From Candidatus Gastranaerophilales bacterium (lineage in GTDB: Bacteria > Cyanobacteriota > Vampirovibrionia > Gastranaerophilales > Gastranaerophilaceae): 64,000 bases of DNA. A program made the translations under genes and the position numbers. Below are positions 1 through 64,000 of the stretch, piece after piece. Positions within the stretch are counted from its first letter, which is position 1; the number at the start of each line of letters is the position of its first letter. The notes under the pieces were generated by a model. That model worked only from the letters and a program-made list of their open reading frames with translations. It searched no databases and was not told where the DNA came from. The stretch lies in the NCBI GenBank assembly GCA_947624325.1, contig CANQJT010000001.1, positions 310,001 to 374,000 on the forward strand. The letters are read 5' to 3'.

Positions 1-646
1 TTTCATATGTTGCAGTCTTACATCCTTTTTGGAAATTATAGCCATGAAAAGATTCTTTATCATCCAGCAATTGGAACATAATTCCGTTAATTTTATTTCT
101 TGTAACGAACTCAACAAGAGGAATAGCCTCCTCTATATTTTCAGGAAACAAAATCGTTGCAATATTTATTCCTAAACTTCCGTTTTTTGAGTCTCTTATT
201 TTTTTAAGCTGTAATATTGAATCAAGCGCCTTTTCAAATGAACCGGTCCTGCCTCTTGATACATCATGAATAACAGGATTTGTAATTGCATTTAATGATA
301 TATTTAAAGATTCAATAGGAGAATCAACGATTTTTTCGTACAAATTTTGAATACTAAAAGCATTTGTCATAGAAGCAACTTTAATGCCTAATGATTTTGC
401 ATATTCGGCAAGTTCAAATATATCGGATCTTAAAAATGGTTCGCCGCCCGAAAAACAAAACCAAAAACCATCACCAAGCCAAGCTCTTAAATCTTTTAAA
501 ACTTTTTTCCACTCATCTGTTGTCAATTCCTTAGGCATTACTTCAGAAGCAACAGTTTTCCATTTAGAGCAGGTGACACATTCCATCTGGCATCTGTCTG
601 TTATATCAAAAGTGATTTGCATCGGTTTTTCAAGATTTTCACTCAT
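1..646 (-). CDS. Radical SAM domain protein (3' part outside window)
   Basis: The first 215 codons of a radical SAM protein lie here; the gene runs off the left edge. The [4Fe-4S] cysteines are in CQMECVTC (C19, C23, C26), preceded by the beta-strand MQITFDITDR, and the SAM-binding GGE motif is in CFSGGEPF. The start ATG is preceded by GAGGAT at good spacing. It follows uvrC on the same strand with a 50-nt gap, so the two may be co-transcribed. It lacks the N-terminal cysteine block of the radical SAM group at 45-49 kb and is a different subfamily. The substrate cannot be told because the C-terminal part, where SPASM or other accessory clusters would sit, is missing. Confidence 0.85.
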   Translation of the reverse strand, partial: MSENLEKPMQITFDITDRCQMECVTCSKWKTVASEVMPKELTTDEWKKVLKDLRAWLGDGFWFCFSGGEPFLRSDIFELAEYAKSLGIKVASMTNAFSIQNLYEKIVDSPIESLNISLNAITNPVIHDVSRGRTGSFEKALDSILQLKKIRDSKNGSLGINIATILFPENIEEAIPLVEFVTRNKINGIMFQLLDDKESFHGYNFQKGCKTATYE

Positions 647-696
647 AATTTATATCCTCACGTTTAATAAAATGTTATCAAAAGGGAATTTTACTT

Positions 697-2526
697 TCAA
701 GACTTTGAAACCGTATGAAAATAATCATAAACAATTTGAGCCTGATTTTTTGATAACAGTAATAACAGTTCCTCTTTTGATAATTTAGAAATTTTAGCTA
801 CACTTGAATATTTATCAAATAACAACTTTTTGTTTTTTGTATATAATCCTTTTATCTCATCAAGCTCAGAATGCAGAGCATCTTTATCTCTTAAATGGCG
901 GTGAAAAGTAATTGCGAAGCGGTGTGCCTCATCTCTTATTCTTTGAAAGAAATACAATGCCTGTGAGGTAGAAGGGAAAATAACAGGTCTTGATTTATTT
1001 GGTATAAATACCTCTTCAATTCTTTTTGCCAGAGAAACAATATCCTGATTTTTTATCCCCAGTTCATTTAAAATTTCAACGGCACTTGAAAGCTGACCTT
1101 TTCCTCCGTCGATTATAATTAAATCGGGAAATTCAAGATTTTCTTTTAATAATCTTGAATACCTTCTTGTAACAACCTCTCGCATAGATTGGAAATCATC
1201 AGGCTTGCCTTCTTCCAGTGATTTAATCTTAAATCTTTTATACTCGCTTTTTTTGGGCATTCCGTTATAAAAACTAACCATTGAAGCAACAGTATGCGTA
1301 CCTTGTATATGAGAAATATCAAAGCACTCAACCCTGTGCGGAAATTTATTCAAGCCTAATTTTTCCTGAATATAAGAACCTGTTTCATTATAATTATTTT
1401 GAATATCCTGCAATGATTTAACCTTCATTTCTTCAAGATGATAATTTGAATTTTTGCAGGCAAGCTCTAATATTTCTTCATTCTTTTTATTTGTTTTAGG
1501 ATTAATTAGAACTTTTGACCCTTTTTTTGAAGTAAGCCACTTTTCAAGCAAGTCTTTATCCTCTGATGATATTTTATAAGAAAATACAATTTCAGAGGGG
1601 ATTTCTGTTTCTGCCGTCATTTGATAGTATTCTTTTATAAAATAAGTAATAATTTCATCTTCGCAGTCATAATCAGATTTAGTAATTTCAAAATCTTTCT
1701 TATTAGTAAGCCTGCCGTCTCTTATTTGAAGAAGCGAAATACCGCCCATATAGCTGTCCGTACTTACGGAAATAATATCCTGATTAATTTTAGTATTTTC
1801 ATAAACAACTTTTTGTTTTTCTATAGTCTTTAAAACATCAAAATAACTGTCACGATATTTAGCAGCTTTTTCATACTCTTCGTTAGCTGAATATTTTTCC
1901 ATCATGGACTTTAATTCTTCAACCAGCTGCATTTGTTTACCTGATAAAAAAAGTTCAACATTTTTAATCAGTTTTTTATATTCATCGGACGAAATCATTT
2001 TTTGGCAAGGAGCAAGACACCTTCCTATCTGATAGTAAATACAAGGTCTGTCTTTAAATTTGGGGGTCTTGCATTGCTTTAAAGGAAAGAGTTTTTTTAA
2101 TAAATCCAATGTCGTATACATTGATTTTGCGTTAGTATAAGGACCAAAGTATTTACCCTCATCCATATTTTTATTTTTCTTTCTTGTTACGAGAATTCTG
2201 GGGTAATCTTCTTTGGTTATAAGGAAATACGGAAACTTCTTATCATCTTTTAATAAAACATTGTATTTTGGCTTGTACTTTTTTATTAAATGAGATTCTA
2301 AAATTAAAGCTTCAACCTCGGAATTTGTGATAATAAACTCAATCCGTTCAATTTTAGGCACCATAACCGCCAATTTAACAGAATCGTGCTTTTTATTAAA
2401 ATAACTTGAAACTCTTCTTTTTAAATTTTTAGCTTTCCCGACATAAATTATCGTGTTATCCTTATCGTAAAACTGATAAGAACCGCTTGATTCCGGAATT
2501 AACCTTAACTGCTCTTTTATATTCAT
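697..2526 (-). CDS. uvrC: UvrABC excinuclease subunit C
   Basis: UvrC makes both incisions in nucleotide excision repair after UvrAB find the lesion. At 609 residues it has the family length. The GIY-YIG nuclease domain is N-terminal (GSY at 15-17, YVG at 28-30, GKAKNLKRRV). A UVR motif that binds UvrB lies near 206-226 (EEYEKAAKYRD). The RNase H-like second nuclease follows (ECFDISHIQG, IDGGKGQL). The C-terminal helix-hairpin-helix is present but degenerate, with the usual GIG replaced by GLY. The start is fixed by a TATAAT ending 6 nt upstream, so the mRNA is probably leaderless. It is divergent from the next gene with only 21 bp between starts. Confidence 0.97.
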   Translation of the reverse strand: MNIKEQLRLIPESSGSYQFYDKDNTIIYVGKAKNLKRRVSSYFNKKHDSVKLAVMVPKIERIEFIITNSEVEALILESHLIKKYKPKYNVLLKDDKKFPYFLITKEDYPRILVTRKKNKNMDEGKYFGPYTNAKSMYTTLDLLKKLFPLKQCKTPKFKDRPCIYYQIGRCLAPCQKMISSDEYKKLIKNVELFLSGKQMQLVEELKSMMEKYSANEEYEKAAKYRDSYFDVLKTIEKQKVVYENTKINQDIISVSTDSYMGGISLLQIRDGRLTNKKDFEITKSDYDCEDEIITYFIKEYYQMTAETEIPSEIVFSYKISSEDKDLLEKWLTSKKGSKVLINPKTNKKNEEILELACKNSNYHLEEMKVKSLQDIQNNYNETGSYIQEKLGLNKFPHRVECFDISHIQGTHTVASMVSFYNGMPKKSEYKRFKIKSLEEGKPDDFQSMREVVTRRYSRLLKENLEFPDLIIIDGGKGQLSSAVEILNELGIKNQDIVSLAKRIEEVFIPNKSRPVIFPSTSQALYFFQRIRDEAHRFAITFHRHLRDKDALHSELDEIKGLYTKNKKLLFDKYSSVAKISKLSKEELLLLLSKNQAQIVYDYFHTVSKS

Positions 2527-2531
2527 AATTA

Positions 2532-2541
2532 TATTATAATA
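2532..2541. promoter_or_regulatory. Palindromic -10 element shared by divergent uvrC and the YkgJ-type gene
   Basis: The 10-bp sequence TATTATAATA is a perfect palindrome and contains TATAAT on both strands. On the plus strand the box (2535-2540) ends 7 nt before the ATG at 2548. On the minus strand it (2533-2538) ends 6 nt before the uvrC ATG. Only 21 bp separate the starts, so both transcripts would begin at or next to their start codons. This is a sequence-based inference; no -35 match is evident. Confidence 0.55.
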
Positions 2542-2547
2542 GATATT

Positions 2548-2958
2548 ATGGGATTTAAAAAATTTATTTATAAATATATTTTAAGAAGAAAATATTACCG
2601 CACAGGGCATTGCATAAGATGCGGTGCCTGCTGTTCCAAGATTTATGTTAACCATAAAAAAGATACAATAAAATCGGAAGAAGAATTTGAAAATCTGAAA
2701 AAACTTCACCCGTTTTACACCTACCTTGAAATTATTGATAAAGATGAAAACGGACTTGTATTTAAATGCAACAAATTTGATAAAGAGAAACGAATATGTA
2801 CAATACATAAATTCCGCCCCGGAATATGCAGAAGATACCCTTCAGAAGTCATATTTAAAATGGGAGCTGTTATGTCCGAAGACTGCGGATTTAAATTTAC
2901 CCCTATTGAAACTTTTACTCAGGTATTAGAACAAACTAAAAAAAAGTATAAAATATAA
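2548..2958 (+). CDS. YkgJ-family cysteine cluster protein (Zn/Fe-chelating domain)
   Basis: This 136-residue protein has the CxxCxxCC signature of the YkgJ / putative zinc- or iron-chelating family (C22, C25, C28, C29), followed by spaced cysteines C74, C84, C94 and C113 and the typical FRPGICRRYPSE segment. The N-terminus is basic (KKFIYKYILRRKYYR). There is no signal peptide. The biochemical role of the family is poorly defined; metal binding is inferred from the cysteines. It is divergent from uvrC and convergent with folP (4-nt gap). TATAAT ends 7 nt before the ATG, with no Shine-Dalgarno. Confidence 0.85.
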   Translation: MGFKKFIYKYILRRKYYRTGHCIRCGACCSKIYVNHKKDTIKSEEEFENLKKLHPFYTYLEIIDKDENGLVFKCNKFDKEKRICTIHKFRPGICRRYPSEVIFKMGAVMSEDCGFKFTPIETFTQVLEQTKKKYKI

Positions 2959-2962
2959 TATT

Positions 2963-4129
2963 TTAATTAAGTTTGCTTGAATACTCTAAATACTGCTTAA
3001 CCAATTTAACATTATGAACTCTGTGAATATTTACGTTTTTAATTAAAGATGAATATAAAGAAGTAGGAATATCAGCTTCTTCAGAAGATATGTTAAATGC
3101 TTTTGTAATAAATGATTTTCTTGATATACCTAAAAGTAAAGGACAGCCCAAAGTATTAAACTCATTAAATCTTTTTAAAATTTCAAAATTACTTTCAACT
3201 GATTTACCAAAACCGATACCGGCATCAACAATTATATTTTGACTTTCCATTCCTGCTTCTTTTAATTTTTGTATTTTGTTATACAAAGAAAAATATATTT
3301 CTTCTACAATATCACCTTCAAAAAAATCAACACTTCTAGCAGGTACAGAGTCGGAATGAACGATAACAGTCGGAATATTATTACTCACAACGAAGTTAAA
3401 CATGTTATTATCATATTCAAGTCCCGAAACATCATTAACTATATCTGCACCTGCTTCAATTGCAGTTTTTGCAGTCGCATAATTTCTGGTATCAACACTA
3501 ATTGGGACACCAATTCCGGACTCACGAATTATTCTAATTACAGGAATAACTCTTTCAATTTCTACATCAACAGGTACACTTTCAGCACCGGGTTTTGTTG
3601 ATTCACCGCCGATATCAATAATATCAACACCTTGTTCAATCATCTCAACAGCATGATTTAATGCAGTTTCAACATTATTGTAATTACCCCCGTCAGAAAA
3701 AGAATCATTTGTAACATTTAAAATACCCATAACATAAGGTCTTGACCAGTCAAATACATAATTTCTGATTTTTAAAGGAACAAAAGTACAATCAAGCCGA
3801 TTTAAAATTTCAGCAAGATTAGCAAGTCTGAATGGTTGAAGCCGAAGTTTTTCAATGAGCTGCTGAATTTGAGATTCTGAAGCAAAAATAACAGCATCAG
3901 TATAATCACACTTGCACATTATTGTTTCTCTTCTTACTGCACAGTCAAAACCCAAAGAAAGACATAATTGCTTTAATATGTTTGCTTCATGAGGTTGAAG
4001 ATTAAATATCTTATATGTCTTTCCAATATACTTATTTTTAGCAATATCAGAATAAGAACTATCAAAACCAATATCATTAAGTTCTTTGGAAATATCAGAA
4101 TTCGCAGTTTTTACAATAATATTATTCAT
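2963..4129 (-). CDS. folP: Dihydropteroate synthase with N-terminal extension
   Basis: The enzyme condenses 6-hydroxymethyl-dihydropterin diphosphate with p-aminobenzoate in folate synthesis. The TIM-barrel motifs are clear: GILNVTNDSFSDGG, DIGGESTKPGA, VNDVSG, DAGIGFGKS and GISRKSF. At 388 residues it is over 100 longer than the E. coli type. The first ~125 residues form a separate domain of unknown role, as in the longer DHPS form of some anaerobes. TATAAT (complement of 4136-4141) ends 6 nt before the ATG, so a leaderless mRNA is likely. It sits alone; no other folate genes are in the window. Confidence 0.95.
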   Translation of the reverse strand: MNNIIVKTANSDISKELNDIGFDSSYSDIAKNKYIGKTYKIFNLQPHEANILKQLCLSLGFDCAVRRETIMCKCDYTDAVIFASESQIQQLIEKLRLQPFRLANLAEILNRLDCTFVPLKIRNYVFDWSRPYVMGILNVTNDSFSDGGNYNNVETALNHAVEMIEQGVDIIDIGGESTKPGAESVPVDVEIERVIPVIRIIRESGIGVPISVDTRNYATAKTAIEAGADIVNDVSGLEYDNNMFNFVVSNNIPTVIVHSDSVPARSVDFFEGDIVEEIYFSLYNKIQKLKEAGMESQNIIVDAGIGFGKSVESNFEILKRFNEFNTLGCPLLLGISRKSFITKAFNISSEEADIPTSLYSSLIKNVNIHRVHNVKLVKQYLEYSSKLN

Positions 4130-4135
4130 AATTAA

Positions 4136-4141
4136 ATTATA
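4136..4141 (-). promoter_or_regulatory. -10 box of folP (leaderless type)
   Basis: A perfect TATAAT on the minus strand ends 6 nt upstream of the folP ATG. No Shine-Dalgarno is present between box and start. No good -35 is visible. Confidence 0.55.
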
Positions 4142-4180
4142 AAAAAAAAAGACTGCTTTGTATAGCAGTCTTTTTTTTTA
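4142..4180 (-). terminator. Rho-independent terminator of the 4.2-kb gene
   Basis: GACTGCT (4151-4157) pairs with AGCAGTC (4164-4170) around a 6-nt loop. Runs of A on the left and T on the right allow termination on either strand. On the minus strand it lies just after the gene ending at 4192 and just upstream of the folP promoter. Confidence 0.85.
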
Positions 4181-4191
4181 TAACTTGTTTT

Positions 4192-4881
4192 TTAAGTTAA
4201 TAATGTAACCAAGTCACCCATTTTACCTACATTATTCAATAAATCTGTCATTTTTGTTCTTGTACCGGTATATGCATTTTGACCGAGTTGAAGAATATCA
4301 GCTACACCATTTTCATCATTATCTTTTGAACAAACCGTAGGAAGTATAGTTGATACACCAAGTACACCACCTATATTCCCAAATGCTTTTGTTCTGATAA
4401 TTTCAGCCGTATCACCGGATAATACTTTTGTATAAGCAATTTTTTTATAAGCTTTATTAGCTATGCTTTCCGAACCGGAAATAGCTTTTGAAAGAACATT
4501 TTTTACTTTAGCTGATTTTGTAGCAGGATTTTCAGATAAGAGTTTTGCAGCTGTATCTTTCATTTTACCGGAAACTTTTCTTAATGAATTATCCATTACA
4601 CCTGGTAAATCAACATGTACTGTTTTTAACACTTCAGCAAGTTTATTTGCAGCTAACCTGCCTGAAGCATATGCAAGTAATGCAGCCAAACCGACTGAAG
4701 CAGCAGCTGCTATCGGTTTCTTAATAAAACTTTTTTTATCAGTTTCTTCGGATGCGACAAATTCATCCATTATACCATCAGTAAATTTTTCAATTTGATT
4801 GTACTTTTCCGTTTCCTCTGTTATATTATTGCCAAATGTTTGAGGTTTTATTGGTGTACAATTCACTGCAGAAATATTCAT
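4192..4881 (-). CDS. Tagged membrane protein of unknown function
   Basis: I do not recognise a family. The 229-residue product begins MNISAVNCTPIKPQTFGNN, a short tag ending in F-G-N-N that resembles the N-termini of the proteins at 49.5, 51-54.5 and 54.7-56.4 kb. A polar linker (20-54) leads to an alanine-rich hydrophobic segment (about 56-74) and a basic, alanine-rich remainder (75-229). The lack of a cleavable signal suggests an N-in membrane anchor. The start has no strong alternative; a purine stretch (GTAAGAAAGG) precedes it. A terminator follows directly, so it appears monocistronic. Confidence 0.75.
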   Translation of the reverse strand: MNISAVNCTPIKPQTFGNNITEETEKYNQIEKFTDGIMDEFVASEETDKKSFIKKPIAAAASVGLAALLAYASGRLAANKLAEVLKTVHVDLPGVMDNSLRKVSGKMKDTAAKLLSENPATKSAKVKNVLSKAISGSESIANKAYKKIAYTKVLSGDTAEIIRTKAFGNIGGVLGVSTILPTVCSKDNDENGVADILQLGQNAYTGTRTKMTDLLNNVGKMGDLVTLLT

Positions 4882-4993
4882 GATAATAACCTTTCTTACA
4901 ATTTAATTCTACTACAATTAAACCGATAAAGGTTATTTTTTGCCTTTTTAACATAAAATGTTAAGAAAAATTTACATTTATTATTTTTCTAAA

Positions 4994-6460
4994 TTAGCCC
5001 CATCTCAATCCGCAATAAAACTCTTTAATATCATATTGCCAATCATCCGAGCCTTCGGCATAAACATCGCAAATTTTATTAATATAATCTATACTAACGG
5101 CATCAATACCGGGTTCATTACCGGGATAATCAGCAAGAGTTTTAGCAACAGCTTCAATTCCTTCTCTGGGATCAGAATAAATTACGTAATAAGTACCATC
5201 AGGAGCAAGATATTTTTCCCCTGTTCCAAAATCATCATCATATCGTACTCCGCCGTAGTTATTTGCTTCTCTGCATACTTTACTTGTTCCCCAGCCCGTT
5301 TCTTTTACAATTATTGCACCTAAAAGTTCAGGTTCAATTCCGTATTTCTCTGCCATATCAATAATATCATCAATATAATCGTATAAAACCGAATCAGAAT
5401 TGTATTTATCAAGCCATTTTATAAGTTTTTCCTTAAATAATTCGTTTCTGACATCTTCATATTTAACAGGGTTTTCAATTTTTTCTTCTTTAATTTTATC
5501 GTCCTTATCAGCAGAACATTCTTCAAACCTGCGAAGTCTGAAAGAAGCATCTTCAAGAATATAATTTTTTCTTGAGTCTAAATTTTTTCTTACTTCTTCA
5601 AATTCAGAAATTTCAGAATTAACCTCTGGTGAACAATATTTTGTAATTGATGAAACAAGTGATTTATTTATCATTTCATATTTAGACTTATTTTTAAGCG
5701 CATCATCCGCTTGTTTTTGTTTTTCATTATAATCTTCTTGTAAGTCATTAAGAAGAAGTTGTTCCTTTGCAATTTTTTCTTCAAGGTCTGCAATATCACC
5801 CTTTAAATCATTTCTGCTCCATTTAATGTGTTTTTGCATTTCTCTATCTTTTGGGAATGCTTCTACTTCATCTTCAGGTATTGTTGATAACCTAAGATTT
5901 AATCTTTCAAGTTCAGCTTGTAATTCCTCAATTTCCTTCTTTTTATCAGCAACTACAGATTTTGCTTCAATTGCATCAGCTTGCAAAGAGTCTATAGATT
6001 CTAATTTTTCTAAATTTAAAAAGAATTGATTTTTCAAATTATCAGGAACTGAATTATCATTTGAAAGTTTATCTTCCAAATCCGATACTAAAACCGAATA
6101 ATTTTGCTGTAACGAAATTAATTCGTCATCTTGATATGAACCATTAAGAATACTTATAATATGTTGACGCATAACTTGTGCATTAGCTTCATCAATATTT
6201 TTTTCATCAATAAGCTCATCAAGTGTAGGATTATAGTTAGGGGCAAATAAATGACCGATTTGAAGCCCCTCATAATCACCTATATATGTCTCTTTATAGC
6301 TAGTTTTATCTTTTGAACTTTTATCATAATCATTATATTCAATACCGGTATCAAATAAAGATGAAAATACACTTAAATTTTCAACTTCTTTTTTTGAAAT
6401 TTTACAATTATTTTTTAGATTATCATCAATAAAACGGGAAATTTTAAATTCAAAATCCAT
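4994..6460 (-). CDS. Coiled-coil protein with C-terminal glucosaminidase-like domain
   Basis: The 488-residue protein has a polar N-terminal part, a long predicted coiled coil (about 150-330, charged heptads such as KKKEIEELQAELERLNLRLS) and a C-terminal domain of the endo-beta-N-acetylglucosaminidase (FlgJ/LytG-type) fold. Key features are the likely catalytic Glu in VKETGWG, then NNYGGVRY and DPREGIEAVAKTLADYP. Such domains cut the peptidoglycan glycan backbone. There is no signal peptide or membrane segment, which is odd for a wall hydrolase. It may be exported by a non-Sec route, be released on lysis, or act on another glycan. It stands alone between terminated neighbours. Confidence 0.75.
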   Translation of the reverse strand: MDFEFKISRFIDDNLKNNCKISKKEVENLSVFSSLFDTGIEYNDYDKSSKDKTSYKETYIGDYEGLQIGHLFAPNYNPTLDELIDEKNIDEANAQVMRQHIISILNGSYQDDELISLQQNYSVLVSDLEDKLSNDNSVPDNLKNQFFLNLEKLESIDSLQADAIEAKSVVADKKKEIEELQAELERLNLRLSTIPEDEVEAFPKDREMQKHIKWSRNDLKGDIADLEEKIAKEQLLLNDLQEDYNEKQKQADDALKNKSKYEMINKSLVSSITKYCSPEVNSEISEFEEVRKNLDSRKNYILEDASFRLRRFEECSADKDDKIKEEKIENPVKYEDVRNELFKEKLIKWLDKYNSDSVLYDYIDDIIDMAEKYGIEPELLGAIIVKETGWGTSKVCREANNYGGVRYDDDFGTGEKYLAPDGTYYVIYSDPREGIEAVAKTLADYPGNEPGIDAVSIDYINKICDVYAEGSDDWQYDIKEFYCGLRWG

Positions 6461-6630
6461 AACTTATCTCACACTGACTGCACAATAATTTATTCGGCAC
6501 ATATAAAAAAAACTTTAATATAAATTATAGAATTATAACAAAACATTAAGATATCATTAAGTCTGTTTAAAATTAATATTTATATGTTAAAATTCAATTA
6601 TTAAGGTAGATTAACGGAGATTAAGGGATA

Positions 6631-9309
6631 ATGATTGACCTGTTATTAAAATTACTGGGCGATCCGAATAATAATAAAATAAAAAAAATGATGCCGATTG
6701 TTGAGCATATTAATGCTCTTGAAGAAGAATTTTCTAAAATGACAGATGAACAATTAAAAAATAAAACTCTGGAATTTAAGGAAATACTGGCAAAAAGACC
6801 GACATCTAATGATATAAAAAAAGACAGAGAACTTGAAAAACAAGCGCTTGATGCAATTCTGCCCGAAGCTTTTGCAACGGTAAGAGAAGCAGGCAAAAGA
6901 GTTCTCAATATGAGGCACTTCGATGTTCAATTGTTAGGCGGAATTTTTCTTCACGAAGGTCAAATAGCAGAAATGAGAACAGGGGAAGGGAAAACTCTTG
7001 TTGCGACACTTCCCGCATATTTAAATGCACTTACGGGAAAAGGAGTCCATATCGTTACCGTTAATGATTACCTTGCTCAAAGAGACAGCGATTGGATGGG
7101 TAAAATATATAAATTCTTAGGGCTTTCAGTTGGTGTAATATTATCAGGTATGAGTGATTATGAAGATTTTAACCGAAAGAAACAGGCATACTTATGTGAT
7201 ATTACATACGGAACAAATAATGAATTCGGTTTTGATTATTTGCGTGACAATATGGCAACAGCTGTTGAGCAAAGAGTGCAAAGACCATATAACTATGCAA
7301 TTATAGATGAAGTCGACAGCATTTTAATTGATGAAGCAAGAACACCTCTTATTATCAGCGGAAGACTTGATAAATCAGCCGAATTATACAGAACAATGGC
7401 AGCAGTTGCCCCACAGTTAGAAAAAAATAAACACTATGAAGTTGATGAAAAAAATAAAAATGTAATTTTAACGGAAGAAGGTATTGATAGAGCTCAGGAA
7501 ATCCTTGAGATTAAAGACTTATTTGATATAAATAATCAATATGCTCATCACCTTTTGCAAGCTTTAAAAGCTAAAGAACTTTTCCACCTTAATACGGATT
7601 ATGTTATTAAAAACGGAGAAGTTATTATCGTTGATGAATTTACGGGCAGACTTATGGAAGGAAGAAGATGGTCTGATGGACTTCATCAGGCTGTTGAAGC
7701 AAAAGAGGCAGTTCAAATTCAAGATGAAACTCAAACTCTTGCAAGTATTACCTTCCAGAATTTATTCAGATTATACCCGAAACTATCCGGTATGACAGGT
7801 ACTGCAATGACAGAAGAAGCCGAATTCGGTAAAATATATAACCTTGAAGTAACAAGAATTCCTACAAATAAAACAGATATAAGAATTGACTTGCCTGATA
7901 TTATATATAAAACCGAAAGAATTAAATATCTTTCAGTTGTTGATGAAATAATAAAAATGCACGAACAAGGAAGACCAGTTCTTGTCGGTACTATTAGCAT
8001 TGAAAAATCGGAACTGGTATCTGATATATTAAAAAAGAAGGGAATAAAACACCATATATTAAATGCAAAACATCACGAAAAAGAAGCATATATTATTGCA
8101 CAGGCAGGCAGATACGGTGCTGTAACAATCGCAACAAACATGGCAGGACGAGGCACAGATATACTTTTAGGAGGGAACCCGGAATATCTTGCCAAACAAG
8201 AGCTTGATTCAAAAGGTATAACACCTGAAAATACGGCTGATTATGAAAAAGTCAAAAATGAAGTTCTTGAAAAGACAAGAAAAATAACTGATGAAGAACA
8301 TAAAAAAGTAGTAGAGGCAGGCGGACTCCATGTTATAGGAACGGAAAGACATGAATCTCGCCGTATTGATAATCAATTAAGGGGCCGTGCGGCAAGACAG
8401 GGCGACCCCGGGTCAACAAGATTTTTCCTTTCACTTGAAGACAGTTTAATGAGAATTTTCGGCGGTCAGCAAATTATTACTTTAATGAATTCTTTTAACA
8501 TTGAAGAAGATATGGCTATCGAAAATAAAATTATTACAAGACAGATTGAAAGAAATCAAAAGAAAGTTGAAACTTTCCACTTTGATGCAAGAAAAAGTGT
8601 ACTTGAATACGATGATGTTATGAATTTACAGAGAGAAAAATTCTATGCACAAAGAAATCGTGTTCTTGAAAATACAGATCTGCATGAAGATATTATGTAT
8701 ATGATTGAAAGAGAAGTAGACAGGCTCTTAAAAACATATATTGCCCCCGGAATGAATCCGGATGAATATATATATGATGATTTAGTATCACTGGTTAAAG
8801 AAATTCATTCCGTTATTCCGCAATTATCTTATGTCGAAGTAAAGGATATTCAAGGAGTAAAATTTGAAAATGTATACTCAAAAATAAGAGATTTTGCTTT
8901 AAATGCTTATAAAGAACACGAAGAACAAACTGTTAATTTCTACAACCAAGTAGCAGAGCAATACAATTTAGACCAGGAAAAAGAAATTGCATTCAGCAAT
9001 AATAATATAATGAGGCATTTAGAAAAAGATTTATTATTAAGAGTTGTAGATAATAAATGGATTGATCACCTACATAATATTGATATGCTCCGTGACGGTA
9101 TCGGATTAAGAGCATACGGACAAAAAAATCCGCTTCTTGAATACAAAAAAGAAGCATATGAAATGTTTAACAACATGATGTATGAAATACAAAGTGATAC
9201 TGTAAAACATTTATTCAGAACAAAGTTCGGCATTCAAATTGTATCGCCTGACAAAATGAACCAGCCTGAAGAAATCATTATGCAGGATAAAAACAAAGAA
9301 GAACAATAA
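6631..9309 (+). CDS. secA: Preprotein translocase ATPase SecA
   Basis: SecA drives post-translational export through SecYEG. Length (892) and motifs are standard: Walker A MRTGEGKT at 115-122, the DEAD-like box in IIDEVDSILIDEARTPL, TNMAGRGTDI, and the HWD-region helix near the C-terminus (KWIDHLHNIDMLRDGIGLRA). The C-terminal zinc-binding SEC-C tail found in many SecA proteins is absent; the protein ends in a charged tail after GIQIVSPDKMN. The start has TTAAGGGATA just upstream. waaA follows after 3 nt, so the two form an operon. Confidence 0.98.
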   Translation: MIDLLLKLLGDPNNNKIKKMMPIVEHINALEEEFSKMTDEQLKNKTLEFKEILAKRPTSNDIKKDRELEKQALDAILPEAFATVREAGKRVLNMRHFDVQLLGGIFLHEGQIAEMRTGEGKTLVATLPAYLNALTGKGVHIVTVNDYLAQRDSDWMGKIYKFLGLSVGVILSGMSDYEDFNRKKQAYLCDITYGTNNEFGFDYLRDNMATAVEQRVQRPYNYAIIDEVDSILIDEARTPLIISGRLDKSAELYRTMAAVAPQLEKNKHYEVDEKNKNVILTEEGIDRAQEILEIKDLFDINNQYAHHLLQALKAKELFHLNTDYVIKNGEVIIVDEFTGRLMEGRRWSDGLHQAVEAKEAVQIQDETQTLASITFQNLFRLYPKLSGMTGTAMTEEAEFGKIYNLEVTRIPTNKTDIRIDLPDIIYKTERIKYLSVVDEIIKMHEQGRPVLVGTISIEKSELVSDILKKKGIKHHILNAKHHEKEAYIIAQAGRYGAVTIATNMAGRGTDILLGGNPEYLAKQELDSKGITPENTADYEKVKNEVLEKTRKITDEEHKKVVEAGGLHVIGTERHESRRIDNQLRGRAARQGDPGSTRFFLSLEDSLMRIFGGQQIITLMNSFNIEEDMAIENKIITRQIERNQKKVETFHFDARKSVLEYDDVMNLQREKFYAQRNRVLENTDLHEDIMYMIEREVDRLLKTYIAPGMNPDEYIYDDLVSLVKEIHSVIPQLSYVEVKDIQGVKFENVYSKIRDFALNAYKEHEEQTVNFYNQVAEQYNLDQEKEIAFSNNNIMRHLEKDLLLRVVDNKWIDHLHNIDMLRDGIGLRAYGQKNPLLEYKKEAYEMFNNMMYEIQSDTVKHLFRTKFGIQIVSPDKMNQPEEIIMQDKNKEEQ

Positions 9310-9312
9310 AAT

Positions 9313-10563
9313 ATGGTTATAATTTATAATTTAGTTTTAATTATCCTTTCAATGGCACTATTGCCGTTTATATTATTGGCATTTATTATTCAGCCAAAGT
9401 TTAGAGCAGGCTTTTGGGAAAAACTGGGGTTTTATTCTTTTAATAAAAAAGGCGAAAAAACAACAGTATTTCATGCTGTTTCAGTAGGTGAAGTAAATGC
9501 CGTAAAAGAACTTATAAAAGAGTATAAATTAAAGCATCAAGATGAAATAATAATTGTAACAACCACTACAAGAACAGGACAAGAGCTTGCCCAAAAAGTT
9601 TTTCATAATATTGCGGATAAAGTTGCATATTATCCTTATGATTTCTTTTTCAGTATAATATCCTTTTTAAATACATTTAAACCTGATAAAGTTATCATTG
9701 CTGAAACAGAAATATGGCCTTGTTTTGTAACAATAGCAAAATTAAAAGGGATTAAAGTTTATACGGTAAACGGAAGAATTTCTCCGCATTCATTTGACGG
9801 GTACAAAAAAATAAAACTATTTTTATCACCCGTTTTAAATCGTTATGAAAAAATATTTATGCAGTCTGATGGTGATGCCCAAAGGATTATAGGAATAGGT
9901 GCAAATAAAGATAAAACCGAAGTTATGGGAAATTTAAAATTTGATATATCCCAAAATCTTAATAACAGTGAAATAGAAGAATATAAAAATCAATTAAGAA
10001 CAAATAATTACAGAGTATTTATTGCTGCAAGCACTCATAAAGGCGAAGATGAAATTGTATTAAATGTATTTAAAAATCTTAAAAATAACTGTTCTGATGC
10101 AAAATTAATGCTTGCCCCCAGGCACCCTCAAAGATACGAAGAAGTATCCGAACTTTTAAATAAATCCGGATATAAATGGGGAAAACGGTCAAATAACGAT
10201 AATTTTGAGAATAACGACATAATAATGCTTGATACTATGGGTGAATTATCTAAATTATTTTCAATATGCCATATAGCATTTATCGGAGGAAGTTTCTCTT
10301 CCACAGGAGGTCATAATCCCTTAGAAGCAAATATATGGGCGAAACCTGTTATTTCAGGTAATTGTATATTTAACTTCAAAGATGTATATAAAATTACAAC
10401 AGATAAAAAATGTGCAGTAATTGTTAATAATGAAGAAGAATTTAAAACAGAATTACTATCATTTTATACGGACACTTATAAATACCAAACATATTGTAAT
10501 AATGCGAAGTCTGTTTTTGATGAAAACAGAGGCGCAATAAACTACGTACTTGACAGAATCTAA
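9313..10563 (+). CDS. waaA: 3-deoxy-D-manno-octulosonic acid (Kdo) transferase
   Basis: WaaA transfers Kdo from CMP-Kdo to lipid A precursor at the inner membrane, so the cell probably makes a lipopolysaccharide-type outer membrane. The 416-residue protein has an N-terminal membrane anchor (about 4-27), then the conserved FHAVSVGEVNA, ETEIWPCF, VNGRISPHSFDGYKK, LAPRHPQR and FIGGSFSSTGGHNPLEA motifs. Spacing and C-terminal GT-B fold motifs match the family. It is 3 nt behind secA and probably translated with it. No other LPS genes lie in the window. Confidence 0.95.
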   Translation: MVIIYNLVLIILSMALLPFILLAFIIQPKFRAGFWEKLGFYSFNKKGEKTTVFHAVSVGEVNAVKELIKEYKLKHQDEIIIVTTTTRTGQELAQKVFHNIADKVAYYPYDFFFSIISFLNTFKPDKVIIAETEIWPCFVTIAKLKGIKVYTVNGRISPHSFDGYKKIKLFLSPVLNRYEKIFMQSDGDAQRIIGIGANKDKTEVMGNLKFDISQNLNNSEIEEYKNQLRTNNYRVFIAASTHKGEDEIVLNVFKNLKNNCSDAKLMLAPRHPQRYEEVSELLNKSGYKWGKRSNNDNFENNDIIMLDTMGELSKLFSICHIAFIGGSFSSTGGHNPLEANIWAKPVISGNCIFNFKDVYKITTDKKCAVIVNNEEEFKTELLSFYTDTYKYQTYCNNAKSVFDENRGAINYVLDRI

Positions 10564-10567
10564 AAAA

Positions 10568-12067
10568 TTATTTTTTACGGAACATTAAATACTTACCTTT
10601 ATCATCACTAATTTCTTTAATAATTACACAGTTTTTTTGAATGTAAGCATATATCTCACTGCTCTTTGTTCCAATAAATGGATAATCCATAAGGTAAATA
10701 TGTATTATCTTATTGTCTGCTTTTGGATTATTAATAAAAGTATCAAAGTCATTGATTTCTTCAGCATCATCAAAATTAATAATTTTGTTAAATACATCAT
10801 AAATTCTAAGGCTTGCATCACGACCGCAAGAATATATTAAATGATGTCCGTCAGGTTTATAATCCTTTATTAAAAACGGATAAAATTCTTTTGCCGTCGA
10901 CATTCTAAAATAATTAGGGTTATAAATAATATCATTCACATAACTTATATCATAATTTTTAAAGATGTAAAAAAGCATACAAAAACAAATAACAGGAATT
11001 ACTACCAAATATTGATTTAGACTTTTCCAATCAATAAAATCAATAGATTTTGTGGATACTATAAGCCATATCGGCATTAAATATAGGGTTTGTCTTTCAA
11101 GAAAAGGGAATACTCCCAAATAGGCAAATATAAGCATAATAAAAATAGGAGAAATAAAACATAATGTTTTTAAATTATCTCTTTTCAACATTATAAATAG
11201 TCCCGATAAAGCGATAATAAACCATAATACAACTGTATGATAATCAGTATATGAGCCGGTATGATAAAATATTAAATTCTCTATATCATTAATATTTTGA
11301 GGAGCGAAATTTCCCCCTACAAAATTATTCCAATATTTATATAAATATTCTCTATATTCTGTTTTATTATTAACCACTTGATAAAAATAAAAACAGGCGG
11401 CAGAAAACCAAGGTATACAAAATATTAAATATTTTATCCATATTTCTCTATCATTCTTAGAAAATAATAGTTTAATCAATATACACAAAGATATACCAGA
11501 TAAATAAAATATAGGGCTATGTCCAAACCAAGACAATATAAAAGCAATTACTGCATATAATACTGTATTCCTTATTGTTAAACTCTTTATATTAAAAATA
11601 AAAATAGCAATTAACACAGACCATAAAAAATCTGAAATATAAAATTTAAAATACTGAGAATAAAAAATTACAACACTGTTAATAGAAACAAATAATAAAG
11701 GAATTAAAGCAATAAATTTAGTTTTTACAATCTTTTTTAATAATAAAAAGAATAAAGGCAAAGTTATTATTGAAGCTGTCAAAGGTATAATCCTGAATGC
11801 CATCTCATTATAACTAAAATTTTTATAAACCAATCTGCCTAATAATAATAAAAATGGCGAAAGATGTTCTGACTTTAAACCGTGCCAAAAAGGTTCAATT
11901 CCTTCAAAAATATTTTGTGAATTTAATAAAACAGCTTCTTCATCTACCCAGAAAGACAAATTTGCACTATATGCTTTATATCTTAAATAAAATCCAAATA
12001 GAATTATCAAAAATGCAAAGAAATATTCAAAAAAACTTAAAATTTTACATAATTTGTTGTCAACCAT
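10568..12067 (-). CDS. Multi-pass membrane glycosyltransferase (GT39/PMT-like, GT-C)
   Basis: A 499-residue protein with about ten hydrophobic helices. The first periplasmic loop carries WVDEEAVLLN (D42, E43), the acidic motif of polyprenyl-phosphate-sugar-dependent GT-C enzymes such as ArnT or PMT-like transferases. A soluble C-terminal part (about 380-499) follows the last helix. It probably transfers a sugar from a lipid carrier to an envelope glycan, lipid or protein; the acceptor cannot be deduced. It is convergent with waaA (4-nt gap). A TATCAT element ends 6 nt before the ATG and no Shine-Dalgarno is seen. Confidence 0.75.
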   Translation of the reverse strand: MVDNKLCKILSFFEYFFAFLIILFGFYLRYKAYSANLSFWVDEEAVLLNSQNIFEGIEPFWHGLKSEHLSPFLLLLGRLVYKNFSYNEMAFRIIPLTASIITLPLFFLLLKKIVKTKFIALIPLLFVSINSVVIFYSQYFKFYISDFLWSVLIAIFIFNIKSLTIRNTVLYAVIAFILSWFGHSPIFYLSGISLCILIKLLFSKNDREIWIKYLIFCIPWFSAACFYFYQVVNNKTEYREYLYKYWNNFVGGNFAPQNINDIENLIFYHTGSYTDYHTVVLWFIIALSGLFIMLKRDNLKTLCFISPIFIMLIFAYLGVFPFLERQTLYLMPIWLIVSTKSIDFIDWKSLNQYLVVIPVICFCMLFYIFKNYDISYVNDIIYNPNYFRMSTAKEFYPFLIKDYKPDGHHLIYSCGRDASLRIYDVFNKIINFDDAEEINDFDTFINNPKADNKIIHIYLMDYPFIGTKSSEIYAYIQKNCVIIKEISDDKGKYLMFRKK

Positions 12068-12123
12068 ATTTTTATGATATTACAAATATGAAATATATAA
12101 AATACTTTATAAATTAAAACATA

Positions 12124-14235
12124 TTAAGCATATCTTTCAAAAAATACTATACCGTATGGCGCAACAGAAAAATAAGAAAATTGTTCTTTAATATCTTTAT
12201 TCATATATTTACCTTCACCGCCGTATTTAATATCATCAGAATTTAATACTTCCCTCCACTGTCCTTTTGGAAACATTAATCCATATTTTAAATACGGTTG
12301 ATTAGAAAAATTAGAAACTGAACATATCTCGTTATAGATTTTTCTGCAATAAATACCGTGGATATCAGCTTGTTCATGAATAATTGTCTTTTCAATATGC
12401 CCTGAAGCAAGTGCAATATTTTTTTCGCACAATATATTTAAATCTTTAATAAATTGTTCCATAGCTTTGTTTAAATACCTGTATTTATCACAGGGTTTAA
12501 CTTTAAATCTTTTAGAATCAAGAAACGCAGGCAAGCCGGGCTCATACCCTTTTTCTCTTAAACAAGGCTCAGGACCCGTAGAAAATTTTCTGAAAAATTT
12601 AAAATATGAAATGTCTGCAGATTCATCGCCTTGAAAAATCATTTTAGGGCCCGGAATGGAATAAACTTTACCGACTGCAAGTTTATGCATGTTAAATGCT
12701 TTTATATAAGCATTATGGATTTCATCTATTGTAAAATCAGCTTCAAGATTATTTATTTTAAAGAAACTTAACCGTTCATCATCAGACATTTTTTCAAGTC
12801 TGCCTGTTACAAGAGCCTCCAAAATATTATGAGCCGCATGTGCTGCAAGTTTACACTTCATAGTATGACAGCATTCGCAAACTTTTTCGTTGAGATTTAG
12901 TTCATTTGTCATGATTTTAGATATGAGTCTCGTGCCGTCGACATTACCTATTTCATCGTGACTCATTGCATATTTAACTCTTGATTGAGCATCTCTAAGT
13001 GAATAATCAAATGCACAAAGATTTTTCTGTCTGCAATCCCAAATGCCTAAAACAGAAGCTGCAATCTGCTTATGGAAAGGAAAATCCCATTCCGTATCAA
13101 AACCTAAGGCTGATAAAGATACATCATTTCTTTTAATTCTGTCAATAAATTTTTGATGATTAAGTTCATTTTCTTCTGCATCAGAAGAATTAAAAGGTTT
13201 TGTAACTCTGTTATCATTATCTCTGCCGTCTTCTGCAATTAAAAAAGCATCAGGTGAATGGAAATTTATTTCCGCTGCCATTTGTTTCATTGTAAAATCA
13301 CTGCACATAAACTTAGTCATATCAACTCTTAAACCATCGCAATGATAATTAACTATCCAGTTTAATGCAGCACCAATTATAAAATCTCTTACACGAGGAC
13401 TAAATTCGTCTTTTTCAAAATTAAACTTATAGCCAAAGCAATTATCACCTTCTATATATGGGCCTGTTTTCTGTAATTGCGCAATATCAGGACCGAGATG
13501 ATTTGGTACAACATCCATAATAACATTCAAATTAAGGCTGTGAGCATAATCAATAAGAGCCTTTAATTCATCAGGAGTTCCATATGTATGATTTGGTGCA
13601 TATTTATCAACACCATCATAACCCCAATTAAATGAATATGTATTTTCAACAGGCATTATCTCTATTGCATTAAAATGAAGTTCTTTGGAAATCCTGTCAA
13701 GTTCGGGGATTGCAGACAAAAAAGTTCCTTCATCAGTATATGTACCGATATGAAGCTCATAAATCCTTAAGCTTTCAACAGGCGACAATTTATTAGTTTG
13801 ATTTGAAAGTCTGCTTATTCTTCTATGATTAAGCCCTTCCATCCAATTATCATCAGTCCAATTAAATGATGAATGATTATATAGTCTTGACCACTTAAAA
13901 TATGCATCCTGATACATAGAACAAGGATCTTTAACAGAAATTAATTCATCATTTAAATCTAAAATAAATCTATACCTGTCACCTTCCTTTACAACACCTT
14001 TATTAAGCATATACTGCCATATTCCATGTCCGAAATGCTCCATTGTAAATTTTTGAATTGGTTTACCTTCGGGTTTTACTTCTAAATATACTTTTTTAAC
14101 TTCCTGAAAGGTAAATATTTTAAATACAATATCACCATCAGATGTAAAATATGCACCAAAATGATTATGCCAGCAATCAAAAACACAATCTGTTTTATGG
14201 AAATGATTAACAAATAATTTTTTATGTTCTTTCAT
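12124..14235 (-). CDS. GH13 alpha-amylase-family enzyme (branching enzyme / trehalohydrolase-like)
   Basis: The 703-residue protein has an N-terminal beta-sandwich (about 1-150, CBM48-like) and a GH13 barrel. The catalytic triad is visible: nucleophile D305 in GLRVDMTKF, acid/base E335 in LIAEDGRD, and D427 in MSHDEIGNVDGTR. IYELHIGTYTDEGTF and NWGYDGVDKYAPNHTYG resemble both GlgB and malto-oligosyltrehalose trehalohydrolase. The companion genes of either pathway (glgA, glgC, treY) are absent, so the exact activity is left open. An unusual cysteine cluster (CECCHTMKC) sits between the barrel motifs. The start has AGAGGT 6 nt upstream. Confidence 0.85.
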   Translation of the reverse strand: MKEHKKLFVNHFHKTDCVFDCWHNHFGAYFTSDGDIVFKIFTFQEVKKVYLEVKPEGKPIQKFTMEHFGHGIWQYMLNKGVVKEGDRYRFILDLNDELISVKDPCSMYQDAYFKWSRLYNHSSFNWTDDNWMEGLNHRRISRLSNQTNKLSPVESLRIYELHIGTYTDEGTFLSAIPELDRISKELHFNAIEIMPVENTYSFNWGYDGVDKYAPNHTYGTPDELKALIDYAHSLNLNVIMDVVPNHLGPDIAQLQKTGPYIEGDNCFGYKFNFEKDEFSPRVRDFIIGAALNWIVNYHCDGLRVDMTKFMCSDFTMKQMAAEINFHSPDAFLIAEDGRDNDNRVTKPFNSSDAEENELNHQKFIDRIKRNDVSLSALGFDTEWDFPFHKQIAASVLGIWDCRQKNLCAFDYSLRDAQSRVKYAMSHDEIGNVDGTRLISKIMTNELNLNEKVCECCHTMKCKLAAHAAHNILEALVTGRLEKMSDDERLSFFKINNLEADFTIDEIHNAYIKAFNMHKLAVGKVYSIPGPKMIFQGDESADISYFKFFRKFSTGPEPCLREKGYEPGLPAFLDSKRFKVKPCDKYRYLNKAMEQFIKDLNILCEKNIALASGHIEKTIIHEQADIHGIYCRKIYNEICSVSNFSNQPYLKYGLMFPKGQWREVLNSDDIKYGGEGKYMNKDIKEQFSYFSVAPYGIVFFERYA

Positions 14236-14278
14236 ATTACCTCTATTATTCAGTATTCTACAATTTTTTATTTTTGTC

Positions 14279-14284
14279 TATAAT
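14279..14284 (+). promoter_or_regulatory. -10 box of ribF (leaderless type)
   Basis: A perfect TATAAT ends 6 nt before the ribF ATG at 14291. The intervening TAGGTT is too short to be a ribosome-binding leader. No matching -35 is seen. Confidence 0.55.
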
Positions 14285-14290
14285 TAGGTT

Positions 14291-15214
14291 ATGAATATAT
14301 ATAATGATTTAACTTTTATACAAAATTCGTCGCTGGCATTGGGGTTCTTTGACGGACTTCATTTGGGGCATAGAGTAGTACTTAAAAATGCTGTTCATAT
14401 CGCAAAAGAGCATAATTGTACATCTACTGTCATTACATTTAAAGAGCATCCGCTAAACTACCTTTCAGATGTAAAAATTCAGCAGATTTTAACACTTGAT
14501 GAAAAATTAGAAATATTAAAAAATATCGGAATTGACAATGTTGTTGTTCTTGATTTTGAAAAATATTCACACATTAAAGCCCAAGATTATATTGATAATA
14601 TTTTAATTAAATACTTTTCACCAATTGCAATAACTACAGGGTTTAATCATTCCTTCGGATTTAAAGGGGAAGGCAACGGAGAGCTTTTAAAACAAAATAA
14701 AAAAAAGTATAATTATAAATATTTTGAAGTTCCGCCATTTGTTGTTAATAATAATATTGTAAGCTGTTCTGTCATAAGAAATTATATACAGCTGGGTAAT
14801 TTCCCTGAGAGTGAAAAACTTTTAGGCTACAGGTTTTTTATAAAAGGAACAGTCATTGAAGGCGAACATCTCGCATCAAAATTAGGATTTCCCAGTGCAA
14901 ATATTATCTATCCTGAGGAAAAAATAACAATTCCACATGGAGTTTACTTTGTTAATGTTACTATAGATAACAAAAAATATAACGGAATATTAAACCATGG
15001 GTTTGCCCCTACTGTTGATAACATACATAATCTCAAAACAGAAGTTCATATTTTAGGATTTAATCAAAATATATACGGGAAAAATATAAAAATTTCATTT
15101 ATTACAAAAATCCGTAATCAAATGAAATTTGAAAATATTGATAAATTAAAAGCTCAAATAATAAGAGATATTGCTTTTACAGAAATTTATAAATATTATG
15201 TTAAAGAAAATTAA
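14291..15214 (+). CDS. ribF: Bifunctional riboflavin kinase / FAD synthetase
   Basis: RibF phosphorylates riboflavin to FMN and adenylates it to FAD. The N-terminal nucleotidyltransferase domain shows LGFFDGLHLGH and the later CSVIRNYIQLGNFPESEKLLG. The C-terminal flavokinase domain begins near residue 185 with the conserved KLGFPSANI. At 307 residues it has normal length. It is followed by ribH after 74 nt; both serve flavin supply, but ribH has its own Shine-Dalgarno. Confidence 0.96.
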   Translation: MNIYNDLTFIQNSSLALGFFDGLHLGHRVVLKNAVHIAKEHNCTSTVITFKEHPLNYLSDVKIQQILTLDEKLEILKNIGIDNVVVLDFEKYSHIKAQDYIDNILIKYFSPIAITTGFNHSFGFKGEGNGELLKQNKKKYNYKYFEVPPFVVNNNIVSCSVIRNYIQLGNFPESEKLLGYRFFIKGTVIEGEHLASKLGFPSANIIYPEEKITIPHGVYFVNVTIDNKKYNGILNHGFAPTVDNIHNLKTEVHILGFNQNIYGKNIKISFITKIRNQMKFENIDKLKAQIIRDIAFTEIYKYYVKEN

Positions 15215-15288
15215 AAAATTTATCATTAACTTTTAATATTTTTTTATGTATTGTAAAATCAATTTATAAAATTTCGTAAGGAGATATT

Positions 15289-15753
15289 ATGACAAACATA
15301 ATTGAAGGAATGCTGACCGTAAAAAGTGAAAAATTTTGTATAGTGATAGCAAGATTTAATGAATTTATAGGTTCTAAATTGTTATCAGGAGCTGTTGACG
15401 AATTAATCCGCCACGGAGTTAAAGAAAATAATATAGATATTATATGGGTTCCCGGGGCATTTGAAATCCCTCTTGCTGCAAAAAGAGCAGCTTTAAGCGG
15501 AAAATATAGTGCGATTATAACACTCGGCGCAGTTATAAAAGGTTCAACATCTCACTATGATTATGTATGTGCAGAAGTATCAAAAGGTGTTGCATCAGTA
15601 AGCCTTGAAACATCAGTGCCTGTTATCTTTGGTGTATTAACCTGCGATAATATCGAACAAGCAATTGAAAGAGCAGGAACTAAAGCAGGAAATAAAGGTG
15701 CAGATGCAGCTAAGTCTGCTATTGAAATGGCTAATCTATTAACAGTAATTTAA
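15289..15753 (+). CDS. ribH: 6,7-dimethyl-8-ribityllumazine synthase
   Basis: RibH condenses 5-amino-6-ribitylaminouracil with dihydroxybutanone phosphate to lumazine, the penultimate riboflavin step. The 154-residue protein contains [30 protein letters not shown] and [14 protein letters not shown] precedes the start at ideal spacing. The 74-nt gap from ribF is too short for an FMN riboswitch and shows none. Its stop overlaps the stop of the convergent AsmA-like gene by 4 nt. ribA/B/D/E are not in the window. Confidence 0.97.
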
Positions 15754-18380
15754 ATTATTCTTTTTAATTCAACTTTAACATTGTTATTGTTAAGATTACC
15801 CTTCATCTTAACTCTAAATGCCTGTTGGTCTTGAGGCGCAGATATAACTGACGGAACTTCCTTTATTTTATCTTTATATATGTCCATTGTTTTTTCGGGA
15901 CGAAATACGATTTTAATTATCCACGAAAGCGGAACAAATAAAATTCTTACTTTCTTTTCCGCTGATTTATTATATTTACCCCATAATTTTAAATTGGCAT
16001 CCTGATCCTTAATATCGTAATTACCTTCAATTAAGAGAGATAAGTATTTTTGCTGAGATGTCAATTTTACATTTTTCATATCAAAATTATCAATATCAAA
16101 ACTGCCCTTTAAATCTGAACTTAATGCCTTTGACTTTGTAATATCTACATTGATGATATCTGAAATACGAATTTTTATAGGCCGCTTTAATTTTCTTGAC
16201 CTTTTAATCATAAACTCGGTACTGCCAAGTTTTAATAAATATCCGTCTTTTACTTCAAAATCAGCATGTGCTTTAATATTACTTAAATTTTTACCTGACT
16301 GTGCATGAAATTTTGCTGATGCAAGTCCATGAATTTGCTCGGGCAGATTAAATAAAACATCCGCAACTATATTGGAATCAATATCTTTCGCAACAAAATC
16401 AACCGAAGCGGAATCATCTGAAAAGTCATATCTGCCCTTTGCACTAAGACTTCCTGATGCAAATTTAACATTGGGCATTAAAAACTTAAATACCTCATTT
16501 TTTAAACTTCCTGACATTAAAATATCCGTTAAAACAATTCTGTCTTTAGATATCCTATTCATTTTAATCTTCCATTTATCAATATCAATTTTTATATCTT
16601 CAACAGAATCAGGTATTTCTATATTTGATTTTTTTGGTTTACTCTTATTAACATTTATCTCTAATTTATCAAGGAAGAAGTCCATATTATATATATGAAT
16701 TTTTTTTCTGAAATCATTTTTAGCTGCTAAATCCCAATTAAATTCTGACCCATCATAAGTACCGTCGGCAACTATTTTCATAACATTATCATCAGCGGTA
16801 ATAAGAGCTTTATTCAAATAAAAATCTTTATATTTAGAATCCACTACAGTAAATTTACCGCTAACTCGTTCTTCTTTCGCATTATATTTTAAATCACCCT
16901 GGAAGAAACCGCCATTTACATATTTACCAAAAGACCCCGTAACCGAAACGGGAGCATAACCGTTAGTTTTACATGTAATATAATTTAAGGCAAGATGCTC
17001 ATTTTCTTTAAGCAGCAAGCCGTTACCTAAAAGTATATTTGTGATTTTCCCGTTATCTACAATTGAATAATCATAGTTTGTAATTTCAAGTTTATCAGGA
17101 GTCTTTATTGTCTTAACAAAAAGCCTTCTGTTGACATCATCTAAGCCTAAATTAGCATTTTTATAGTATAAATCAGAACCCTTATTTAATTTCAACAAAT
17201 AATTAACATTAATAATTCCTTTTTTTACAGTATAATTAACACTTACAGCCGCATTACCTTTTATTTTTGTTTGAGGGATGTATTTATCAGCAATTCTATC
17301 TGATAACTGCGCTTTTACACTTCCTTCTACTTTCCGGTTTTCCGAAGCTAAATCAGTAAGTTCAAAAGTGGAATGAAGTTTTTCTCCGCCTATTAAGCCA
17401 AATGCATCTGATTTTATGGTTTTATTTTCAAAATTAAAGACAGCTTTTTCAAACTTTACAGGGACATTAAACAGCACTGTCTTAGCCGAAAGCTCATTTG
17501 TAATACACTTACCATATAATCCTCCGTCTTTATATAAAAGATTAACATCAATACTCCCCGAAAAATCATAAAAGTTTTCAATAAAAACCTTCCCTTTTTT
17601 CTTAAATTTTTGAAAATATAATAAAGATGATTCCAAATCAGATACAGGTATATTTTTACCAGTAATTTTCAAATCAGAATTTTTATTTTTATCCGTTATT
17701 TTGCCGTCCAGTTCAAGTTTGGAATTACCAAACATTATATCTGCTTTTTTTGCATATAGTGCATTATTAGAAACATATATATTTTCATTAGATTTAATAT
17801 ACACAGGATTTTTCAGTTTAGAAGATTTAATGTCAGCTTCAAAATTTAAGTTATAATTACTCTTATTTTTTTTTCCGGCAAGATTGCTTACAGAAATAAG
17901 AACATAATCACTCTCGGATTTATAATTATTAATTTCAATTTTTTTTACATCAACATTCGGAAAAAAAGATTCGTTTAAATTAACAGATTTATTTTTTTTG
18001 TCTGTTTTTGAAAAAATTTCTTTTAAAGTCTCAGGTTCAATATAAATATAATCTGACTTAATTTTATTTAATTTTTTGCCGAATAAATTAAAAAAGATTG
18101 CAGTATTGTTAAGATTTACGGCATGAGCTTGATTATCATTAAGTAAAGATAAATGTTCCGTTTTAATTTTGAAAGATAAATTCGGATATGTTGTCAGCCT
18201 TAAATTATCTATATTAATACTTAAATTATTTTTCTCTTTAATGATTTGTTCCACCTTATCAACAATATGAGAATTATTAAAAACAGGCGGAAGAACAAAT
18301 AAAAATGTGCAATATAAAAGAATAAATACTACTGCAAAAGATGTTATAAAAAATTTAAAAAGTTTTTTTAATACGTCCAT
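15750..18380 (-). CDS. Large AsmA-like envelope protein
   Basis: The product (876 residues from the ATG at 18380) has one N-terminal membrane helix (about 9-30) followed by a long beta-rich region of AsmA type. The first part, with [18 protein letters not shown], resembles the start of AsmA/TamB-like proteins that bridge inner and outer membranes and move lipids. Repeating lines of the type '[16 protein letters not shown]...G' suggest a groove-forming beta structure. An in-frame TTG five codons upstream (18395) has no ribosome-binding site and overlaps the probable -10 TATTAT; hence the ATG is preferred. It is convergent with ribH and divergent from the SGNH-like gene. Confidence 0.75.
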
Positions 18381-18450
18381 AAAATAATAATACAATTATT
18401 AATCTGTCAAATCAAATCTAATATAAACTATTAATCCAAATATTTTAATA

Positions 18451-18456
18451 TATAAT
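18451..18456 (+). promoter_or_regulatory. -10 box of SGNH-like gene (leaderless type)
   Basis: A perfect TATAAT ends 6 nt before the ATG at 18463; no Shine-Dalgarno lies between. Confidence 0.5.
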
Positions 18457-18462
18457 AGTAAA

Positions 18463-19413
18463 ATGAAAAAGATTATATATTACAATATTATAGGAACAAT
18501 TATTGTTTTAATTATTACAGAAATTATTTGTTTTATTTGTGCAGTCAAATACCAATGGAAATTTATAGGAAAAGAATCAATAAAATATGTGTATTTATGC
18601 TATACACTTCCTGAAAATTACGGTTACTACGATGTTCCGTCTAAAACAGAAAGACCAATAAGCGGAGTGGGGGCGGGTAAAAATTATAAAAAGAAACCTA
18701 TACTTCTATTTGGGTGTTCTGTTACTTATGGAAATAAATTATCTGATGAGGAAAATTTTTCCGGAATACTTTCAAGAGTAACAAAAAGACCTGTTTATAA
18801 TTTGGCACAAGATGGCTGGACAATTTCTCATATGTATAGGCAGCTTCAAAAAAATAATGAAATAAGAAATATTGATCCTGAATATATTATATACACTTTT
18901 ATTCCGGATCAAAAAAGAAGATTATATTTTTTCCAAGGCTGGCCGCACAATACAGGCTTATATTTAAAATACCATTATGATAAAAACAAGAAATTACAGG
19001 CTAACAAACGACATTATCCCTTTTATTACAGGTTTTTAACTGTAAAATATATTCAATATTCAATAGAAAGACTTCAAAATAAAAATAAAAAAGCAACATC
19101 GCATCTGATGATGGATTTATTTACATGTAGTGTAAATATAATAAAAGACAGGTATCCAAATGCAAAACTAATATTTCTTTTATATTATGATCAGTGTAAT
19201 GAAAATTTTTCAAATAGAATTCACTCAATCAAATATTTTTTAACGGAAGAAGAATATAAAAAACTTATTGAGCTTGGATTTGAAATTATAAACATTGAAG
19301 AAATTGCAAAAAAGTCTTATTGTAAAGCAGAATATAAAATTGATATTTTACATCCGTCAACAAAAATGTGGGAAGAATTTGTTCCAATTTTGGTAAAGAA
19401 ATATAATATGTAA
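18463..19413 (+). CDS. Membrane-anchored SGNH/GDSL-hydrolase-like protein
   Basis: A 316-residue protein with an N-terminal membrane helix (about 5-28). The remainder shows the SGNH block layout: a nucleophile candidate S86 in LFGCSVTYG, the Gly/Asn block in VYNLAQDGW, and the C-terminal D294/H297 pair in DILHPS. Such enzymes act as esterases or acyltransferases on cell-surface glycans. Substrate is unknown. It is monocistronic, ending in a strong terminator shared with the convergent rpoD operon. Confidence 0.65.
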   Translation: MKKIIYYNIIGTIIVLIITEIICFICAVKYQWKFIGKESIKYVYLCYTLPENYGYYDVPSKTERPISGVGAGKNYKKKPILLFGCSVTYGNKLSDEENFSGILSRVTKRPVYNLAQDGWTISHMYRQLQKNNEIRNIDPEYIIYTFIPDQKRRLYFFQGWPHNTGLYLKYHYDKNKKLQANKRHYPFYYRFLTVKYIQYSIERLQNKNKKATSHLMMDLFTCSVNIIKDRYPNAKLIFLLYYDQCNENFSNRIHSIKYFLTEEEYKKLIELGFEIINIEEIAKKSYCKAEYKIDILHPSTKMWEEFVPILVKKYNM

Positions 19414-19415
19414 AA

Positions 19416-19444
19416 AAGGCGAGCTGATAAAATCAGCTCGCCTT
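19416..19444. terminator. Bidirectional terminator between SGNH-like gene and rpoD
   Basis: A 13-bp perfect stem (AAGGCGAGCTGAT with ATCAGCTCGCCTT) closes a 3-nt loop, with A/T runs on both sides. It can end both converging transcripts. Confidence 0.9.
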
Positions 19445-19448
19445 AAAA

Positions 19449-20558
19449 TTAAACTTCAATGTATTCTTTCAATCTTTTACTTCTGTTAGGGTGTCTTAGC
19501 TTTCTTAAAGCTTTAGCCTCAATTTGTCTGATTCTTTCTCTTGTAACACCAAACAATTGACCTACTTCTTCTAAGGTTCTTTGTCTGCCGTCATCCATAC
19601 CAAATCTTAAACGAAGAACATCTCTTTCTCTTGGAGATAAACCGCTTAAAACTTCCGCCAAATCTTCTCTTAAAAGTTCTTGTGCAACAGTTTTAACGGG
19701 AGCATCAGCTTCTTTATCTTCAATAAAATCACCCAATCTTGAATCTTCTTCCTTTCCGATGGGAGTTTCAAGTGATAAAGGTTCTTGTGCGACTTTAATT
19801 ATTTCTCTTAATTTTGGAACAGAAATATTCATTTCAACTGCAAGTTCTTCTTCCGTTGGTTTACGGGAAAGCTCCTGCGCTAATTTTCTTGTAACTTTTT
19901 TAAGTTTATTAATTGTTTCAACCATATGAACAGGAATTCTGATTGTTCTTGCCTGATCGGCAATTGCTCTTGTAATAGCTTGTCTAATCCACCACGTAGC
20001 ATAAGTTGAGAATTTATAACCACGTTCATGGTCGAATTTTTCTGCAGCTCTAATTAAGCCTAAATTGCCTTCCTGAATAAGATCTAAGAATAACATGCCT
20101 CTTCCGACATATTTTTTAGCAATACTTACAACAAGTCTTAAATTAGCTTGAACTAATTTTCTTTTTGCAATTACACCTGCATTTCCGCCTTGTATAATCT
20201 TTTTAGCCAAATCAATTTCCTGTTCTGCTGTTAATAATTTAATTCTGCCGATTTCTCTTAAATACATTCTTACAGGATCGTCAAAAGAAACACCTTTCGG
20301 CAATAATGCATCAGTAATGGAAACATCTTCATCATCTTCATCATCAGCCATATCTGTTGAAAACAAATCTTCGTTTTCCATTGTATCTATAATTTTATTT
20401 CGTTCGGAATTCATAATTACATCCATACCGTCACGACTGATTGAGTCGGGTTCAGTCATTAGGATAATCCCCGAAGTCTCATTTGTTTCGGTATCCAAAT
20501 TTTCCTCTTCCTCTAACATCCCGACTACAGATAAATCTGTCATTTTCTTTTTGCTCAT
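19449..20558 (-). CDS. rpoD: Primary RNA polymerase sigma factor
   Basis: This is the housekeeping sigma-70 (369 residues). Region 1.2/2 begins [19 protein letters not shown]. Region 2.4 shows [17 protein letters not shown], region 3 [13 protein letters not shown], and region 4.2 [20 protein letters not shown]. The N-terminal ~80 residues are acidic and short, as in SigA rather than enteric RpoD. The start has TTGGAG about 9 nt upstream. It is last in dgt-dnaG-rpoD, a variant of the macromolecular synthesis operon with dgt in place of rpsU. Confidence 0.97.
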
Positions 20559-20577
20559 TTGTTATATTCTCCAATTG

Positions 20578-22443
20578 TTATTTGTTTTTAAGTTTTTCTC
20601 GCAACTGCATTTGATACTGCATAGATTCTACATCATCATCATTAAGATTTTTATATTTTGAAGCAAGTTCTTTTTTTTCAAAATCATTTTGACAGCGCAG
20701 AATCTTTGCTTTATTTTCTCTTGCGGCGGCTCTAAAATCGCTCTCAGTAAGGTTTTTAAAGCTTTCTGCCATATATATTAAATCTGTAATTATATCCTTT
20801 AATTGATTATCCTCGGCAAATTGTCTATACAGGGCTTGTATTAAATTTTCCACTTTATTATTTACCTGACATAACAATTTGTCAATTGTCTGTTGAATAA
20901 TAATTAAATTTTTATCTGTAAATTGAACATCCTTTACTATTTCTGATAAATATTTTTTATCTGCATTGCTTTCACAGATTAGAAACAAGGATAATAAATT
21001 TTTTTGTGCTTTTTCACAGATATTTGAAGATTTTGTTACAATTCCTGAAAAGTCTTTATTTTCAAGAGTGTTCAACATCTTACTTTTGTTTACCTCCCTA
21101 ATCATTGCTTTTTCATCAATATTTATTCTGTCAGAAATTAACTTTATATATTCATTTTGAACTATATTGTTCGGAATTTCCTCGATTAAAGGCATGATTT
21201 TTTTTACAAGTTTTAACTTATCTGTTGGAGAAAATTCAGGTTTATATTCTTTTAAAACCTGCTCAAGTTCAAAGTCCAAAAGCAATGGAGCCTTTTTAAT
21301 GTATTTTTTGTATTCATCAATTCCGTATTCACGAATATATTCATCAGGGTCTTTACTGTCAAAAGGTGCAACAACTCTTATTTCGCAGGTATATTTATCA
21401 GAGGAAAGAGAAGAATATGTTTCATCATATATTTTTAAATTACCCAGCCCTGTAAATGCTTCTTTGATAACTTCAGTACTTCTTTGAGTCGCTTTTAGCC
21501 CTGCGCTGTCCGTATCAAAAGCAAGGTAAATTTTTCTTGATTTTGAATACTTTGCAATTAATTTAACATGGTCAACCGTAAGCGCTGTACCGCACGATGC
21601 AACAGCATTCTTTAATCCTGCAGCTTGTGCCGATATTACATCAAAATAACCTTCCATTATTACAACAAAATCATCTTGAATCATTTTATTTTTAGCTATA
21701 TCGATACCGTATAATATCCTGCTCTTGTTATATAAAACTGTATCAGGTGAGTTTAAATACTTTGGGTTTTGATTTTGTTCTATTGCTCTTGCACCAAAAG
21801 CAATGACCTGACCTGCTTCATCTCTTATCGGAATCATTATTCTATGACGAAATCTGTCAACAGTTTCACCTTTTTCTGTTTTTACGGTAAGTCCTGATCT
21901 TTCCATGACAGATGGTGTAAACTCAGATTTAAAATGAGTTTGCAGTTCCATATACCCATTTTTAGAATACCCAATTTTATATTCATCAATTATTTCCTTA
22001 GTTATACCTCTTTTTTCAAGATATTCACGAGCACTCTGAGCCTCGGGCAAATTTAGAAGATTATCATGAAAATAATCACAAGCTTTTGAAAGTATATCTT
22101 TAATTTCCTGCTTTTCTTCCGTGTATTGCCTAGAATCACCTTTAAAAGCAGGGAGTTCTATACCGAATTGAGCCGCCAAATCTTTAATAACTTCGCCGAA
22201 TGATTGATTATTTATTTTCATTAAAAAAGTGATGGCATCTCCGCCTTCTCCGCAGCCAAAGCATTTAAATATTCCTTTTTGCGGACTTACACAAAAAGAA
22301 GGTGTTTTTTCATTGTGAAAAGGACAGCAGCCCCAATAATTAGCACCTCTTTTTTTTAAAACAACACGAGATTGAACAACATCTAAAATGTCCAATTTAT
22401 TTCGAATTTCATCAACAACTTCACTATATGTTTTATTATTCAT
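20578..22443 (-). CDS. dnaG: DNA primase
   Basis: DnaG makes RNA primers for replication. The N-terminal zinc ribbon is complete (CCPFHNEKTPSF ... FKCFGCGEGGD). The TOPRIM domain follows with VIMEGYFDVISAQAAG and LAFDTDSAG. The C-terminal helicase-binding region is divergent, as is usual. Length (621) is normal. It starts 3 nt after the dgt stop and 19 nt before rpoD, so the three genes are one transcription unit. Confidence 0.97.
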   Translation of the reverse strand: MNNKTYSEVVDEIRNKLDILDVVQSRVVLKKRGANYWGCCPFHNEKTPSFCVSPQKGIFKCFGCGEGGDAITFLMKINNQSFGEVIKDLAAQFGIELPAFKGDSRQYTEEKQEIKDILSKACDYFHDNLLNLPEAQSAREYLEKRGITKEIIDEYKIGYSKNGYMELQTHFKSEFTPSVMERSGLTVKTEKGETVDRFRHRIMIPIRDEAGQVIAFGARAIEQNQNPKYLNSPDTVLYNKSRILYGIDIAKNKMIQDDFVVIMEGYFDVISAQAAGLKNAVASCGTALTVDHVKLIAKYSKSRKIYLAFDTDSAGLKATQRSTEVIKEAFTGLGNLKIYDETYSSLSSDKYTCEIRVVAPFDSKDPDEYIREYGIDEYKKYIKKAPLLLDFELEQVLKEYKPEFSPTDKLKLVKKIMPLIEEIPNNIVQNEYIKLISDRINIDEKAMIREVNKSKMLNTLENKDFSGIVTKSSNICEKAQKNLLSLFLICESNADKKYLSEIVKDVQFTDKNLIIIQQTIDKLLCQVNNKVENLIQALYRQFAEDNQLKDIITDLIYMAESFKNLTESDFRAAARENKAKILRCQNDFEKKELASKYKNLNDDDVESMQYQMQLREKLKNK

Positions 22444-22446
22444 TAA

Positions 22447-23490
22447 CTATTTTAATCCGTTCATTTCAGCCAGTTTGTATAAAAATTTATCACTATTTCT
22501 CTGCATTAAAGGAGCAGGCAGAAATAATTCTTCAAATTTTATTAAAACATACCTGTCCGTCATGCCTGATACATAGTCACATGCAGTTAGCATAACCTGT
22601 TCTTTTGTTGATAACTTATATTTTTTCGTTAAATCATCACAATAAAATTCAAAAACTTGTTTTATAACATTTTGTGCCTTGTCTTCCTCTAGTTTTGCAG
22701 GCGAATTATTATAGACGTTATTAAACATCCAAGTTCTTAAATTAATGAACTGCCGTTTACACTCATCAGACATTAATATTTTATCTTTTCCATAGCTGTT
22801 TTCAACAATATCATTTACAAGTTTAGTAATTCTTATTCTGTTTGTAGTTGAAAAATAGTTTACACTTTCTTTTGGAATATCATCGGAATTAATAATTCCG
22901 GCTCTGATTGCATCTTGAATATCATGATTAATATACGCAATTTTGTCAGATAATCTTACAACTTGACCTTCAAGAGTAGAAGGCATGCAATTATATGAAT
23001 GATTTAAAATTCCGTCTAAGGTTTCTTTAGTTAAATTCAAGTTTTCAATAAATTCAGCGACTCTGACACTCTGCTCATTATGTCTGTATCCGTTTGGCAT
23101 AAGTTCATTTAATACTCTTTCACCGCTATGTCCGAAGGGGGTATGCCCTAAATCATGACCAAGAGCAATTGCTTCAGTCAAATCTTCATTTAAGTCCAAT
23201 GCCCGTGAAATAGTCCTTGCTATTTGTGCAACTTCTAAGGTGTGTGTCATTCTTGTTCTGAAATGATCATCATATGGCGAAAAAAATACCTGAGTTTTGT
23301 GTTTTAATCGCCTGAATGCTTTTGAATGAAGTATTCTGTCTCTGTCTCTTTGAAATTCGGTTCTTAAAGTACAAGGTTCTTCGTACCTGTTACGACCCTT
23401 TGTTTCAGAACTGAATGATGCAAGTTTTGATAAAAATAATTTTTCTCGTGCTTCTATTTTTTCTCTGACTGTTGAATACTTAACATCCAT
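22447..23490 (-). CDS. dgt: Deoxyguanosinetriphosphate triphosphohydrolase-like HD protein
   Basis: Dgt-family enzymes remove triphosphate from dNTPs. The HD motifs are clear: RMTHTLEVAQIARTI, then ALGHDLGHTPFGHSGE, and LSDKIAYINHDIQDA further on. Conserved N-terminal RDRDRILHSKAFRRLKHKTQ is present. The ATG at 23490 is chosen because AAGGTGG lies 8 nt upstream. A GTG four codons earlier lies inside that Shine-Dalgarno and is rejected. It is first in the operon with dnaG and rpoD, so dNTP control and priming may be co-expressed. Confidence 0.93.
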   Translation of the reverse strand: MDVKYSTVREKIEAREKLFLSKLASFSSETKGRNRYEEPCTLRTEFQRDRDRILHSKAFRRLKHKTQVFFSPYDDHFRTRMTHTLEVAQIARTISRALDLNEDLTEAIALGHDLGHTPFGHSGERVLNELMPNGYRHNEQSVRVAEFIENLNLTKETLDGILNHSYNCMPSTLEGQVVRLSDKIAYINHDIQDAIRAGIINSDDIPKESVNYFSTTNRIRITKLVNDIVENSYGKDKILMSDECKRQFINLRTWMFNNVYNNSPAKLEEDKAQNVIKQVFEFYCDDLTKKYKLSTKEQVMLTACDYVSGMTDRYVLIKFEELFLPAPLMQRNSDKFLYKLAEMNGLK

Positions 23491-23652
23491 AAAATATCCC
23501 ACCTTATAAAATTTTATAAAAAATAAATTACATTTACCATAGAGAAAAACAGTTTTCTTTAAATTATTTAATAAAAATTATTATTGAGTCTTGATTAATT
23601 GTTTTTTTTCTTATATCATTCAAAACATAAGATACTTGAAAGGAAAAATAAA

Positions 23653-23844
23653 ATGTCAGTTGAATGCGCAATTTGCGGAAAAAAACCTTTGAAAGCAGCA
23701 AAACTTTCATTCTCTCATAAACATCATGTATATAGACAAACTCCAAATTTACAATCTGTTAAAATAAATGATAACGGTACAATAAAAAGAATAAAAGTTT
23801 GTACATCTTGTTTAAGAGCAGGAAAAGTTCAAAAAGCTGTTTAA
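23653..23844 (+). CDS. rpmB: 50S ribosomal protein L28
   Basis: A 63-residue ribosomal protein starting MSVECAICGKKP. It has the zinc-binding four-cysteine form (CAIC near the start and CTSC near the end) and the SHKHHVYRQTPNLQ segment of L28. The ATG at 23653 is supported by GAAAGGAAA upstream; an open frame that begins 18 codons earlier has no support. It is monocistronic with a terminator just downstream. Confidence 0.97.
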   Translation: MSVECAICGKKPLKAAKLSFSHKHHVYRQTPNLQSVKINDNGTIKRIKVCTSCLRAGKVQKAV

Positions 23845-23860
23845 AAAATATTTTAAAATA

Positions 23861-23900
23861 AAAAAATAGGGAATGCTTTTACGCAATCCCTATTTTTTTT
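23861..23900. terminator. Bidirectional terminator between rpmB and HD-domain gene
   Basis: AAATAGGGAATGC pairs with GCAATCCCTATTT with one internal mismatch; A and T runs flank both sides. It lies between two converging genes. Confidence 0.85.
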
Positions 23901-24702
23901 AACTGCGGAACATATTTGACTCTGATAAAGAATCTACTACTTCTGCACTTACTTCGCCATTAATTGCTTTTTGGTCAAGGATATCTAATGCAGTATTAAC
24001 TGATAAGGGTTGTTTATAAGCCCTTCTTTCCCTTAGCGCTGAATATATATCAGCGACAGACAGTATTTGCCCCAATAAGTCATCGTTTTCCGCTGCTTTT
24101 TTATGATGATTTCTAACCATATCTAATACACGTTCATTAATGCCTGTGTTTAATAATAATTGATAGCCCAATTCGGAATGTAAATCCATTATTTCTTTTT
24201 CTTCGTCAGTTAAAGCACCGGGTTTATTTAGTATTTCTTCCGGAATTAATACTTTTCCGAAATCATGGAAAATACATGCCTGTTGAAGCTGTTTTTTCTC
24301 ATCTGTTGAAAGTCCTAATTGATTGGCTATTTTTAACGCATAAGCCGCTGTTGTGGTTAAATGAGAATCAACTATATTAAGAACATTTTTTGTATTTATT
24401 TCATTTAAATTGTATTTATCAACAATTGCTTTTAATTCGGGATTAGAATTTATTTGATCCTGTATAAATCCGACATTAGCATATGCTTTTAATAAAAGTT
24501 TCGGATTATATTGGTTGATATTTGAAGCTTTATAAACTGAAGCAGATGAGGTTCTTCTGGGAGAACGTTCATAAATATCTCGTTTTAATTTAGGTAAATA
24601 AATATCAGAGGTTTTTATTGACCTTTTTGCAGGAGCTTCCGTTCTTTTTACCGGAGTAGTGTTAATATTTGTCAAACCAATATTATTTACTATATTTTCC
24701 AA
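23899..24702 (-). CDS. HD-domain phosphohydrolase with degenerate HD-GYP features
   Basis: The product (about 267 residues) carries an HD domain in its second half. FHDFGKVLIPEEILNKPGAL matches the HD-GYP pattern for cyclic-di-GMP phosphodiesterases, as does ILSVADIYSALRERRAYK. The diagnostic GYP loop is missing: after VRNHHKK the sequence is AAENDD. It may therefore hydrolyse another substrate or act as a sensor. The N-terminal ~90 residues are basic and unstructured. A TTG at 24702 has AAAGGA 9 nt upstream and gives the N-terminus MENIVNNIGLTNIN; a GTG 8 codons earlier is less well placed. Confidence 0.7.
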   Translation of the reverse strand: MENIVNNIGLTNINTTPVKRTEAPAKRSIKTSDIYLPKLKRDIYERSPRRTSSASVYKASNINQYNPKLLLKAYANVGFIQDQINSNPELKAIVDKYNLNEINTKNVLNIVDSHLTTTAAYALKIANQLGLSTDEKKQLQQACIFHDFGKVLIPEEILNKPGALTDEEKEIMDLHSELGYQLLLNTGINERVLDMVRNHHKKAAENDDLLGQILSVADIYSALRERRAYKQPLSVNTALDILDQKAINGEVSAEVVDSLSESNMFRS

Positions 24703-24894
24703 AACCAATATTTCCTTTAAAACCACCCTATGATAATATAAAGTATTTTTATTTTAAAAAATTGCCTAAATTTTAAAAATTATAACATTTCTTGACATTA
24801 TTAAAAAAAGAAAGAAAATATTATGTTATAAATATAAATAATTGTGGAATAATTAACAATAAATAAATTATTAGGTTATTAAGGAGATAGATAA

Positions 24895-25419
24895 ATGTAT
24901 TCTAAAGAAGAACTTGCAGAACTCATTATAAAAAACCCGGAGGAATACAATTCTTACAAGAAAACTCTTGATGAAGAATTAGATTTAACAGAATTAGATT
25001 TTTCAAATATCACACTTGAAGAAATTGATTTTTCAAATACCGAGTTAGCAGGTACTTCATTTGTAGATTCCCATATATCAAATTGCAATTTTACGGGAAG
25101 TGATTTAAACGCAGCTGATTTTACAAGGGCAAATATTGTTGAATGCGATTTTTCAGAGAGCATATTAAACGGCACTGACTTTAGTTATGCAACTGTTAAT
25201 TACTGCAACTTCACAGATGCGGATATGGCAGGATGTATTGTTAAAGAAGCAGAACTGACGGATTCTGATTTATCGGCAAGTCTAAATCTTTCTGCAACAA
25301 GGGCTGATGATACAACTGTTTGGCCCGATAATGATTTGCTACCCGATGATTTTGATACTAACTACACAAAAGACAATAATGAAGAAGATGAAGAAGAAAG
25401 CAGTATTTCCGATTATTAA
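24895..25419 (+). CDS. Pentapeptide-repeat protein
   Basis: The 174-residue protein contains about 15 pentapeptide repeats of A(D/N)LxX type between residues 25 and 135 (LDFSN, IDFSN, CNFTG, ADFTR, CDFSE, TDFSY, CNFTD and similar). They form a right-handed quadrilateral beta-helix. The C-terminal ~30 residues are strongly acidic. No signal peptide or other domain is present. Cellular role is unknown for most of this family. A strong AAGGAGAT precedes the start. A TTGACA lies at 24792, but no good -10 at standard spacing was found. Confidence 0.85.
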   Translation: MYSKEELAELIIKNPEEYNSYKKTLDEELDLTELDFSNITLEEIDFSNTELAGTSFVDSHISNCNFTGSDLNAADFTRANIVECDFSESILNGTDFSYATVNYCNFTDADMAGCIVKEAELTDSDLSASLNLSATRADDTTVWPDNDLLPDDFDTNYTKDNNEEDEEESSISDY

Positions 25420-25441
25420 TATTAGATTAATATTCGCACAA

Positions 25442-25470
25442 AAATGCCCCTTTTAATGAAGGGGCATTTC
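25442..25470. terminator. Bidirectional terminator between pentapeptide gene and hppA
   Basis: AAATGCCCCTT (25442-25452) pairs perfectly with AAGGGGCATTT (25459-25469) around a 6-nt loop; T-rich and A-rich flanks serve both converging genes. Confidence 0.9.
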
Positions 25471-25489
25471 TTTTTATTTTTAATTTTAT

Positions 25490-27910
25490 TTATTTTTCCG
25501 CAGGTATTCTCATTCCGTAGAAAGAACGAATTACAAATATTACTGCAACAACAAACAAAATTACACCCACAATAGGGGCTATATTTTTAAATGACGGAGC
25601 AATAGCTATTTCCATTGCAAGTAAACCAAATAATGTTGTAAATTTAATAATAGGGTTCATTGCAACAGATGAAGTATCCTTAAAAGGATCACCAACTGTA
25701 TCACCGACAACCGTTGCGTCATGCAGAGGAGTTCCTTTTTCTGCCAAATCAACTTCAACAATCTTTTTAGCATTATCCCAGCAGCCACCAGCATTTGCCA
25801 TAAATACCGCCTGAAAAAGACCAAATATTGCAATTCCTATTAAATAGCTTACAAAGAATGAAACAGGATTGTTATTTTCAAGCATTGGAGCAGATAAGCA
25901 AGCAAACGCAAGAGCAAATGCGAACAAAGCGATAAATATGTTAAACATACCTTTTTGAGCATATTCCGTACATATTTTAACTACCTCTTTTGAATTATCT
26001 ACATTTGCCTTTTTATCATCAGTATCACCCAGCTTAATATTCTTTGCAATATATTTAACAGCTCTGTAAGCACCCGTTGTAACAGCCTGCATTGAAGCAC
26101 CCGAGAACCAATAAATAACGGCACCGCCCATTAAAAGTCCTAAAATTGTATACGGATTTAAAAGATTTAATATTGCTTCAGGTTCAATGTTCAATGTTTC
26201 TTTAATTACAAGTATTAAAGAGAATATCATTGTTGTTGCACCAACAACTGCAGTACCTATTAAAACAGGCTTAGATGTTGCTTTAAAAGTATTGCCTGCA
26301 CCGTCATTTTGTTCAAGAAATTTCTTTGCAGTTTCAAAATTAGGCTCAAAGCCGAACTCATTCTTTATTTCTTCTGAAACATTTGGAATTTCTTCTATTA
26401 AAGATAATTCATAAACAGATTGAGCATTATCAGTAACAGGCCCATAGCTGTCTACAGCAATAGTAACAGGCCCCATACCCAAAAAGCCGAATGCAACCAA
26501 GCCAAATGCGAACACTGATGAATATATCATTATATTTGAAGGTATATTAAGACTTGCAAAATATGCAATAGTCATTAATGAAACAATTACAAGTCCTATC
26601 CAAAATCCCGAGAAATTGCCCGATACAATACCTGATAATATTGTCAGTGAAGCTCCTCCCTCTTTTGAAGCTGTAACAACTTCTGAAGTGTGTTTTGCTT
26701 TGGGGCTGGTAAATACCTTTGTAAATTCAGGAATTAATGCAGCACCAAGTGTACCGCAGCTTATAATAACAGATAATGTCAGCCATAATTTTTCAGGCAT
26801 ACTTCCCAATAAATAATGACTTACAGAGAATGTCATAGCTATTGAAAGTATTGAAGTCAACCAAACAAGATTTGTTAAAGGTGCTTCAAAGTCTAAATCA
26901 TCTTTATTTGAAAACAATATTTTGTTTAATATACCGTTAAATCCATATGAAACAACGGATGTAATTATCATAAGATATCTCATAACAAATATCCATGTTA
27001 AAAGCTGAATTTGATATTCAGGGAAAACACCAAGCAATATAAAACTAACTAAAGCTACTCCGGTTACACCGTAAGTTTCAAAACCATCCGCAGTAGGCCC
27101 TATTGAATCGCCGGCATTATCACCCGTACAATCAGCAATTACACCGGGGTTTCTGGGGTCATCTTCTTTTATACCGAATTGGATTTTCATTAAATCAGAA
27201 CCGATATCTGCAATTTTTGTAAATATACCGCCTGCCACACGAAGTGCAGATGCACCAAGAGATTCACCGATTGCAAAACCGATAAAACAAGCACCTGCCA
27301 AATGTCCCGGTACAAACAATAATATTGAAAGCATTACAATTAACTCGACACTTACCAGCAAAACACCGATACTCATGCCAGCTTTAAGTGGAATATTAAG
27401 AATATCAAGCGGTTTATTTTTCAAAGCAGTAAAAGAAGTTCTTGCATTCGCCAAAGTATTCATTCTTATACCGAACCATGCAACTCCGTATGAGCCCAAT
27501 ATCCCAATTACTGAAGCCGTAAGAATTATAAGAACGTTTTTAATGCTCATTTCCTGTAAAAATCCGAAATAAAATGCAATACAAATTGCTATTAGTATTT
27601 CAAGTACAATTAAAAACTTACCTTGTTGCACAAGATATGTTTTACATGTTTCAAAAATTGTGTTACCGATTTCAATCATAGATTTATGTGCTTTTATACA
27701 TTTAATTTGTGTATATGCAGCTAAACCCCAAACAAGACCGAGAACAGATACAACAATACCTGCAATTAACAGATTAAAGTTATCACCTTCAATTTTTGGC
27801 ACAATTAAATTTGCCTCTCCGGCAAAAGCCGGCACCGCCGTTAAAAATATAGCCGTAAGGGCTGAAAATAAATATTTAACGGAGTTAGTCATTTTCTTAA
27901 AAAACGGCAT
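25490..27910 (-). CDS. hppA: Membrane-bound ion-translocating pyrophosphatase
   Basis: The enzyme couples pyrophosphate hydrolysis to H+ or Na+ pumping. The catalytic loops are present: KIADIGSDLMK, EDDPRNPGVIADCTGDNAGD and GGCWDNAKKIVE near the C-terminus with DTVGDPFKDT. About 16 hydrophobic helices are visible. At 806 residues it is longer than most and starts with an additional signal-like helix (about 10-30, ending AFAGEA). The DCTGDNAGDSIGPTADGFETYG variant recalls Na+/H+-type enzymes from Bacteroides. The residue after GNTF is Lys, where K+-dependent forms usually have Ala, so K+ dependence cannot be assumed. AAAAGGAG precedes the ATG. Confidence 0.95.
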   Translation of the reverse strand: MPFFKKMTNSVKYLFSALTAIFLTAVPAFAGEANLIVPKIEGDNFNLLIAGIVVSVLGLVWGLAAYTQIKCIKAHKSMIEIGNTIFETCKTYLVQQGKFLIVLEILIAICIAFYFGFLQEMSIKNVLIILTASVIGILGSYGVAWFGIRMNTLANARTSFTALKNKPLDILNIPLKAGMSIGVLLVSVELIVMLSILLFVPGHLAGACFIGFAIGESLGASALRVAGGIFTKIADIGSDLMKIQFGIKEDDPRNPGVIADCTGDNAGDSIGPTADGFETYGVTGVALVSFILLGVFPEYQIQLLTWIFVMRYLMIITSVVSYGFNGILNKILFSNKDDLDFEAPLTNLVWLTSILSIAMTFSVSHYLLGSMPEKLWLTLSVIISCGTLGAALIPEFTKVFTSPKAKHTSEVVTASKEGGASLTILSGIVSGNFSGFWIGLVIVSLMTIAYFASLNIPSNIMIYSSVFAFGLVAFGFLGMGPVTIAVDSYGPVTDNAQSVYELSLIEEIPNVSEEIKNEFGFEPNFETAKKFLEQNDGAGNTFKATSKPVLIGTAVVGATTMIFSLILVIKETLNIEPEAILNLLNPYTILGLLMGGAVIYWFSGASMQAVTTGAYRAVKYIAKNIKLGDTDDKKANVDNSKEVVKICTEYAQKGMFNIFIALFAFALAFACLSAPMLENNNPVSFFVSYLIGIAIFGLFQAVFMANAGGCWDNAKKIVEVDLAEKGTPLHDATVVGDTVGDPFKDTSSVAMNPIIKFTTLFGLLAMEIAIAPSFKNIAPIVGVILFVVAVIFVIRSFYGMRIPAEK

Positions 27911-27999
27911 AATTTTCTCCTTTTTTCTATCAGCTTATAGCCCTAATTATATAACATTGTTTGATTTTTAACCATTTTTTAAGAATAGTAAACAATTAA

Positions 28000-28371
28000 T
28001 TATTTTTCAAAAATATCATAACCTATTTCATTTAAAAGTGTCTTTTTAATTTCTTTAGACCAATTTATACCTTCTATAATTTGACCTTCGAGTGAATTAA
28101 CTGTTTGAATAATATTATCCTTAGCTTCAGGATGTAATTTTATATATTCGCCGAGCGGGATATCACTTCTGTCTTGATTTATAGACCTTTTTACAATTAA
28201 ATAATTGGAATATTCGTTTTTTCCGCCGCGAGACTGCGGAACTACATGTTCTATTGTTTTTGTATCTCTTTGTGCAAAATTCTCACCTGAATATGCACAG
28301 GTACTAAATAATTTTTTAAATGTCTTTCTTGAAGAAAAATTTATTTTATATACAACATTTGAAACTTTCAT
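28000..28371 (-). CDS. HNH endonuclease domain protein
   Basis: The ATG at 28371 has GAGGTG just upstream and gives 123 residues; a longer frame that overlaps the response regulator lacks support. The HNH core is IEHVVPQSRGGKNEYSNYLI with H42 and N56, preceded by a CAYSG half-site for zinc and followed by a third polar position in RSINQDRSD. Such small HNH proteins include nucleases of varied function. It follows the response regulator by 43 nt on the same strand; the reason for this pairing is unclear. No phage or intron context is seen. Confidence 0.75.
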   Translation of the reverse strand: MKVSNVVYKINFSSRKTFKKLFSTCAYSGENFAQRDTKTIEHVVPQSRGGKNEYSNYLIVKRSINQDRSDIPLGEYIKLHPEAKDNIIQTVNSLEGQIIEGINWSKEIKKTLLNEIGYDIFEK

Positions 28372-28414
28372 ATACACCTCATAAAGAGGTAATAAATAAA
28401 AAAAATTATTTTTG

Positions 28415-29134
28415 CTATTTGATTTTTTCCGCCACACCCTCCGGAATAAGCCTGTAGCCTCCTCCGTATATGGTTTCAATATATTTTTTCCCGTCTGAGA
28501 TTTTATCCAGCTTTGTTCTTATATGCCTCATATGAACTCTTATTGTTTCAACTGCATCATCGGCATCATATCCCCACACATCATTTAATATCTTAGTGCT
28601 TGATACCATATTGCCGTAATTTTGCATAAGCAAGTTGACAATATCAAACTCAATAGGAGTAACCTTTGCAGTTCTTCCGTTAATTACAATTGAATATGTT
28701 TCAGGTATCAATGTAATATCACCCTGTGTTAATACTTCCTTAACGGCAACTGATTTTGGTATATTATTTGTTCTTTTTAATAAAGCCTTAACCCTCATAA
28801 GAAGTTCTTCCATTTCAAAAGGCTTAACCAAATAATCATCGACACCGATATTAAATCCCTGTGCTTTATTTTGAAGCATATTTAAAGCTGTAAGCATAAT
28901 AATAGGGATATCTCTGGTGTCTTGATTTTCTCTAATCCTTTTAGCAACAGTATAACCGTCAACCTCAGGCATCATTACATCAAGTATAATTAAATCAGGC
29001 ATTTCCTGTTTTGCCAAAGCATACCCTATGTTCCCGTCAAAAGCAGATATAACCTTATAACATGCCAATTCTAAATTAACTTTTATAAGTTCATTTATCG
29101 CCGTATCATCATCAATTACTAAAATCTTTGCCAT
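28415..29134 (-). CDS. OmpR-family response regulator (RpaA/RpaB-like)
   Basis: The 239-residue protein has an N-terminal receiver with phospho-acceptor D52 in LIILDVMMPEVDG, the acidic pocket (DDD at 8-10) and the conserved KPF. The C-terminal winged helix shows PIEFDIVNLLMQNYG, DVWGYDADDAVETIRVHMRHIRTKL and the GGGYRL end. It resembles the PhoB/RpaB type and may be the lineage's RpaA/RpaB counterpart; that needs a tree. No kinase is adjacent. Its start overlaps the preceding glycosyltransferase gene by 23 bp, implying translational coupling. Confidence 0.9.
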   Translation of the reverse strand: MAKILVIDDDTAINELIKVNLELACYKVISAFDGNIGYALAKQEMPDLIILDVMMPEVDGYTVAKRIRENQDTRDIPIIMLTALNMLQNKAQGFNIGVDDYLVKPFEMEELLMRVKALLKRTNNIPKSVAVKEVLTQGDITLIPETYSIVINGRTAKVTPIEFDIVNLLMQNYGNMVSSTKILNDVWGYDADDAVETIRVHMRHIRTKLDKISDGKKYIETIYGGGYRLIPEGVAEKIK

Positions 29135-30056
29135 ATACCGCCTTTAATATTAATTTAAGTCTATCATAAAAAGAATGGTTGCTTAAAACATTTTTTCTGC
29201 CGTTCATTGTTATCAATTGAGCAATATTTAAATTTTTAAGATAAAATTTAATTTTATCAATTAATTCATCCTGAGAACAATAAGAATCAAAATCCTTGCC
29301 GTCTTCAAAAAGATAATCAGTATACTTTGACTTTGGAGCAAGCATAAAACCGCCCGATGCAAGAATTTCATAACATCTGTAATTCGTATAATCTTTATCG
29401 GGATTAGTCATATCAATATTTACTTTTGATGATGTGTAAACTTGAGCTAATTCACTTTGAGAATCAAGGTATCCTTTGTATGATGATCTGTATATATCAA
29501 TATATCTGTCAGGCAAAATTTTTAATTTATACATTTCATCAACACTTTTATAAAAATCAAATGAACGGCAAAATATATTTAATTCACCGAAATTATAAAT
29601 TATTGAAGCCAAAAGTTTTTCTCTGTTTTCATATGCCGGATTACCTGCAAAAGTAATTGAATATTTGTAGCCTGAAAATTTTGATTTATAATCTTTTCCG
29701 TTTATTCCAAGCAAAACCCTGTTTTTCTTAACTTTTTCATTCTGTGAAAAGCAATATGATAAATTTTTCTTTCTTATTTCAGCCGGGATACTATCAGATA
29801 TTTCAGCATGATTAATTAATTTTATGCTTTCTGAATTAATGTTTTTATAAAAATCCAAAAGAGTATCAACCGAAGAATAAGACGACCAAAAATGAAAAAT
29901 ACAATCAGGATTAATTTTATAGACTTCGTTAATATTTAAGTCATATATTTTTTTTTCAATAACAAAAAAACCGTTATCCCTAAAAGCGGAAGAATAACCC
30001 TTAGTTATATATTTACCTTTATTATCATCAGGCAGTATAATCAATACTTTTTTCAT
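29112..30056 (-). CDS. CgeB-like glycosyltransferase
   Basis: The 314-residue protein has a Rossmann-like start (KKVLIILPDDN) and a C-terminal GT-B signature of the CgeB / Glycos_transf_1_2 type: KVNIDMTNPDKDYTNYRCYE followed by ILASGGFMLAPKSKYTDYLF. The donor and acceptor are unknown. It is soluble with no membrane helix. It lies in an operon 38 nt after the alpha-oxoamine synthase and overlaps the response regulator start; with MCE and SDR genes upstream it may glycosylate a lipid. Confidence 0.7.
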   Translation of the reverse strand: MKKVLIILPDDNKGKYITKGYSSAFRDNGFFVIEKKIYDLNINEVYKINPDCIFHFWSSYSSVDTLLDFYKNINSESIKLINHAEISDSIPAEIRKKNLSYCFSQNEKVKKNRVLLGINGKDYKSKFSGYKYSITFAGNPAYENREKLLASIIYNFGELNIFCRSFDFYKSVDEMYKLKILPDRYIDIYRSSYKGYLDSQSELAQVYTSSKVNIDMTNPDKDYTNYRCYEILASGGFMLAPKSKYTDYLFEDGKDFDSYCSQDELIDKIKFYLKNLNIAQLITMNGRKNVLSNHSFYDRLKLILKAVYGKDFSN

Positions 30057-30094
30057 TCTTATATTTTAGCAATATTTAAAATTAAATAAAAGTA

Positions 30095-31363
30095 TTATTT
30101 AATTATTCCGTATTTTCTGCCTGTTTCTTCTAAAATATCAACAGCCCTATCTATTTGAGCATATGTTAAATCCTTCATTGCGCATAATCTTAGTCTGCAT
30201 TCTTTTCTTCGAACTGCAGGATATGTAACAATATTAACATATAGCCCTTTTTGTCTTAATTCGGAATGAATTTTAAACAATTTTTCTTCATCATAAATCA
30301 TAACCGGTATAATAGCAGATTGAGAATGCCCGATATCAAAACCTTTCGATAATAATTTAGATTTTAAATAATTAATTTTATCCCACAATTCATTTCTGCC
30401 TGCATTATCTAAAAGGAACAAGTCAAAAACTTTGTTCAGACCGCCAGCAAGAGAAGCAGGAAGGGCTGTAGAAAAGAAATAAGTTCTTGCATACAATTTT
30501 AAGAATTGTACTATTTCTCTTGAGGCGGCACAATATCCGCCAAGTCCTCCCGGAGATTTACTTAACATACCTACATGTAAATCTATTTTATCCATAACAT
30601 TATGATGTTCTGCGGCGCCTTTTCCTGTTTTACCTACAATTCCTATACCGTGCGCATCATCTACCATAACTCTGCAATTATATTCTTTTGCAAGCTGAGT
30701 TATAATATCTAATTTTGCAATATCACCATCCATTGAAAAAACACCATCCGTTATTATAAGCCTTCCCGTAGTTTCTACAGGAAGTCTTTTTAAAACTCTT
30801 TCAAGACCGTTCATATCTGCATGAGGAAATACTTTTATATCCGCACCGGATAATCTGCACCCGTCGAATATTGATGCATGGTTAGCACTGTCATTTATGA
30901 TTACGTCACCTTCATTACATAGTGCGGATATAACTCCGACATTTGCGCCGTATCCGCTTGGGAAAACTATTGAACTTTCCGTTCCGTAAAATTGTGCAAT
31001 TTTACTTTCAAGGCTGTTATGAAGCTCCGTTATACCGGCATAATTTGAAACAACACCCATCCCATAGCCGAATTTATCTAAGGCTTCTTTTGCAGATTTT
31101 ACAACTTCTTCATTTGTAGAAAGATTTAAATATGAATTAGATCCAAGCATAATTACCGAATGAACTTCGCCTGATTTTTCTTTTATAGGATACTCACCTT
31201 GAAGCTTATCCATGGAAACCATTCCAAGACCTTCATTGCCTGTATACGTTTCACTGTGCAAGACCTTATCTACCAATATTGCTTTTTCAAATAAGTCAGC
31301 ACCGGGTCTTGTTTTCATAAAATCTTCAAACTTATTACTCTTTGTTTGTTCCGTAACTGTCAT
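30095..31363 (-). CDS. Alpha-oxoamine synthase family PLP enzyme (SPT/KBL/BioF-like)
   Basis: Members condense an amino acid with an acyl-CoA or acyl-ACP (serine palmitoyltransferase, 2-amino-3-ketobutyrate ligase, 8-amino-7-oxononanoate synthase). PLP residues are visible: H162 in NHASIFDG, D235 and H238 in VDDAHGIG, and the Schiff-base K269 in MLSKSPGGLGGY. Length (422) fits, with an N-terminal ~60-residue extension as in several serine palmitoyltransferases. No biotin genes or threonine dehydrogenase lie nearby. The neighbours are an MCE lipid-transfer protein, an SDR and a glycosyltransferase, so a sphingolipid-like role is plausible but unproven. Confidence 0.85.
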   Translation of the reverse strand: MTVTEQTKSNKFEDFMKTRPGADLFEKAILVDKVLHSETYTGNEGLGMVSMDKLQGEYPIKEKSGEVHSVIMLGSNSYLNLSTNEEVVKSAKEALDKFGYGMGVVSNYAGITELHNSLESKIAQFYGTESSIVFPSGYGANVGVISALCNEGDVIINDSANHASIFDGCRLSGADIKVFPHADMNGLERVLKRLPVETTGRLIITDGVFSMDGDIAKLDIITQLAKEYNCRVMVDDAHGIGIVGKTGKGAAEHHNVMDKIDLHVGMLSKSPGGLGGYCAASREIVQFLKLYARTYFFSTALPASLAGGLNKVFDLFLLDNAGRNELWDKINYLKSKLLSKGFDIGHSQSAIIPVMIYDEEKLFKIHSELRQKGLYVNIVTYPAVRRKECRLRLCAMKDLTYAQIDRAVDILEETGRKYGIIK

Positions 31364-31396
31364 ATATACTCCACAATCTATTAATAATCAGTCTTA

Positions 31397-32227
31397 TTAT
31401 TCACAATCAGTGCTTATCGGTCTGCCAAATATTAACCTTCCGAAACCAAAGTGTTTTTTTAATGTATTTTTAACACCGCCTGTTATTTCTTTTACATTTT
31501 TCATGGTTGAATTAGTCTGGCATAATACTGAGTTTACAACAGGTATTGTTGTTCTGTCAATTTGAACGGTAATATCACTTAAACTTTTTGTTGTTTTTTC
31601 AACATTATTAATAGAATTTGTCAGAGTTTCCTTGGTTAACGAGGAATTCATATTTGATGACATTTCTTTAAGATTAGTCGTTGTTTTAGTTAGATTTGAA
31701 ACCGCCAGTTTAATATCAGGTCTTATATCCTGCAATATACCATGCACCTCAATAAAAATACCGTTAAGGCTTTGAACTGCAGTGTTTGCATTTGAAATCA
31801 AACTTGATGCATTGGATACTATTTCTTCAGCACCATCTTCACTTAAAATAGTTGTTATATCTTTTGTTAATCTGCCCGAGATTACATCATCATTTTTAAT
31901 TTTCTTTAATGACGGAGCATCGGGATAAATTATATTTATATATCCGCCCGTACCTTTCTTTTGAATTTTTGCCGTTATATTTTCGGGAAGATTAATATTA
32001 TTAGGATGAATTTTTAATTTTAAAAATGTATTTGTATAATCTTTATCGGGATATATTTTAGTTGATTTCCCGATTTTAAAGCCTTTATAATACACGTTCA
32101 TCTGTTTTTCAAACGGTTCCAAATCATCAAACTTAACAAGTATATTTAAAAATGCAAGTTTTTGATACAAAAACCAGAATAAAATTCCAAAAGTTATTAA
32201 TACTATAATTACAATTATTTTTTTCAT
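31397..32227 (-). CDS. MCE/MlaD-family lipid-transport protein
   Basis: The product (276 residues from the ATG at 32227) has an N-terminal membrane helix (about 3-25), then a single MCE domain (VKFDDLEPFEKQMNVYYKGF ... KIGKSTKI) and a long helical tail with repeated N-T-T/L-S-N-L heptads. MCE proteins form rings that carry lipids between membranes. The partner ATPase and permease (MlaF/E) are not adjacent. An upstream TTG (32242) has no Shine-Dalgarno and is not preferred. It lies 33 nt before the alpha-oxoamine synthase and 47 nt after the SDR gene. Confidence 0.85.
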   Translation of the reverse strand: MKKIIVIIVLITFGILFWFLYQKLAFLNILVKFDDLEPFEKQMNVYYKGFKIGKSTKIYPDKDYTNTFLKLKIHPNNINLPENITAKIQKKGTGGYINIIYPDAPSLKKIKNDDVISGRLTKDITTILSEDGAEEIVSNASSLISNANTAVQSLNGIFIEVHGILQDIRPDIKLAVSNLTKTTTNLKEMSSNMNSSLTKETLTNSINNVEKTTKSLSDITVQIDRTTIPVVNSVLCQTNSTMKNVKEITGGVKNTLKKHFGFGRLIFGRPISTDCE

Positions 32228-32274
32228 ATGAATATGAAACAAAATATAAAAAATTTAATCAATAACTCATGTGG

Positions 32275-33108
32275 CTATATTTTTAATCTCGATTTTATTA
32301 ACAGATTACTTAAATCAATCGGCAGCTTAGAAACCCAATCCGCAATAACAGCATCAAACCCGACATTATAAGAAGATTTAGGATTTTTTGATTCAATAGC
32401 CTTTAATATTGCATTTACAACAATACTAACATCAAGCCCCTTTATATTATTATCAAGCGCATTTTTTTCCAAGATGAGTAAATCTTTTTCATATTTTTCT
32501 CTAATCAGTTCATTAACACCTTCAAAATATTTTCTTGCCCTTTTTGCAGATTTATTCCAAATGGGAGTTTTTATAGATGCTGGTTTTATGGATATGACCT
32601 TAATATTATCCTTATTTTCAAGATAAAAAGAATTAAATAATATATCCATAGCTCTTTTTGAAGCACAATATGCTGAAATGTAAGGAAATAATCCTGTTGA
32701 AGCATCGGAGCTTATATTAATAACTCTCGAGCCTGAAAGCAGGGGTAAAAACTTTTGAGTTACCGCAAGTGCACCAAAAGTATTAACTTCAAACTGTTCT
32801 TTAAGTCTTTCTATATTGATGCATTCAACGGGACATGCCTCAACAATGCCTGCATTATTTATTAAAACATCAATTTTATCCGTTTGTTTTATAACATACC
32901 AAAATGCCTTATCAATGCTTGAAGAAATTTGAACATCAATATAGACGGGAATAATATTTTTACTTAGTTTATCAAGTTCATCTTTATCTTTTTTTCTTCT
33001 GACACCTGCAAATACTTTATATCCCTTATCTGCAAGTAACTTTGCTGTTTCTCTGCCTATCCCTGATGATGAACCTGTTATAAATATTGTTTTTTGAGTA
33101 TTTTTCAT
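32275..33108 (-). CDS. Short-chain dehydrogenase/reductase
   Basis: A classical SDR of 277 residues: TGSSSGIG cofactor loop near the N-terminus, NNAG, catalytic Ser in NISSDAST and YxxxK in SAYCASKRA. The basic patch after the second strand (VRRKKDK) suggests NADPH. The sequence resembles the retinol / 3-ketosphinganine-reductase-like branch that acts on lipid ketones, an inference from pattern only. It opens the six-gene minus-strand operon and is divergent from yraN with 41 bp between. Confidence 0.85.
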   Translation of the reverse strand: MKNTQKTIFITGSSSGIGRETAKLLADKGYKVFAGVRRKKDKDELDKLSKNIIPVYIDVQISSSIDKAFWYVIKQTDKIDVLINNAGIVEACPVECINIERLKEQFEVNTFGALAVTQKFLPLLSGSRVINISSDASTGLFPYISAYCASKRAMDILFNSFYLENKDNIKVISIKPASIKTPIWNKSAKRARKYFEGVNELIREKYEKDLLILEKNALDNNIKGLDVSIVVNAILKAIESKNPKSSYNVGFDAVIADWVSKLPIDLSNLLIKSRLKI

Positions 33109-33137
33109 AACACTTAATTTTTATCATAAAATTTTGA

Positions 33138-33143
33138 TATAAT
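33138..33143 (+). promoter_or_regulatory. -10 box of yraN (extended, leaderless type)
   Basis: TGATATAAT is an extended -10; the TATAAT ends 6 nt before the yraN ATG at 33150. No Shine-Dalgarno lies between. Confidence 0.6.
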
Positions 33144-33149
33144 CAAACT

Positions 33150-33512
33150 ATGGTTAAGAACAACATACAAAAAGGTAAACAAGGCGAAGATACAGCATGT
33201 AAATATCTCAAAGAATGCGGTTATTCAATAATAGAGCGAAATTGGCATTATTCAAAAAATGCCGAAATTGATATAATTGCAAAAGAAAAAGATACTCTTG
33301 TTTTTATAGAGGTCAAATTCAGGTCTAATCTTAACTTCGGACACCCTTTTGAAGCAATAGACAGTTTAAAAATTCAAAAAATTCATAAAGCTATTTTAGG
33401 ATATCTTTCTCAAACAAATTTAAAATGCAAATCATACAGATTTGACGGCATTGCAATTATAGGTACAAATAACCCGAAAATTGAACATATAAAAAATTTA
33501 GGTCAATATTAA
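33150..33512 (+). CDS. yraN: YraN / UPF0102 family protein
   Basis: A 120-residue member of UPF0102, a restriction-endonuclease-like fold family of undefined function. The features are KGKQGEDTACKYLKECGY, ERNWHY, the EIDIIAKEKDTLVFIEVKFR nuclease-like E-D-ExK core, and FGHPFEAID. Length is normal. It is convergent with surE (1-nt gap). Confidence 0.93.
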   Translation: MVKNNIQKGKQGEDTACKYLKECGYSIIERNWHYSKNAEIDIIAKEKDTLVFIEVKFRSNLNFGHPFEAIDSLKIQKIHKAILGYLSQTNLKCKSYRFDGIAIIGTNNPKIEHIKNLGQY

Positions 33513-33513
33513 A

Positions 33514-34305
33514 CTACTGCCACTCAGAAATTCCGCCTTTACAAAGCACACTTTCAAGTTCGGGAATAACTTTTTCAAGGGTCATTTCAAAAGTTATAGG
33601 GGTTATTGAAACTTTATTCCACCTTAGAGCATTAATATCCGAATCATCATTTTCGCACTGTTTAATAAGTTCACCTGCCATCCAATAATAAACTTTGCCT
33701 CTGGGGTCTATTCTTTTATCATATTCATCGGTAAACATTTTTCCGCCAAGCCTTGTAATGGCGACCCCTGATAAATCTTCCGGCATTAATCCCGGAACAT
33801 TGATATTTAATATCGTTTTCTTCGGAAAATTAAATTCTTTTACTTTATGAACAAATTTTGCCATAAAACATGCAACATTCTTAAATAATTCAGGTTCAGA
33901 TGACATACTGGCAAGTGAAACAGCAATACTCGGATATCCCATCATTGCTCCTTCCATTGCACAGCTGACTGTACCGGAGTACAATATATCAGAACCCAAA
34001 TTAGGACCGTGATTAATACCCGATATTATTAAATCAGGTTTTTCTTCTTCACTTAATATTGCATTAATTCCTATTTTAACGCAGTCACCCGGAGTTCCGC
34101 TTGTTATCCATATCCTTTTTGCGCCGAATTTTGATTCTAATTCTTCAACCCTAATAGGGGTATGAAGTGTAAGAGAATGTCCGGCAGCACTTCTTTCTCT
34201 ATCAGGGGCAATAACATATACATCATGCTCCTTGCTTAACTCAATTGTTAAAGCTTTTATACCTTCTGCCATTACTCCGTCATCATTTGATAATAATATC
34301 TTCAT
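33514..34305 (-). CDS. surE: 5'-nucleotidase SurE
   Basis: SurE dephosphorylates nucleoside monophosphates. The signature motifs are the N-terminal LLSNDDG, APDRERSAAGHSLTL, TSGTPGDCVKIG and ISGINHGPNLGSDILYSGTV. Length (263) is typical. AAAAGGGG precedes the start. It is the last gene of aroC-aroK-aroB-surE, 27 nt after aroB. Confidence 0.96.
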   Translation of the reverse strand: MKILLSNDDGVMAEGIKALTIELSKEHDVYVIAPDRERSAAGHSLTLHTPIRVEELESKFGAKRIWITSGTPGDCVKIGINAILSEEEKPDLIISGINHGPNLGSDILYSGTVSCAMEGAMMGYPSIAVSLASMSSEPELFKNVACFMAKFVHKVKEFNFPKKTILNINVPGLMPEDLSGVAITRLGGKMFTDEYDKRIDPRGKVYYWMAGELIKQCENDDSDINALRWNKVSITPITFEMTLEKVIPELESVLCKGGISEWQ

Positions 34306-34332
34306 ATAAACCCCTTTTTATCTTTACAACTA

Positions 34333-35418
34333 TTAAATACCCTCTAATATGATATTTTTATCAATATTATTTATTATTTCCACTTCTCTTTCCCCTGTCG
34401 GAATAACAAAATTTATTTTATAATCAGATACTTTTTTATCAGAAAGCATTACATCATAAAATTCATAAGGTAAAAATTCTTCTGAATATGTATTTACAAG
34501 AGAATAGTTATTTACTAAATTTATACATCTTTCATAATATTCGTTAGAAATATAATTTAATTTAACCGCAACATTAAAAATCATTGTCATACCGATTGCA
34601 ACAGCCTCGCCATGAGTATACTTTTCATATCCCGTGAGTTTTTCTATTGCATGAGCAAATGTATGCCCGAAATTTAAAATCGCTCTTAAACCTTTTTCTT
34701 TCTCGTCTTTATTGACAACTGAAGCTTTTAAACTACAGCATATTCTAATCATTTTTTCTATAATATCAGTATTTTTTAATAAAATTTCATCTTTGCGGAC
34801 TTCCAAAAACTCAAGAAAATTAAAATCCCTCTGACAAGCACAGTTTTTTTCAATAAAAGCATATTTTAAAACTTCTCCTAATCCGCTTTTAAATTGCCTA
34901 TTGTCAAGAGTAGATAATGTGTTTGTATCAGCTATTACAGCTTTAGGCTGATAAAAAGCACCAATCATGTTTTTGCCGGAAGAATGATTAACAGCAACTT
35001 TACCGCCAACCGACGAATCAACCATTGCTAATAATGTTGTCGGAACCTGAATAAAATCAATTCCCCTTCTGTATATTGAAGCGGCAAAACCTGCCATATC
35101 ACCTATAACTCCGCCTCCAAGCGCAATTATTGCATCTTTACGTTCCAAATTTAATTCCATACACTTATCTAAAATTCTTTGCAGAGTATCCATATTCTTA
35201 TATATTTCACCATCAGGCAAAATAACAAACTGAGCACTTTCATTTTTTAATTTTTCACCGTATAAAGAAAATATCGTATCATTTGTCACTATAAGAAACC
35301 TTGATGCATTTGTATACTTTTGAATTATTTCATACAAATCACTTAATAAATTTTCCCCGATAAAAATCGGGTAAGAACTTGCACTTACGGGATTTATTTT
35401 AACTTCAATTTTTTCCAT
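34333..35418 (-). CDS. aroB: 3-dehydroquinate synthase
   Basis: AroB converts DAHP to 3-dehydroquinate, the second shikimate step. The NAD-binding GGGVIGDMAGFAASIYRRG, QVPTTLLAMVDSSVGGK and zinc-binding FGHTFAHAIE motifs are all present; length 361 is normal. Its start overlaps the aroK 3' end by 14 bp, so they are translationally coupled. Confidence 0.97.
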   Translation of the reverse strand: MEKIEVKINPVSASSYPIFIGENLLSDLYEIIQKYTNASRFLIVTNDTIFSLYGEKLKNESAQFVILPDGEIYKNMDTLQRILDKCMELNLERKDAIIALGGGVIGDMAGFAASIYRRGIDFIQVPTTLLAMVDSSVGGKVAVNHSSGKNMIGAFYQPKAVIADTNTLSTLDNRQFKSGLGEVLKYAFIEKNCACQRDFNFLEFLEVRKDEILLKNTDIIEKMIRICCSLKASVVNKDEKEKGLRAILNFGHTFAHAIEKLTGYEKYTHGEAVAIGMTMIFNVAVKLNYISNEYYERCINLVNNYSLVNTYSEEFLPYEFYDVMLSDKKVSDYKINFVIPTGEREVEIINNIDKNIILEGI

Positions 35419-35914
35419 ATATTTTCTCTATTATTTCTTTTACAATTATATCAGGTGTTTTATGTGTTGTATCAATTGTAAAGTGTGCTTTATTATATTT
35501 ACCTTCTCTTTGCTCGAGTAAATTTATAATTTTTTCTTTTATATTACAGTCATTTAATAAGGGACGTTCCTTATTATTTTTAACTCTTTTATATAATTCC
35601 TCGGGTTCTGCTTTTAAATATATAAGAACAGATTTGTTTAAGAGCAAATTAAGATTATCTTCAGAAATTACAATTCCGCCCCCCGTTGCAATAACCTGAT
35701 TGTCATTTTTGAGGACATTTTTTAACTGTTCGGATTCTATAGTCCTGAATGTTTTTTCCCCATATTTTTCAAATATTTCATTTATTGATATTTTTTGAGA
35801 TTTAACTATTTCCTCATCGGTATCAACAAAAGAAAAACCTTCAAGTTTATTTACAATAAGCTTTGCGACAGTAGATTTTCCTGAGCCCATCATCCCGATT
35901 AATGCAATATTCAT
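35405..35914 (-). CDS. aroK: Shikimate kinase
   Basis: AroK phosphorylates shikimate. The 169-residue protein has the P-loop GMMGSGKSTVAK, the substrate DTDEEI, the RTIE helix, TGGGIV and the lid arginine in NKERPLL. It lies 3 nt after aroC and overlaps aroB, forming a compact shikimate operon. Confidence 0.97.
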   Translation of the reverse strand: MNIALIGMMGSGKSTVAKLIVNKLEGFSFVDTDEEIVKSQKISINEIFEKYGEKTFRTIESEQLKNVLKNDNQVIATGGGIVISEDNLNLLLNKSVLIYLKAEPEELYKRVKNNKERPLLNDCNIKEKIINLLEQREGKYNKAHFTIDTTHKTPDIIVKEIIEKIYGKN

Positions 35915-35917
35915 AAC

Positions 35918-37096
35918 TTACCTTTCGGAAATCCTTTTAAGGTAATTATTATAATTATCCTTCATTTCTGAAAACGAATCATGTGAAAATTTTTCCATCA
36001 TTGCATCTGCTAAGATAATAGCACACATTGCTTCAGCCACAACAGCACATGCCGGAACAGCACATACATCAGACCTCTCAAAATGAGCGGAAACATTTTC
36101 TTTAGTATCCAACGCAACAGAATTTAAAGGTTTAATCATTGTAGGAATTGCTTTCATTGAAGCTGATACTACTATATTCTCACCGTTAGAGATACCGCCT
36201 TCAATACCTCCTGCATTATTTGATTTTCTTTCATATTTGCCGTCATTAACAAAAATTTCATCATGAGTTTTAGAACCCGTTAAACCTACAGTTTTTGACC
36301 CCAAGCCGATTTCTACTGATTTGACTGCCTGAATACTCATTACAGCCTGAGCCAATAAACCATCTAGTTTCCTGTCCCAATGAACATGAGAGCCCAAACC
36401 GACAGGAACATTTTTATACACAACTTTAAAACTACCGCCGATAGTGTCACCATTAGCTTTTGCACTATCAATTTCTGCTTTCATTTTTTCAAAATCATTT
36501 TCAGAAATAACCCTAAGTTCAGAATTTTCAATATTCTCAATACAATCAAAGGGATTATCAACTTCAATTGCAGCTGCATTACCAATTTGAGTCACAAAAG
36601 AAATTCCGTCAATATTAAATTGTTTCAAAAGACATTTTGCTACGGCACCAACTGCTACTCTTGCCGCTGTTTCTCTTGCACTTGACCTTTCTAATATATT
36701 TCTTACATCGGAATGATTATATTTTAAAGCACCTGCATAATCCGCATGCCCGGGACGAACATTCTTTATTTTCTTCTCTTCTGTTAATTTTAAATTTTCT
36801 TCATTTAATTCAACAGCCACGGCCGACATAGGAATTTTCCAATTTTCCCAATCTTTGTTTTCTATTTGAATGCAAATAGGCGCACCAGTTGAAACTCCAT
36901 GACGAACACCTGCCAAAATAACAGCCGTATCAGTTTCAATTTTCATCCTTCCGCCTCTGCCGTATCCGGTTTGACGGCGAGCAAGCTCCTTATTAATAAA
37001 ATTTATATCTATGGCAATACCTGATGGCATTCCCTCTATAATTGCATTTAAGCATTTGCCATGCGATTCACCGGAAGTTAAAAATTTAAATAGCAT
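35918..37096 (-). CDS. aroC: Chorismate synthase
   Basis: AroC makes chorismate from EPSP with reduced FMN. The motifs GESHGKCLNAIIEGMPSG, RRQTGYGRGGRM, VRPGHADYAG, RSSARETAARVAVGAVAK and HFERSDVCAVPA are clear, and length (392) is normal. It leads the operon aroC-aroK-aroB-surE. The start has AGGTAAATT just upstream. A perfect inverted repeat covers the region from the -10 box to the start codon and may control the operon. Confidence 0.97.
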   Translation of the reverse strand: MLFKFLTSGESHGKCLNAIIEGMPSGIAIDINFINKELARRQTGYGRGGRMKIETDTAVILAGVRHGVSTGAPICIQIENKDWENWKIPMSAVAVELNEENLKLTEEKKIKNVRPGHADYAGALKYNHSDVRNILERSSARETAARVAVGAVAKCLLKQFNIDGISFVTQIGNAAAIEVDNPFDCIENIENSELRVISENDFEKMKAEIDSAKANGDTIGGSFKVVYKNVPVGLGSHVHWDRKLDGLLAQAVMSIQAVKSVEIGLGSKTVGLTGSKTHDEIFVNDGKYERKSNNAGGIEGGISNGENIVVSASMKAIPTMIKPLNSVALDTKENVSAHFERSDVCAVPACAVVAEAMCAIILADAMMEKFSHDSFSEMKDNYNNYLKRISER

Positions 37097-37127
37097 AATT
37101 TACCTATATTATCTACAGGTAAATTAT
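37095..37127. promoter_or_regulatory. Inverted repeat over the aroC promoter and ribosome-binding site
   Basis: ATAATTTACCT (37095-37105) and AGGTAAATTAT (37117-37127) form a perfect 11-bp dyad separated by 11 bp. One arm contains the minus-strand TATAAT (complement of 37123-37128), the other the Shine-Dalgarno and start codon of aroC. If transcription begins about 7 nt below the -10 box, the RNA would lack the upstream arm, favouring a DNA operator over an RNA hairpin. Confidence 0.5.
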
Positions 37128-37171
37128 ACCAAATTATTTGATTAATTGTTATTTTATCTCATTAATATTAA

Positions 37172-37348
37172 CTAAAATTCTGCAATATCAGGATATTTAC
37201 TTCCGCCTTCTTCACCTAAAGCCATTGTAGTATATTCGTCTTCACCCGGAAATTTTTTAACTTTTTCCGGACCTCTGTTTAGTTCTACATTTTTAACTTC
37301 TTTATTTAAATTTTTAAAATCTACAAATGATACACGATTTACTTTCAT
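37172..37348 (-). CDS. Candidate graspetide precursor peptide
   Basis: A 58-codon gene too short for most ORF calls. AGAGGT lies 7 nt before the ATG. The peptide has a basic leader (MKVNRVSFVDFKNLNKEVKN and on, residues 1-35) and an acidic C-terminal part, GEDEYTTMALGEEGGSKYPD followed by IAEF. TTMALGEE fits the TTxxxxEE core of plesiocin-type graspetides, where Thr hydroxyls are ester-linked to Glu side chains. SKYPD...E also recalls the microviridin TxKYPSD tail. It is divergent from an ATP-grasp ligase 127 bp away, the enzyme class that makes such links. The leader start MKVNRVSF resembles the tags of other proteins in this window. No GG protease site separates leader and core with certainty. 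Confidence 0.65.
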   Translation of the reverse strand: MKVNRVSFVDFKNLNKEVKNVELNRGPEKVKKFPGEDEYTTMALGEEGGSKYPDIAEF

Positions 37349-37474
37349 AATATACCTCTTTCTTCTTAAACAATATATCGGATTTTAAATAACAAAACTT
37401 TAGAAAAGAAATATAATATATTAAAAAATCTTAATATTGACAGGAAATATCACATATGATTACATTAAGCTATA

Positions 37475-38386
37475 ATGATAATAATTATTGGTGATAATAA
37501 AGATATACACTCTAATAGAGTTGCAAATAAATTAAAAAATTTAAAAGAAGACTTTTGTTTTCTTGATACAAGGTTTTACCCTGAAAATGTACTTATTAAT
37601 TGGTATCCGGATAATACAGAATTGGGATATATTAAAATTAAAAATAAAAAAATACTTTTAAAAGATATTAAAAGCATATATTGGCGAAATTATTTCGGAA
37701 TTAAATATGAACAAATTGAGAATAACAATTATATGTCTGAAATAACTTACAAAGAAAGAAAGTCTGCATTAACAGGATTATTTTACTCATTAAAAACAAA
37801 CTGGTTTAACTCAATAGAGGCATTTGAAATTCATCAAAAGAAAGCATATGCACTTCATTTAATGAAAAAAAATAATATCAGAATTCCAAGAACATTAATT
37901 ACAAATGATAAAAATTCAATTGAAGATTTTTTTGAAATAAATAACGGGGAAATAATAGTAAAACCCGTGCAGGGAGGTGCATATACAGAAAAACTTTCAA
38001 AAAAAACCTTAACAAAAGAAAGACTTAACTCATTAAAGCAGATACCTGCTCAATTTCAAGAATATATTGACGGAATTGATATTAGAGTGTATGCATTTAA
38101 AAAAGATATTTTTGCCGTAAAAATCAATTCAAATACAATCGATTTCAGAGAAGATAAAAGTGCAGAACTTACAAAAATTGAACTTCCTCAAAAAGTCATT
38201 AATGACTGCTATAAAGTAATGGATATTCTTAAATTAAAGTATTCGGGAATAGATATACGATTAAATAAAAGAGGGGAATATGTTTTTATTGAAGCGAACC
38301 CTGCCCCAATGTTTATTTATGCCGAAAAAGTTACAAAATATCCGCTTACTGAAAGTTTAATTAACTTACTTATAAATAACGCATGA
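37475..38386 (+). CDS. ATP-grasp ligase, graspetide-synthetase (MvdD/RimK) type
   Basis: The 303-residue protein has an N-terminal Rossmann-like domain ending in IKSIYWRNYFGI, the place where graspetide ligases have a 'WYRR' segment. It continues with the ATP-grasp fold: ATP-lysine region GEIIVKPVQGGA, FQEYIDGIDIRVYAF, and metal ligands in YSGIDIRLNKRGEYVFIEAN. These match MdnB/MdnC/MvdD-type ligases that join Thr/Ser or Lys to Glu/Asp in a precursor peptide. The facing 58-residue gene is the likely substrate. No acetyltransferase, ABC exporter or protease is adjacent. The ATG overlaps a TATAAT sequence, so the exact start is uncertain; a TTGACA lies at 37438-37443. Confidence 0.8.
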   Translation: MIIIIGDNKDIHSNRVANKLKNLKEDFCFLDTRFYPENVLINWYPDNTELGYIKIKNKKILLKDIKSIYWRNYFGIKYEQIENNNYMSEITYKERKSALTGLFYSLKTNWFNSIEAFEIHQKKAYALHLMKKNNIRIPRTLITNDKNSIEDFFEINNGEIIVKPVQGGAYTEKLSKKTLTKERLNSLKQIPAQFQEYIDGIDIRVYAFKKDIFAVKINSNTIDFREDKSAELTKIELPQKVINDCYKVMDILKLKYSGIDIRLNKRGEYVFIEANPAPMFIYAEKVTKYPLTESLINLLINNA

Positions 38387-38585
38387 ATTCATGCCCGTAA
38401 CAAAATAAATTTACTACATTAATAGAGCATGTTTATAAATTCAAACGAATAAAGAACATGACACTGTCAATAGCAAAAAAACTAAAAAAATAAGGATTTA
38501 TTAATATTAACGAATGTAAAAATTATTTTAAACACTGGTTTCAAGGGGCATGGTCAATTGTAAAAAATAATTAAAAAAATTAACC
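38387..38585. other. Intergenic region, no intact gene; possible decayed short ORF
   Basis: The gap between the ATP-grasp gene and deoB is 427 bp; this is its first part. An ATG at 38458 opens a 35-codon frame with one in-frame TAA after 11 codons; past the stop the frame reads KNYFKHWFQGAWSIVKNN and then ends. It may be a gene remnant, but I cannot assign a family. Confidence 0.25.
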
Positions 38586-38614
38586 TTGTATAAGTTATTT
38601 ATCAGTCATACTAT
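38586..38614 (+). promoter_or_regulatory. Promoter of candidate small RNA
   Basis: TTGTAT (38586-38591) and TACTAT (38609-38614) are separated by 17 bp. A terminator lies about 130 nt downstream, before deoB. Confidence 0.5.
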
Positions 38615-38620
38615 ATAAAA

Positions 38621-38774
38621 CACAGGGGAAAACAGTATACAGGGAAGGAGTGATGGTGAAGTTATTAGGGTGGAGAAAAAAGGAAATTTTAAGGTTAGAT
38701 ATTAATTAAAAAATGATTAATCGAAGAGAGAGACTAGGGATTTGTTAAAAAGTTCTGTAAAAAGAACTTTTTTT
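38621..38774 (+). ncRNA. Candidate small transcript with 18-codon ORF
   Basis: A promoter and a terminator delimit about 150 nt that hold no annotated gene. The body is strikingly purine-rich. Inside it, GAAGGAG precedes an ORF at 38653-38709 that would encode MVKLLGWRKKEILRLDIN, a cationic amphipathic 18-mer. It could be a small RNA, a peptide-coding RNA or a deoB leader. It does not show the conserved signatures of tmRNA, RNase P RNA, SRP RNA or a T-box. Confidence 0.4.
38747..38774 (+). terminator. Rho-independent terminator upstream of deoB
   Basis: AAAAGTTCT (38748-38756) pairs perfectly with AGAACTTTT (38763-38771) around a 6-nt loop and is followed by T's. No gene ends just before it, so it ends a non-coding or very short transcript. 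Confidence 0.75.
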
Positions 38775-38813
38775 ATTGCTTAGGTTATAATAAACAAAAA
38801 GCAAGGGGAAATT

Positions 38814-39992
38814 ATGAAACGAGCAATAGTAATTGTAATAGATTCAATGGGAATAGGCGCAATGCCTGATTGCAGAGAATATGGCGACACACCTGAATGT
38901 AACACTGTACAAAATGTTGCAAAAGCCTATGGCGGACTTAACTGTCCGAATCTCTATAATTTTGGTTTAGGAAATCTTGCCGATATAAAAGGAATAAATA
39001 AAAATCCTAAGGCCATTGCTCAATACGGAATAATGAAAGAAACCTCTAAAGGTAAAGACACAACAACGGGACACTGGGAAATGATGGGATTAATATTGGA
39101 TAAACCATTTAAAGTTTACCCCAATGGTTTTCCCGATGAACTGATTAATAAATTTATTACTGAAACAAAATGCGGCGGCATTCTGGCTAATTATCCGGCT
39201 TCAGGAACAAAAGTAATTGAAGATTTTCATACCGAACATTCAAAAACAAAATTTCCCATTATTTATACAAGTGCAGACAGTGTATTTCAAATTGCTGCGG
39301 ATATTGATGTTATTCCGCTTGAAACACTATATAAATACTGCGAAATTGCAAGAAATATATTAACCGACGAATACAATGTATCTCGTGTAATTGCTCGCCC
39401 TTATAAAATGGATAACGGTAAACCAGTAAGAATAGGCAAATTTAGAAGGGATTACTCCGTAGAACCGTTTAAAGATTCAGCTTGTGACAAAATTATAAAA
39501 AATAACGGAGCCGTTTTAGGAATAGGCAAAATTGAGGATATTTTTGTAGGCAAGGGTATTTCTCACGCAATACATACAGGCGGAAATACAGAGGGGCTTG
39601 AATTAACTTTAAAAGCAATAAAAAATGAGTTAAATTTAAATGAACTAAAAACAAAAAAATATAATATTGATAAATTTGACAAAGAATTTATTTTTACAAA
39701 TCTTGTAGATACCGATATGCTCTACGGTCACAGAAATGATGCAATCGGCTATGCAAAAGCAATAGAAGAAATAGATACTTATATACCAAAATTTATTGAA
39801 AATATGACGGATGATGACCTTCTAATAATTACTGCAGACCATGGGTGCGACCCTACGGTAGAGGGAACAGACCATACAAGAGAGCAGGTTCCTATACTTA
39901 TTTATTCAAAAAATATTAAACCTGAAAAACTTGAAGAAATTAATTCATTTGATTACATATCAAAAAGGATACTTAGCTGGCTGGATGTATAA
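38814..39992 (+). CDS. deoB: Phosphopentomutase
   Basis: DeoB interconverts ribose- or deoxyribose-1- and -5-phosphate in nucleoside salvage. Metal and phosphate residues of the alkaline-phosphatase fold are visible: VIDSMGIGAMPDC at the N-terminus, KDTTTGHWEMMG, and TADHGCDPTVEGTDHTREQV near the end. Length (392) is normal. CAAGGGGAAATT precedes the start, and TATAAT at 38786-38791 gives a short leader. No deoxyribose aldolase or phosphorylase is adjacent. Confidence 0.97.
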   Translation: MKRAIVIVIDSMGIGAMPDCREYGDTPECNTVQNVAKAYGGLNCPNLYNFGLGNLADIKGINKNPKAIAQYGIMKETSKGKDTTTGHWEMMGLILDKPFKVYPNGFPDELINKFITETKCGGILANYPASGTKVIEDFHTEHSKTKFPIIYTSADSVFQIAADIDVIPLETLYKYCEIARNILTDEYNVSRVIARPYKMDNGKPVRIGKFRRDYSVEPFKDSACDKIIKNNGAVLGIGKIEDIFVGKGISHAIHTGGNTEGLELTLKAIKNELNLNELKTKKYNIDKFDKEFIFTNLVDTDMLYGHRNDAIGYAKAIEEIDTYIPKFIENMTDDDLLIITADHGCDPTVEGTDHTREQVPILIYSKNIKPEKLEEINSFDYISKRILSWLDV

Positions 39993-40059
39993 TACTATAA
40001 TTGCTTGACTTTAACTTCCCGTTATACTTAAATATACAACAAGGGAGAATAAGGCTTAA

Positions 40060-40977
40060 ATGGATATTATTGAGGAAATCAAACGACTAAAAAAAGAGAA
40101 AAATGCAATAATTCTTACGCACTGCTATCAAGAGTGCGAAATTGATGAAGTGTCTGATTTTGTCGGTGATTCTCTTTATTTAAGCAGAATGGCAGCAAAT
40201 ACGAATGCGGATATTATAGTGTTTGCAGGTGTTTATTTTATGGCGCAAAGCGCAAAAATATTATCACCCGAAAAAAAAGTATTGCTTCCTAATATGCACT
40301 CGGGTTGTCTTATGGCAGATATGATAGATGTTGAAAACTTAAGAAAATTTAAAGCGCTTCATCCTAATATCCCCGTTGTATGCTATATTAATTCAACGGC
40401 AGAAGTAAAAGCAGAATCGGATATTTGCGTTACTAGTTCAAATGCTGTTTCCGTCGTAAAAAGTTTAAATGAACCGAAAGTTTTATTTGTTCCTGATACA
40501 TACCTCGGCAAATGGGTAGAATATAAACTTAAAAACGTTGAAGTAATAACCTATAACGGATACTGCCCGACTCATTTAAGAATTACCCCCGAAGATATGA
40601 TTAAAGCAAGAAAAGAACATCCGAATGCTCTTATATTAGCGCACCCCGAATGCCACAATGAAGTATCAAAACTCGCAGATTTTGTAGGTTCCACAAAAGA
40701 AATTATGGAATATGCAAAAAAATCAGATAATAAAGAATTTATTATTGCAACGGAAAAAGGTGTTGTTCAAAGACTTAATCGAGACAGCAAACTAAATAAC
40801 TGGGGCAAAGACTTTATACTTATAAAAGAATCTGTTATATGCCCGAATATGAAACAAAATTCATTAGCAGATATTTATAATGTTCTCTTAACAGAAAGTA
40901 ACGAAATTACAATTGATGAAACAGTAAGACTTAAGGCAAAAAATTGTATAGAAAAAATGCTTACTGTAAAGATATAA
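40060..40977 (+). CDS. nadA: Quinolinate synthase
   Basis: NadA condenses iminoaspartate with dihydroxyacetone phosphate to quinolinate for NAD synthesis, using an oxygen-sensitive [4Fe-4S] cluster. The three cluster cysteines are in NMHSGCLMAD, AHPECHNEV and VICPNMKQNSL. Length (305) is that of the short form. GGGAG precedes the start. nadB and nadC are not in the window. It lies 67 nt after deoB and probably has its own promoter. Confidence 0.96.
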   Translation: MDIIEEIKRLKKEKNAIILTHCYQECEIDEVSDFVGDSLYLSRMAANTNADIIVFAGVYFMAQSAKILSPEKKVLLPNMHSGCLMADMIDVENLRKFKALHPNIPVVCYINSTAEVKAESDICVTSSNAVSVVKSLNEPKVLFVPDTYLGKWVEYKLKNVEVITYNGYCPTHLRITPEDMIKARKEHPNALILAHPECHNEVSKLADFVGSTKEIMEYAKKSDNKEFIIATEKGVVQRLNRDSKLNNWGKDFILIKESVICPNMKQNSLADIYNVLLTESNEITIDETVRLKAKNCIEKMLTVKI

Positions 40978-41067
40978 ATTGATTTATGTTTAAATTTAAA
41001 ATTTTAATGTTATAATTAATTTGTATTTTTTTATAAAAATACATTAGTAATGAAAAAGGAGAAAATA

Positions 41068-41244
41068 ATGAAAGTTACAGTTAATGATTCTTGTATCGCT
41101 TGCGGAGCTTGTGAATCTGTATGTGATGCAGTATTTTCAGTAGATGATAAAGCACAAGTTAATGCAAATGCTATCGCAGGAAATGAAGACTGCGTTAAAG
41201 AAGCTGCAGACTGCTGCCCTGTTAATGCTATTGAAGTTCAATAA
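41068..41244 (+). CDS. Single-cluster [4Fe-4S] ferredoxin
   Basis: A 58-residue ferredoxin. CIACGACESVC supplies three cluster cysteines and the fourth is in CCPVNAIEV; the two extra cysteines may form a disulfide, as in Thermotoga-type ferredoxins, which it closely resembles in length and pattern. The ATG at 41068 is chosen because AAAAAGGAG lies 7 nt upstream; an ATG six codons earlier overlaps that site. This low-potential carrier fits an anaerobic metabolism. Confidence 0.93.
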   Translation: MKVTVNDSCIACGACESVCDAVFSVDDKAQVNANAIAGNEDCVKEAADCCPVNAIEVQ

Positions 41245-41264
41245 TAATATTTTATTTAAAGAAC

Positions 41265-41296
41265 AAAAAAGACACTCAATTCGGGTGTCTTTTTTA
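41265..41296. terminator. Bidirectional terminator between ferredoxin and mnmG
   Basis: AAAAAAGACAC pairs with GTGTCTTTTTT around a 9-nt loop. It overlaps the mnmG stop codon and can end both converging transcripts. Confidence 0.85.
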
Positions 41297-43165
41297 TTTT
41301 GTTTTAAGCTGATGAGATTCAATCATAATCATTAAAACTGATATATCGGCAGGCTTAACTCCGCCTATTCTAGAAGCCTGACCTAAAGTAACAGGGCGAA
41401 TTTTTGCAAGTTTATCCCTTGTTTCCGTTGAAATATGTTTTATTGCCGAATAATCAATATCAGAAGGTATTCTTATTTTTTCAAGCTTATCAGACATATT
41501 AACCTGTTCAATCTGCCGTTTTATATATCCATCATACTTAATTTTAACTTCAACCTGTTCATAAACATCTTTTGTAAGTTGAAGTTTAGCAGTATTATCA
41601 TCTGCTTCAATCAAAGTTTCATAAGTAATATTAGGTCGTTTCATTAATTCAGCAAGTTTCATGCCTCTATCTATATTTTCGCCGTATTTATTAAGAACAG
41701 AATTAACTTTTTCACTCGGAGAAATTTTTTCACTCATAAGCCGTTTAATTTCATTTTCAATACAAGATTGTTTTTCAAGAAATCTTTGATACCGTTCTTC
41801 ACTTATAAGACCAGCTTCATAACCGATTTTTGTAAGTCTTTCATCAGCATTATCCTGCCTTAAAAGTAATCTGTACTCAGACCGAGAAGTAAGCATTCTG
41901 TAGGGTTCATTAATATCTTTAGTTACAAGGTCATCAACAAGAGTTCCAAGGTATGATGATTCTCTTGAAAGAGTCAACAATTCTTTTCCCTGCAGATATT
42001 TAATCGCATTAATGCCTGCTAAAAGCCCTTGAGCAGCAGCTTCTTCATAACCGGAAGTCCCATTTATCTGCCCTGCGCAAAATAATCCTTTTACATTTTT
42101 TGTCATTAAAGAATGATAAAGCTGTACAGCAGGCACATAATCATATTCAACCGCATAAGCAGGCTTCATAACATGAACATTTTCAAGCCCGGGAAGAGAG
42201 TGAAGCATTTCTATTTGAACAGAAGCAGGTAAACTCGTTGAAAAACCTTGGACATACATTTCATATGTATTTTTACCCTCCGGCTCAATAAATATATGAT
42301 GAGAAGGATTATGCGCAAACCTTATAACTTTATCTTCTATCGATGGACAGTACCTTGGACCTATTCCATGTATTAAACCCGAGTACATTGGGGATTTATC
42401 AAGGTTATTTTTTATAATTTCGTGAGTTTTTTCCGTTGTCCTTGTCAGCCAGCAGGGATACTGCTGTCTAATCGGTCTATCGGGCAGAAAAGAGAAGAAC
42501 GACGGATTTTCATCCCCGGGTTGAATTACCATTTTATCAAAATCAATAGTTCTTGCATCAACTCTTGCAGGAGTTCCCGTTTTTAACCTTCCAATATTAA
42601 ACCCGAGCTTTTTAAGTGATGGAGAAAGTCCTTTAGCACTTGCTTCACCTAATCTGCCAAATTCTAAATATTGAAGTCCGACCCAAATTCTTGCTTCTAA
42701 AGAAGTTCCTGTTGTTAAGATTACGCAAGGTGCAAGATATTCCTGTCCGAACTCATCTTTTAAGCCTTTAACACAATCATTTTCAACAAGTAGCTCTGAC
42801 ATTGTACATTGTTTTAAAGATAAATTTTCTTCGCTTTCAAGCAGACTTCTTACAAATCTCATATATTCTTTTTTATCAGATTGCGCTCTTAAGGCTCTTA
42901 CGGCAGGGCCTTTTGAAGAATTTAAAACTTTTAACTGCATATATGTTGCATCGGCAGCTATCCCCATTATACCGCCAAGGGCATCAATTTCTCGAACAAG
43001 ACAAGACTTTGCAGGGCCGCCAATTGCAGGATTACAAGGCATTAAAGCAATATTATCCAAGTTTAAAGAAGCCAATAAAGTTTTGGCTCCCGATTTTGCA
43101 CACGCAATAGCTGCTTCACATCCTGCGTGTCCTGCTCCGACTACTATTACATCATACTTAAACAT
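41294..43165 (-). CDS. mnmG: tRNA uridine-5-carboxymethylaminomethyl modification enzyme MnmG
   Basis: MnmG with MnmE modifies the wobble uridine of several tRNAs using FAD and methylene-THF. The FAD site VVGAGHAGCEAA is N-terminal; ALMPCNPAIGG, GTPARVD, and the C-terminal SRSEYRLLLRQDNADERLT follow. Length (623) is normal. TATAAT (complement of 43172-43177) ends 6 nt before the ATG, so a leaderless mRNA is likely. mnmE is not in the window. Confidence 0.97.
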   Translation of the reverse strand: MFKYDVIVVGAGHAGCEAAIACAKSGAKTLLASLNLDNIALMPCNPAIGGPAKSCLVREIDALGGIMGIAADATYMQLKVLNSSKGPAVRALRAQSDKKEYMRFVRSLLESEENLSLKQCTMSELLVENDCVKGLKDEFGQEYLAPCVILTTGTSLEARIWVGLQYLEFGRLGEASAKGLSPSLKKLGFNIGRLKTGTPARVDARTIDFDKMVIQPGDENPSFFSFLPDRPIRQQYPCWLTRTTEKTHEIIKNNLDKSPMYSGLIHGIGPRYCPSIEDKVIRFAHNPSHHIFIEPEGKNTYEMYVQGFSTSLPASVQIEMLHSLPGLENVHVMKPAYAVEYDYVPAVQLYHSLMTKNVKGLFCAGQINGTSGYEEAAAQGLLAGINAIKYLQGKELLTLSRESSYLGTLVDDLVTKDINEPYRMLTSRSEYRLLLRQDNADERLTKIGYEAGLISEERYQRFLEKQSCIENEIKRLMSEKISPSEKVNSVLNKYGENIDRGMKLAELMKRPNITYETLIEADDNTAKLQLTKDVYEQVEVKIKYDGYIKRQIEQVNMSDKLEKIRIPSDIDYSAIKHISTETRDKLAKIRPVTLGQASRIGGVKPADISVLMIMIESHQLKTK

Positions 43166-43171
43166 AATTAA

Positions 43172-43177
43172 ATTATA
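43172..43177 (-). promoter_or_regulatory. -10 box of mnmG (leaderless type)
   Basis: A perfect minus-strand TATAAT ends 6 nt before the mnmG ATG. The box-to-start segment TTAATT is identical to that of folP. Confidence 0.55.
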
Positions 43178-43259
43178 TTCTAAAAATAAATTTATTACTA
43201 ATGTAAAAAATTTGACAATTTATCTTAATAAATATTCAAAATCCCATGACAAAAATAAT

Positions 43260-43781
43260 TTGAAGTTTTATTATAATATTAATAATTTATATGGAGATGG
43301 GGCAATTAATACTACTATTTCAAACAATAATAAAATATATATAGAAAGTACAAATATAAGTTCATTATCAAGCGAAGATGATAAATTCAGCTCGCTGAGT
43401 ACTTCTGCAATGCTTGCAAGAGGCGAAGTCCCCGAAAGCCACAGAAGAGTTGCAGATAATTATATGATAATAAAAAAAGTATACGGCACACCTGTAGTTC
43501 AACCTAGAATTAACAACAGGGAAAAAGCTCTGCTTGCAAAGTATGATTTTAATTTACTGGAATATTCAACAATAAAACAAATCAACGAGGAGCTTTCATT
43601 CCTTAAAAGATGGGCATTGTCTTTAGATAAAGGACTTAGAGATGATGCAAACGAAATTATGCAGATAAGATCAAAAGAATTAAAATTTATTGTTGCTTCC
43701 AGATATGTTAATTTAACAAGCGAAATTTATTCCGGATATAAAGCGCTTGAAATGTATTTCAGTGAAATATCAAAATATTAA
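43260..43781 (+). CDS. Hypothetical protein, start uncertain
   Basis: An open frame reads through this region without stop and shows coding character from about 43330 on (SSEDDKFSSLSTSAMLARGE, HRRVADNYMIIKK). I do not recognise a family. The C-terminal half is mainly helical and charged. No in-frame ATG with a ribosome-binding site exists near the 5' end. A TTG at 43260 is used here for lack of better; GGAGATGGGG at 43293-43302 precedes an in-frame ATT at 43305, and the first ATG is deep in the frame. Its end overlaps the convergent LdpA-like gene by 4 bp. Confidence 0.5.
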   Translation: MKFYYNINNLYGDGAINTTISNNNKIYIESTNISSLSSEDDKFSSLSTSAMLARGEVPESHRRVADNYMIIKKVYGTPVVQPRINNREKALLAKYDFNLLEYSTIKQINEELSFLKRWALSLDKGLRDDANEIMQIRSKELKFIVASRYVNLTSEIYSGYKALEMYFSEISKY

Positions 43782-44743
43782 AGATATTTTTTTAATTCTT
43801 CCAAAAGATTTTGTGCTATATTTATTGCCTTCTGTTGTTTTAATTTGTCTAAAAAGAAATCATCTGATGAAATATATTCTTTAACCAATTTTCTGGCAAA
43901 ACTGCCCAGTGCTACCCCGTCAACACTAATATTACATTCTTTTGCAAATTTTGTTGTTTTAGAATTTGTTCCCCCTGAAAGTATAATATGTGCAGGCAGA
44001 TTATTATTTCTTATTATTTCTGCAAAAGCAACTGTTTGAAGGTTTGATTTATAATCATCTTTACCTCCGCTCATCGGCTTACCGTCAGCTTGAATAATTA
44101 TATTATTATCATCTTTTATCATTTCTTTTAAAAGGATAATAATTTTATCATCGCCAAGCTTGGAGCGATCCAAACATATACTCAAACATCCGTCATATAC
44201 GGATTTAATCTTATTCCAATTATCATGTATAATATTTTCGTCATCAATAGAACAATGATACTCAATGCAATCAATGTTTTCTGCCAATAAAGGCAGAATC
44301 ATTGTGTATGGGGCTTTATATTTATGCTCAAATATAACGGCATCATTCTTACATATATATGCACACCTTGAACAGCCAATACATTTTTTTTCGTCGGCAT
44401 ATATTTTTTCATCTTCGCAGAATAAAGCATTTTGAGGGCAGATATTAATGCATTCTTTGCAAGCAGTACACTTTTGTAAATTAATAACAGCTTTTTTAAG
44501 ATGTATATCATCAGGAAGTCCTATACTAACGCATATTGCAACATCATTTTCTTTGCCGGCTTTTTTTATTCCCGATTTTGTACTATTAATCGCATCCAAT
44601 TTAGCGGATACATCTATCATATTAAATCCTGCGGATGCAAATACAAAAGATAGCTTTTCAATTTCCTTACAGTCCTCATTCCCTGCTCCGCAGATAAATT
44701 TTAATATTTTCCCCGAATTTAATATATTTTTTATCTTTTCCAT
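43778..44743 (-). CDS. LdpA-like iron-sulfur protein
   Basis: The 321-residue protein starts with an alpha/beta region (LKFICGAGNEDCKEIEKLSF), then carries two [4Fe-4S] sites: CTACKECINIC at 92-102 and CIGCSRCAYIC at 121-131. The C-terminal part has QADGKPMSGG, IILSGGTNSKT and GVALGSFARKLV, the combination I know from LdpA, the cyanobacterial light-dependent period protein that senses redox for the circadian clock. Kai and photosynthesis genes are absent here, so a redox-sensing or enzymatic role outside photosynthesis is more likely. This is an assignment from memory of the family pattern. Confidence 0.75.
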   Translation of the reverse strand: MEKIKNILNSGKILKFICGAGNEDCKEIEKLSFVFASAGFNMIDVSAKLDAINSTKSGIKKAGKENDVAICVSIGLPDDIHLKKAVINLQKCTACKECINICPQNALFCEDEKIYADEKKCIGCSRCAYICKNDAVIFEHKYKAPYTMILPLLAENIDCIEYHCSIDDENIIHDNWNKIKSVYDGCLSICLDRSKLGDDKIIILLKEMIKDDNNIIIQADGKPMSGGKDDYKSNLQTVAFAEIIRNNNLPAHIILSGGTNSKTTKFAKECNISVDGVALGSFARKLVKEYISSDDFFLDKLKQQKAINIAQNLLEELKKYL

Positions 44744-44784
44744 AACATGGTTATTATATAATAAATTATAAAAAGGAGTTTATA

Positions 44785-45321
44785 ATGAATACAATAAATG
44801 CTGATAACTGTTTATTTTTAATAATAGATATACAGGAAAAACTGGTAAATATGCTGAATGATAATTCCGTAAAGGATACTGCAATAAAATTATCAAAAGC
44901 CGCAAGAATACTGAATATTCCTGCAATTATAACGGAACAATACCCAAAAGGTCTTGGTTCTACAATAGAAGAAATTAAATCAGAATTACCATATGCCGAT
45001 TATATTGAAAAAACAGCCTTTAGCGCATTTAATGAAATAAAATCAAAATTGGAAGCAAAACAAAAGAAACAAATTATTATTTTCGGAATAGAAACTCACA
45101 TTTGCGTTCTGCAAACTGCTTTTGACTTATTAAATAACGGATATGAAGTATTTATTGTAAAAAATGCCTCGGGTTCAAGAAATAACGAAAATAAAGAAGC
45201 GGCAATAAGAAGATTAATCCATGCAAACAGTCAGATAGTAACCGATGAAATGGTTATTTTTGAACTTTTAAAGACATCAAAACACCCTAATTTTAAAGAA
45301 GTTCAAGCTATAATAAAATAA
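44785..45321 (+). CDS. Isochorismatase-family hydrolase
   Basis: The 178-residue protein has the cysteine-hydrolase triad of this family: Asp in LIIDIQEKL, Lys in EKTAFSAF and Cys in ETHICVLQT, preceded by TEQYPKGLG. Members include nicotinamidase and YcaC-type hydrolases; the substrate is undetermined. AAAAGGAG precedes the ATG. It is divergent from the LdpA-like gene (41 bp) and convergent with the radical SAM group (1-nt gap). Confidence 0.88.
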   Translation: MNTINADNCLFLIIDIQEKLVNMLNDNSVKDTAIKLSKAARILNIPAIITEQYPKGLGSTIEEIKSELPYADYIEKTAFSAFNEIKSKLEAKQKKQIIIFGIETHICVLQTAFDLLNNGYEVFIVKNASGSRNNENKEAAIRRLIHANSQIVTDEMVIFELLKTSKHPNFKEVQAIIK

Positions 45322-45322
45322 A

Positions 45323-46351
45323 TCATTTACGCAATTTATTTTTCTTTTTTGCTTCATAATCATTAATAAGATTTTGAACTCTTTCATACAGCTCAAAATT
45401 TGTATGAAGTTCCTTAGACCGTTTTTTAGCATAATCAATTAATTTGAATATATGAGGCGGTACATTATCTTTATTTTCCAAGTACCAATTTTCTTCAATA
45501 TCAAGAACGGTTGTATAAAGACCAGCATCATAATTAGCTTTCATCCAGCTTTCAATTTCCTCGACCGTATCATTAATGCCGGGAATAATAATAAATTTTG
45601 CACTAACCAAATAACGACCCAAATATGTAGTCTGGAGTGCATATTTTCTTATATTATCCCTTACTTTATCAAAGCAGGATACTTGTTTAATTTTTTTATA
45701 AGCCTCACTTGTACCTGCATCAACAGAAACAACAACATAGCCTCTTATTTCATTAATTGCTCTGGCTAATGCAGGGCTGTATATAATTCCCGAGGTATGT
45801 GCTCTTATTCCCCAGAAATAATTATCTAATAAATAATTTACTATATCTTCAAATTCATCCAATAAAGTAGGCTCACCACCGCCAAAAGATATCATTCCGC
45901 CAGGTCTTAAAATTGATTTGTCAAACATTTCCTTTAATATCGGTAAAACATGATATAATCTTTCTTTTGCAAAATCTTCAGGATGTTTTGTTGCATAGCA
46001 ATATATACATTTAGAATTACAATTAGTGAAATGACTTATATAAACATTATTAATATAACGGTCATTATCCCATGCGGCTTCTGTCAGATATGGACAATTA
46101 ATACAGCCCTGATTAATTTTTCCTTTTTTATGGAAATTTCTGTACATATCTTTTATTTTGAAAATTCTGTCCCAGTCTATTTTTTGTCCAGTAAAATTAT
46201 TTCTTACAACAGCCTGAGCACTTCCTTCATGACCGCAATGACAGCACATTGCAAGTTTATAGCTGAAAAATACCAATCCATGTTCTATCCAAGGACAGCT
46301 GTAATATTGACCTTCTTTTTTACTTACAAATTTTTCATTATATATAAACAT
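45323..46351 (-). CDS. Radical SAM protein with N-terminal Cys block (paralog A)
   Basis: A 342-residue member of a four-gene paralogous set. Before the radical SAM site it has C19, then CC (C36, C37), then CINC (C83, C86). The SAM cluster cysteines are C111, C115, C118 in CNSKCIYC, and FGGGEPT is the SAM-binding GGE motif. The N-terminal cysteines probably hold an auxiliary Fe-S cluster. Substrate is unknown. Its 5' end overlaps paralog B by 14 bp, so translation is coupled. Confidence 0.85.
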   Translation of the reverse strand: MFIYNEKFVSKKEGQYYSCPWIEHGLVFFSYKLAMCCHCGHEGSAQAVVRNNFTGQKIDWDRIFKIKDMYRNFHKKGKINQGCINCPYLTEAAWDNDRYINNVYISHFTNCNSKCIYCYATKHPEDFAKERLYHVLPILKEMFDKSILRPGGMISFGGGEPTLLDEFEDIVNYLLDNYFWGIRAHTSGIIYSPALARAINEIRGYVVVSVDAGTSEAYKKIKQVSCFDKVRDNIRKYALQTTYLGRYLVSAKFIIIPGINDTVEEIESWMKANYDAGLYTTVLDIEENWYLENKDNVPPHIFKLIDYAKKRSKELHTNFELYERVQNLINDYEAKKKNKLRK

Positions 46352-47327
46352 GATGATTTTCCGTAATTTTTTTATACATATAATTTAACCTTATAGAAAA
46401 TTCTATATCATAACAATTCAGTTTTGCTAATTCATTCATAAATAGAATTAACTCTCTTATATTAACATCAGGATTGCCGTTAAGTTCATTGTACCAATTT
46501 TCATCAATATCAGCATAAAGTTTTTTTATACCAAAACCTCTGGACATCATAAACCAATCTAAAATTTCTTTTTTATTATCATTAATACCTTTTACAAGCT
46601 TATAAGTTAATATAACCCTGCCTTTATATTTATCGTCGTACATAATGTATCTTTTAAGATTGTTTACGGCAATATCGAATTTATTAAATCCCTTAATTCT
46701 TTCATAAATATAGGGACAACCGCTGTCAAATGAAATATAAAGTTTTGCAATTTTTTTATCGAGTGCTTCTGAAATTGAATGACAATATCTTTGAGCTGAT
46801 GTAAATATTTCAATGTCTTTCATATCATTGTTAATTAAAAAATACATTAACTTATCAAATTCGGGATGCAAAAGAGCATCACCGCATCCGAAAATAATTT
46901 TTGTATTTTTTGATATTAATTTTTTATCAAGCATTTCACTTATAACAGGGGTAATATCGTAATGGTTCACACTTGTTAAATCAATTACTTTTTCATCATT
47001 ACAATAAACACAATTCAAAAAACAGCTTTTCCAATGATTTAATTCAACAAAATCAAAGAAAGAATCACTTTTGTTCTTTTTACTTAGGACTTTATTATAA
47101 CAATCTGAGCAATTATCATTATTAGAATGAATATATTCACTTCGAATTTTTTCAATTTTTTCTTTTAAAGCCGATGAATCAAAGTTTATTCCGTTAAAAT
47201 CATTGACGATTACAGCATTGTATGAATCATTACAACACAATTTTATTTTTTTATCCGGTGAAAAAATTAGTCCGCAATTAATGTATCTGCATGTATAATT
47301 TTGTTTTTCTTTTGCGCAAAATAACAT
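46338..47327 (-). CDS. Radical SAM protein with N-terminal Cys block (paralog B, divergent)
   Basis: A 329-residue paralog. The cysteine layout is C13, C31-C32, C73/C76 and the radical SAM C102, C106, C109 in CFLNCVYC. It is the most diverged copy: the usual GGGEPT is replaced by FGCGDALLHPEF, so the SAM-binding GGE motif is altered. The EHG that follows the first cysteine in the others is NCG here. It may have changed substrate or lost activity. It lies 21 nt behind paralog C and overlaps paralog A. Confidence 0.82.
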   Translation of the reverse strand: MLFCAKEKQNYTCRYINCGLIFSPDKKIKLCCNDSYNAVIVNDFNGINFDSSALKEKIEKIRSEYIHSNNDNCSDCYNKVLSKKNKSDSFFDFVELNHWKSCFLNCVYCNDEKVIDLTSVNHYDITPVISEMLDKKLISKNTKIIFGCGDALLHPEFDKLMYFLINNDMKDIEIFTSAQRYCHSISEALDKKIAKLYISFDSGCPYIYERIKGFNKFDIAVNNLKRYIMYDDKYKGRVILTYKLVKGINDNKKEILDWFMMSRGFGIKKLYADIDENWYNELNGNPDVNIRELILFMNELAKLNCYDIEFSIRLNYMYKKITENHHVYI

Positions 47328-47348
47328 AAAATATCCGTTTCTTGCATG

Positions 47349-48323
47349 TTATTGATGAATTTTCAACCTGTTTTCCCTGTCAATTTTCAGATTAGAAGCT
47401 CTTTCATATAATTCACAGCTTTTAATATTATATTGTCTGTAGCATTCAAAAACGAAATCAGATATTACATAAACATACTGAGGAATATTATCTCTGTGTT
47501 CTTTAAACCAATTATCTTCAATATCAAAAGCAACATCTGTAATACCTGCCTCATAAGTTTGTTTAAGCCAATTTTTCACCTCTGTTAAACTGTCATTAAC
47601 TCCCGGAATAAGAACAAATTTGGTTCTTATAAGTCCGTTTTTAGTTTTTGCATAATTAGCAAGATTTTTCCACACCTGATCATAACATTGAACTTGTTTT
47701 ACCTTTTGGTAAACTTCTTTTGAGCCTGAATCTATTGAAGTAATTAAAGTTATTTTCCCTAATTTTAATCCTTTTTCAATCGCCGAAGAATATTTTATTC
47801 CGTCAGAATGGATTCTTATATTATAAACATCATAATCAAGGAGCATATGAACTAATTCTTCAAATTCTTTTAAAATAGTAGGTTCACCGCCGCCAAAAGT
47901 TATTGTAGCTTTTTTAGAGAGAATGCCTTTTTCTATCATATCTTTCATAATAGGATAAATATTGTAGGTTTTATTTTGATTAAAGAATTTTTTATCCTTT
48001 TCAGTATAACAATAAATACAGTTACAATTACAATGTGTAAAATGCCCGATTAAAACTTCATCAAAGTAATTTTCATTGTCCCAATCACCTTCTTGAAGGT
48101 AATAACACCCCTGACATTTTTCGGGGACAATACCGTTTCTTATATTTTCACGCATTACAGAACGATTTTTAAAAATTTCATCCCAATTAATAGGTTCACC
48201 GTGATAATTATCAACCTGAAGAATATGTCCTCCGCCCGGATGTGAACTTATACAACAGATTTGAACCGAATTAGAAAAAAAAGTAATTCCATGTTCTAAA
48301 TGAATGCAACTTGTATATTTCAA
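47349..48323 (-). CDS. Radical SAM protein with N-terminal Cys block (paralog C)
   Basis: A 324-residue paralog, first of three on the minus strand. The cysteines C6, C23-C24 and C70/C73 precede the radical SAM site C98, C102, C105 (HCNCNCIYC); FGGGEPT is intact. The positions are identical to those of paralog D, which is divergent across a 140-bp gap. No membrane helix or signal peptide is present. Function unknown. Confidence 0.85.
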   Translation of the reverse strand: MKYTSCIHLEHGITFFSNSVQICCISSHPGGGHILQVDNYHGEPINWDEIFKNRSVMRENIRNGIVPEKCQGCYYLQEGDWDNENYFDEVLIGHFTHCNCNCIYCYTEKDKKFFNQNKTYNIYPIMKDMIEKGILSKKATITFGGGEPTILKEFEELVHMLLDYDVYNIRIHSDGIKYSSAIEKGLKLGKITLITSIDSGSKEVYQKVKQVQCYDQVWKNLANYAKTKNGLIRTKFVLIPGVNDSLTEVKNWLKQTYEAGITDVAFDIEDNWFKEHRDNIPQYVYVISDFVFECYRQYNIKSCELYERASNLKIDRENRLKIHQ

Positions 48324-48410
48324 AACAAAATCCTGTCCATACTTTTAAACACAAATATTATAACATCAACAAATAAACAAATACAAGAAAATTAGCAATT
48401 CTTAGTATTC

Positions 48411-48439
48411 TTGACTATAAGCGGATTAGATGATAATTT
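48411..48439 (+). promoter_or_regulatory. Promoter of radical SAM paralog D
   Basis: TTGACT (48411-48416) and TAATTT (48434-48439) are separated by 17 bp, 24 nt upstream of the start codon of paralog D. It lies in the 140-bp gap between two divergent radical SAM genes. Confidence 0.6.
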
Positions 48440-48463
48440 AATATGTAATAGATTGGAATATAT

Positions 48464-49429
48464 ATGAAATATTTAAGCTGCAGATATATAGAGCATGGAA
48501 TGGACTTTGAACATACAAGATTAGAAACTTGTTGTTTTACATGTCACAGCGGTGGCGGGCATATTACATTAAAAAGAGAATATGCCGGTGAAAGTATTAA
48601 TTGGGAAGAATTATTTGAAAAGAAAAGAAAATATAGACAAGACCACAGGAACGGCAATTTAACTCCAAACTGTGCAGGTTGTGTCTTTTTAGAAGAAAAA
48701 GAATGGGATGAAGAAGACTATATAAATTATCTGCAATTTAATTACTGGATTTTATGCAACAGCAAGTGCTCATATTGTTATGAAGTTCAAAATAAAAAGT
48801 TATTTGATAAAATAAAACCTTATAACTCTGTTCCTGTAATAAAAGAAATGATTGAAAAAAACATATTAAGACCCGGCGGTGAAGTTTCTTTCGGCGGTGG
48901 TGAACCTACAATTGCGCCTGAATTTGATGATTTAATCAGATTATTAACGGCTAACGGTTTTAAAAATATGAGAATACATTCTTCCGGAATAAAATTTTCC
49001 CCTGCAATAGAAGAAGCAATTAAAAAAGGGGTTTTAAATGTTGTAATTTCTATTGATGCAGGCTGTGAAAAAACATATAAAACAATAAAACGAGTAAATG
49101 CATATAAAAAAGTTATTGAAAATATGAAAAAATATGCAATGGCAAATCAAACAAATTATGGTTATATGACATCAAAATACATAATTATCCCGAATGTAAA
49201 TGACAATCGGAAAGAAATTGATATGTGGATAGATTCTGTTGTAAAAGTCGGAGGCAAGTGGCTTGCTCTTGATATAGAAGATGTTTGGTACAAAACGAAT
49301 CGTTCCATTATTTCACCTTATTATTTGGATTTAGTTAATTATGTCCTAGATAAAGCTAATTCACTAAATATGAAAATTGAACTTTATGACAGAGCAAGAG
49401 GGTTAAAAGAAGGTAAAAATTTCATATAA
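48464..49429 (+). CDS. Radical SAM protein with N-terminal Cys block (paralog D)
   Basis: A 321-residue paralog. The N-terminal block is C6, EHG at 10-12, C23-C24, C27 and C70/C73 (CAGC); the radical SAM cysteines are C98, C102, C105 in CNSKCSYC, followed by FGGGEPT. DWGxxLDIEDxWY-type residues (ALDIEDVWY) near the C-terminus are shared with paralogs A and C. A papain-like gene follows on the same strand after 89 nt; whether they are linked is unknown. Confidence 0.85.
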   Translation: MKYLSCRYIEHGMDFEHTRLETCCFTCHSGGGHITLKREYAGESINWEELFEKKRKYRQDHRNGNLTPNCAGCVFLEEKEWDEEDYINYLQFNYWILCNSKCSYCYEVQNKKLFDKIKPYNSVPVIKEMIEKNILRPGGEVSFGGGEPTIAPEFDDLIRLLTANGFKNMRIHSSGIKFSPAIEEAIKKGVLNVVISIDAGCEKTYKTIKRVNAYKKVIENMKKYAMANQTNYGYMTSKYIIIPNVNDNRKEIDMWIDSVVKVGGKWLALDIEDVWYKTNRSIISPYYLDLVNYVLDKANSLNMKIELYDRARGLKEGKNFI

Positions 49430-49518
49430 TTTATTGTAAAGTTTTAGGATAATATTTCTATTTTATAGCAATTTTTTAACAAAAAATTTTTTATATATAT
49501 GAAGGTATTTGTATTGCT

Positions 49519-50865
49519 ATGTTAAATATTCAAAAATTTAATAATGTCCCTAAATTTCAATCAATAGGGAATAACATAAAGGAAACCGTACAGCCGAGTA
49601 GGGAATTAAACACTGTTCCCAACGATTTAAGACGGGTGACAAGCAACAATGTTTTAGCATACTATCCTTCATTTCAGGCAAAAACCGAAAATAAAATATC
49701 TTACGATAAACAGCAGTATAATACCGTTAAATCACAGCTGGACAAGAGTTCCCAATTAATTATGGATAAACTGTTAAATAATGGGATATTATTAAATAAT
49801 AATTCAAATGACGGTTCAACCGTTCTTGAAAACCTGTATAAAATTGCAACCGAGCCAAGGATTGTCGGACTTAAGCCGCAACTGATAATATCTGAAGTAT
49901 TAAAAGCATTAGATAATCCATATGTAATTACACAAAAATTTGGGGATATTCCAAAAAATGTAGCAAAAGAAATCGAAAATGAAACCGGAAAGCCCCTGCC
50001 AAAAGAAGCATTAAACGTAGGCTCATCCTGCTGTGTAGTTGCAAGTATGGAATTTAACTTAGCAAGTAAAACACCTGCCGAATTTGTAAGATTTGCAAAC
50101 GGATTAAGCAGTAAAGATTACAGTATTGAAAGAAAAGTAAAAATGTCATCACTTGATTATAATTATATTTCAAGTATGAAAGCATTAAGAGATTTCAATA
50201 CAGAGCATAAAATTTTAAACAACTGGGATGACGTACTGGTACGAATTAAGCCTGACAGAAATGCGATAGTAAGAGCAAGAATTCAAACCTCCTATAAAGA
50301 TCCGGGGGAAAGGTCTTGTATTGATGTTTTAATTCAATCGGCACTTTTAAATTTAGGCTCACAGCATACATATAATGCAATGACTGATGAAAGAGCAGTA
50401 ACCGAATTTAATCAAGATACTGCAGGATTAACTGAAACCGAAAAAGATTTTGTCGAAAACATTATATTTGACAAACCTAAAGTTTCCGTAGTTTACCAAA
50501 ACTTAAATGAAGAAGGCTGCCTTGAAGGATATTTTGCAGAACCTTCAGAAGTAAAACAGCAGATTATTAAGTCTCTTGAACAGGGGCAAAATGTTATTAT
50601 CGGAATTACTTATATGAAAAATAATAAGGTCGAAGGCGGTCATGAAATGACCATAGTAGACTACAGAGAAGATAATAACGGAACAGGATATTTTATCTGC
50701 AATGATACTGATGATAACATAGATAAACCTGTTACAATTAAAGCTGATACTTTAATACCTATGATTCATCATGCAGGAGTATTAATTGAATCTTTAGGTG
50801 AAAATTTCCAATATAGAGAACCTTGGAGAGATATTTTAGAACAGTTTAAAAATAAACAATTATAA
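49519..50865 (+). CDS. Putative papain-fold cysteine peptidase with N-terminal tag
   Basis: The 448-residue protein has no family I can name. A papain/C39-like triad can be proposed: C171 or C172 in VGSSCCVVASMEF, H375 in GGHEMTIVDY and N395 in YFICNDTDD, in the order and context seen in such peptidases. The N-terminus (MLNIQKFNNVPKFQSIGNN) resembles the tag of nearby membrane proteins, and a second similar motif, PSFQAK, is at 50-55. No signal peptide is seen. Processing of the tagged proteins encoded downstream is possible but speculative. A strong terminator follows. Confidence 0.6.
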   Translation: MLNIQKFNNVPKFQSIGNNIKETVQPSRELNTVPNDLRRVTSNNVLAYYPSFQAKTENKISYDKQQYNTVKSQLDKSSQLIMDKLLNNGILLNNNSNDGSTVLENLYKIATEPRIVGLKPQLIISEVLKALDNPYVITQKFGDIPKNVAKEIENETGKPLPKEALNVGSSCCVVASMEFNLASKTPAEFVRFANGLSSKDYSIERKVKMSSLDYNYISSMKALRDFNTEHKILNNWDDVLVRIKPDRNAIVRARIQTSYKDPGERSCIDVLIQSALLNLGSQHTYNAMTDERAVTEFNQDTAGLTETEKDFVENIIFDKPKVSVVYQNLNEEGCLEGYFAEPSEVKQQIIKSLEQGQNVIIGITYMKNNKVEGGHEMTIVDYREDNNGTGYFICNDTDDNIDKPVTIKADTLIPMIHHAGVLIESLGENFQYREPWRDILEQFKNKQL

Positions 50866-50911
50866 ACATTATTATTTTTTAATAGAGTTTTAAAAACAAA
50901 CATTATTAATA

Positions 50912-50949
50912 AAAAAAGATAGAATGAATAATTTCATTCTATCTTTTTA
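50912..50949. terminator. Bidirectional terminator between papain-like and PSIE-repeat genes
   Basis: A 16-bp perfect stem (AAAAAGATAGAATGAA with its complement) closes a 4-nt loop, with flanking A and T runs. It lies between converging genes. Confidence 0.9.
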
Positions 50950-50964
50950 TGTATTTTATGTGTT

Positions 50965-53900
50965 TTATGCTTTATAGTTAATTCCGCTTGATTTCTTGTC
51001 TTTTACTGCAAGTTTTTCAATAAGTAATCCGCCCAGTCTATCAAGTAATGATTGAGGCTTATTCTTACTTTCTAAAGAATTAATATATGCATTTATTTCA
51101 CGTTGATTATTACTTGAGTAATCACCTTTATTAATGTTATTAGCACCTGCATCAACTGATGGTTCCGGTTCATCATCACCAAAGCCCGGTTCCTGTTCCT
51201 TATCAGAAGGTTCTACAGGTTGGTCGCCGCAATCATCCGAAGGATTCGGGTCTGATGTAGGTTCATTTGTCGGTGCAGATGAAGGTTCAGGTTCATCTTC
51301 ATCACCCAAGCCGGGTTCATCTTCCTTATCAGATGGTTCTACAGGTTGGTCACCGCAGTCATCCGAAGGATTTGGGTCTGTAGTCGGGTCTGATGTAGGT
51401 TCAGTTGAAGGTTCAACTGATGGTTCAATTGATGGTTCAACAGAAGGTTCAGGGTCATCACCCAATCCGGGTTCATCTTCTTTATCAGAAGGTTCTACAG
51501 GTTGGTCGCCGCAATCATCCGAAGGATTCGGGTCTGTAGTCGGGTCTGTTGAAGGTTCGGTTGAAGGTTCTACTGATGGTTCAGGGTCTTCACCCGGTTC
51601 AACAGGAGGAATATCTTCGCCGCCCGGATTTGGATCTGTAGAAGGATCTGTAGATGGTTCTACTGAAGGTTCAACGGATGGCTCAATTGAGGGTTCAACT
51701 GATGGCTCAATTGACGGTTCAACTGATGGCTCAATTGAGGGTTCAACTGATGGTTCGATTGACGGTTCAACTGAGGGTTCGATTGACGGTTCAACTGATG
51801 GTTCAATTGACGGCTCAACTGATGGCTCGATTGACGGTTCAACCGGCGGAATATCTTCGCCACTCGGGTTAGGATCTATAGAAGGATCTGTAGATGGTTC
51901 TACTGAAGGTTCAACTGATGGTTCTACTGAAGGTTCAACTGATGGTTCAATTGAAGGTTCGATTGAAGGTTCAATTGACGGTTCAATTGATGGTTCGATT
52001 GATGGTTCAATTGATGGTTCGATTGATGGTTCAATTGATGGTTCGATTGATGGTTCGATTGATGGTTCGATTGATGGTTCAATTGACGGTTCGATTGATG
52101 GTTCAATTGACGGTTCGATTGATGGTTCAATTGATGGTTCAATTGATGGTTCGATTGATGGTTCGATTGACGGTTCAATTGATGGTTCGATTGAAGGTTC
52201 AATTGACGGTTCAATTGACGGTTCAATTGAAGGTTCAATTGACGGTTCAATTGATGGTTCAATTGATGGTTCGATTGATGGTTCAATTGACGGTTCGATT
52301 GATGGTTCAATTGAAGGTTCAATTGACGGTTCAATTGATGGTTCGATTGACGGTTCAATTGACGGTTCAATTGATGGTTCGATTGACGGTTCAATTGAAG
52401 GTTCAATTGATGGTTCAATTGACGGTTCAATTGACGGTTCGATTGAAGGTTCAATTGACGGTTCAATTGATGGTTCGATTGATGGTTCAATTGATGGTTC
52501 AATTGATGGTTCGATTGAAGGTTCGATTGATGGTTCAATTGATGGTTCTTTTGACGGTTCAATTGATGGTTCAGGTTCATCAGGAACAATTTCTACATCA
52601 GGATCTTCCGGTTCATCCGGCTTATCAGGTTTATCAGGTTTGTCCGGTTTATCCGGTTTTTTAGGTTCATCAGGACAATTGCATCCCGGTTCATCAGGAT
52701 CATCTTTTGGACAATCGCAATCAGGTTCTTTTGGAGGACAGTTACATGCCGGATCGTTAGGGTCAGTATCTTCAGGACACGGACAACCTTTAATTTCAGA
52801 ACATTCGCATTTATCATCATCACAGCAATTATCATCACAATCACATGCTTTTAATGTATCACAATCATTTATTCTATAATTAAATTGAGGGAGTTTTAAT
52901 TCAACACCATCATTAAATCTTAACTCGCCGTTTTTATCGACAAAACTATAACCCATCATTCTGTCAACATCTATTTTAGAATGACTTAAAATTTCTTCCA
53001 ATGATTTACCTGTAGTATCAAAATCAGGATCTACATCAAAAATCCCATAGAAATAAATACCGTTTTGATCTTCATATCTTGAAGCAAAAATATCAAGGTT
53101 TGCATAAACAACCTGTTCAAGAATACTTTGTGCAAATTGCTTTCCGTAATTAGCTTTATCATTTTCAACGAGTTTGCCGTTAATTACACTAGCAAATCTG
53201 CCGTTACCGTCGGGAGATGAATAGTATTGAAGAACATCTTCTAATTTAAATACATCACCCGGAATCATATTACCATCAGGATTTGTGTTGTCTTTAAGAG
53301 CAACAGCTCTGTCATTTAAACCAAAACTTGCATATCCCGGTGATATTTGATAAACAATACCATCAGTAACTTTAGTATTAATATCCGCATTATGTGCTTG
53401 AATTCTTAATGTACTTACTGTAGGAAGATATAAATAAAGCATTACATCATCTGTATTTTCATCTAATGCACGATTTAAATCATTAATATTTGCAGTTTCA
53501 AGAATTTCATAGAAATTCATATTATCAATAATATTTTCAAATTCATCAGCATTTTGAGGAGCATTAATAACAGCATAAACAATATCTCTATATGCTTCAT
53601 CAGATAAATCTTTACCGTATACACCGTAAATCATATCCGAAAATGATTTATATTCATTTTCTAATAAATCAGATTCATCTTCCTTTATAACACTTGCGGA
53701 TTGTGTAGAAGGATTATATGTATCTGATGAACTATAAAATACTGTATTCTCAGGTTCTTCCCCTTGGATTTGATAAACAACAGCTTCCGGCATAATTAAC
53801 ATTCTTGTATCTAAAGTTTCATCTTCACTTGAAACACCGCTGTATAAATCAAGTCCGCCAATTACAGCATAACTTTTAGCATTATCACCGAGTTCTGCTC

Positions 53901-54555
53901 TGACAAATTCTGCTAATGAAGGATTTGATTGAATAATTTCATCTATAATTTTATTTTTTACGGTTACTCTTTCTTCACCTTGATAATCAGCTAAAGAATC
54001 TGCATAAACTTTTTCTATAATTTCGTCTAAAGTATTTCCTTCTGTATTGTCATCTGATTTATTTTCTGTAATTGTAACTATTACAGAGCCGGCATCATTA
54101 GTCGGTATGTCGGAATCAGGCGAAAGAACCGCTTCACCTTTTGAATTAGTAAAATAAAATTCTGTTACAGGCATTGCTGATGAATGAACATCAGCTAAAG
54201 GTGTTTTACCCATATCGTTTATAAGAGAATCTATTTCATTTGCAAGAGTATCTAATTTACCCTGTGTATTTTCTACATAATTTTCATTTTCCTGAGTAAT
54301 AGTTGATTTATCAACAACATCATCGGATGCTATATTTTGTCTGTTTGAAACAAGAGGAGCAACTGCACTTGTTGTTGCCAAACCTGCAATTGCAAGAGGA
54401 GGAATAATAGCTACAGCTTTTTTAACATTTTGTTTTGAATTAAATTTTTGAATATCGCTAATTCTTTCCGATGATACAGGTAAATTGTTTTTATTTTTTC
54501 CTTTAAATGATTGTTTATATGTTATTGAGGGATCATTAATATTTAATATTTGCAT
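50965..54555 (-). CDS. Giant tagged membrane protein with PSIE repeats
   Basis: A 1196-residue protein of unknown family. In order: a tag ([20 protein letters not shown]), a membrane helix (about 47-69), an acidic alpha/beta region (70-560), a cysteine-rich stretch (about 565-622, with repeated CxC and CxCP), a KPDKPD run, and then a tetrapeptide array P-S-I/V/T-E/D from about 655 to 970. Longer modules with [17 protein letters not shown] follow to about 1128, then a short non-repetitive C-terminus. The array should form an extended, highly acidic rod. With the helix as an N-in anchor, most of the protein would lie outside the inner membrane. It probably acts as a surface stalk or spacer. No LPXTG or other known anchor is seen. 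Confidence 0.75.
51170..52585. repeat. 12-bp tandem repeat encoding [12 protein letters not shown], plus longer modules
   Basis: The plus strand reads GGTTCAATTGAT with synonymous and few non-synonymous changes, many tens of times in phase (about 51650-52585). It is interrupted near 51841-51895 by a segment coding [10 protein letters not shown]. Between 51170 and 51600 three longer units each contain GGTTCTACAGGTTGGTC and code [17 protein letters not shown]. All unit lengths are multiples of 3, so copy changes keep the frame. The repeat also leaves long stop-free frames on other frames. Confidence 0.95.
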
Positions 54556-54673
54556 GCTTTTACTCCTTACTTACAAAAATTATCATACAAACGAAAGTAG
54601 TGTAAAAGTAAAATTTTGCGATAATCTAACAATTTTAACAAAATAATTTACATTTATTTACAATTTAATAAAT

Positions 54674-54710
54674 AAAAAAGAAATCACTCTGTTTTGGGTG
54701 ATTTCTTTTA
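54674..54710 (-). terminator. Terminator of the DGS-repeat gene
   Basis: AAAAGAAATCAC pairs with GTGATTTCTTTT (12 bp, loop about 10 nt), with A's to the left that become a T tract on the minus strand. It lies just after the gene ending at 54732. Confidence 0.8.
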
Positions 54711-54731
54711 ATAATATATATTTTAATTTTA

Positions 54732-56357
54732 CTATACGGTAGGATCAACTATTGGAATATCCGGTGCAGGAACAGGATCAGGTAATCTTTCTGGTTTTGA
54801 TTTTGTAGAACCGTTCCAAGACCACATAGAACCGTCTGCTTTACATAAAATTCTCGATTCAACATAAAAAACAGATTCATCATCAAATGTTGCAGTATTT
54901 TTATCAACATCTGTTTTAACCGCATAATGTGCATTATCATCTTCATCCAAATATGGAGCTAATCCGCTTGGATCTTCAGGAACTTGTAATAATACAGGAC
55001 CATATCCCCATACAGAACCGTCAGGTCTTGTTGTTTTACCGGTTTTAATATCCATTACAGAACCATCATCATATATTATAGATGTTTTAGTTCTCTCTAC
55101 TTCTTTATGAGGTTCACCGGTAATAGGGTCATTAAACGGAGGAAATGCAGGGTAAGGATACCTTGGCTTATCATTATCTACAACAATTTCAGAATCATTT
55201 GTAGGACCTGTTAACATTTCACCCGTAATAAAATGATAAACTGCACCGTTGGTTCTTGTAATTATATTTGTTTTTACATCTATAATTGAACCGTCATTAA
55301 ATTTAACATTCCCATCTTCTGTCATGCCTATAGGATAATATTTTTCACCATCTATCTCAATATCGGGGAATACAAAATTATCAGTAGGATAAGGCATTGC
55401 TATCGGCGGAGCAAGTGGCGGCATATCCTCATTGTCATTAAAATATTTGTCAAAATTAGCATATGAACCGTCTGTAAAATACAAGTTACGAGATTTTTCT
55501 ACTAAAATTGAACCGTCATCAAATATAACAGAACCTGCAACTTCATCACGTTTTATTTCTGTTGCGATTTCACCCGTAAGCGGATTTTTAAATTGTAATT
55601 TTGTTTCTTCAGGTTCACTTACTTCAGGTATTGAAGGTTCCCAGATATATGGAGGAGGAAAAGGAGGAGGAAGTTGTTGTTCGGGAATATAATTTACAGG
55701 ATTTTCATCAATTACTTCAAAATCTTCTTCCGGAACATATTCTTCGTCAATTATTTCAAAATCCTCATCAGGTACATATTCTTCATCAATATATTCGACA
55801 TCTTCAGGTACTTCAGCTTTATCAATATCTTCTACTTTTTCCGTAGTTTCATCAGCATTAATATCTGATTGATGAGCTTGCATATTTACGGGAGTTTCGT
55901 TTTTTTTCTCTTCGCTTTTTTCTGTAGCCGGTTCAACATAAATATAATTATCAGTATCCGGTAATTCATCAGGAACTATCAAATCAGAAGGATTTGTTTT
56001 GTTTGTTACTCCAAAATTATTATTTACATCAATAATATAAGAATGATTTTCAGAAGGAATATCTTCAACTTGAACATCAACTATATCATCAGGTATCTGA
56101 TTACTTTCTTGCCTGCTTAATGGTCTGTTTGAATATATTATAACACCTGAACCTATTGCACCGGCAACCATTGCAGCAGCAATAACAGGAGATAATCTGC
56201 TGAACATTTTTACTGATTCTCTTTCCAAATCATCGTACAACTTTTCATCTTCGGGTGTTCTTGTATTATAATCATTTAATAACTTATTATTTATTTTATT
56301 CCTTTTATTTTTAATTCCCGTAAATGCTTGGTAATCAGATATAGCTGATATTTTCAT
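54732..56357 (-). CDS. Tagged membrane protein with DGS repeats
   Basis: A 541-residue protein without a family I recognise. It starts with the tag MKISAISDYQAFTGIKNK, a linker, and a membrane helix (about 56-76). An acidic stretch has the repeated YVPDEDFEIIDEEYVPEEDF. The C-terminal half holds four units of the pattern 'F-D-DGS-(I/V)-x-(V/I)...DGS-x-W/Y' (near 270-300, 345-375, 425-455 and 485-515), probably short beta-hairpin modules. Its layout matches that of the PSIE-repeat protein encoded 176 bp away on the same strand. Both probably face outside the inner membrane. Each has its own terminator. Confidence 0.72.
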   Translation of the reverse strand: MKISAISDYQAFTGIKNKRNKINNKLLNDYNTRTPEDEKLYDDLERESVKMFSRLSPVIAAAMVAGAIGSGVIIYSNRPLSRQESNQIPDDIVDVQVEDIPSENHSYIIDVNNNFGVTNKTNPSDLIVPDELPDTDNYIYVEPATEKSEEKKNETPVNMQAHQSDINADETTEKVEDIDKAEVPEDVEYIDEEYVPDEDFEIIDEEYVPEEDFEVIDENPVNYIPEQQLPPPFPPPYIWEPSIPEVSEPEETKLQFKNPLTGEIATEIKRDEVAGSVIFDDGSILVEKSRNLYFTDGSYANFDKYFNDNEDMPPLAPPIAMPYPTDNFVFPDIEIDGEKYYPIGMTEDGNVKFNDGSIIDVKTNIITRTNGAVYHFITGEMLTGPTNDSEIVVDNDKPRYPYPAFPPFNDPITGEPHKEVERTKTSIIYDDGSVMDIKTGKTTRPDGSVWGYGPVLLQVPEDPSGLAPYLDEDDNAHYAVKTDVDKNTATFDDESVFYVESRILCKADGSMWSWNGSTKSKPERLPDPVPAPDIPIVDPTV

Positions 56358-56508
56358 TTGATAAACTCCTTTTTTTAAAAATTTTACAATAAATATAAAG
56401 TGTGTAAAATTAAAAATTGTTAATGCAAATATTCAATTATAGAAAAATTTACAATACTTAATATATCTGTAATATATTATTAACATTATTAATGATTAAA
56501 GGATATTC

Positions 56509-56733
56509 ATGGGTAAAGCAAAAAAAAGAAGTTTTAATAAAGCAAGAGAAAAAGATATTACGGCTGTAAAAAGAGCGGATGCAATTATATGTATTATAAA
56601 TGGAATAAGAAATAATTCTCTTAGCTCCGATATAAAAAATTTAATAAGTCTGTTCGGGATTACTGCCGAAGAATTAACCGAAGCAGGTGCATCTTATGAA
56701 GAACTTTCTGCAGTTAAACATCTTATATTATAA
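56509..56733 (+). CDS. Small hypothetical protein
   Basis: A 74-residue protein with a basic start (MGKAKKRSFNKAREKD) and a helical remainder (AIICIINGIRNNSLSSDIKN, ITAEELTEAGASYEELS). The last part resembles helix-turn-helix-like or small helical bundle regulators, but no family is certain. AAAGGA precedes the ATG. Its end overlaps the convergent hisS by 11 bp. Confidence 0.7.
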   Translation: MGKAKKRSFNKAREKDITAVKRADAIICIINGIRNNSLSSDIKNLISLFGITAEELTEAGASYEELSAVKHLIL

Positions 56734-57955
56734 TAGTAATTAATTGCTCAAAAGTCATTTTTTGTTGAAATGTATTTTTTAAGTTTTTAACAGTATAATA
56801 ACCTGATTTTAATTCATCTTCGCCTAGTATTACTGCATAATTTGCGATTTTAGATGCTTTTTCAAGCTGCTTAGAAAACTTTCTGGTATTATAATCGAAT
56901 TCTGCAGAAAATCCCATTTTTCTTAATTTAGCCGTTAATTTAACAGCCTCCTTTTGGTTGTCTGAAACTACATAAAAATCAATCAAAGCTTCATTTTCCT
57001 GCGGAATTAAAGCATTTAATCTTTCAACACCCATTGCCCAGCCAACCGCAGGTGTATGAGGACCGCCTAATGTTTCAACAAGATTATCATATCTTCCGCC
57101 TCCGCAAACCGCATTTTGTGAGCCTAAACTTTCTGATTTTATTTCAAATACGGTTTTTGTATAATAATCCAATCCTCTAACCAAAAAAGGATTTTCAACA
57201 TATTTTATATTTAATTCGTTTAAATAATTTTTTAATTTTTCATAGTGCGTTGAACACTCCGGACAAAGTTTTATACTGCTTAAATTTTCTTTTAAATTAT
57301 TTTCTTCAAAAAGTCTGTTGCAGTTTTCGTTTTTACAATCAAGAATTCTCAAAGGATTTTTTTCATATCTGCTTTTACAATCATCACATAATTCATTTAG
57401 AAATGGTGAAATTTTCTTTTTTAATTGTTCTTTAAACTCAGTTCTGCATGTATTACAGCCTATTGAATTAAGTTCAACCGTTAAATTATCAAGCCCGATT
57501 GATTTTAAAAATTCAACCGCTATCATGATACATTCCGCATCAATAGAAGCATCTTGCACTCCGAACAATTCAACACCAATTTGATGAAATTGTCGTTGCC
57601 TTCCTGCCTGCGGTCTTTCATATCTGAACATAGGTCCAAAATACCAAAACTTTAAAGGAGGACTTTCTCTGTACATATTATGCTCTATATAAGCCCTTAC
57701 TACTCCTGCAGTATTTTCGGGACGAAGTGTCAAGCTTCTGTCACTTTTCAAAAATGTATACATTTCTTTATTGACAATATCCGTTGTATCTCCGACTCCC
57801 CGTTCAAATAGGTTTGTATCTTCAAAAATAGGAGTTCTTATTTCTTTTAAATTATATTTATTAAAAACTTCATTTGCTTTTTGTACTATAAACTGCCAAT
57901 TTACAATTTCATCAGGCAGTATATCTTTTGTCCCTTTTGGTGCTTTTATAGACAT
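56723..57955 (-). CDS. hisS: Histidyl-tRNA synthetase
   Basis: HisRS charges tRNA-His. Class II motifs are present: LRPENTAGVVRAY, the motif 2 loop WYFGPMFRYERPQAGRQRQF, LVRGLDYYTKTVFE (histidine A) and GGGRYDNL, followed by the anticodon-binding domain. Length (410) is normal. GAGAGG precedes the ATG. It may have its own promoter (TATAAT in the 40-bp gap after the histidine kinase gene). Confidence 0.97.
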   Translation of the reverse strand: MSIKAPKGTKDILPDEIVNWQFIVQKANEVFNKYNLKEIRTPIFEDTNLFERGVGDTTDIVNKEMYTFLKSDRSLTLRPENTAGVVRAYIEHNMYRESPPLKFWYFGPMFRYERPQAGRQRQFHQIGVELFGVQDASIDAECIMIAVEFLKSIGLDNLTVELNSIGCNTCRTEFKEQLKKKISPFLNELCDDCKSRYEKNPLRILDCKNENCNRLFEENNLKENLSSIKLCPECSTHYEKLKNYLNELNIKYVENPFLVRGLDYYTKTVFEIKSESLGSQNAVCGGGRYDNLVETLGGPHTPAVGWAMGVERLNALIPQENEALIDFYVVSDNQKEAVKLTAKLRKMGFSAEFDYNTRKFSKQLEKASKIANYAVILGEDELKSGYYTVKNLKNTFQQKMTFEQLITIII

Positions 57956-57995
57956 ATTTACCTCTCATAACTGTAATTATATAATAAAAAAAATT

Positions 57996-59678
57996 CTATG
58001 GAAGTCCATTAACAGGTATTGAAACAACAAATTCAGAACCAAGATTTTCTTTTGAAGAAAAAGTTATACTTCCTTTATGTAATTCCACAATTTTTTTGGA
58101 AATAGCAAGACCGAGTCCTGTTCCCATTCCGCTTTTTTTAGTAGTAAACCCTGCATTAAATATTTTATTTTGTACTTCCTTCTTTATACCTATTCCGTTA
58201 TCTTTTATTTTTACCACTAAATTTTTATCAACTATTGCCGTTGTAACGGATATTTCACCAAATTCGCCTTTTTCATTAATACTGTGGCAAGCATTTACCA
58301 GCAAATTCATAAATACCTGATTAAGCATATTAACACGGCATAGGACATGAGGAAGCTGTGAATAATTTTTTGTAACTTTTATATTATTCTTCAATTCATG
58401 CGCCATAAGTTTTAATGTTAAATCTAATTCATTATTGATATCCGCCTCCTGAAACTGCGCTTCATCCAGTCTGACAAATCTCTTTAATGAAAGAACTATA
58501 TCTGATATTCTTTTTGATGCTTCAAGATTAATTTCATTTAATTCTTTTATAAGAGTCAATTTATTTTCTTCGATTGCATTTTCACTATTCGTAATTTTAT
58601 TTATCATTGAGGTATTAGAGCTTATTGAGGCTAACGGTGTATTAATTTCATGTGCAACACCTGAAACCAATTGCCCGACTGATGCCATTTTCTCCGTATT
58701 TATTAATTGAACCTGAGTTTCTTTTAACTGGTTTAATGTTTTTTCCAATTTTTTATTTTTTTTATTTAATTGTTCTATTAAACCCGATTGTATTAATGAA
58801 CTTGCAAGCTGAACAGATATTGACTCTAAAATTTCAATATTATCTTCAAGTTTAAACTTCTGTTTTGTAAGTGAAACAATTATTCCTAAAAGCTTATTTT
58901 TATTATAAACAGGAATTATTATTCTTGTAATTCCACTTGGTAATATAGCATCCGTATTTGTATATTCCTTTAAACAACTTGTTACGGCAATGTTTTTATT
59001 TTTTATTCTGCTTAGTATATCCTTTTCATAACAAGTTACTTGATTTATAAAATGCTCATTTGCAGGAACAACATATTTTACTTTGAAATCATTTTTATAT
59101 TTAACAGAAAAATAAGTTTTATATGCCCCTAAAAGATTATGAATTTCACCTAAGGCACAGGATAAAATTGTTTGAATATTATTTGTTTCTCTGATAACAA
59201 GAGAAATTCTGTTTATAATTCCCATTTTTAAAACTTGCGCCTGAGTATGCTCCTGTAATTTAGAATATTTTTCAGCATCTTTTTGTCCTTGCCGATATTT
59301 ACCCTCAAGCTCAAGATAATTTTTTTTATAGACCTCAAGAGAATTTTCAGATGTAACATCTTTAAAAACAGCAACAATATAATTAAAGTATTTAAACGTA
59401 TATATATAATAATAAATATACTCACCGTTAGTTTTTTGAAAAGTGCATATTGTATGAAAATTTTCTTTTGATTTTACAAGTATATCAAGCGGAGTTAAAT
59501 TTGTAATATTATCAGACGATAAAAAACACAAGTTAAAATTAAATCTTTTTTTGAATTTTTCAAAAGAAGAAAAATTAGAAAATTCAGTACAAAAACTTTT
59601 ATTTCTAAAAATAATTTGACCGTCCGAAAAAGCACATACAGGCTCAATAAAATTATTTAAAAAATCTAAATTATTCAT
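57996..59678 (-). CDS. Soluble sensor histidine kinase (PAS-GAF-HisKA-HATPase)
   Basis: The 560-residue protein has no membrane helix. An N-terminal PAS-like domain (about 1-120), a GAF-like domain (about 160-300) and a short coiled coil lead to the dimerisation domain with phospho-acceptor His in SGVAHEINTPLAS. The ATPase domain has NLLVNACHSI (N box), DNGIGI (G1) and MGTGLGLAI (G2). It probably senses a cytoplasmic signal. No response regulator is adjacent; the one at 28.4 kb is an orphan that could be its partner. It follows yuiD by 6 nt. Confidence 0.88.
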   Translation of the reverse strand: MNNLDFLNNFIEPVCAFSDGQIIFRNKSFCTEFSNFSSFEKFKKRFNFNLCFLSSDNITNLTPLDILVKSKENFHTICTFQKTNGEYIYYYIYTFKYFNYIVAVFKDVTSENSLEVYKKNYLELEGKYRQGQKDAEKYSKLQEHTQAQVLKMGIINRISLVIRETNNIQTILSCALGEIHNLLGAYKTYFSVKYKNDFKVKYVVPANEHFINQVTCYEKDILSRIKNKNIAVTSCLKEYTNTDAILPSGITRIIIPVYNKNKLLGIIVSLTKQKFKLEDNIEILESISVQLASSLIQSGLIEQLNKKNKKLEKTLNQLKETQVQLINTEKMASVGQLVSGVAHEINTPLASISSNTSMINKITNSENAIEENKLTLIKELNEINLEASKRISDIVLSLKRFVRLDEAQFQEADINNELDLTLKLMAHELKNNIKVTKNYSQLPHVLCRVNMLNQVFMNLLVNACHSINEKGEFGEISVTTAIVDKNLVVKIKDNGIGIKKEVQNKIFNAGFTTKKSGMGTGLGLAISKKIVELHKGSITFSSKENLGSEFVVSIPVNGLP

Positions 59679-59684
59679 TACCGC

Positions 59685-60134
59685 CTATTGAAATAAATAA
59701 AAATGATTCATAAATGAAATATAAATACCCAGCAAAGCACCAACAAAAACTTCAAAGGGAGTATGTCCTAAAAGTTCCTTAAGTCTTTCAGCAGGCATTT
59801 GACCTGAAGAATAAAAATCATCACGAATTTTATTTAAGCAAGCTGCTATTTTACCGGTAGATCTTCTAAGTCCGGCCGCATCATACATGACAACAAGAGC
59901 ATAACCTAAAGCAATTGCAAATTCAACGGAATCAAATCCGCAAATAAAACCTACTGTCGAAGAAAGTGAAACAACACCTGCCGTATGAGCACTGGGCATA
60001 CCACCTGTTGTTGCAAGCACTTGAAAATCAACCTGTTTTTTTATTATTACATGCCCGATAAACTTTAAAAGTTGGGCTACAATAGCCGCCTCTATCCCAT
60101 TTGCAATTATTTCATAACTTGTGTTTAAGAACAT
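59685..60134 (-). CDS. Divergent PAP2 family protein (YuiD/DUF212)
   Basis: A 149-residue membrane protein with about four helices. TTGGMPSAHTAGV is the phosphatase-like motif and GHTPFEVFVGALLGI the second conserved segment of the family related to acid phosphatase/vanadium haloperoxidase enzymes. It may act on a lipid or prenyl diphosphate. Its start overlaps ispA by 10 bp, which makes a link to isoprenoid diphosphates plausible. Confidence 0.88.
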   Translation of the reverse strand: MFLNTSYEIIANGIEAAIVAQLLKFIGHVIIKKQVDFQVLATTGGMPSAHTAGVVSLSSTVGFICGFDSVEFAIALGYALVVMYDAAGLRRSTGKIAACLNKIRDDFYSSGQMPAERLKELLGHTPFEVFVGALLGIYISFMNHFYLFQ

Positions 60135-61021
60135 TTATCCAGCCCCTCGGAAATATTATGTACAATCCCAGTTAAAATTTCAGAATTTATATTATGTAAT
60201 TTAAGTATATCACAAGCTTTATCACAAAGAAATAGTGCTTGTTTTTTTGCTTTATCCAGTCCGTACATAGAAACATATGTAGATTTTTGAACAGCCTCGT
60301 CTTTTCCGGGAGTTTTTCCCAATTCTTCAAGAGTGGAAGTAACATCCAGTATATCATCATATATTTGAAATGCATGCCCGTAATACTGAGCAAATAATGT
60401 TAAATCATCAAGCTCTTGTTTTGAAGCATTACCTAAAATAGCCCCCGTTCTTACAGCCAGTTTAAAAAGTTTAGCTGTTTTATATTCATATAAATAATTT
60501 AAAGTATCATCAGATATTTGCTTTTTTTCCGATTCTATATCAACGACCTGACCCGAAATAATGCCGTGTACACCTGCTGCAATAAAAAATTCATTCAATA
60601 CATTTAACAAAATTTCGGGGTTTACTGTCTTTGGGGTCTTATCAATTATTAATTTTGGCGCAAAACTTAAAAGAGCATCACCTGCCAGTGTTGCTATTGC
60701 TTCACCAAAAACTTTATGATTGGAAGGTTTACCTCTTCTGAAATCATCATTATCCATACAAGGCAAATCATCATGTATCAAACTTTGGCAATGAAGCATT
60801 TCTATTGCACAAGCGGAAGGTATTACATTTTCAATCGGCACATTAAATAATGATGCCGTTTCAATTGCAATAACAGGTCGTAATCTTTTTCCGCCGGCAA
60901 GCATTGAGTACCTTATTGATTTATATATACTCTCGGGGTATAAAATTTCAATATATTTATCTATATATTTTTCAACTGTTTCTCGGATTTCGTTATACCT
61001 GATTTTAGCCGACTGTTCCAT
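60125..61021 (-). CDS. ispA: Short-chain polyprenyl diphosphate synthase
   Basis: The 298-residue enzyme elongates DMAPP/IPP to farnesyl or geranylgeranyl diphosphate. The first aspartate-rich motif is IHDDLPCMDNDDFRRG, the second is YDDILDVTSTLEELGK; SMLAGGKRLRP binds IPP. The product length cannot be fixed by eye. It lies 4 nt after rsgA and overlaps yuiD. Confidence 0.95.
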   Translation of the reverse strand: MEQSAKIRYNEIRETVEKYIDKYIEILYPESIYKSIRYSMLAGGKRLRPVIAIETASLFNVPIENVIPSACAIEMLHCQSLIHDDLPCMDNDDFRRGKPSNHKVFGEAIATLAGDALLSFAPKLIIDKTPKTVNPEILLNVLNEFFIAAGVHGIISGQVVDIESEKKQISDDTLNYLYEYKTAKLFKLAVRTGAILGNASKQELDDLTLFAQYYGHAFQIYDDILDVTSTLEELGKTPGKDEAVQKSTYVSMYGLDKAKKQALFLCDKACDILKLHNINSEILTGIVHNISEGLDKCS

Positions 61022-61025
61022 TCTC

Positions 61026-62030
61026 TTACGTCTCTTCTATTTCTATATTTTGATTAATTGTTTTTCTTGATAAATTTCTTTTTTTATTTGAAATTTTTGT
61101 CATAATTTTATTTTTATTATATTTGAAACTTGTTTCATTTTTAACTGATGACTTAGAAATTTTTAAAGCATACTCCTTAGCTTCATTAACAAATTTTAAA
61201 TAACTTTCAAAACGGCTTTTAGCCATGGTCATTTTTATATTTTCAGCACCGCAGCCCTCTTCGGAAATATGAAGGCAGTTTTTAAATTTACACTTAATAT
61301 TTTTAGAACTAAATTCAACAAACAGTTTTTGAACGTCATAAGGCATAAGAAAATCAAATTTTAAGTGAGAAAACCCCGGTGTATCAACAATAAAAGTGTC
61401 AGCCTCAAGTTGAATAAGCTCGCAATGTCTTGTTGTATGGACTCCTCTTTTTGTTTTATCACTTACGGGAAGTGTTCTTAATTTAGCTTCATTAAATATA
61501 GCATTAATTAAAGAAGATTTTCCCACTCCTGATTGTCCGCAAAGTATTGTTGTATTTGCTCTTAAAACAGGTCTAAGTTCTTCTATCCCTGTCTTTTTAA
61601 GTGCAGAAGTAAACAAAATATCGTAATTCAATTTAGAATAAGTATCAATAATTTTTTGCTTTAATTCAAAAGAATTATCAATGTCTTCTTTATTAAAACA
61701 TAATACAGGTTTTATATTGTGATACTCACAATGAGCAATATACCTGTCTAATTGCTCAAAACTCAAATCAGGCTCTTTTAATGCGGAAACAATAATAACT
61801 TGAGAAATATTTGCGGCTTTCGGCCGTGAAATTAAATTTTCTCTGTCTTTAACCGCAGATATAAATGCCTGCATTGAATTTTTATCAAACTGCTCAAGTT
61901 CAACAAAATCACCGGTATAAATTTCCTGTTTTTGCTTTTTTAAAACAGTCCTTAATTTAGACTCAACAATCCCAAAGTCCGTTTCAACATAATAAAAGTC
62001 TGAAAATATCTTTATAACTCGACCTATCAT
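61026..62030 (-). CDS. rsgA: Ribosome small subunit GTPase RsgA
   Basis: RsgA is a circularly permuted GTPase that helps mature the 30S subunit. An N-terminal OB fold precedes G4 NKEDI, G1 GQSGVGKSSLINAI and G3 DTPGF, followed by a zinc knuckle (CKFKNCLHISEEGC). The C-terminal ~50 residues are basic. The ATG at 62030 is preferred: a TTG three codons upstream overlaps TATAAT (complement of 62039-62044). It opens the rsgA-ispA-yuiD-kinase unit. Confidence 0.95.
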   Translation of the reverse strand: MIGRVIKIFSDFYYVETDFGIVESKLRTVLKKQKQEIYTGDFVELEQFDKNSMQAFISAVKDRENLISRPKAANISQVIIVSALKEPDLSFEQLDRYIAHCEYHNIKPVLCFNKEDIDNSFELKQKIIDTYSKLNYDILFTSALKKTGIEELRPVLRANTTILCGQSGVGKSSLINAIFNEAKLRTLPVSDKTKRGVHTTRHCELIQLEADTFIVDTPGFSHLKFDFLMPYDVQKLFVEFSSKNIKCKFKNCLHISEEGCGAENIKMTMAKSRFESYLKFVNEAKEYALKISKSSVKNETSFKYNKNKIMTKISNKKRNLSRKTINQNIEIEET

Positions 62031-62038
62031 ATTAAACA

Positions 62039-62044
62039 ATTATA
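62039..62044 (-). promoter_or_regulatory. -10 box of rsgA (extended, leaderless type)
   Basis: TGCTATAAT on the minus strand is an extended -10. It ends 8 nt before the rsgA ATG, so the transcript would start at or just before the start codon. Confidence 0.6.
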
Positions 62045-62087
62045 GCAAATAAATTAAAAAAAATTATACAATAATATTTGTTTAATA

Positions 62088-62161
62088 TATAATCAAAAAT
62101 GAAAATAGAGAAGTGTATAAAAAGAAAAGAGAAAAAAGATGGTAGAAACAAAGAAAATTGA
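62088..62161 (+). promoter_or_regulatory. pnp leader: -10 box and overlapping 20-codon ORF
   Basis: TATAAT at 62088-62093 ends 5 nt before an ATG at 62099, which opens a 20-codon, very basic ORF (MKIEKCIKRKEKKDGRNKEN, stop at 62159-62161). It overlaps the pnp start (62139) in another frame. It may be a chance ORF or a leader whose translation affects pnp. Confidence 0.3.
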
Positions 62162-64000
62162 AATTCCTGTTGGCGAAAAAGTAGTAACCATTGAAACAGG
62201 TAAGTATGCAAAATCAGCTACCAGCTCAGTAACAGTCAGATGTGGTGATACAATGTTATTTGTACATTGTTGTGTAAGCCCCGAACCAAGAGTTGGAATA
62301 GATTTTTTCCCGTTATTAATTGATTATGAAGAAAGAATGTCCGCTATAGGAAGAATCCCCGGCGGTTATAACAGAAGTGAAGGAAAGGCAAGCGATAAAG
62401 CAATCCTTGTTTCCAGATTAATAGACAGACCACTAAGACCACTGTTCCCGAAAGGATACAGAAATGATATTCAAATAGTAGCACAGTTATTCAGCTATGA
62501 TCAGGTAAATCAGCCCGATACACTTGCAATGCTTGGAGCATCTTGTGCTTTAATGTTATCTGGTGCACCGTTTGAAGGACCTGTTGGTGCCGTAAGAGTT
62601 TCTAAACTCGACGGAAAACTTATTGCTAACCCTACACACCAAGAAGCTGATAAATCAGACTTGGATATAGTTGTAGCAGGCACGCATGACAGTGTAATAA
62701 TGGTTGAAGCAGGATGTAAATTCGTTACGGAAGACGATATTATGGAAGCCGTTGAATTTGCGCAAGTTGAAATCAGAAAACAATGTGAAGCTCAACTGCA
62801 ATTTGCAAAAGAATGCGGAGTTGAAAGACAAGAATTTGTTAATCCGTATGATACAACAGAGCTTAAAAAGATTATAGATGAAACTGCACATGACATGATT
62901 TTTGATGCATATCATAACTTTGACAGAACATACAGACAAAATAAACTTGATGAAGCTAAAAAACTTGTAAAAGAAAAAGTTGAAGCACTTCCTGAAGATC
63001 ATTATATTCATCAGATAATGGAAGAAACAGGCATTGACTTTGTAGCGGAAGAATTTAAAGCGGCAGAAAAGAAAATTATGCGTGCGATGATTCTTGATGA
63101 AGGTGTCAGAGCAGACGGAAGAAAACCAAATGAAGTAAGACCAATTTGGTGCGAAGTTGGAGTTATTCCAAGAGCACACGGTAGTGCGGTATTCACAAGA
63201 GGACAAACTCAAATATTATCTGTTGCAACATTGGCAGGCCCAGGCATGAAACAAGAAATAGACGGAGTTGATCCCGAAACAGAAAAAACATATATGCATA
63301 AATATATATTCCCCGGGTTTTCAGTAGGCGAAGTAAAAGCATTAAGAGGTCCCGGCAGAAGAGAAGTAGGTCACGGTAACTTAGCTGAAAGAGCAAATGT
63401 TCCCGCACTTCCTTCGCAAGAAGAATTCGGATATACAATAAGAGTAACATCGGATGTACTTGAATCAAACGGTTCAACATCAATGGGGTCAACCTGCGGA
63501 AGCTCAATGGCATTAATGAATGCAGGTGTTCCCGTAAAATGTATGATTGGCGGAGTCGCTATGGGGATGATAACCGAACCCGGAAGAGAACCCGTTGTAT
63601 TAACTGATATTCAAGGTATTGAAGACTTTTTAGGTGATATGGACTTTAAAGTAACAGGTAATGATGACGGTATAACAGCTCTTCAAATGGATATGAAGGC
63701 TAAAGGTATAGCTAATGATACTTTAAGAAGAGCATTAGCACAAGCAAAAGAAGGCAGACTTCATATTTTATCAAAGATGAGAGAAGTAATAACAGAACCG
63801 GCTAAAGAATTATCGCCATATGCACCAAGAATATTTACAATGACAATTCCCGTAGAAGATATAGGTGCAGTAATAGGACCCGGCGGTAAAAATATCAGAG
63901 GTATTATTGATGCATCAGGTGCAGAAATTGATATTCAAGATGACGGTCGTGTAACAATAACTTCTAATGACAAAGAAGGTGCCGATATCGCAATGAGAAT
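62139..64000 (+). CDS. pnp: Polynucleotide phosphorylase (3' part outside window)
   Basis: PNPase degrades RNA 3'-5' by phosphorolysis. The first 620 codons are here. The start reads MVETKKIEIPVGEKVVTIET. RNase PH domain 1 has DFFPLLIDYEERMSAIGRIP and RLIDRPLRPLFPKGY; a helical linker follows, then RNase PH domain 2 with RGPGRREVGHGNLAERA and TSDVLESNGSTSMGS. The KH domain begins near the right edge (VIGPGGKNIRGIIDASGAEI). The S1 domain lies outside. The RBS is weak (AAAAGAGAAAAAAG). Confidence 0.95.
   Translation, partial: MVETKKIEIPVGEKVVTIETGKYAKSATSSVTVRCGDTMLFVHCCVSPEPRVGIDFFPLLIDYEERMSAIGRIPGGYNRSEGKASDKAILVSRLIDRPLRPLFPKGYRNDIQIVAQLFSYDQVNQPDTLAMLGASCALMLSGAPFEGPVGAVRVSKLDGKLIANPTHQEADKSDLDIVVAGTHDSVIMVEAGCKFVTEDDIMEAVEFAQVEIRKQCEAQLQFAKECGVERQEFVNPYDTTELKKIIDETAHDMIFDAYHNFDRTYRQNKLDEAKKLVKEKVEALPEDHYIHQIMEETGIDFVAEEFKAAEKKIMRAMILDEGVRADGRKPNEVRPIWCEVGVIPRAHGSAVFTRGQTQILSVATLAGPGMKQEIDGVDPETEKTYMHKYIFPGFSVGEVKALRGPGRREVGHGNLAERANVPALPSQEEFGYTIRVTSDVLESNGSTSMGSTCGSSMALMNAGVPVKCMIGGVAMGMITEPGREPVVLTDIQGIEDFLGDMDFKVTGNDDGITALQMDMKAKGIANDTLRRALAQAKEGRLHILSKMREVITEPAKELSPYAPRIFTMTIPVEDIGAVIGPGGKNIRGIIDASGAEIDIQDDGRVTITSNDKEGADIAMR

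Follow-up and report, generated by a model that had tools for sequence, protein, structure and literature searches.

A probable minimal plesiocin-type graspetide cassette between aroC and deoB in a member of the Gastranaerophilales

The window analysed here, a stretch of 64,000 nucleotides from the 1.98 Mb genome of Candidatus Gastranaerophilales bacterium (genome G000), contains a very short gene facing an ATP-grasp ligase gene, and the question was raised whether the two form a system for an ester-linked peptide and, if so, of which kind. The reading favoured here, with a probability of about 0.88, is that the gene pair represents a minimal plesiocin-type graspetide (omega-ester peptide) cassette (Table 1). 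A first-pass annotation had described a 58-residue open reading frame, preceded by a ribosome-binding site, that diverges from the ligase gene; its coordinates and the residues TTMALGEE, GGSKYPDIAEF, YWRNY and IDIRLNKRGEYVFIEAN were all found as described, and 126 bp separate the two start codons. The genes lie between aroC, whose position is 37096 on the minus strand, and deoB, at 38814 on the plus strand. On the aroC side they are flanked by aroC, aroK, aroB and surE, and on the deoB side by deoB, nadA and a ferredoxin gene. Promoter-like matches were found on both strands of the stretch separating the start codons, at a level not clearly above that of shuffled sequences.

Table 1. Positions in the window of the features of the putative graspetide cassette.
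Feature	Position	Strand	Basis
Predicted graspetide precursor gene, 58 aa	37172..37348	-	Open reading frame; sister-genome homologues beside ligase, 55% identity to G010
Ribosome-binding site AGAGGT	37354..37359	-	5 bases ahead of precursor ATG, from sequence
Leader recognition motif SFVDF, residues 7-11	37316..37330	-	Motif statistics; docking-site role inferred
Core TTMALGEE, residues 40-47	37208..37231	-	Genus-wide invariance; likeness to PsnA2
C-terminal tail SKYPDIAEF	37175..37201	-	Ring-forming positions vary among relatives
Stretch separating both start codons, 126 bp, presumed divergent promoters	37349..37474	.	Promoter-like matches
Predicted graspetide synthetase, ATP-grasp ligase, 303 aa, PsnB-like	37475..38386	+	PsnB 7DRM, Foldseek, Pfam
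Ligase Arg204 codon	38084..38086	+	Same residue in all 23 homologues; PsnB has Arg at the aligned position

The comparison of the ligase with NCBIfam showed the graspetide maturases TIGR04187, MvdC and MvdD to be its nearest models (131, 120 and 119 bits), all of these scores being below the cut-offs, which are 425 and 475 for the MvdC- and MvdD-type models; the RimK family TIGR00768 gave 64.6 bits against a cut-off of 143.4, so that the ligase was not placed in this family either. In Pfam, the RimK ATP-grasp domain, a match at the level of the fold, and the MvdD pre-grasp domain exceeded their cut-offs. The best match among PDB sequences was 7DRM (E 7e-29, 104 bits), followed by MdnC (6e-18, 69 bits), AMdnB and CdnC. 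The protein in entry 7DRM is PsnB, the synthetase of plesiocin (PMC10452190). The identity between the ligase and PsnB is only about 26%, and the score of 104 bits, which refers to the direct comparison only, falls short of what a direct edge would need at alignment score 70, the value given for the graspetide similarity network in PMC13097080. An AlphaFold2 model of the ligase, obtained with 23 homologues, had a mean pLDDT of 91.5, and in Foldseek the PsnB chains ranked first (E 8e-26, TM about 0.85); MdnC, CdnC and AMdnB ranked below them, and RimK was distinctly lower (TM 0.71-0.77). Across the 23 homologues 27 residues were invariant, including Arg204 (23/23), which aligns with the Arg at chain position 233 of PsnB. 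This position we take to be Arg213, on the assumption that a 20-residue tag is present in the chain; in work credited to Song et al. in 2021, PsnB Arg213 reportedly recognises an acidic residue of the core. The ranking of sequences and modelled folds, with PsnB, MdnC, CdnC and AMdnB as top matches, indicates that the ligase is an ATP-grasp enzyme of the macrocyclase type and not RimK proper. It is the only ligase at the locus, where no MvdC/MvdD pair is present.

The 58-mer gave no match in Pfam, in NCBIfam or in a direct search of the PDB, and no curated family contains it. The plesiocin peptide in the PDB was reached only via a longer, multi-core relative of the 58-mer; chain 7drm_E of that entry is the plesiocin precursor fragment PsnA2(14-38), LFIEDLGKVTGGKGGPYTTLAIGEE. 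The core YTTMALGEE is identical to YTTLAIGEE of PsnA2 at 7 of 9 positions and similar at all 9, and in this respect the plesiocin-type TTxxxxEE core recognised earlier was confirmed. In an alignment of five members of the genus the residues T40, T41, A43, L44, G45, E46, E47, G48 and G49 are invariant, together with F8 and F11 of the leader, while the remainder of the peptide drifts; a lack of conservation of TTxxxxEE, which had been named as evidence against the proposal, was thus not observed.

The leader motif [STPDN][FY][VIL]x[FY] is present in 18 of 20 related precursors (SFVDF in the window peptide; PFVKF, TFINF, SFVRF and TFVDF in others). In 5000 shuffles the count averaged 0.34 and never exceeded 4, a contrast that is somewhat overstated because the motif was picked after viewing the same sequences. 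Hydrophobic leader motifs such as PFFARFL and 'Phhx(1,2)h' were described by Makarova et al. (PMC8939145) as ligase-activating sites. The resemblance of SFVDF to these motifs, and to LFIED of PsnA2, suggests that it is probably the site at which the ligase docks. No GG site was found between the leader and the core of the 58-mer.

The association of the two genes was examined in an order-wide sample of 383 genomes, in which E below 1e-15 was taken as a ligase match and E below 1e-60 as a close ligase. A ligase match was found in 25 genomes. A DNA pattern encoding TTxxxGEEGG was found in 18 genomes, 17 of them with a related ligase (Fisher p about 1e-22, uncorrected for relatedness), whereas the reversed pattern matched in only 1 of 383, and the pairing is therefore more than would be expected by chance. 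The exception, G377, is a genome of 84% completeness in which the precursor runs past the contig end. Related ligases occurring without the peptide gene had been named as a possible refutation; all 22 close-ligase genomes of the order carry a precursor, with the exact TTxxxGEEGG in 17, TxAYPSDD in 3 (G192, G226, G264) and a variant or degenerate core in 2. The precursors of G249 and G334 have TTYATYEE/STKAMYEE or a related degenerate core. Within the genus, the TTxxxGEEGG pattern was present in 5/5 genomes with the ligase vs 0/20 others (p 1.9e-5, n=25), and the presence of the cassette was patchy (5 of 41 genomes searched).

The same slot between aroC and deoB holds the cassette in G010, G034 and G012, and the precursor alone in G017; the precursor is found apart from the ligase in G059, G065 and G017. 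The G017 precursor at this place has two cores (L085:4388-4651), its likely ligase being on another contig (L007). In four sampled genomes without the cassette the slot measures 517-587 bp, which is near the 504 bp flanking the cassette here, and no remnants of the ligase (by tblastn) or the precursor were found in these four empty slots. The simplest reading of these sequences would be that the cassette was gained or lost as a unit at this site, in either direction. An origin from a mobile element or plasmid was considered and rejected, plasmid-borne relatives being at best about 25% identical and the insertion or loss at aroC-deoB being clean. The divergent layout, which had been regarded as unusual, recurs in relatives. 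The earlier proposal of a graspetide precursor with its cognate ligase is supported by the homology to PsnB, the co-occurrence and the synteny, all observed directly for the cassette, as were the core identity and the conservation of leader and core.

Upstream of deoB in the window, a non-coding segment of about 350 bp (38440-38790) is strongly conserved in the genus whether the cassette is present or not, with a mean column identity of 65% across 17 genomes. This block ends in a terminator-like hairpin, AAAAAGTTCTG...AGAACTTTTTTT, and has little other predicted structure; a search of Rfam gave no match at gathering score. It also contains a conserved block, GGAAGGAGTGATGGC, read as start-Ala-stop in several of the genomes.

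The chemistry, the ring pairing and the function of the product are those that we infer by analogy with PsnB and MdnC. The ligase would bind the precursor in its N-terminal part, SFVDF being the probable site, and would use ATP to activate the predicted acceptors Glu46 and Glu47 as acyl phosphates. Attack by the predicted donors Thr41 and Thr40 would then produce two nested side-chain esters, giving a ring-within-ring hairpin over M-A-L-G. The predicted product would contain two Thr-Glu esters and be 36 Da lighter (18 Da for each ester), and the GGSKYPDIAEF tail would remain outside any second ring system. According to PMC13097080, the ring-within-ring connectivity is the published pattern of plesiocin, which is a serine protease inhibitor. 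By this analogy the product would most likely be a serine-protease-inhibitor-like hairpin, and the protease inhibition suggested in the first-pass annotation is retained as a possibility.

The cassette shares with the plesiocin system (PsnA2/PsnB, group 2) the core YTTxAxGEE in matching positions, a single ATP-grasp ligase, for which PsnB is the closest relative of solved structure, and a hydrophobic leader motif ahead of the core. It differs from plesiocin, which has four core repeats, in its single core, followed by GG and a KYP-containing tail, and in the leader, SFVDF in place of LFIED. An NHLM/PCAT-type transporter with a peptidase is a frequent companion of group 2, although not a strict requirement, and none is present at this locus. 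The absence of a transporter or protease gene, noted earlier, was confirmed among the flanking genes in the window, but it is less unusual than had been supposed, since groups 27, 28 and 35, as described in PMC13097080, are equally minimal and consist of synthetase and precursor only. Groups 34 and 35 of the same source have long repeat precursors, as do relatives of the cassette. With the microviridin/marinostatin systems (MvdA with MvdC/MvdD) the cassette has in common the enzyme superfamily, the class of chemistry and a superficial KYP string; it is unlike them in lacking the TxKxPSD core and the PFFARFL leader, in having one ligase and not two, and in missing the curated models by far. In other members of the phylum (L094-L102), PsnB-like ligases are accompanied by short precursors that have a GG leader and TTLALGEEGG repeats. 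These precursors share the core repeat with the cassette, their ligases being 31-36% identical, and differ in a leader of the type HPFDL... followed by GG and in the number of cores, from 1 to 4.

The first-pass annotation had also proposed a hybrid core, in which the plesiocin hairpin TTMALGEE would be followed by a microviridin-like ring system in SKYPDIAEF. Both strings are present in the 58-mer, the YP pair is retained in the tails of G010 (SRYPNISKF) and G034 (SKYPNLSEY), a distant relative, G084, joins two such motifs in one precursor, and a TxAYPSDD lineage exists in the genus g60. However, microviridin cores carry TxKxPSD, which they require (PMC7823629), whereas the tail has Ser for Thr and PD for PSD. 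The would-be acceptor acids are replaced by Asn and Lys in SRYPNISKF and by Asn in SKYPNLSEY, and KYP is missing entirely from G012, where the tail is GDTPVFKFEKL, and from G017, where the tail is absent. The 58-mer gave no match to the microviridin model NF033738 at E up to 1, and the single ligase lies far below the MvdC/MvdD cut-offs. A second ring system in the tail was rejected on the tail alignment because the ring-forming acids are not kept, and the hybrid core is considered very unlikely. The chance is smaller still, and close to negligible, that the enzyme belongs to primary metabolism as an amino-acid ligase of the RimK type, the 58-aa frame being a chance neighbour. The Pfam match to the RimK-like ATP-grasp domain and the weak similarity to the RimK and LysX families would agree with this, but PsnB and the microviridin synthetases far outscore RimK in sequence and in fold, and by this ranking a housekeeping ligase was rejected; moreover the core co-occurs with the ligase order-wide, and the cassette, unlike a housekeeping gene, is missing from most relatives.

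The patchy distribution in the genus might also suggest a decaying remnant without a product. This is highly improbable, since both open reading frames are intact, the core stays invariant in five genomes that differ by synonymous changes and diverge elsewhere, and the invariant ligase residues persist in all 23 homologues. More weight is due to the possibility that the chemistry is as proposed while the product works inside the cell or keeps its leader, perhaps as a regulator of an endogenous protease, and is not exported free. A search of the five cassette genomes revealed no Peptidase_C39, the control search being positive in 8 of 14 reference genomes, and hence the usual peptidase-exporter route is probably absent. 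The missing GG ahead of the core, the lack of a transporter in the flanks read around related loci and the embedding of cores in long proteins (190-490 aa) in other relatives point in the same direction. On the other hand, the leader-cleaving peptidase is usually encoded outside the locus (Makarova et al., PMC8939145), and general secretion or an unrelated protease could serve, the search having covered C39 only. Retention in the cell is thus a possibility to be taken seriously, though the less probable course.

Apart from the plesiocin-type cassette of the window, a change of core type is seen among its relatives. In the genus g60 a second ligase, 40% identical, faces a 160-174-aa precursor with TLAYPSDD, TKAYPSDD and TMAYPSDD. 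The g60 precursors at L040:7205-7729, L041:10318-10842, L052:7297-7779 and L053:9454-9978 have 3-4 copies of a microviridin-like TxA[YF]PSDD, and that of L040 scored 22.5 bits with NF033738, just under the cut-off of 26. A tree of the ligases, with its deep forks unresolved, puts the YPSDD clade among those of TTxAxGEEGG type. It is tempting to speculate, at slightly less than even odds, that the Vampirovibrionia ligase family switched between TTxAxGEEGG (1 to 14 copies, some in long proteins) and TxAYPSDD (g60, apparently with a single PsnB-like ligase), G084 having both in one precursor. The G084 frame (L014:2646-3128), of 160 aa with TMAYPSDS and TSMAIGEEGG, is a candidate two-motif graspetide. 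In G093 (L016, L018), cores of the TTxAxGEE type occur beside a distant ligase within repeat proteins of 260-490 aa, whose repeats resemble RTX/calcium-binding beta-roll repeats. Distant ATP-grasp proteins of 29-32% identity were found at L017 (the second G012 ligase), L015, L034 and L035. At L015 and L017 the ATP-grasp gene is followed by a protein of about 360 aa and an open reading frame, which at L015 carries TSEK/FPG repeats; this arrangement is possibly another ATP-grasp peptide system of the same bacterial family.

The core type and the enzyme type of the cassette are already known. Among the papers searched, none reported graspetides in Melainabacteria or Vampirovibrionia, although the tables of large surveys, one of which (PMC13097080) lists over 21,000 predicted graspetides, may include this one. 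The finding extends plesiocin-type graspetides to a gut lineage that is uncultured, and the cassette, made up of one ligase and a single-core precursor of 58 aa without accessory genes, provides a handy minimal pair for the study of leader and core reading by PsnB-like enzymes. In a family with 1 to 14 cores and a microviridin-like switch, the evolution of ring topology becomes directly testable. If the core switching is true, this non-photosynthetic, gut-associated cyanobacterial class would offer a natural series for the change of ring topology by a macrocyclase, with the window peptide as its minimal single-core member. By analogy with plesiocin, a protease-inhibitor-like peptide made in the gut may bear on host or microbial proteases.
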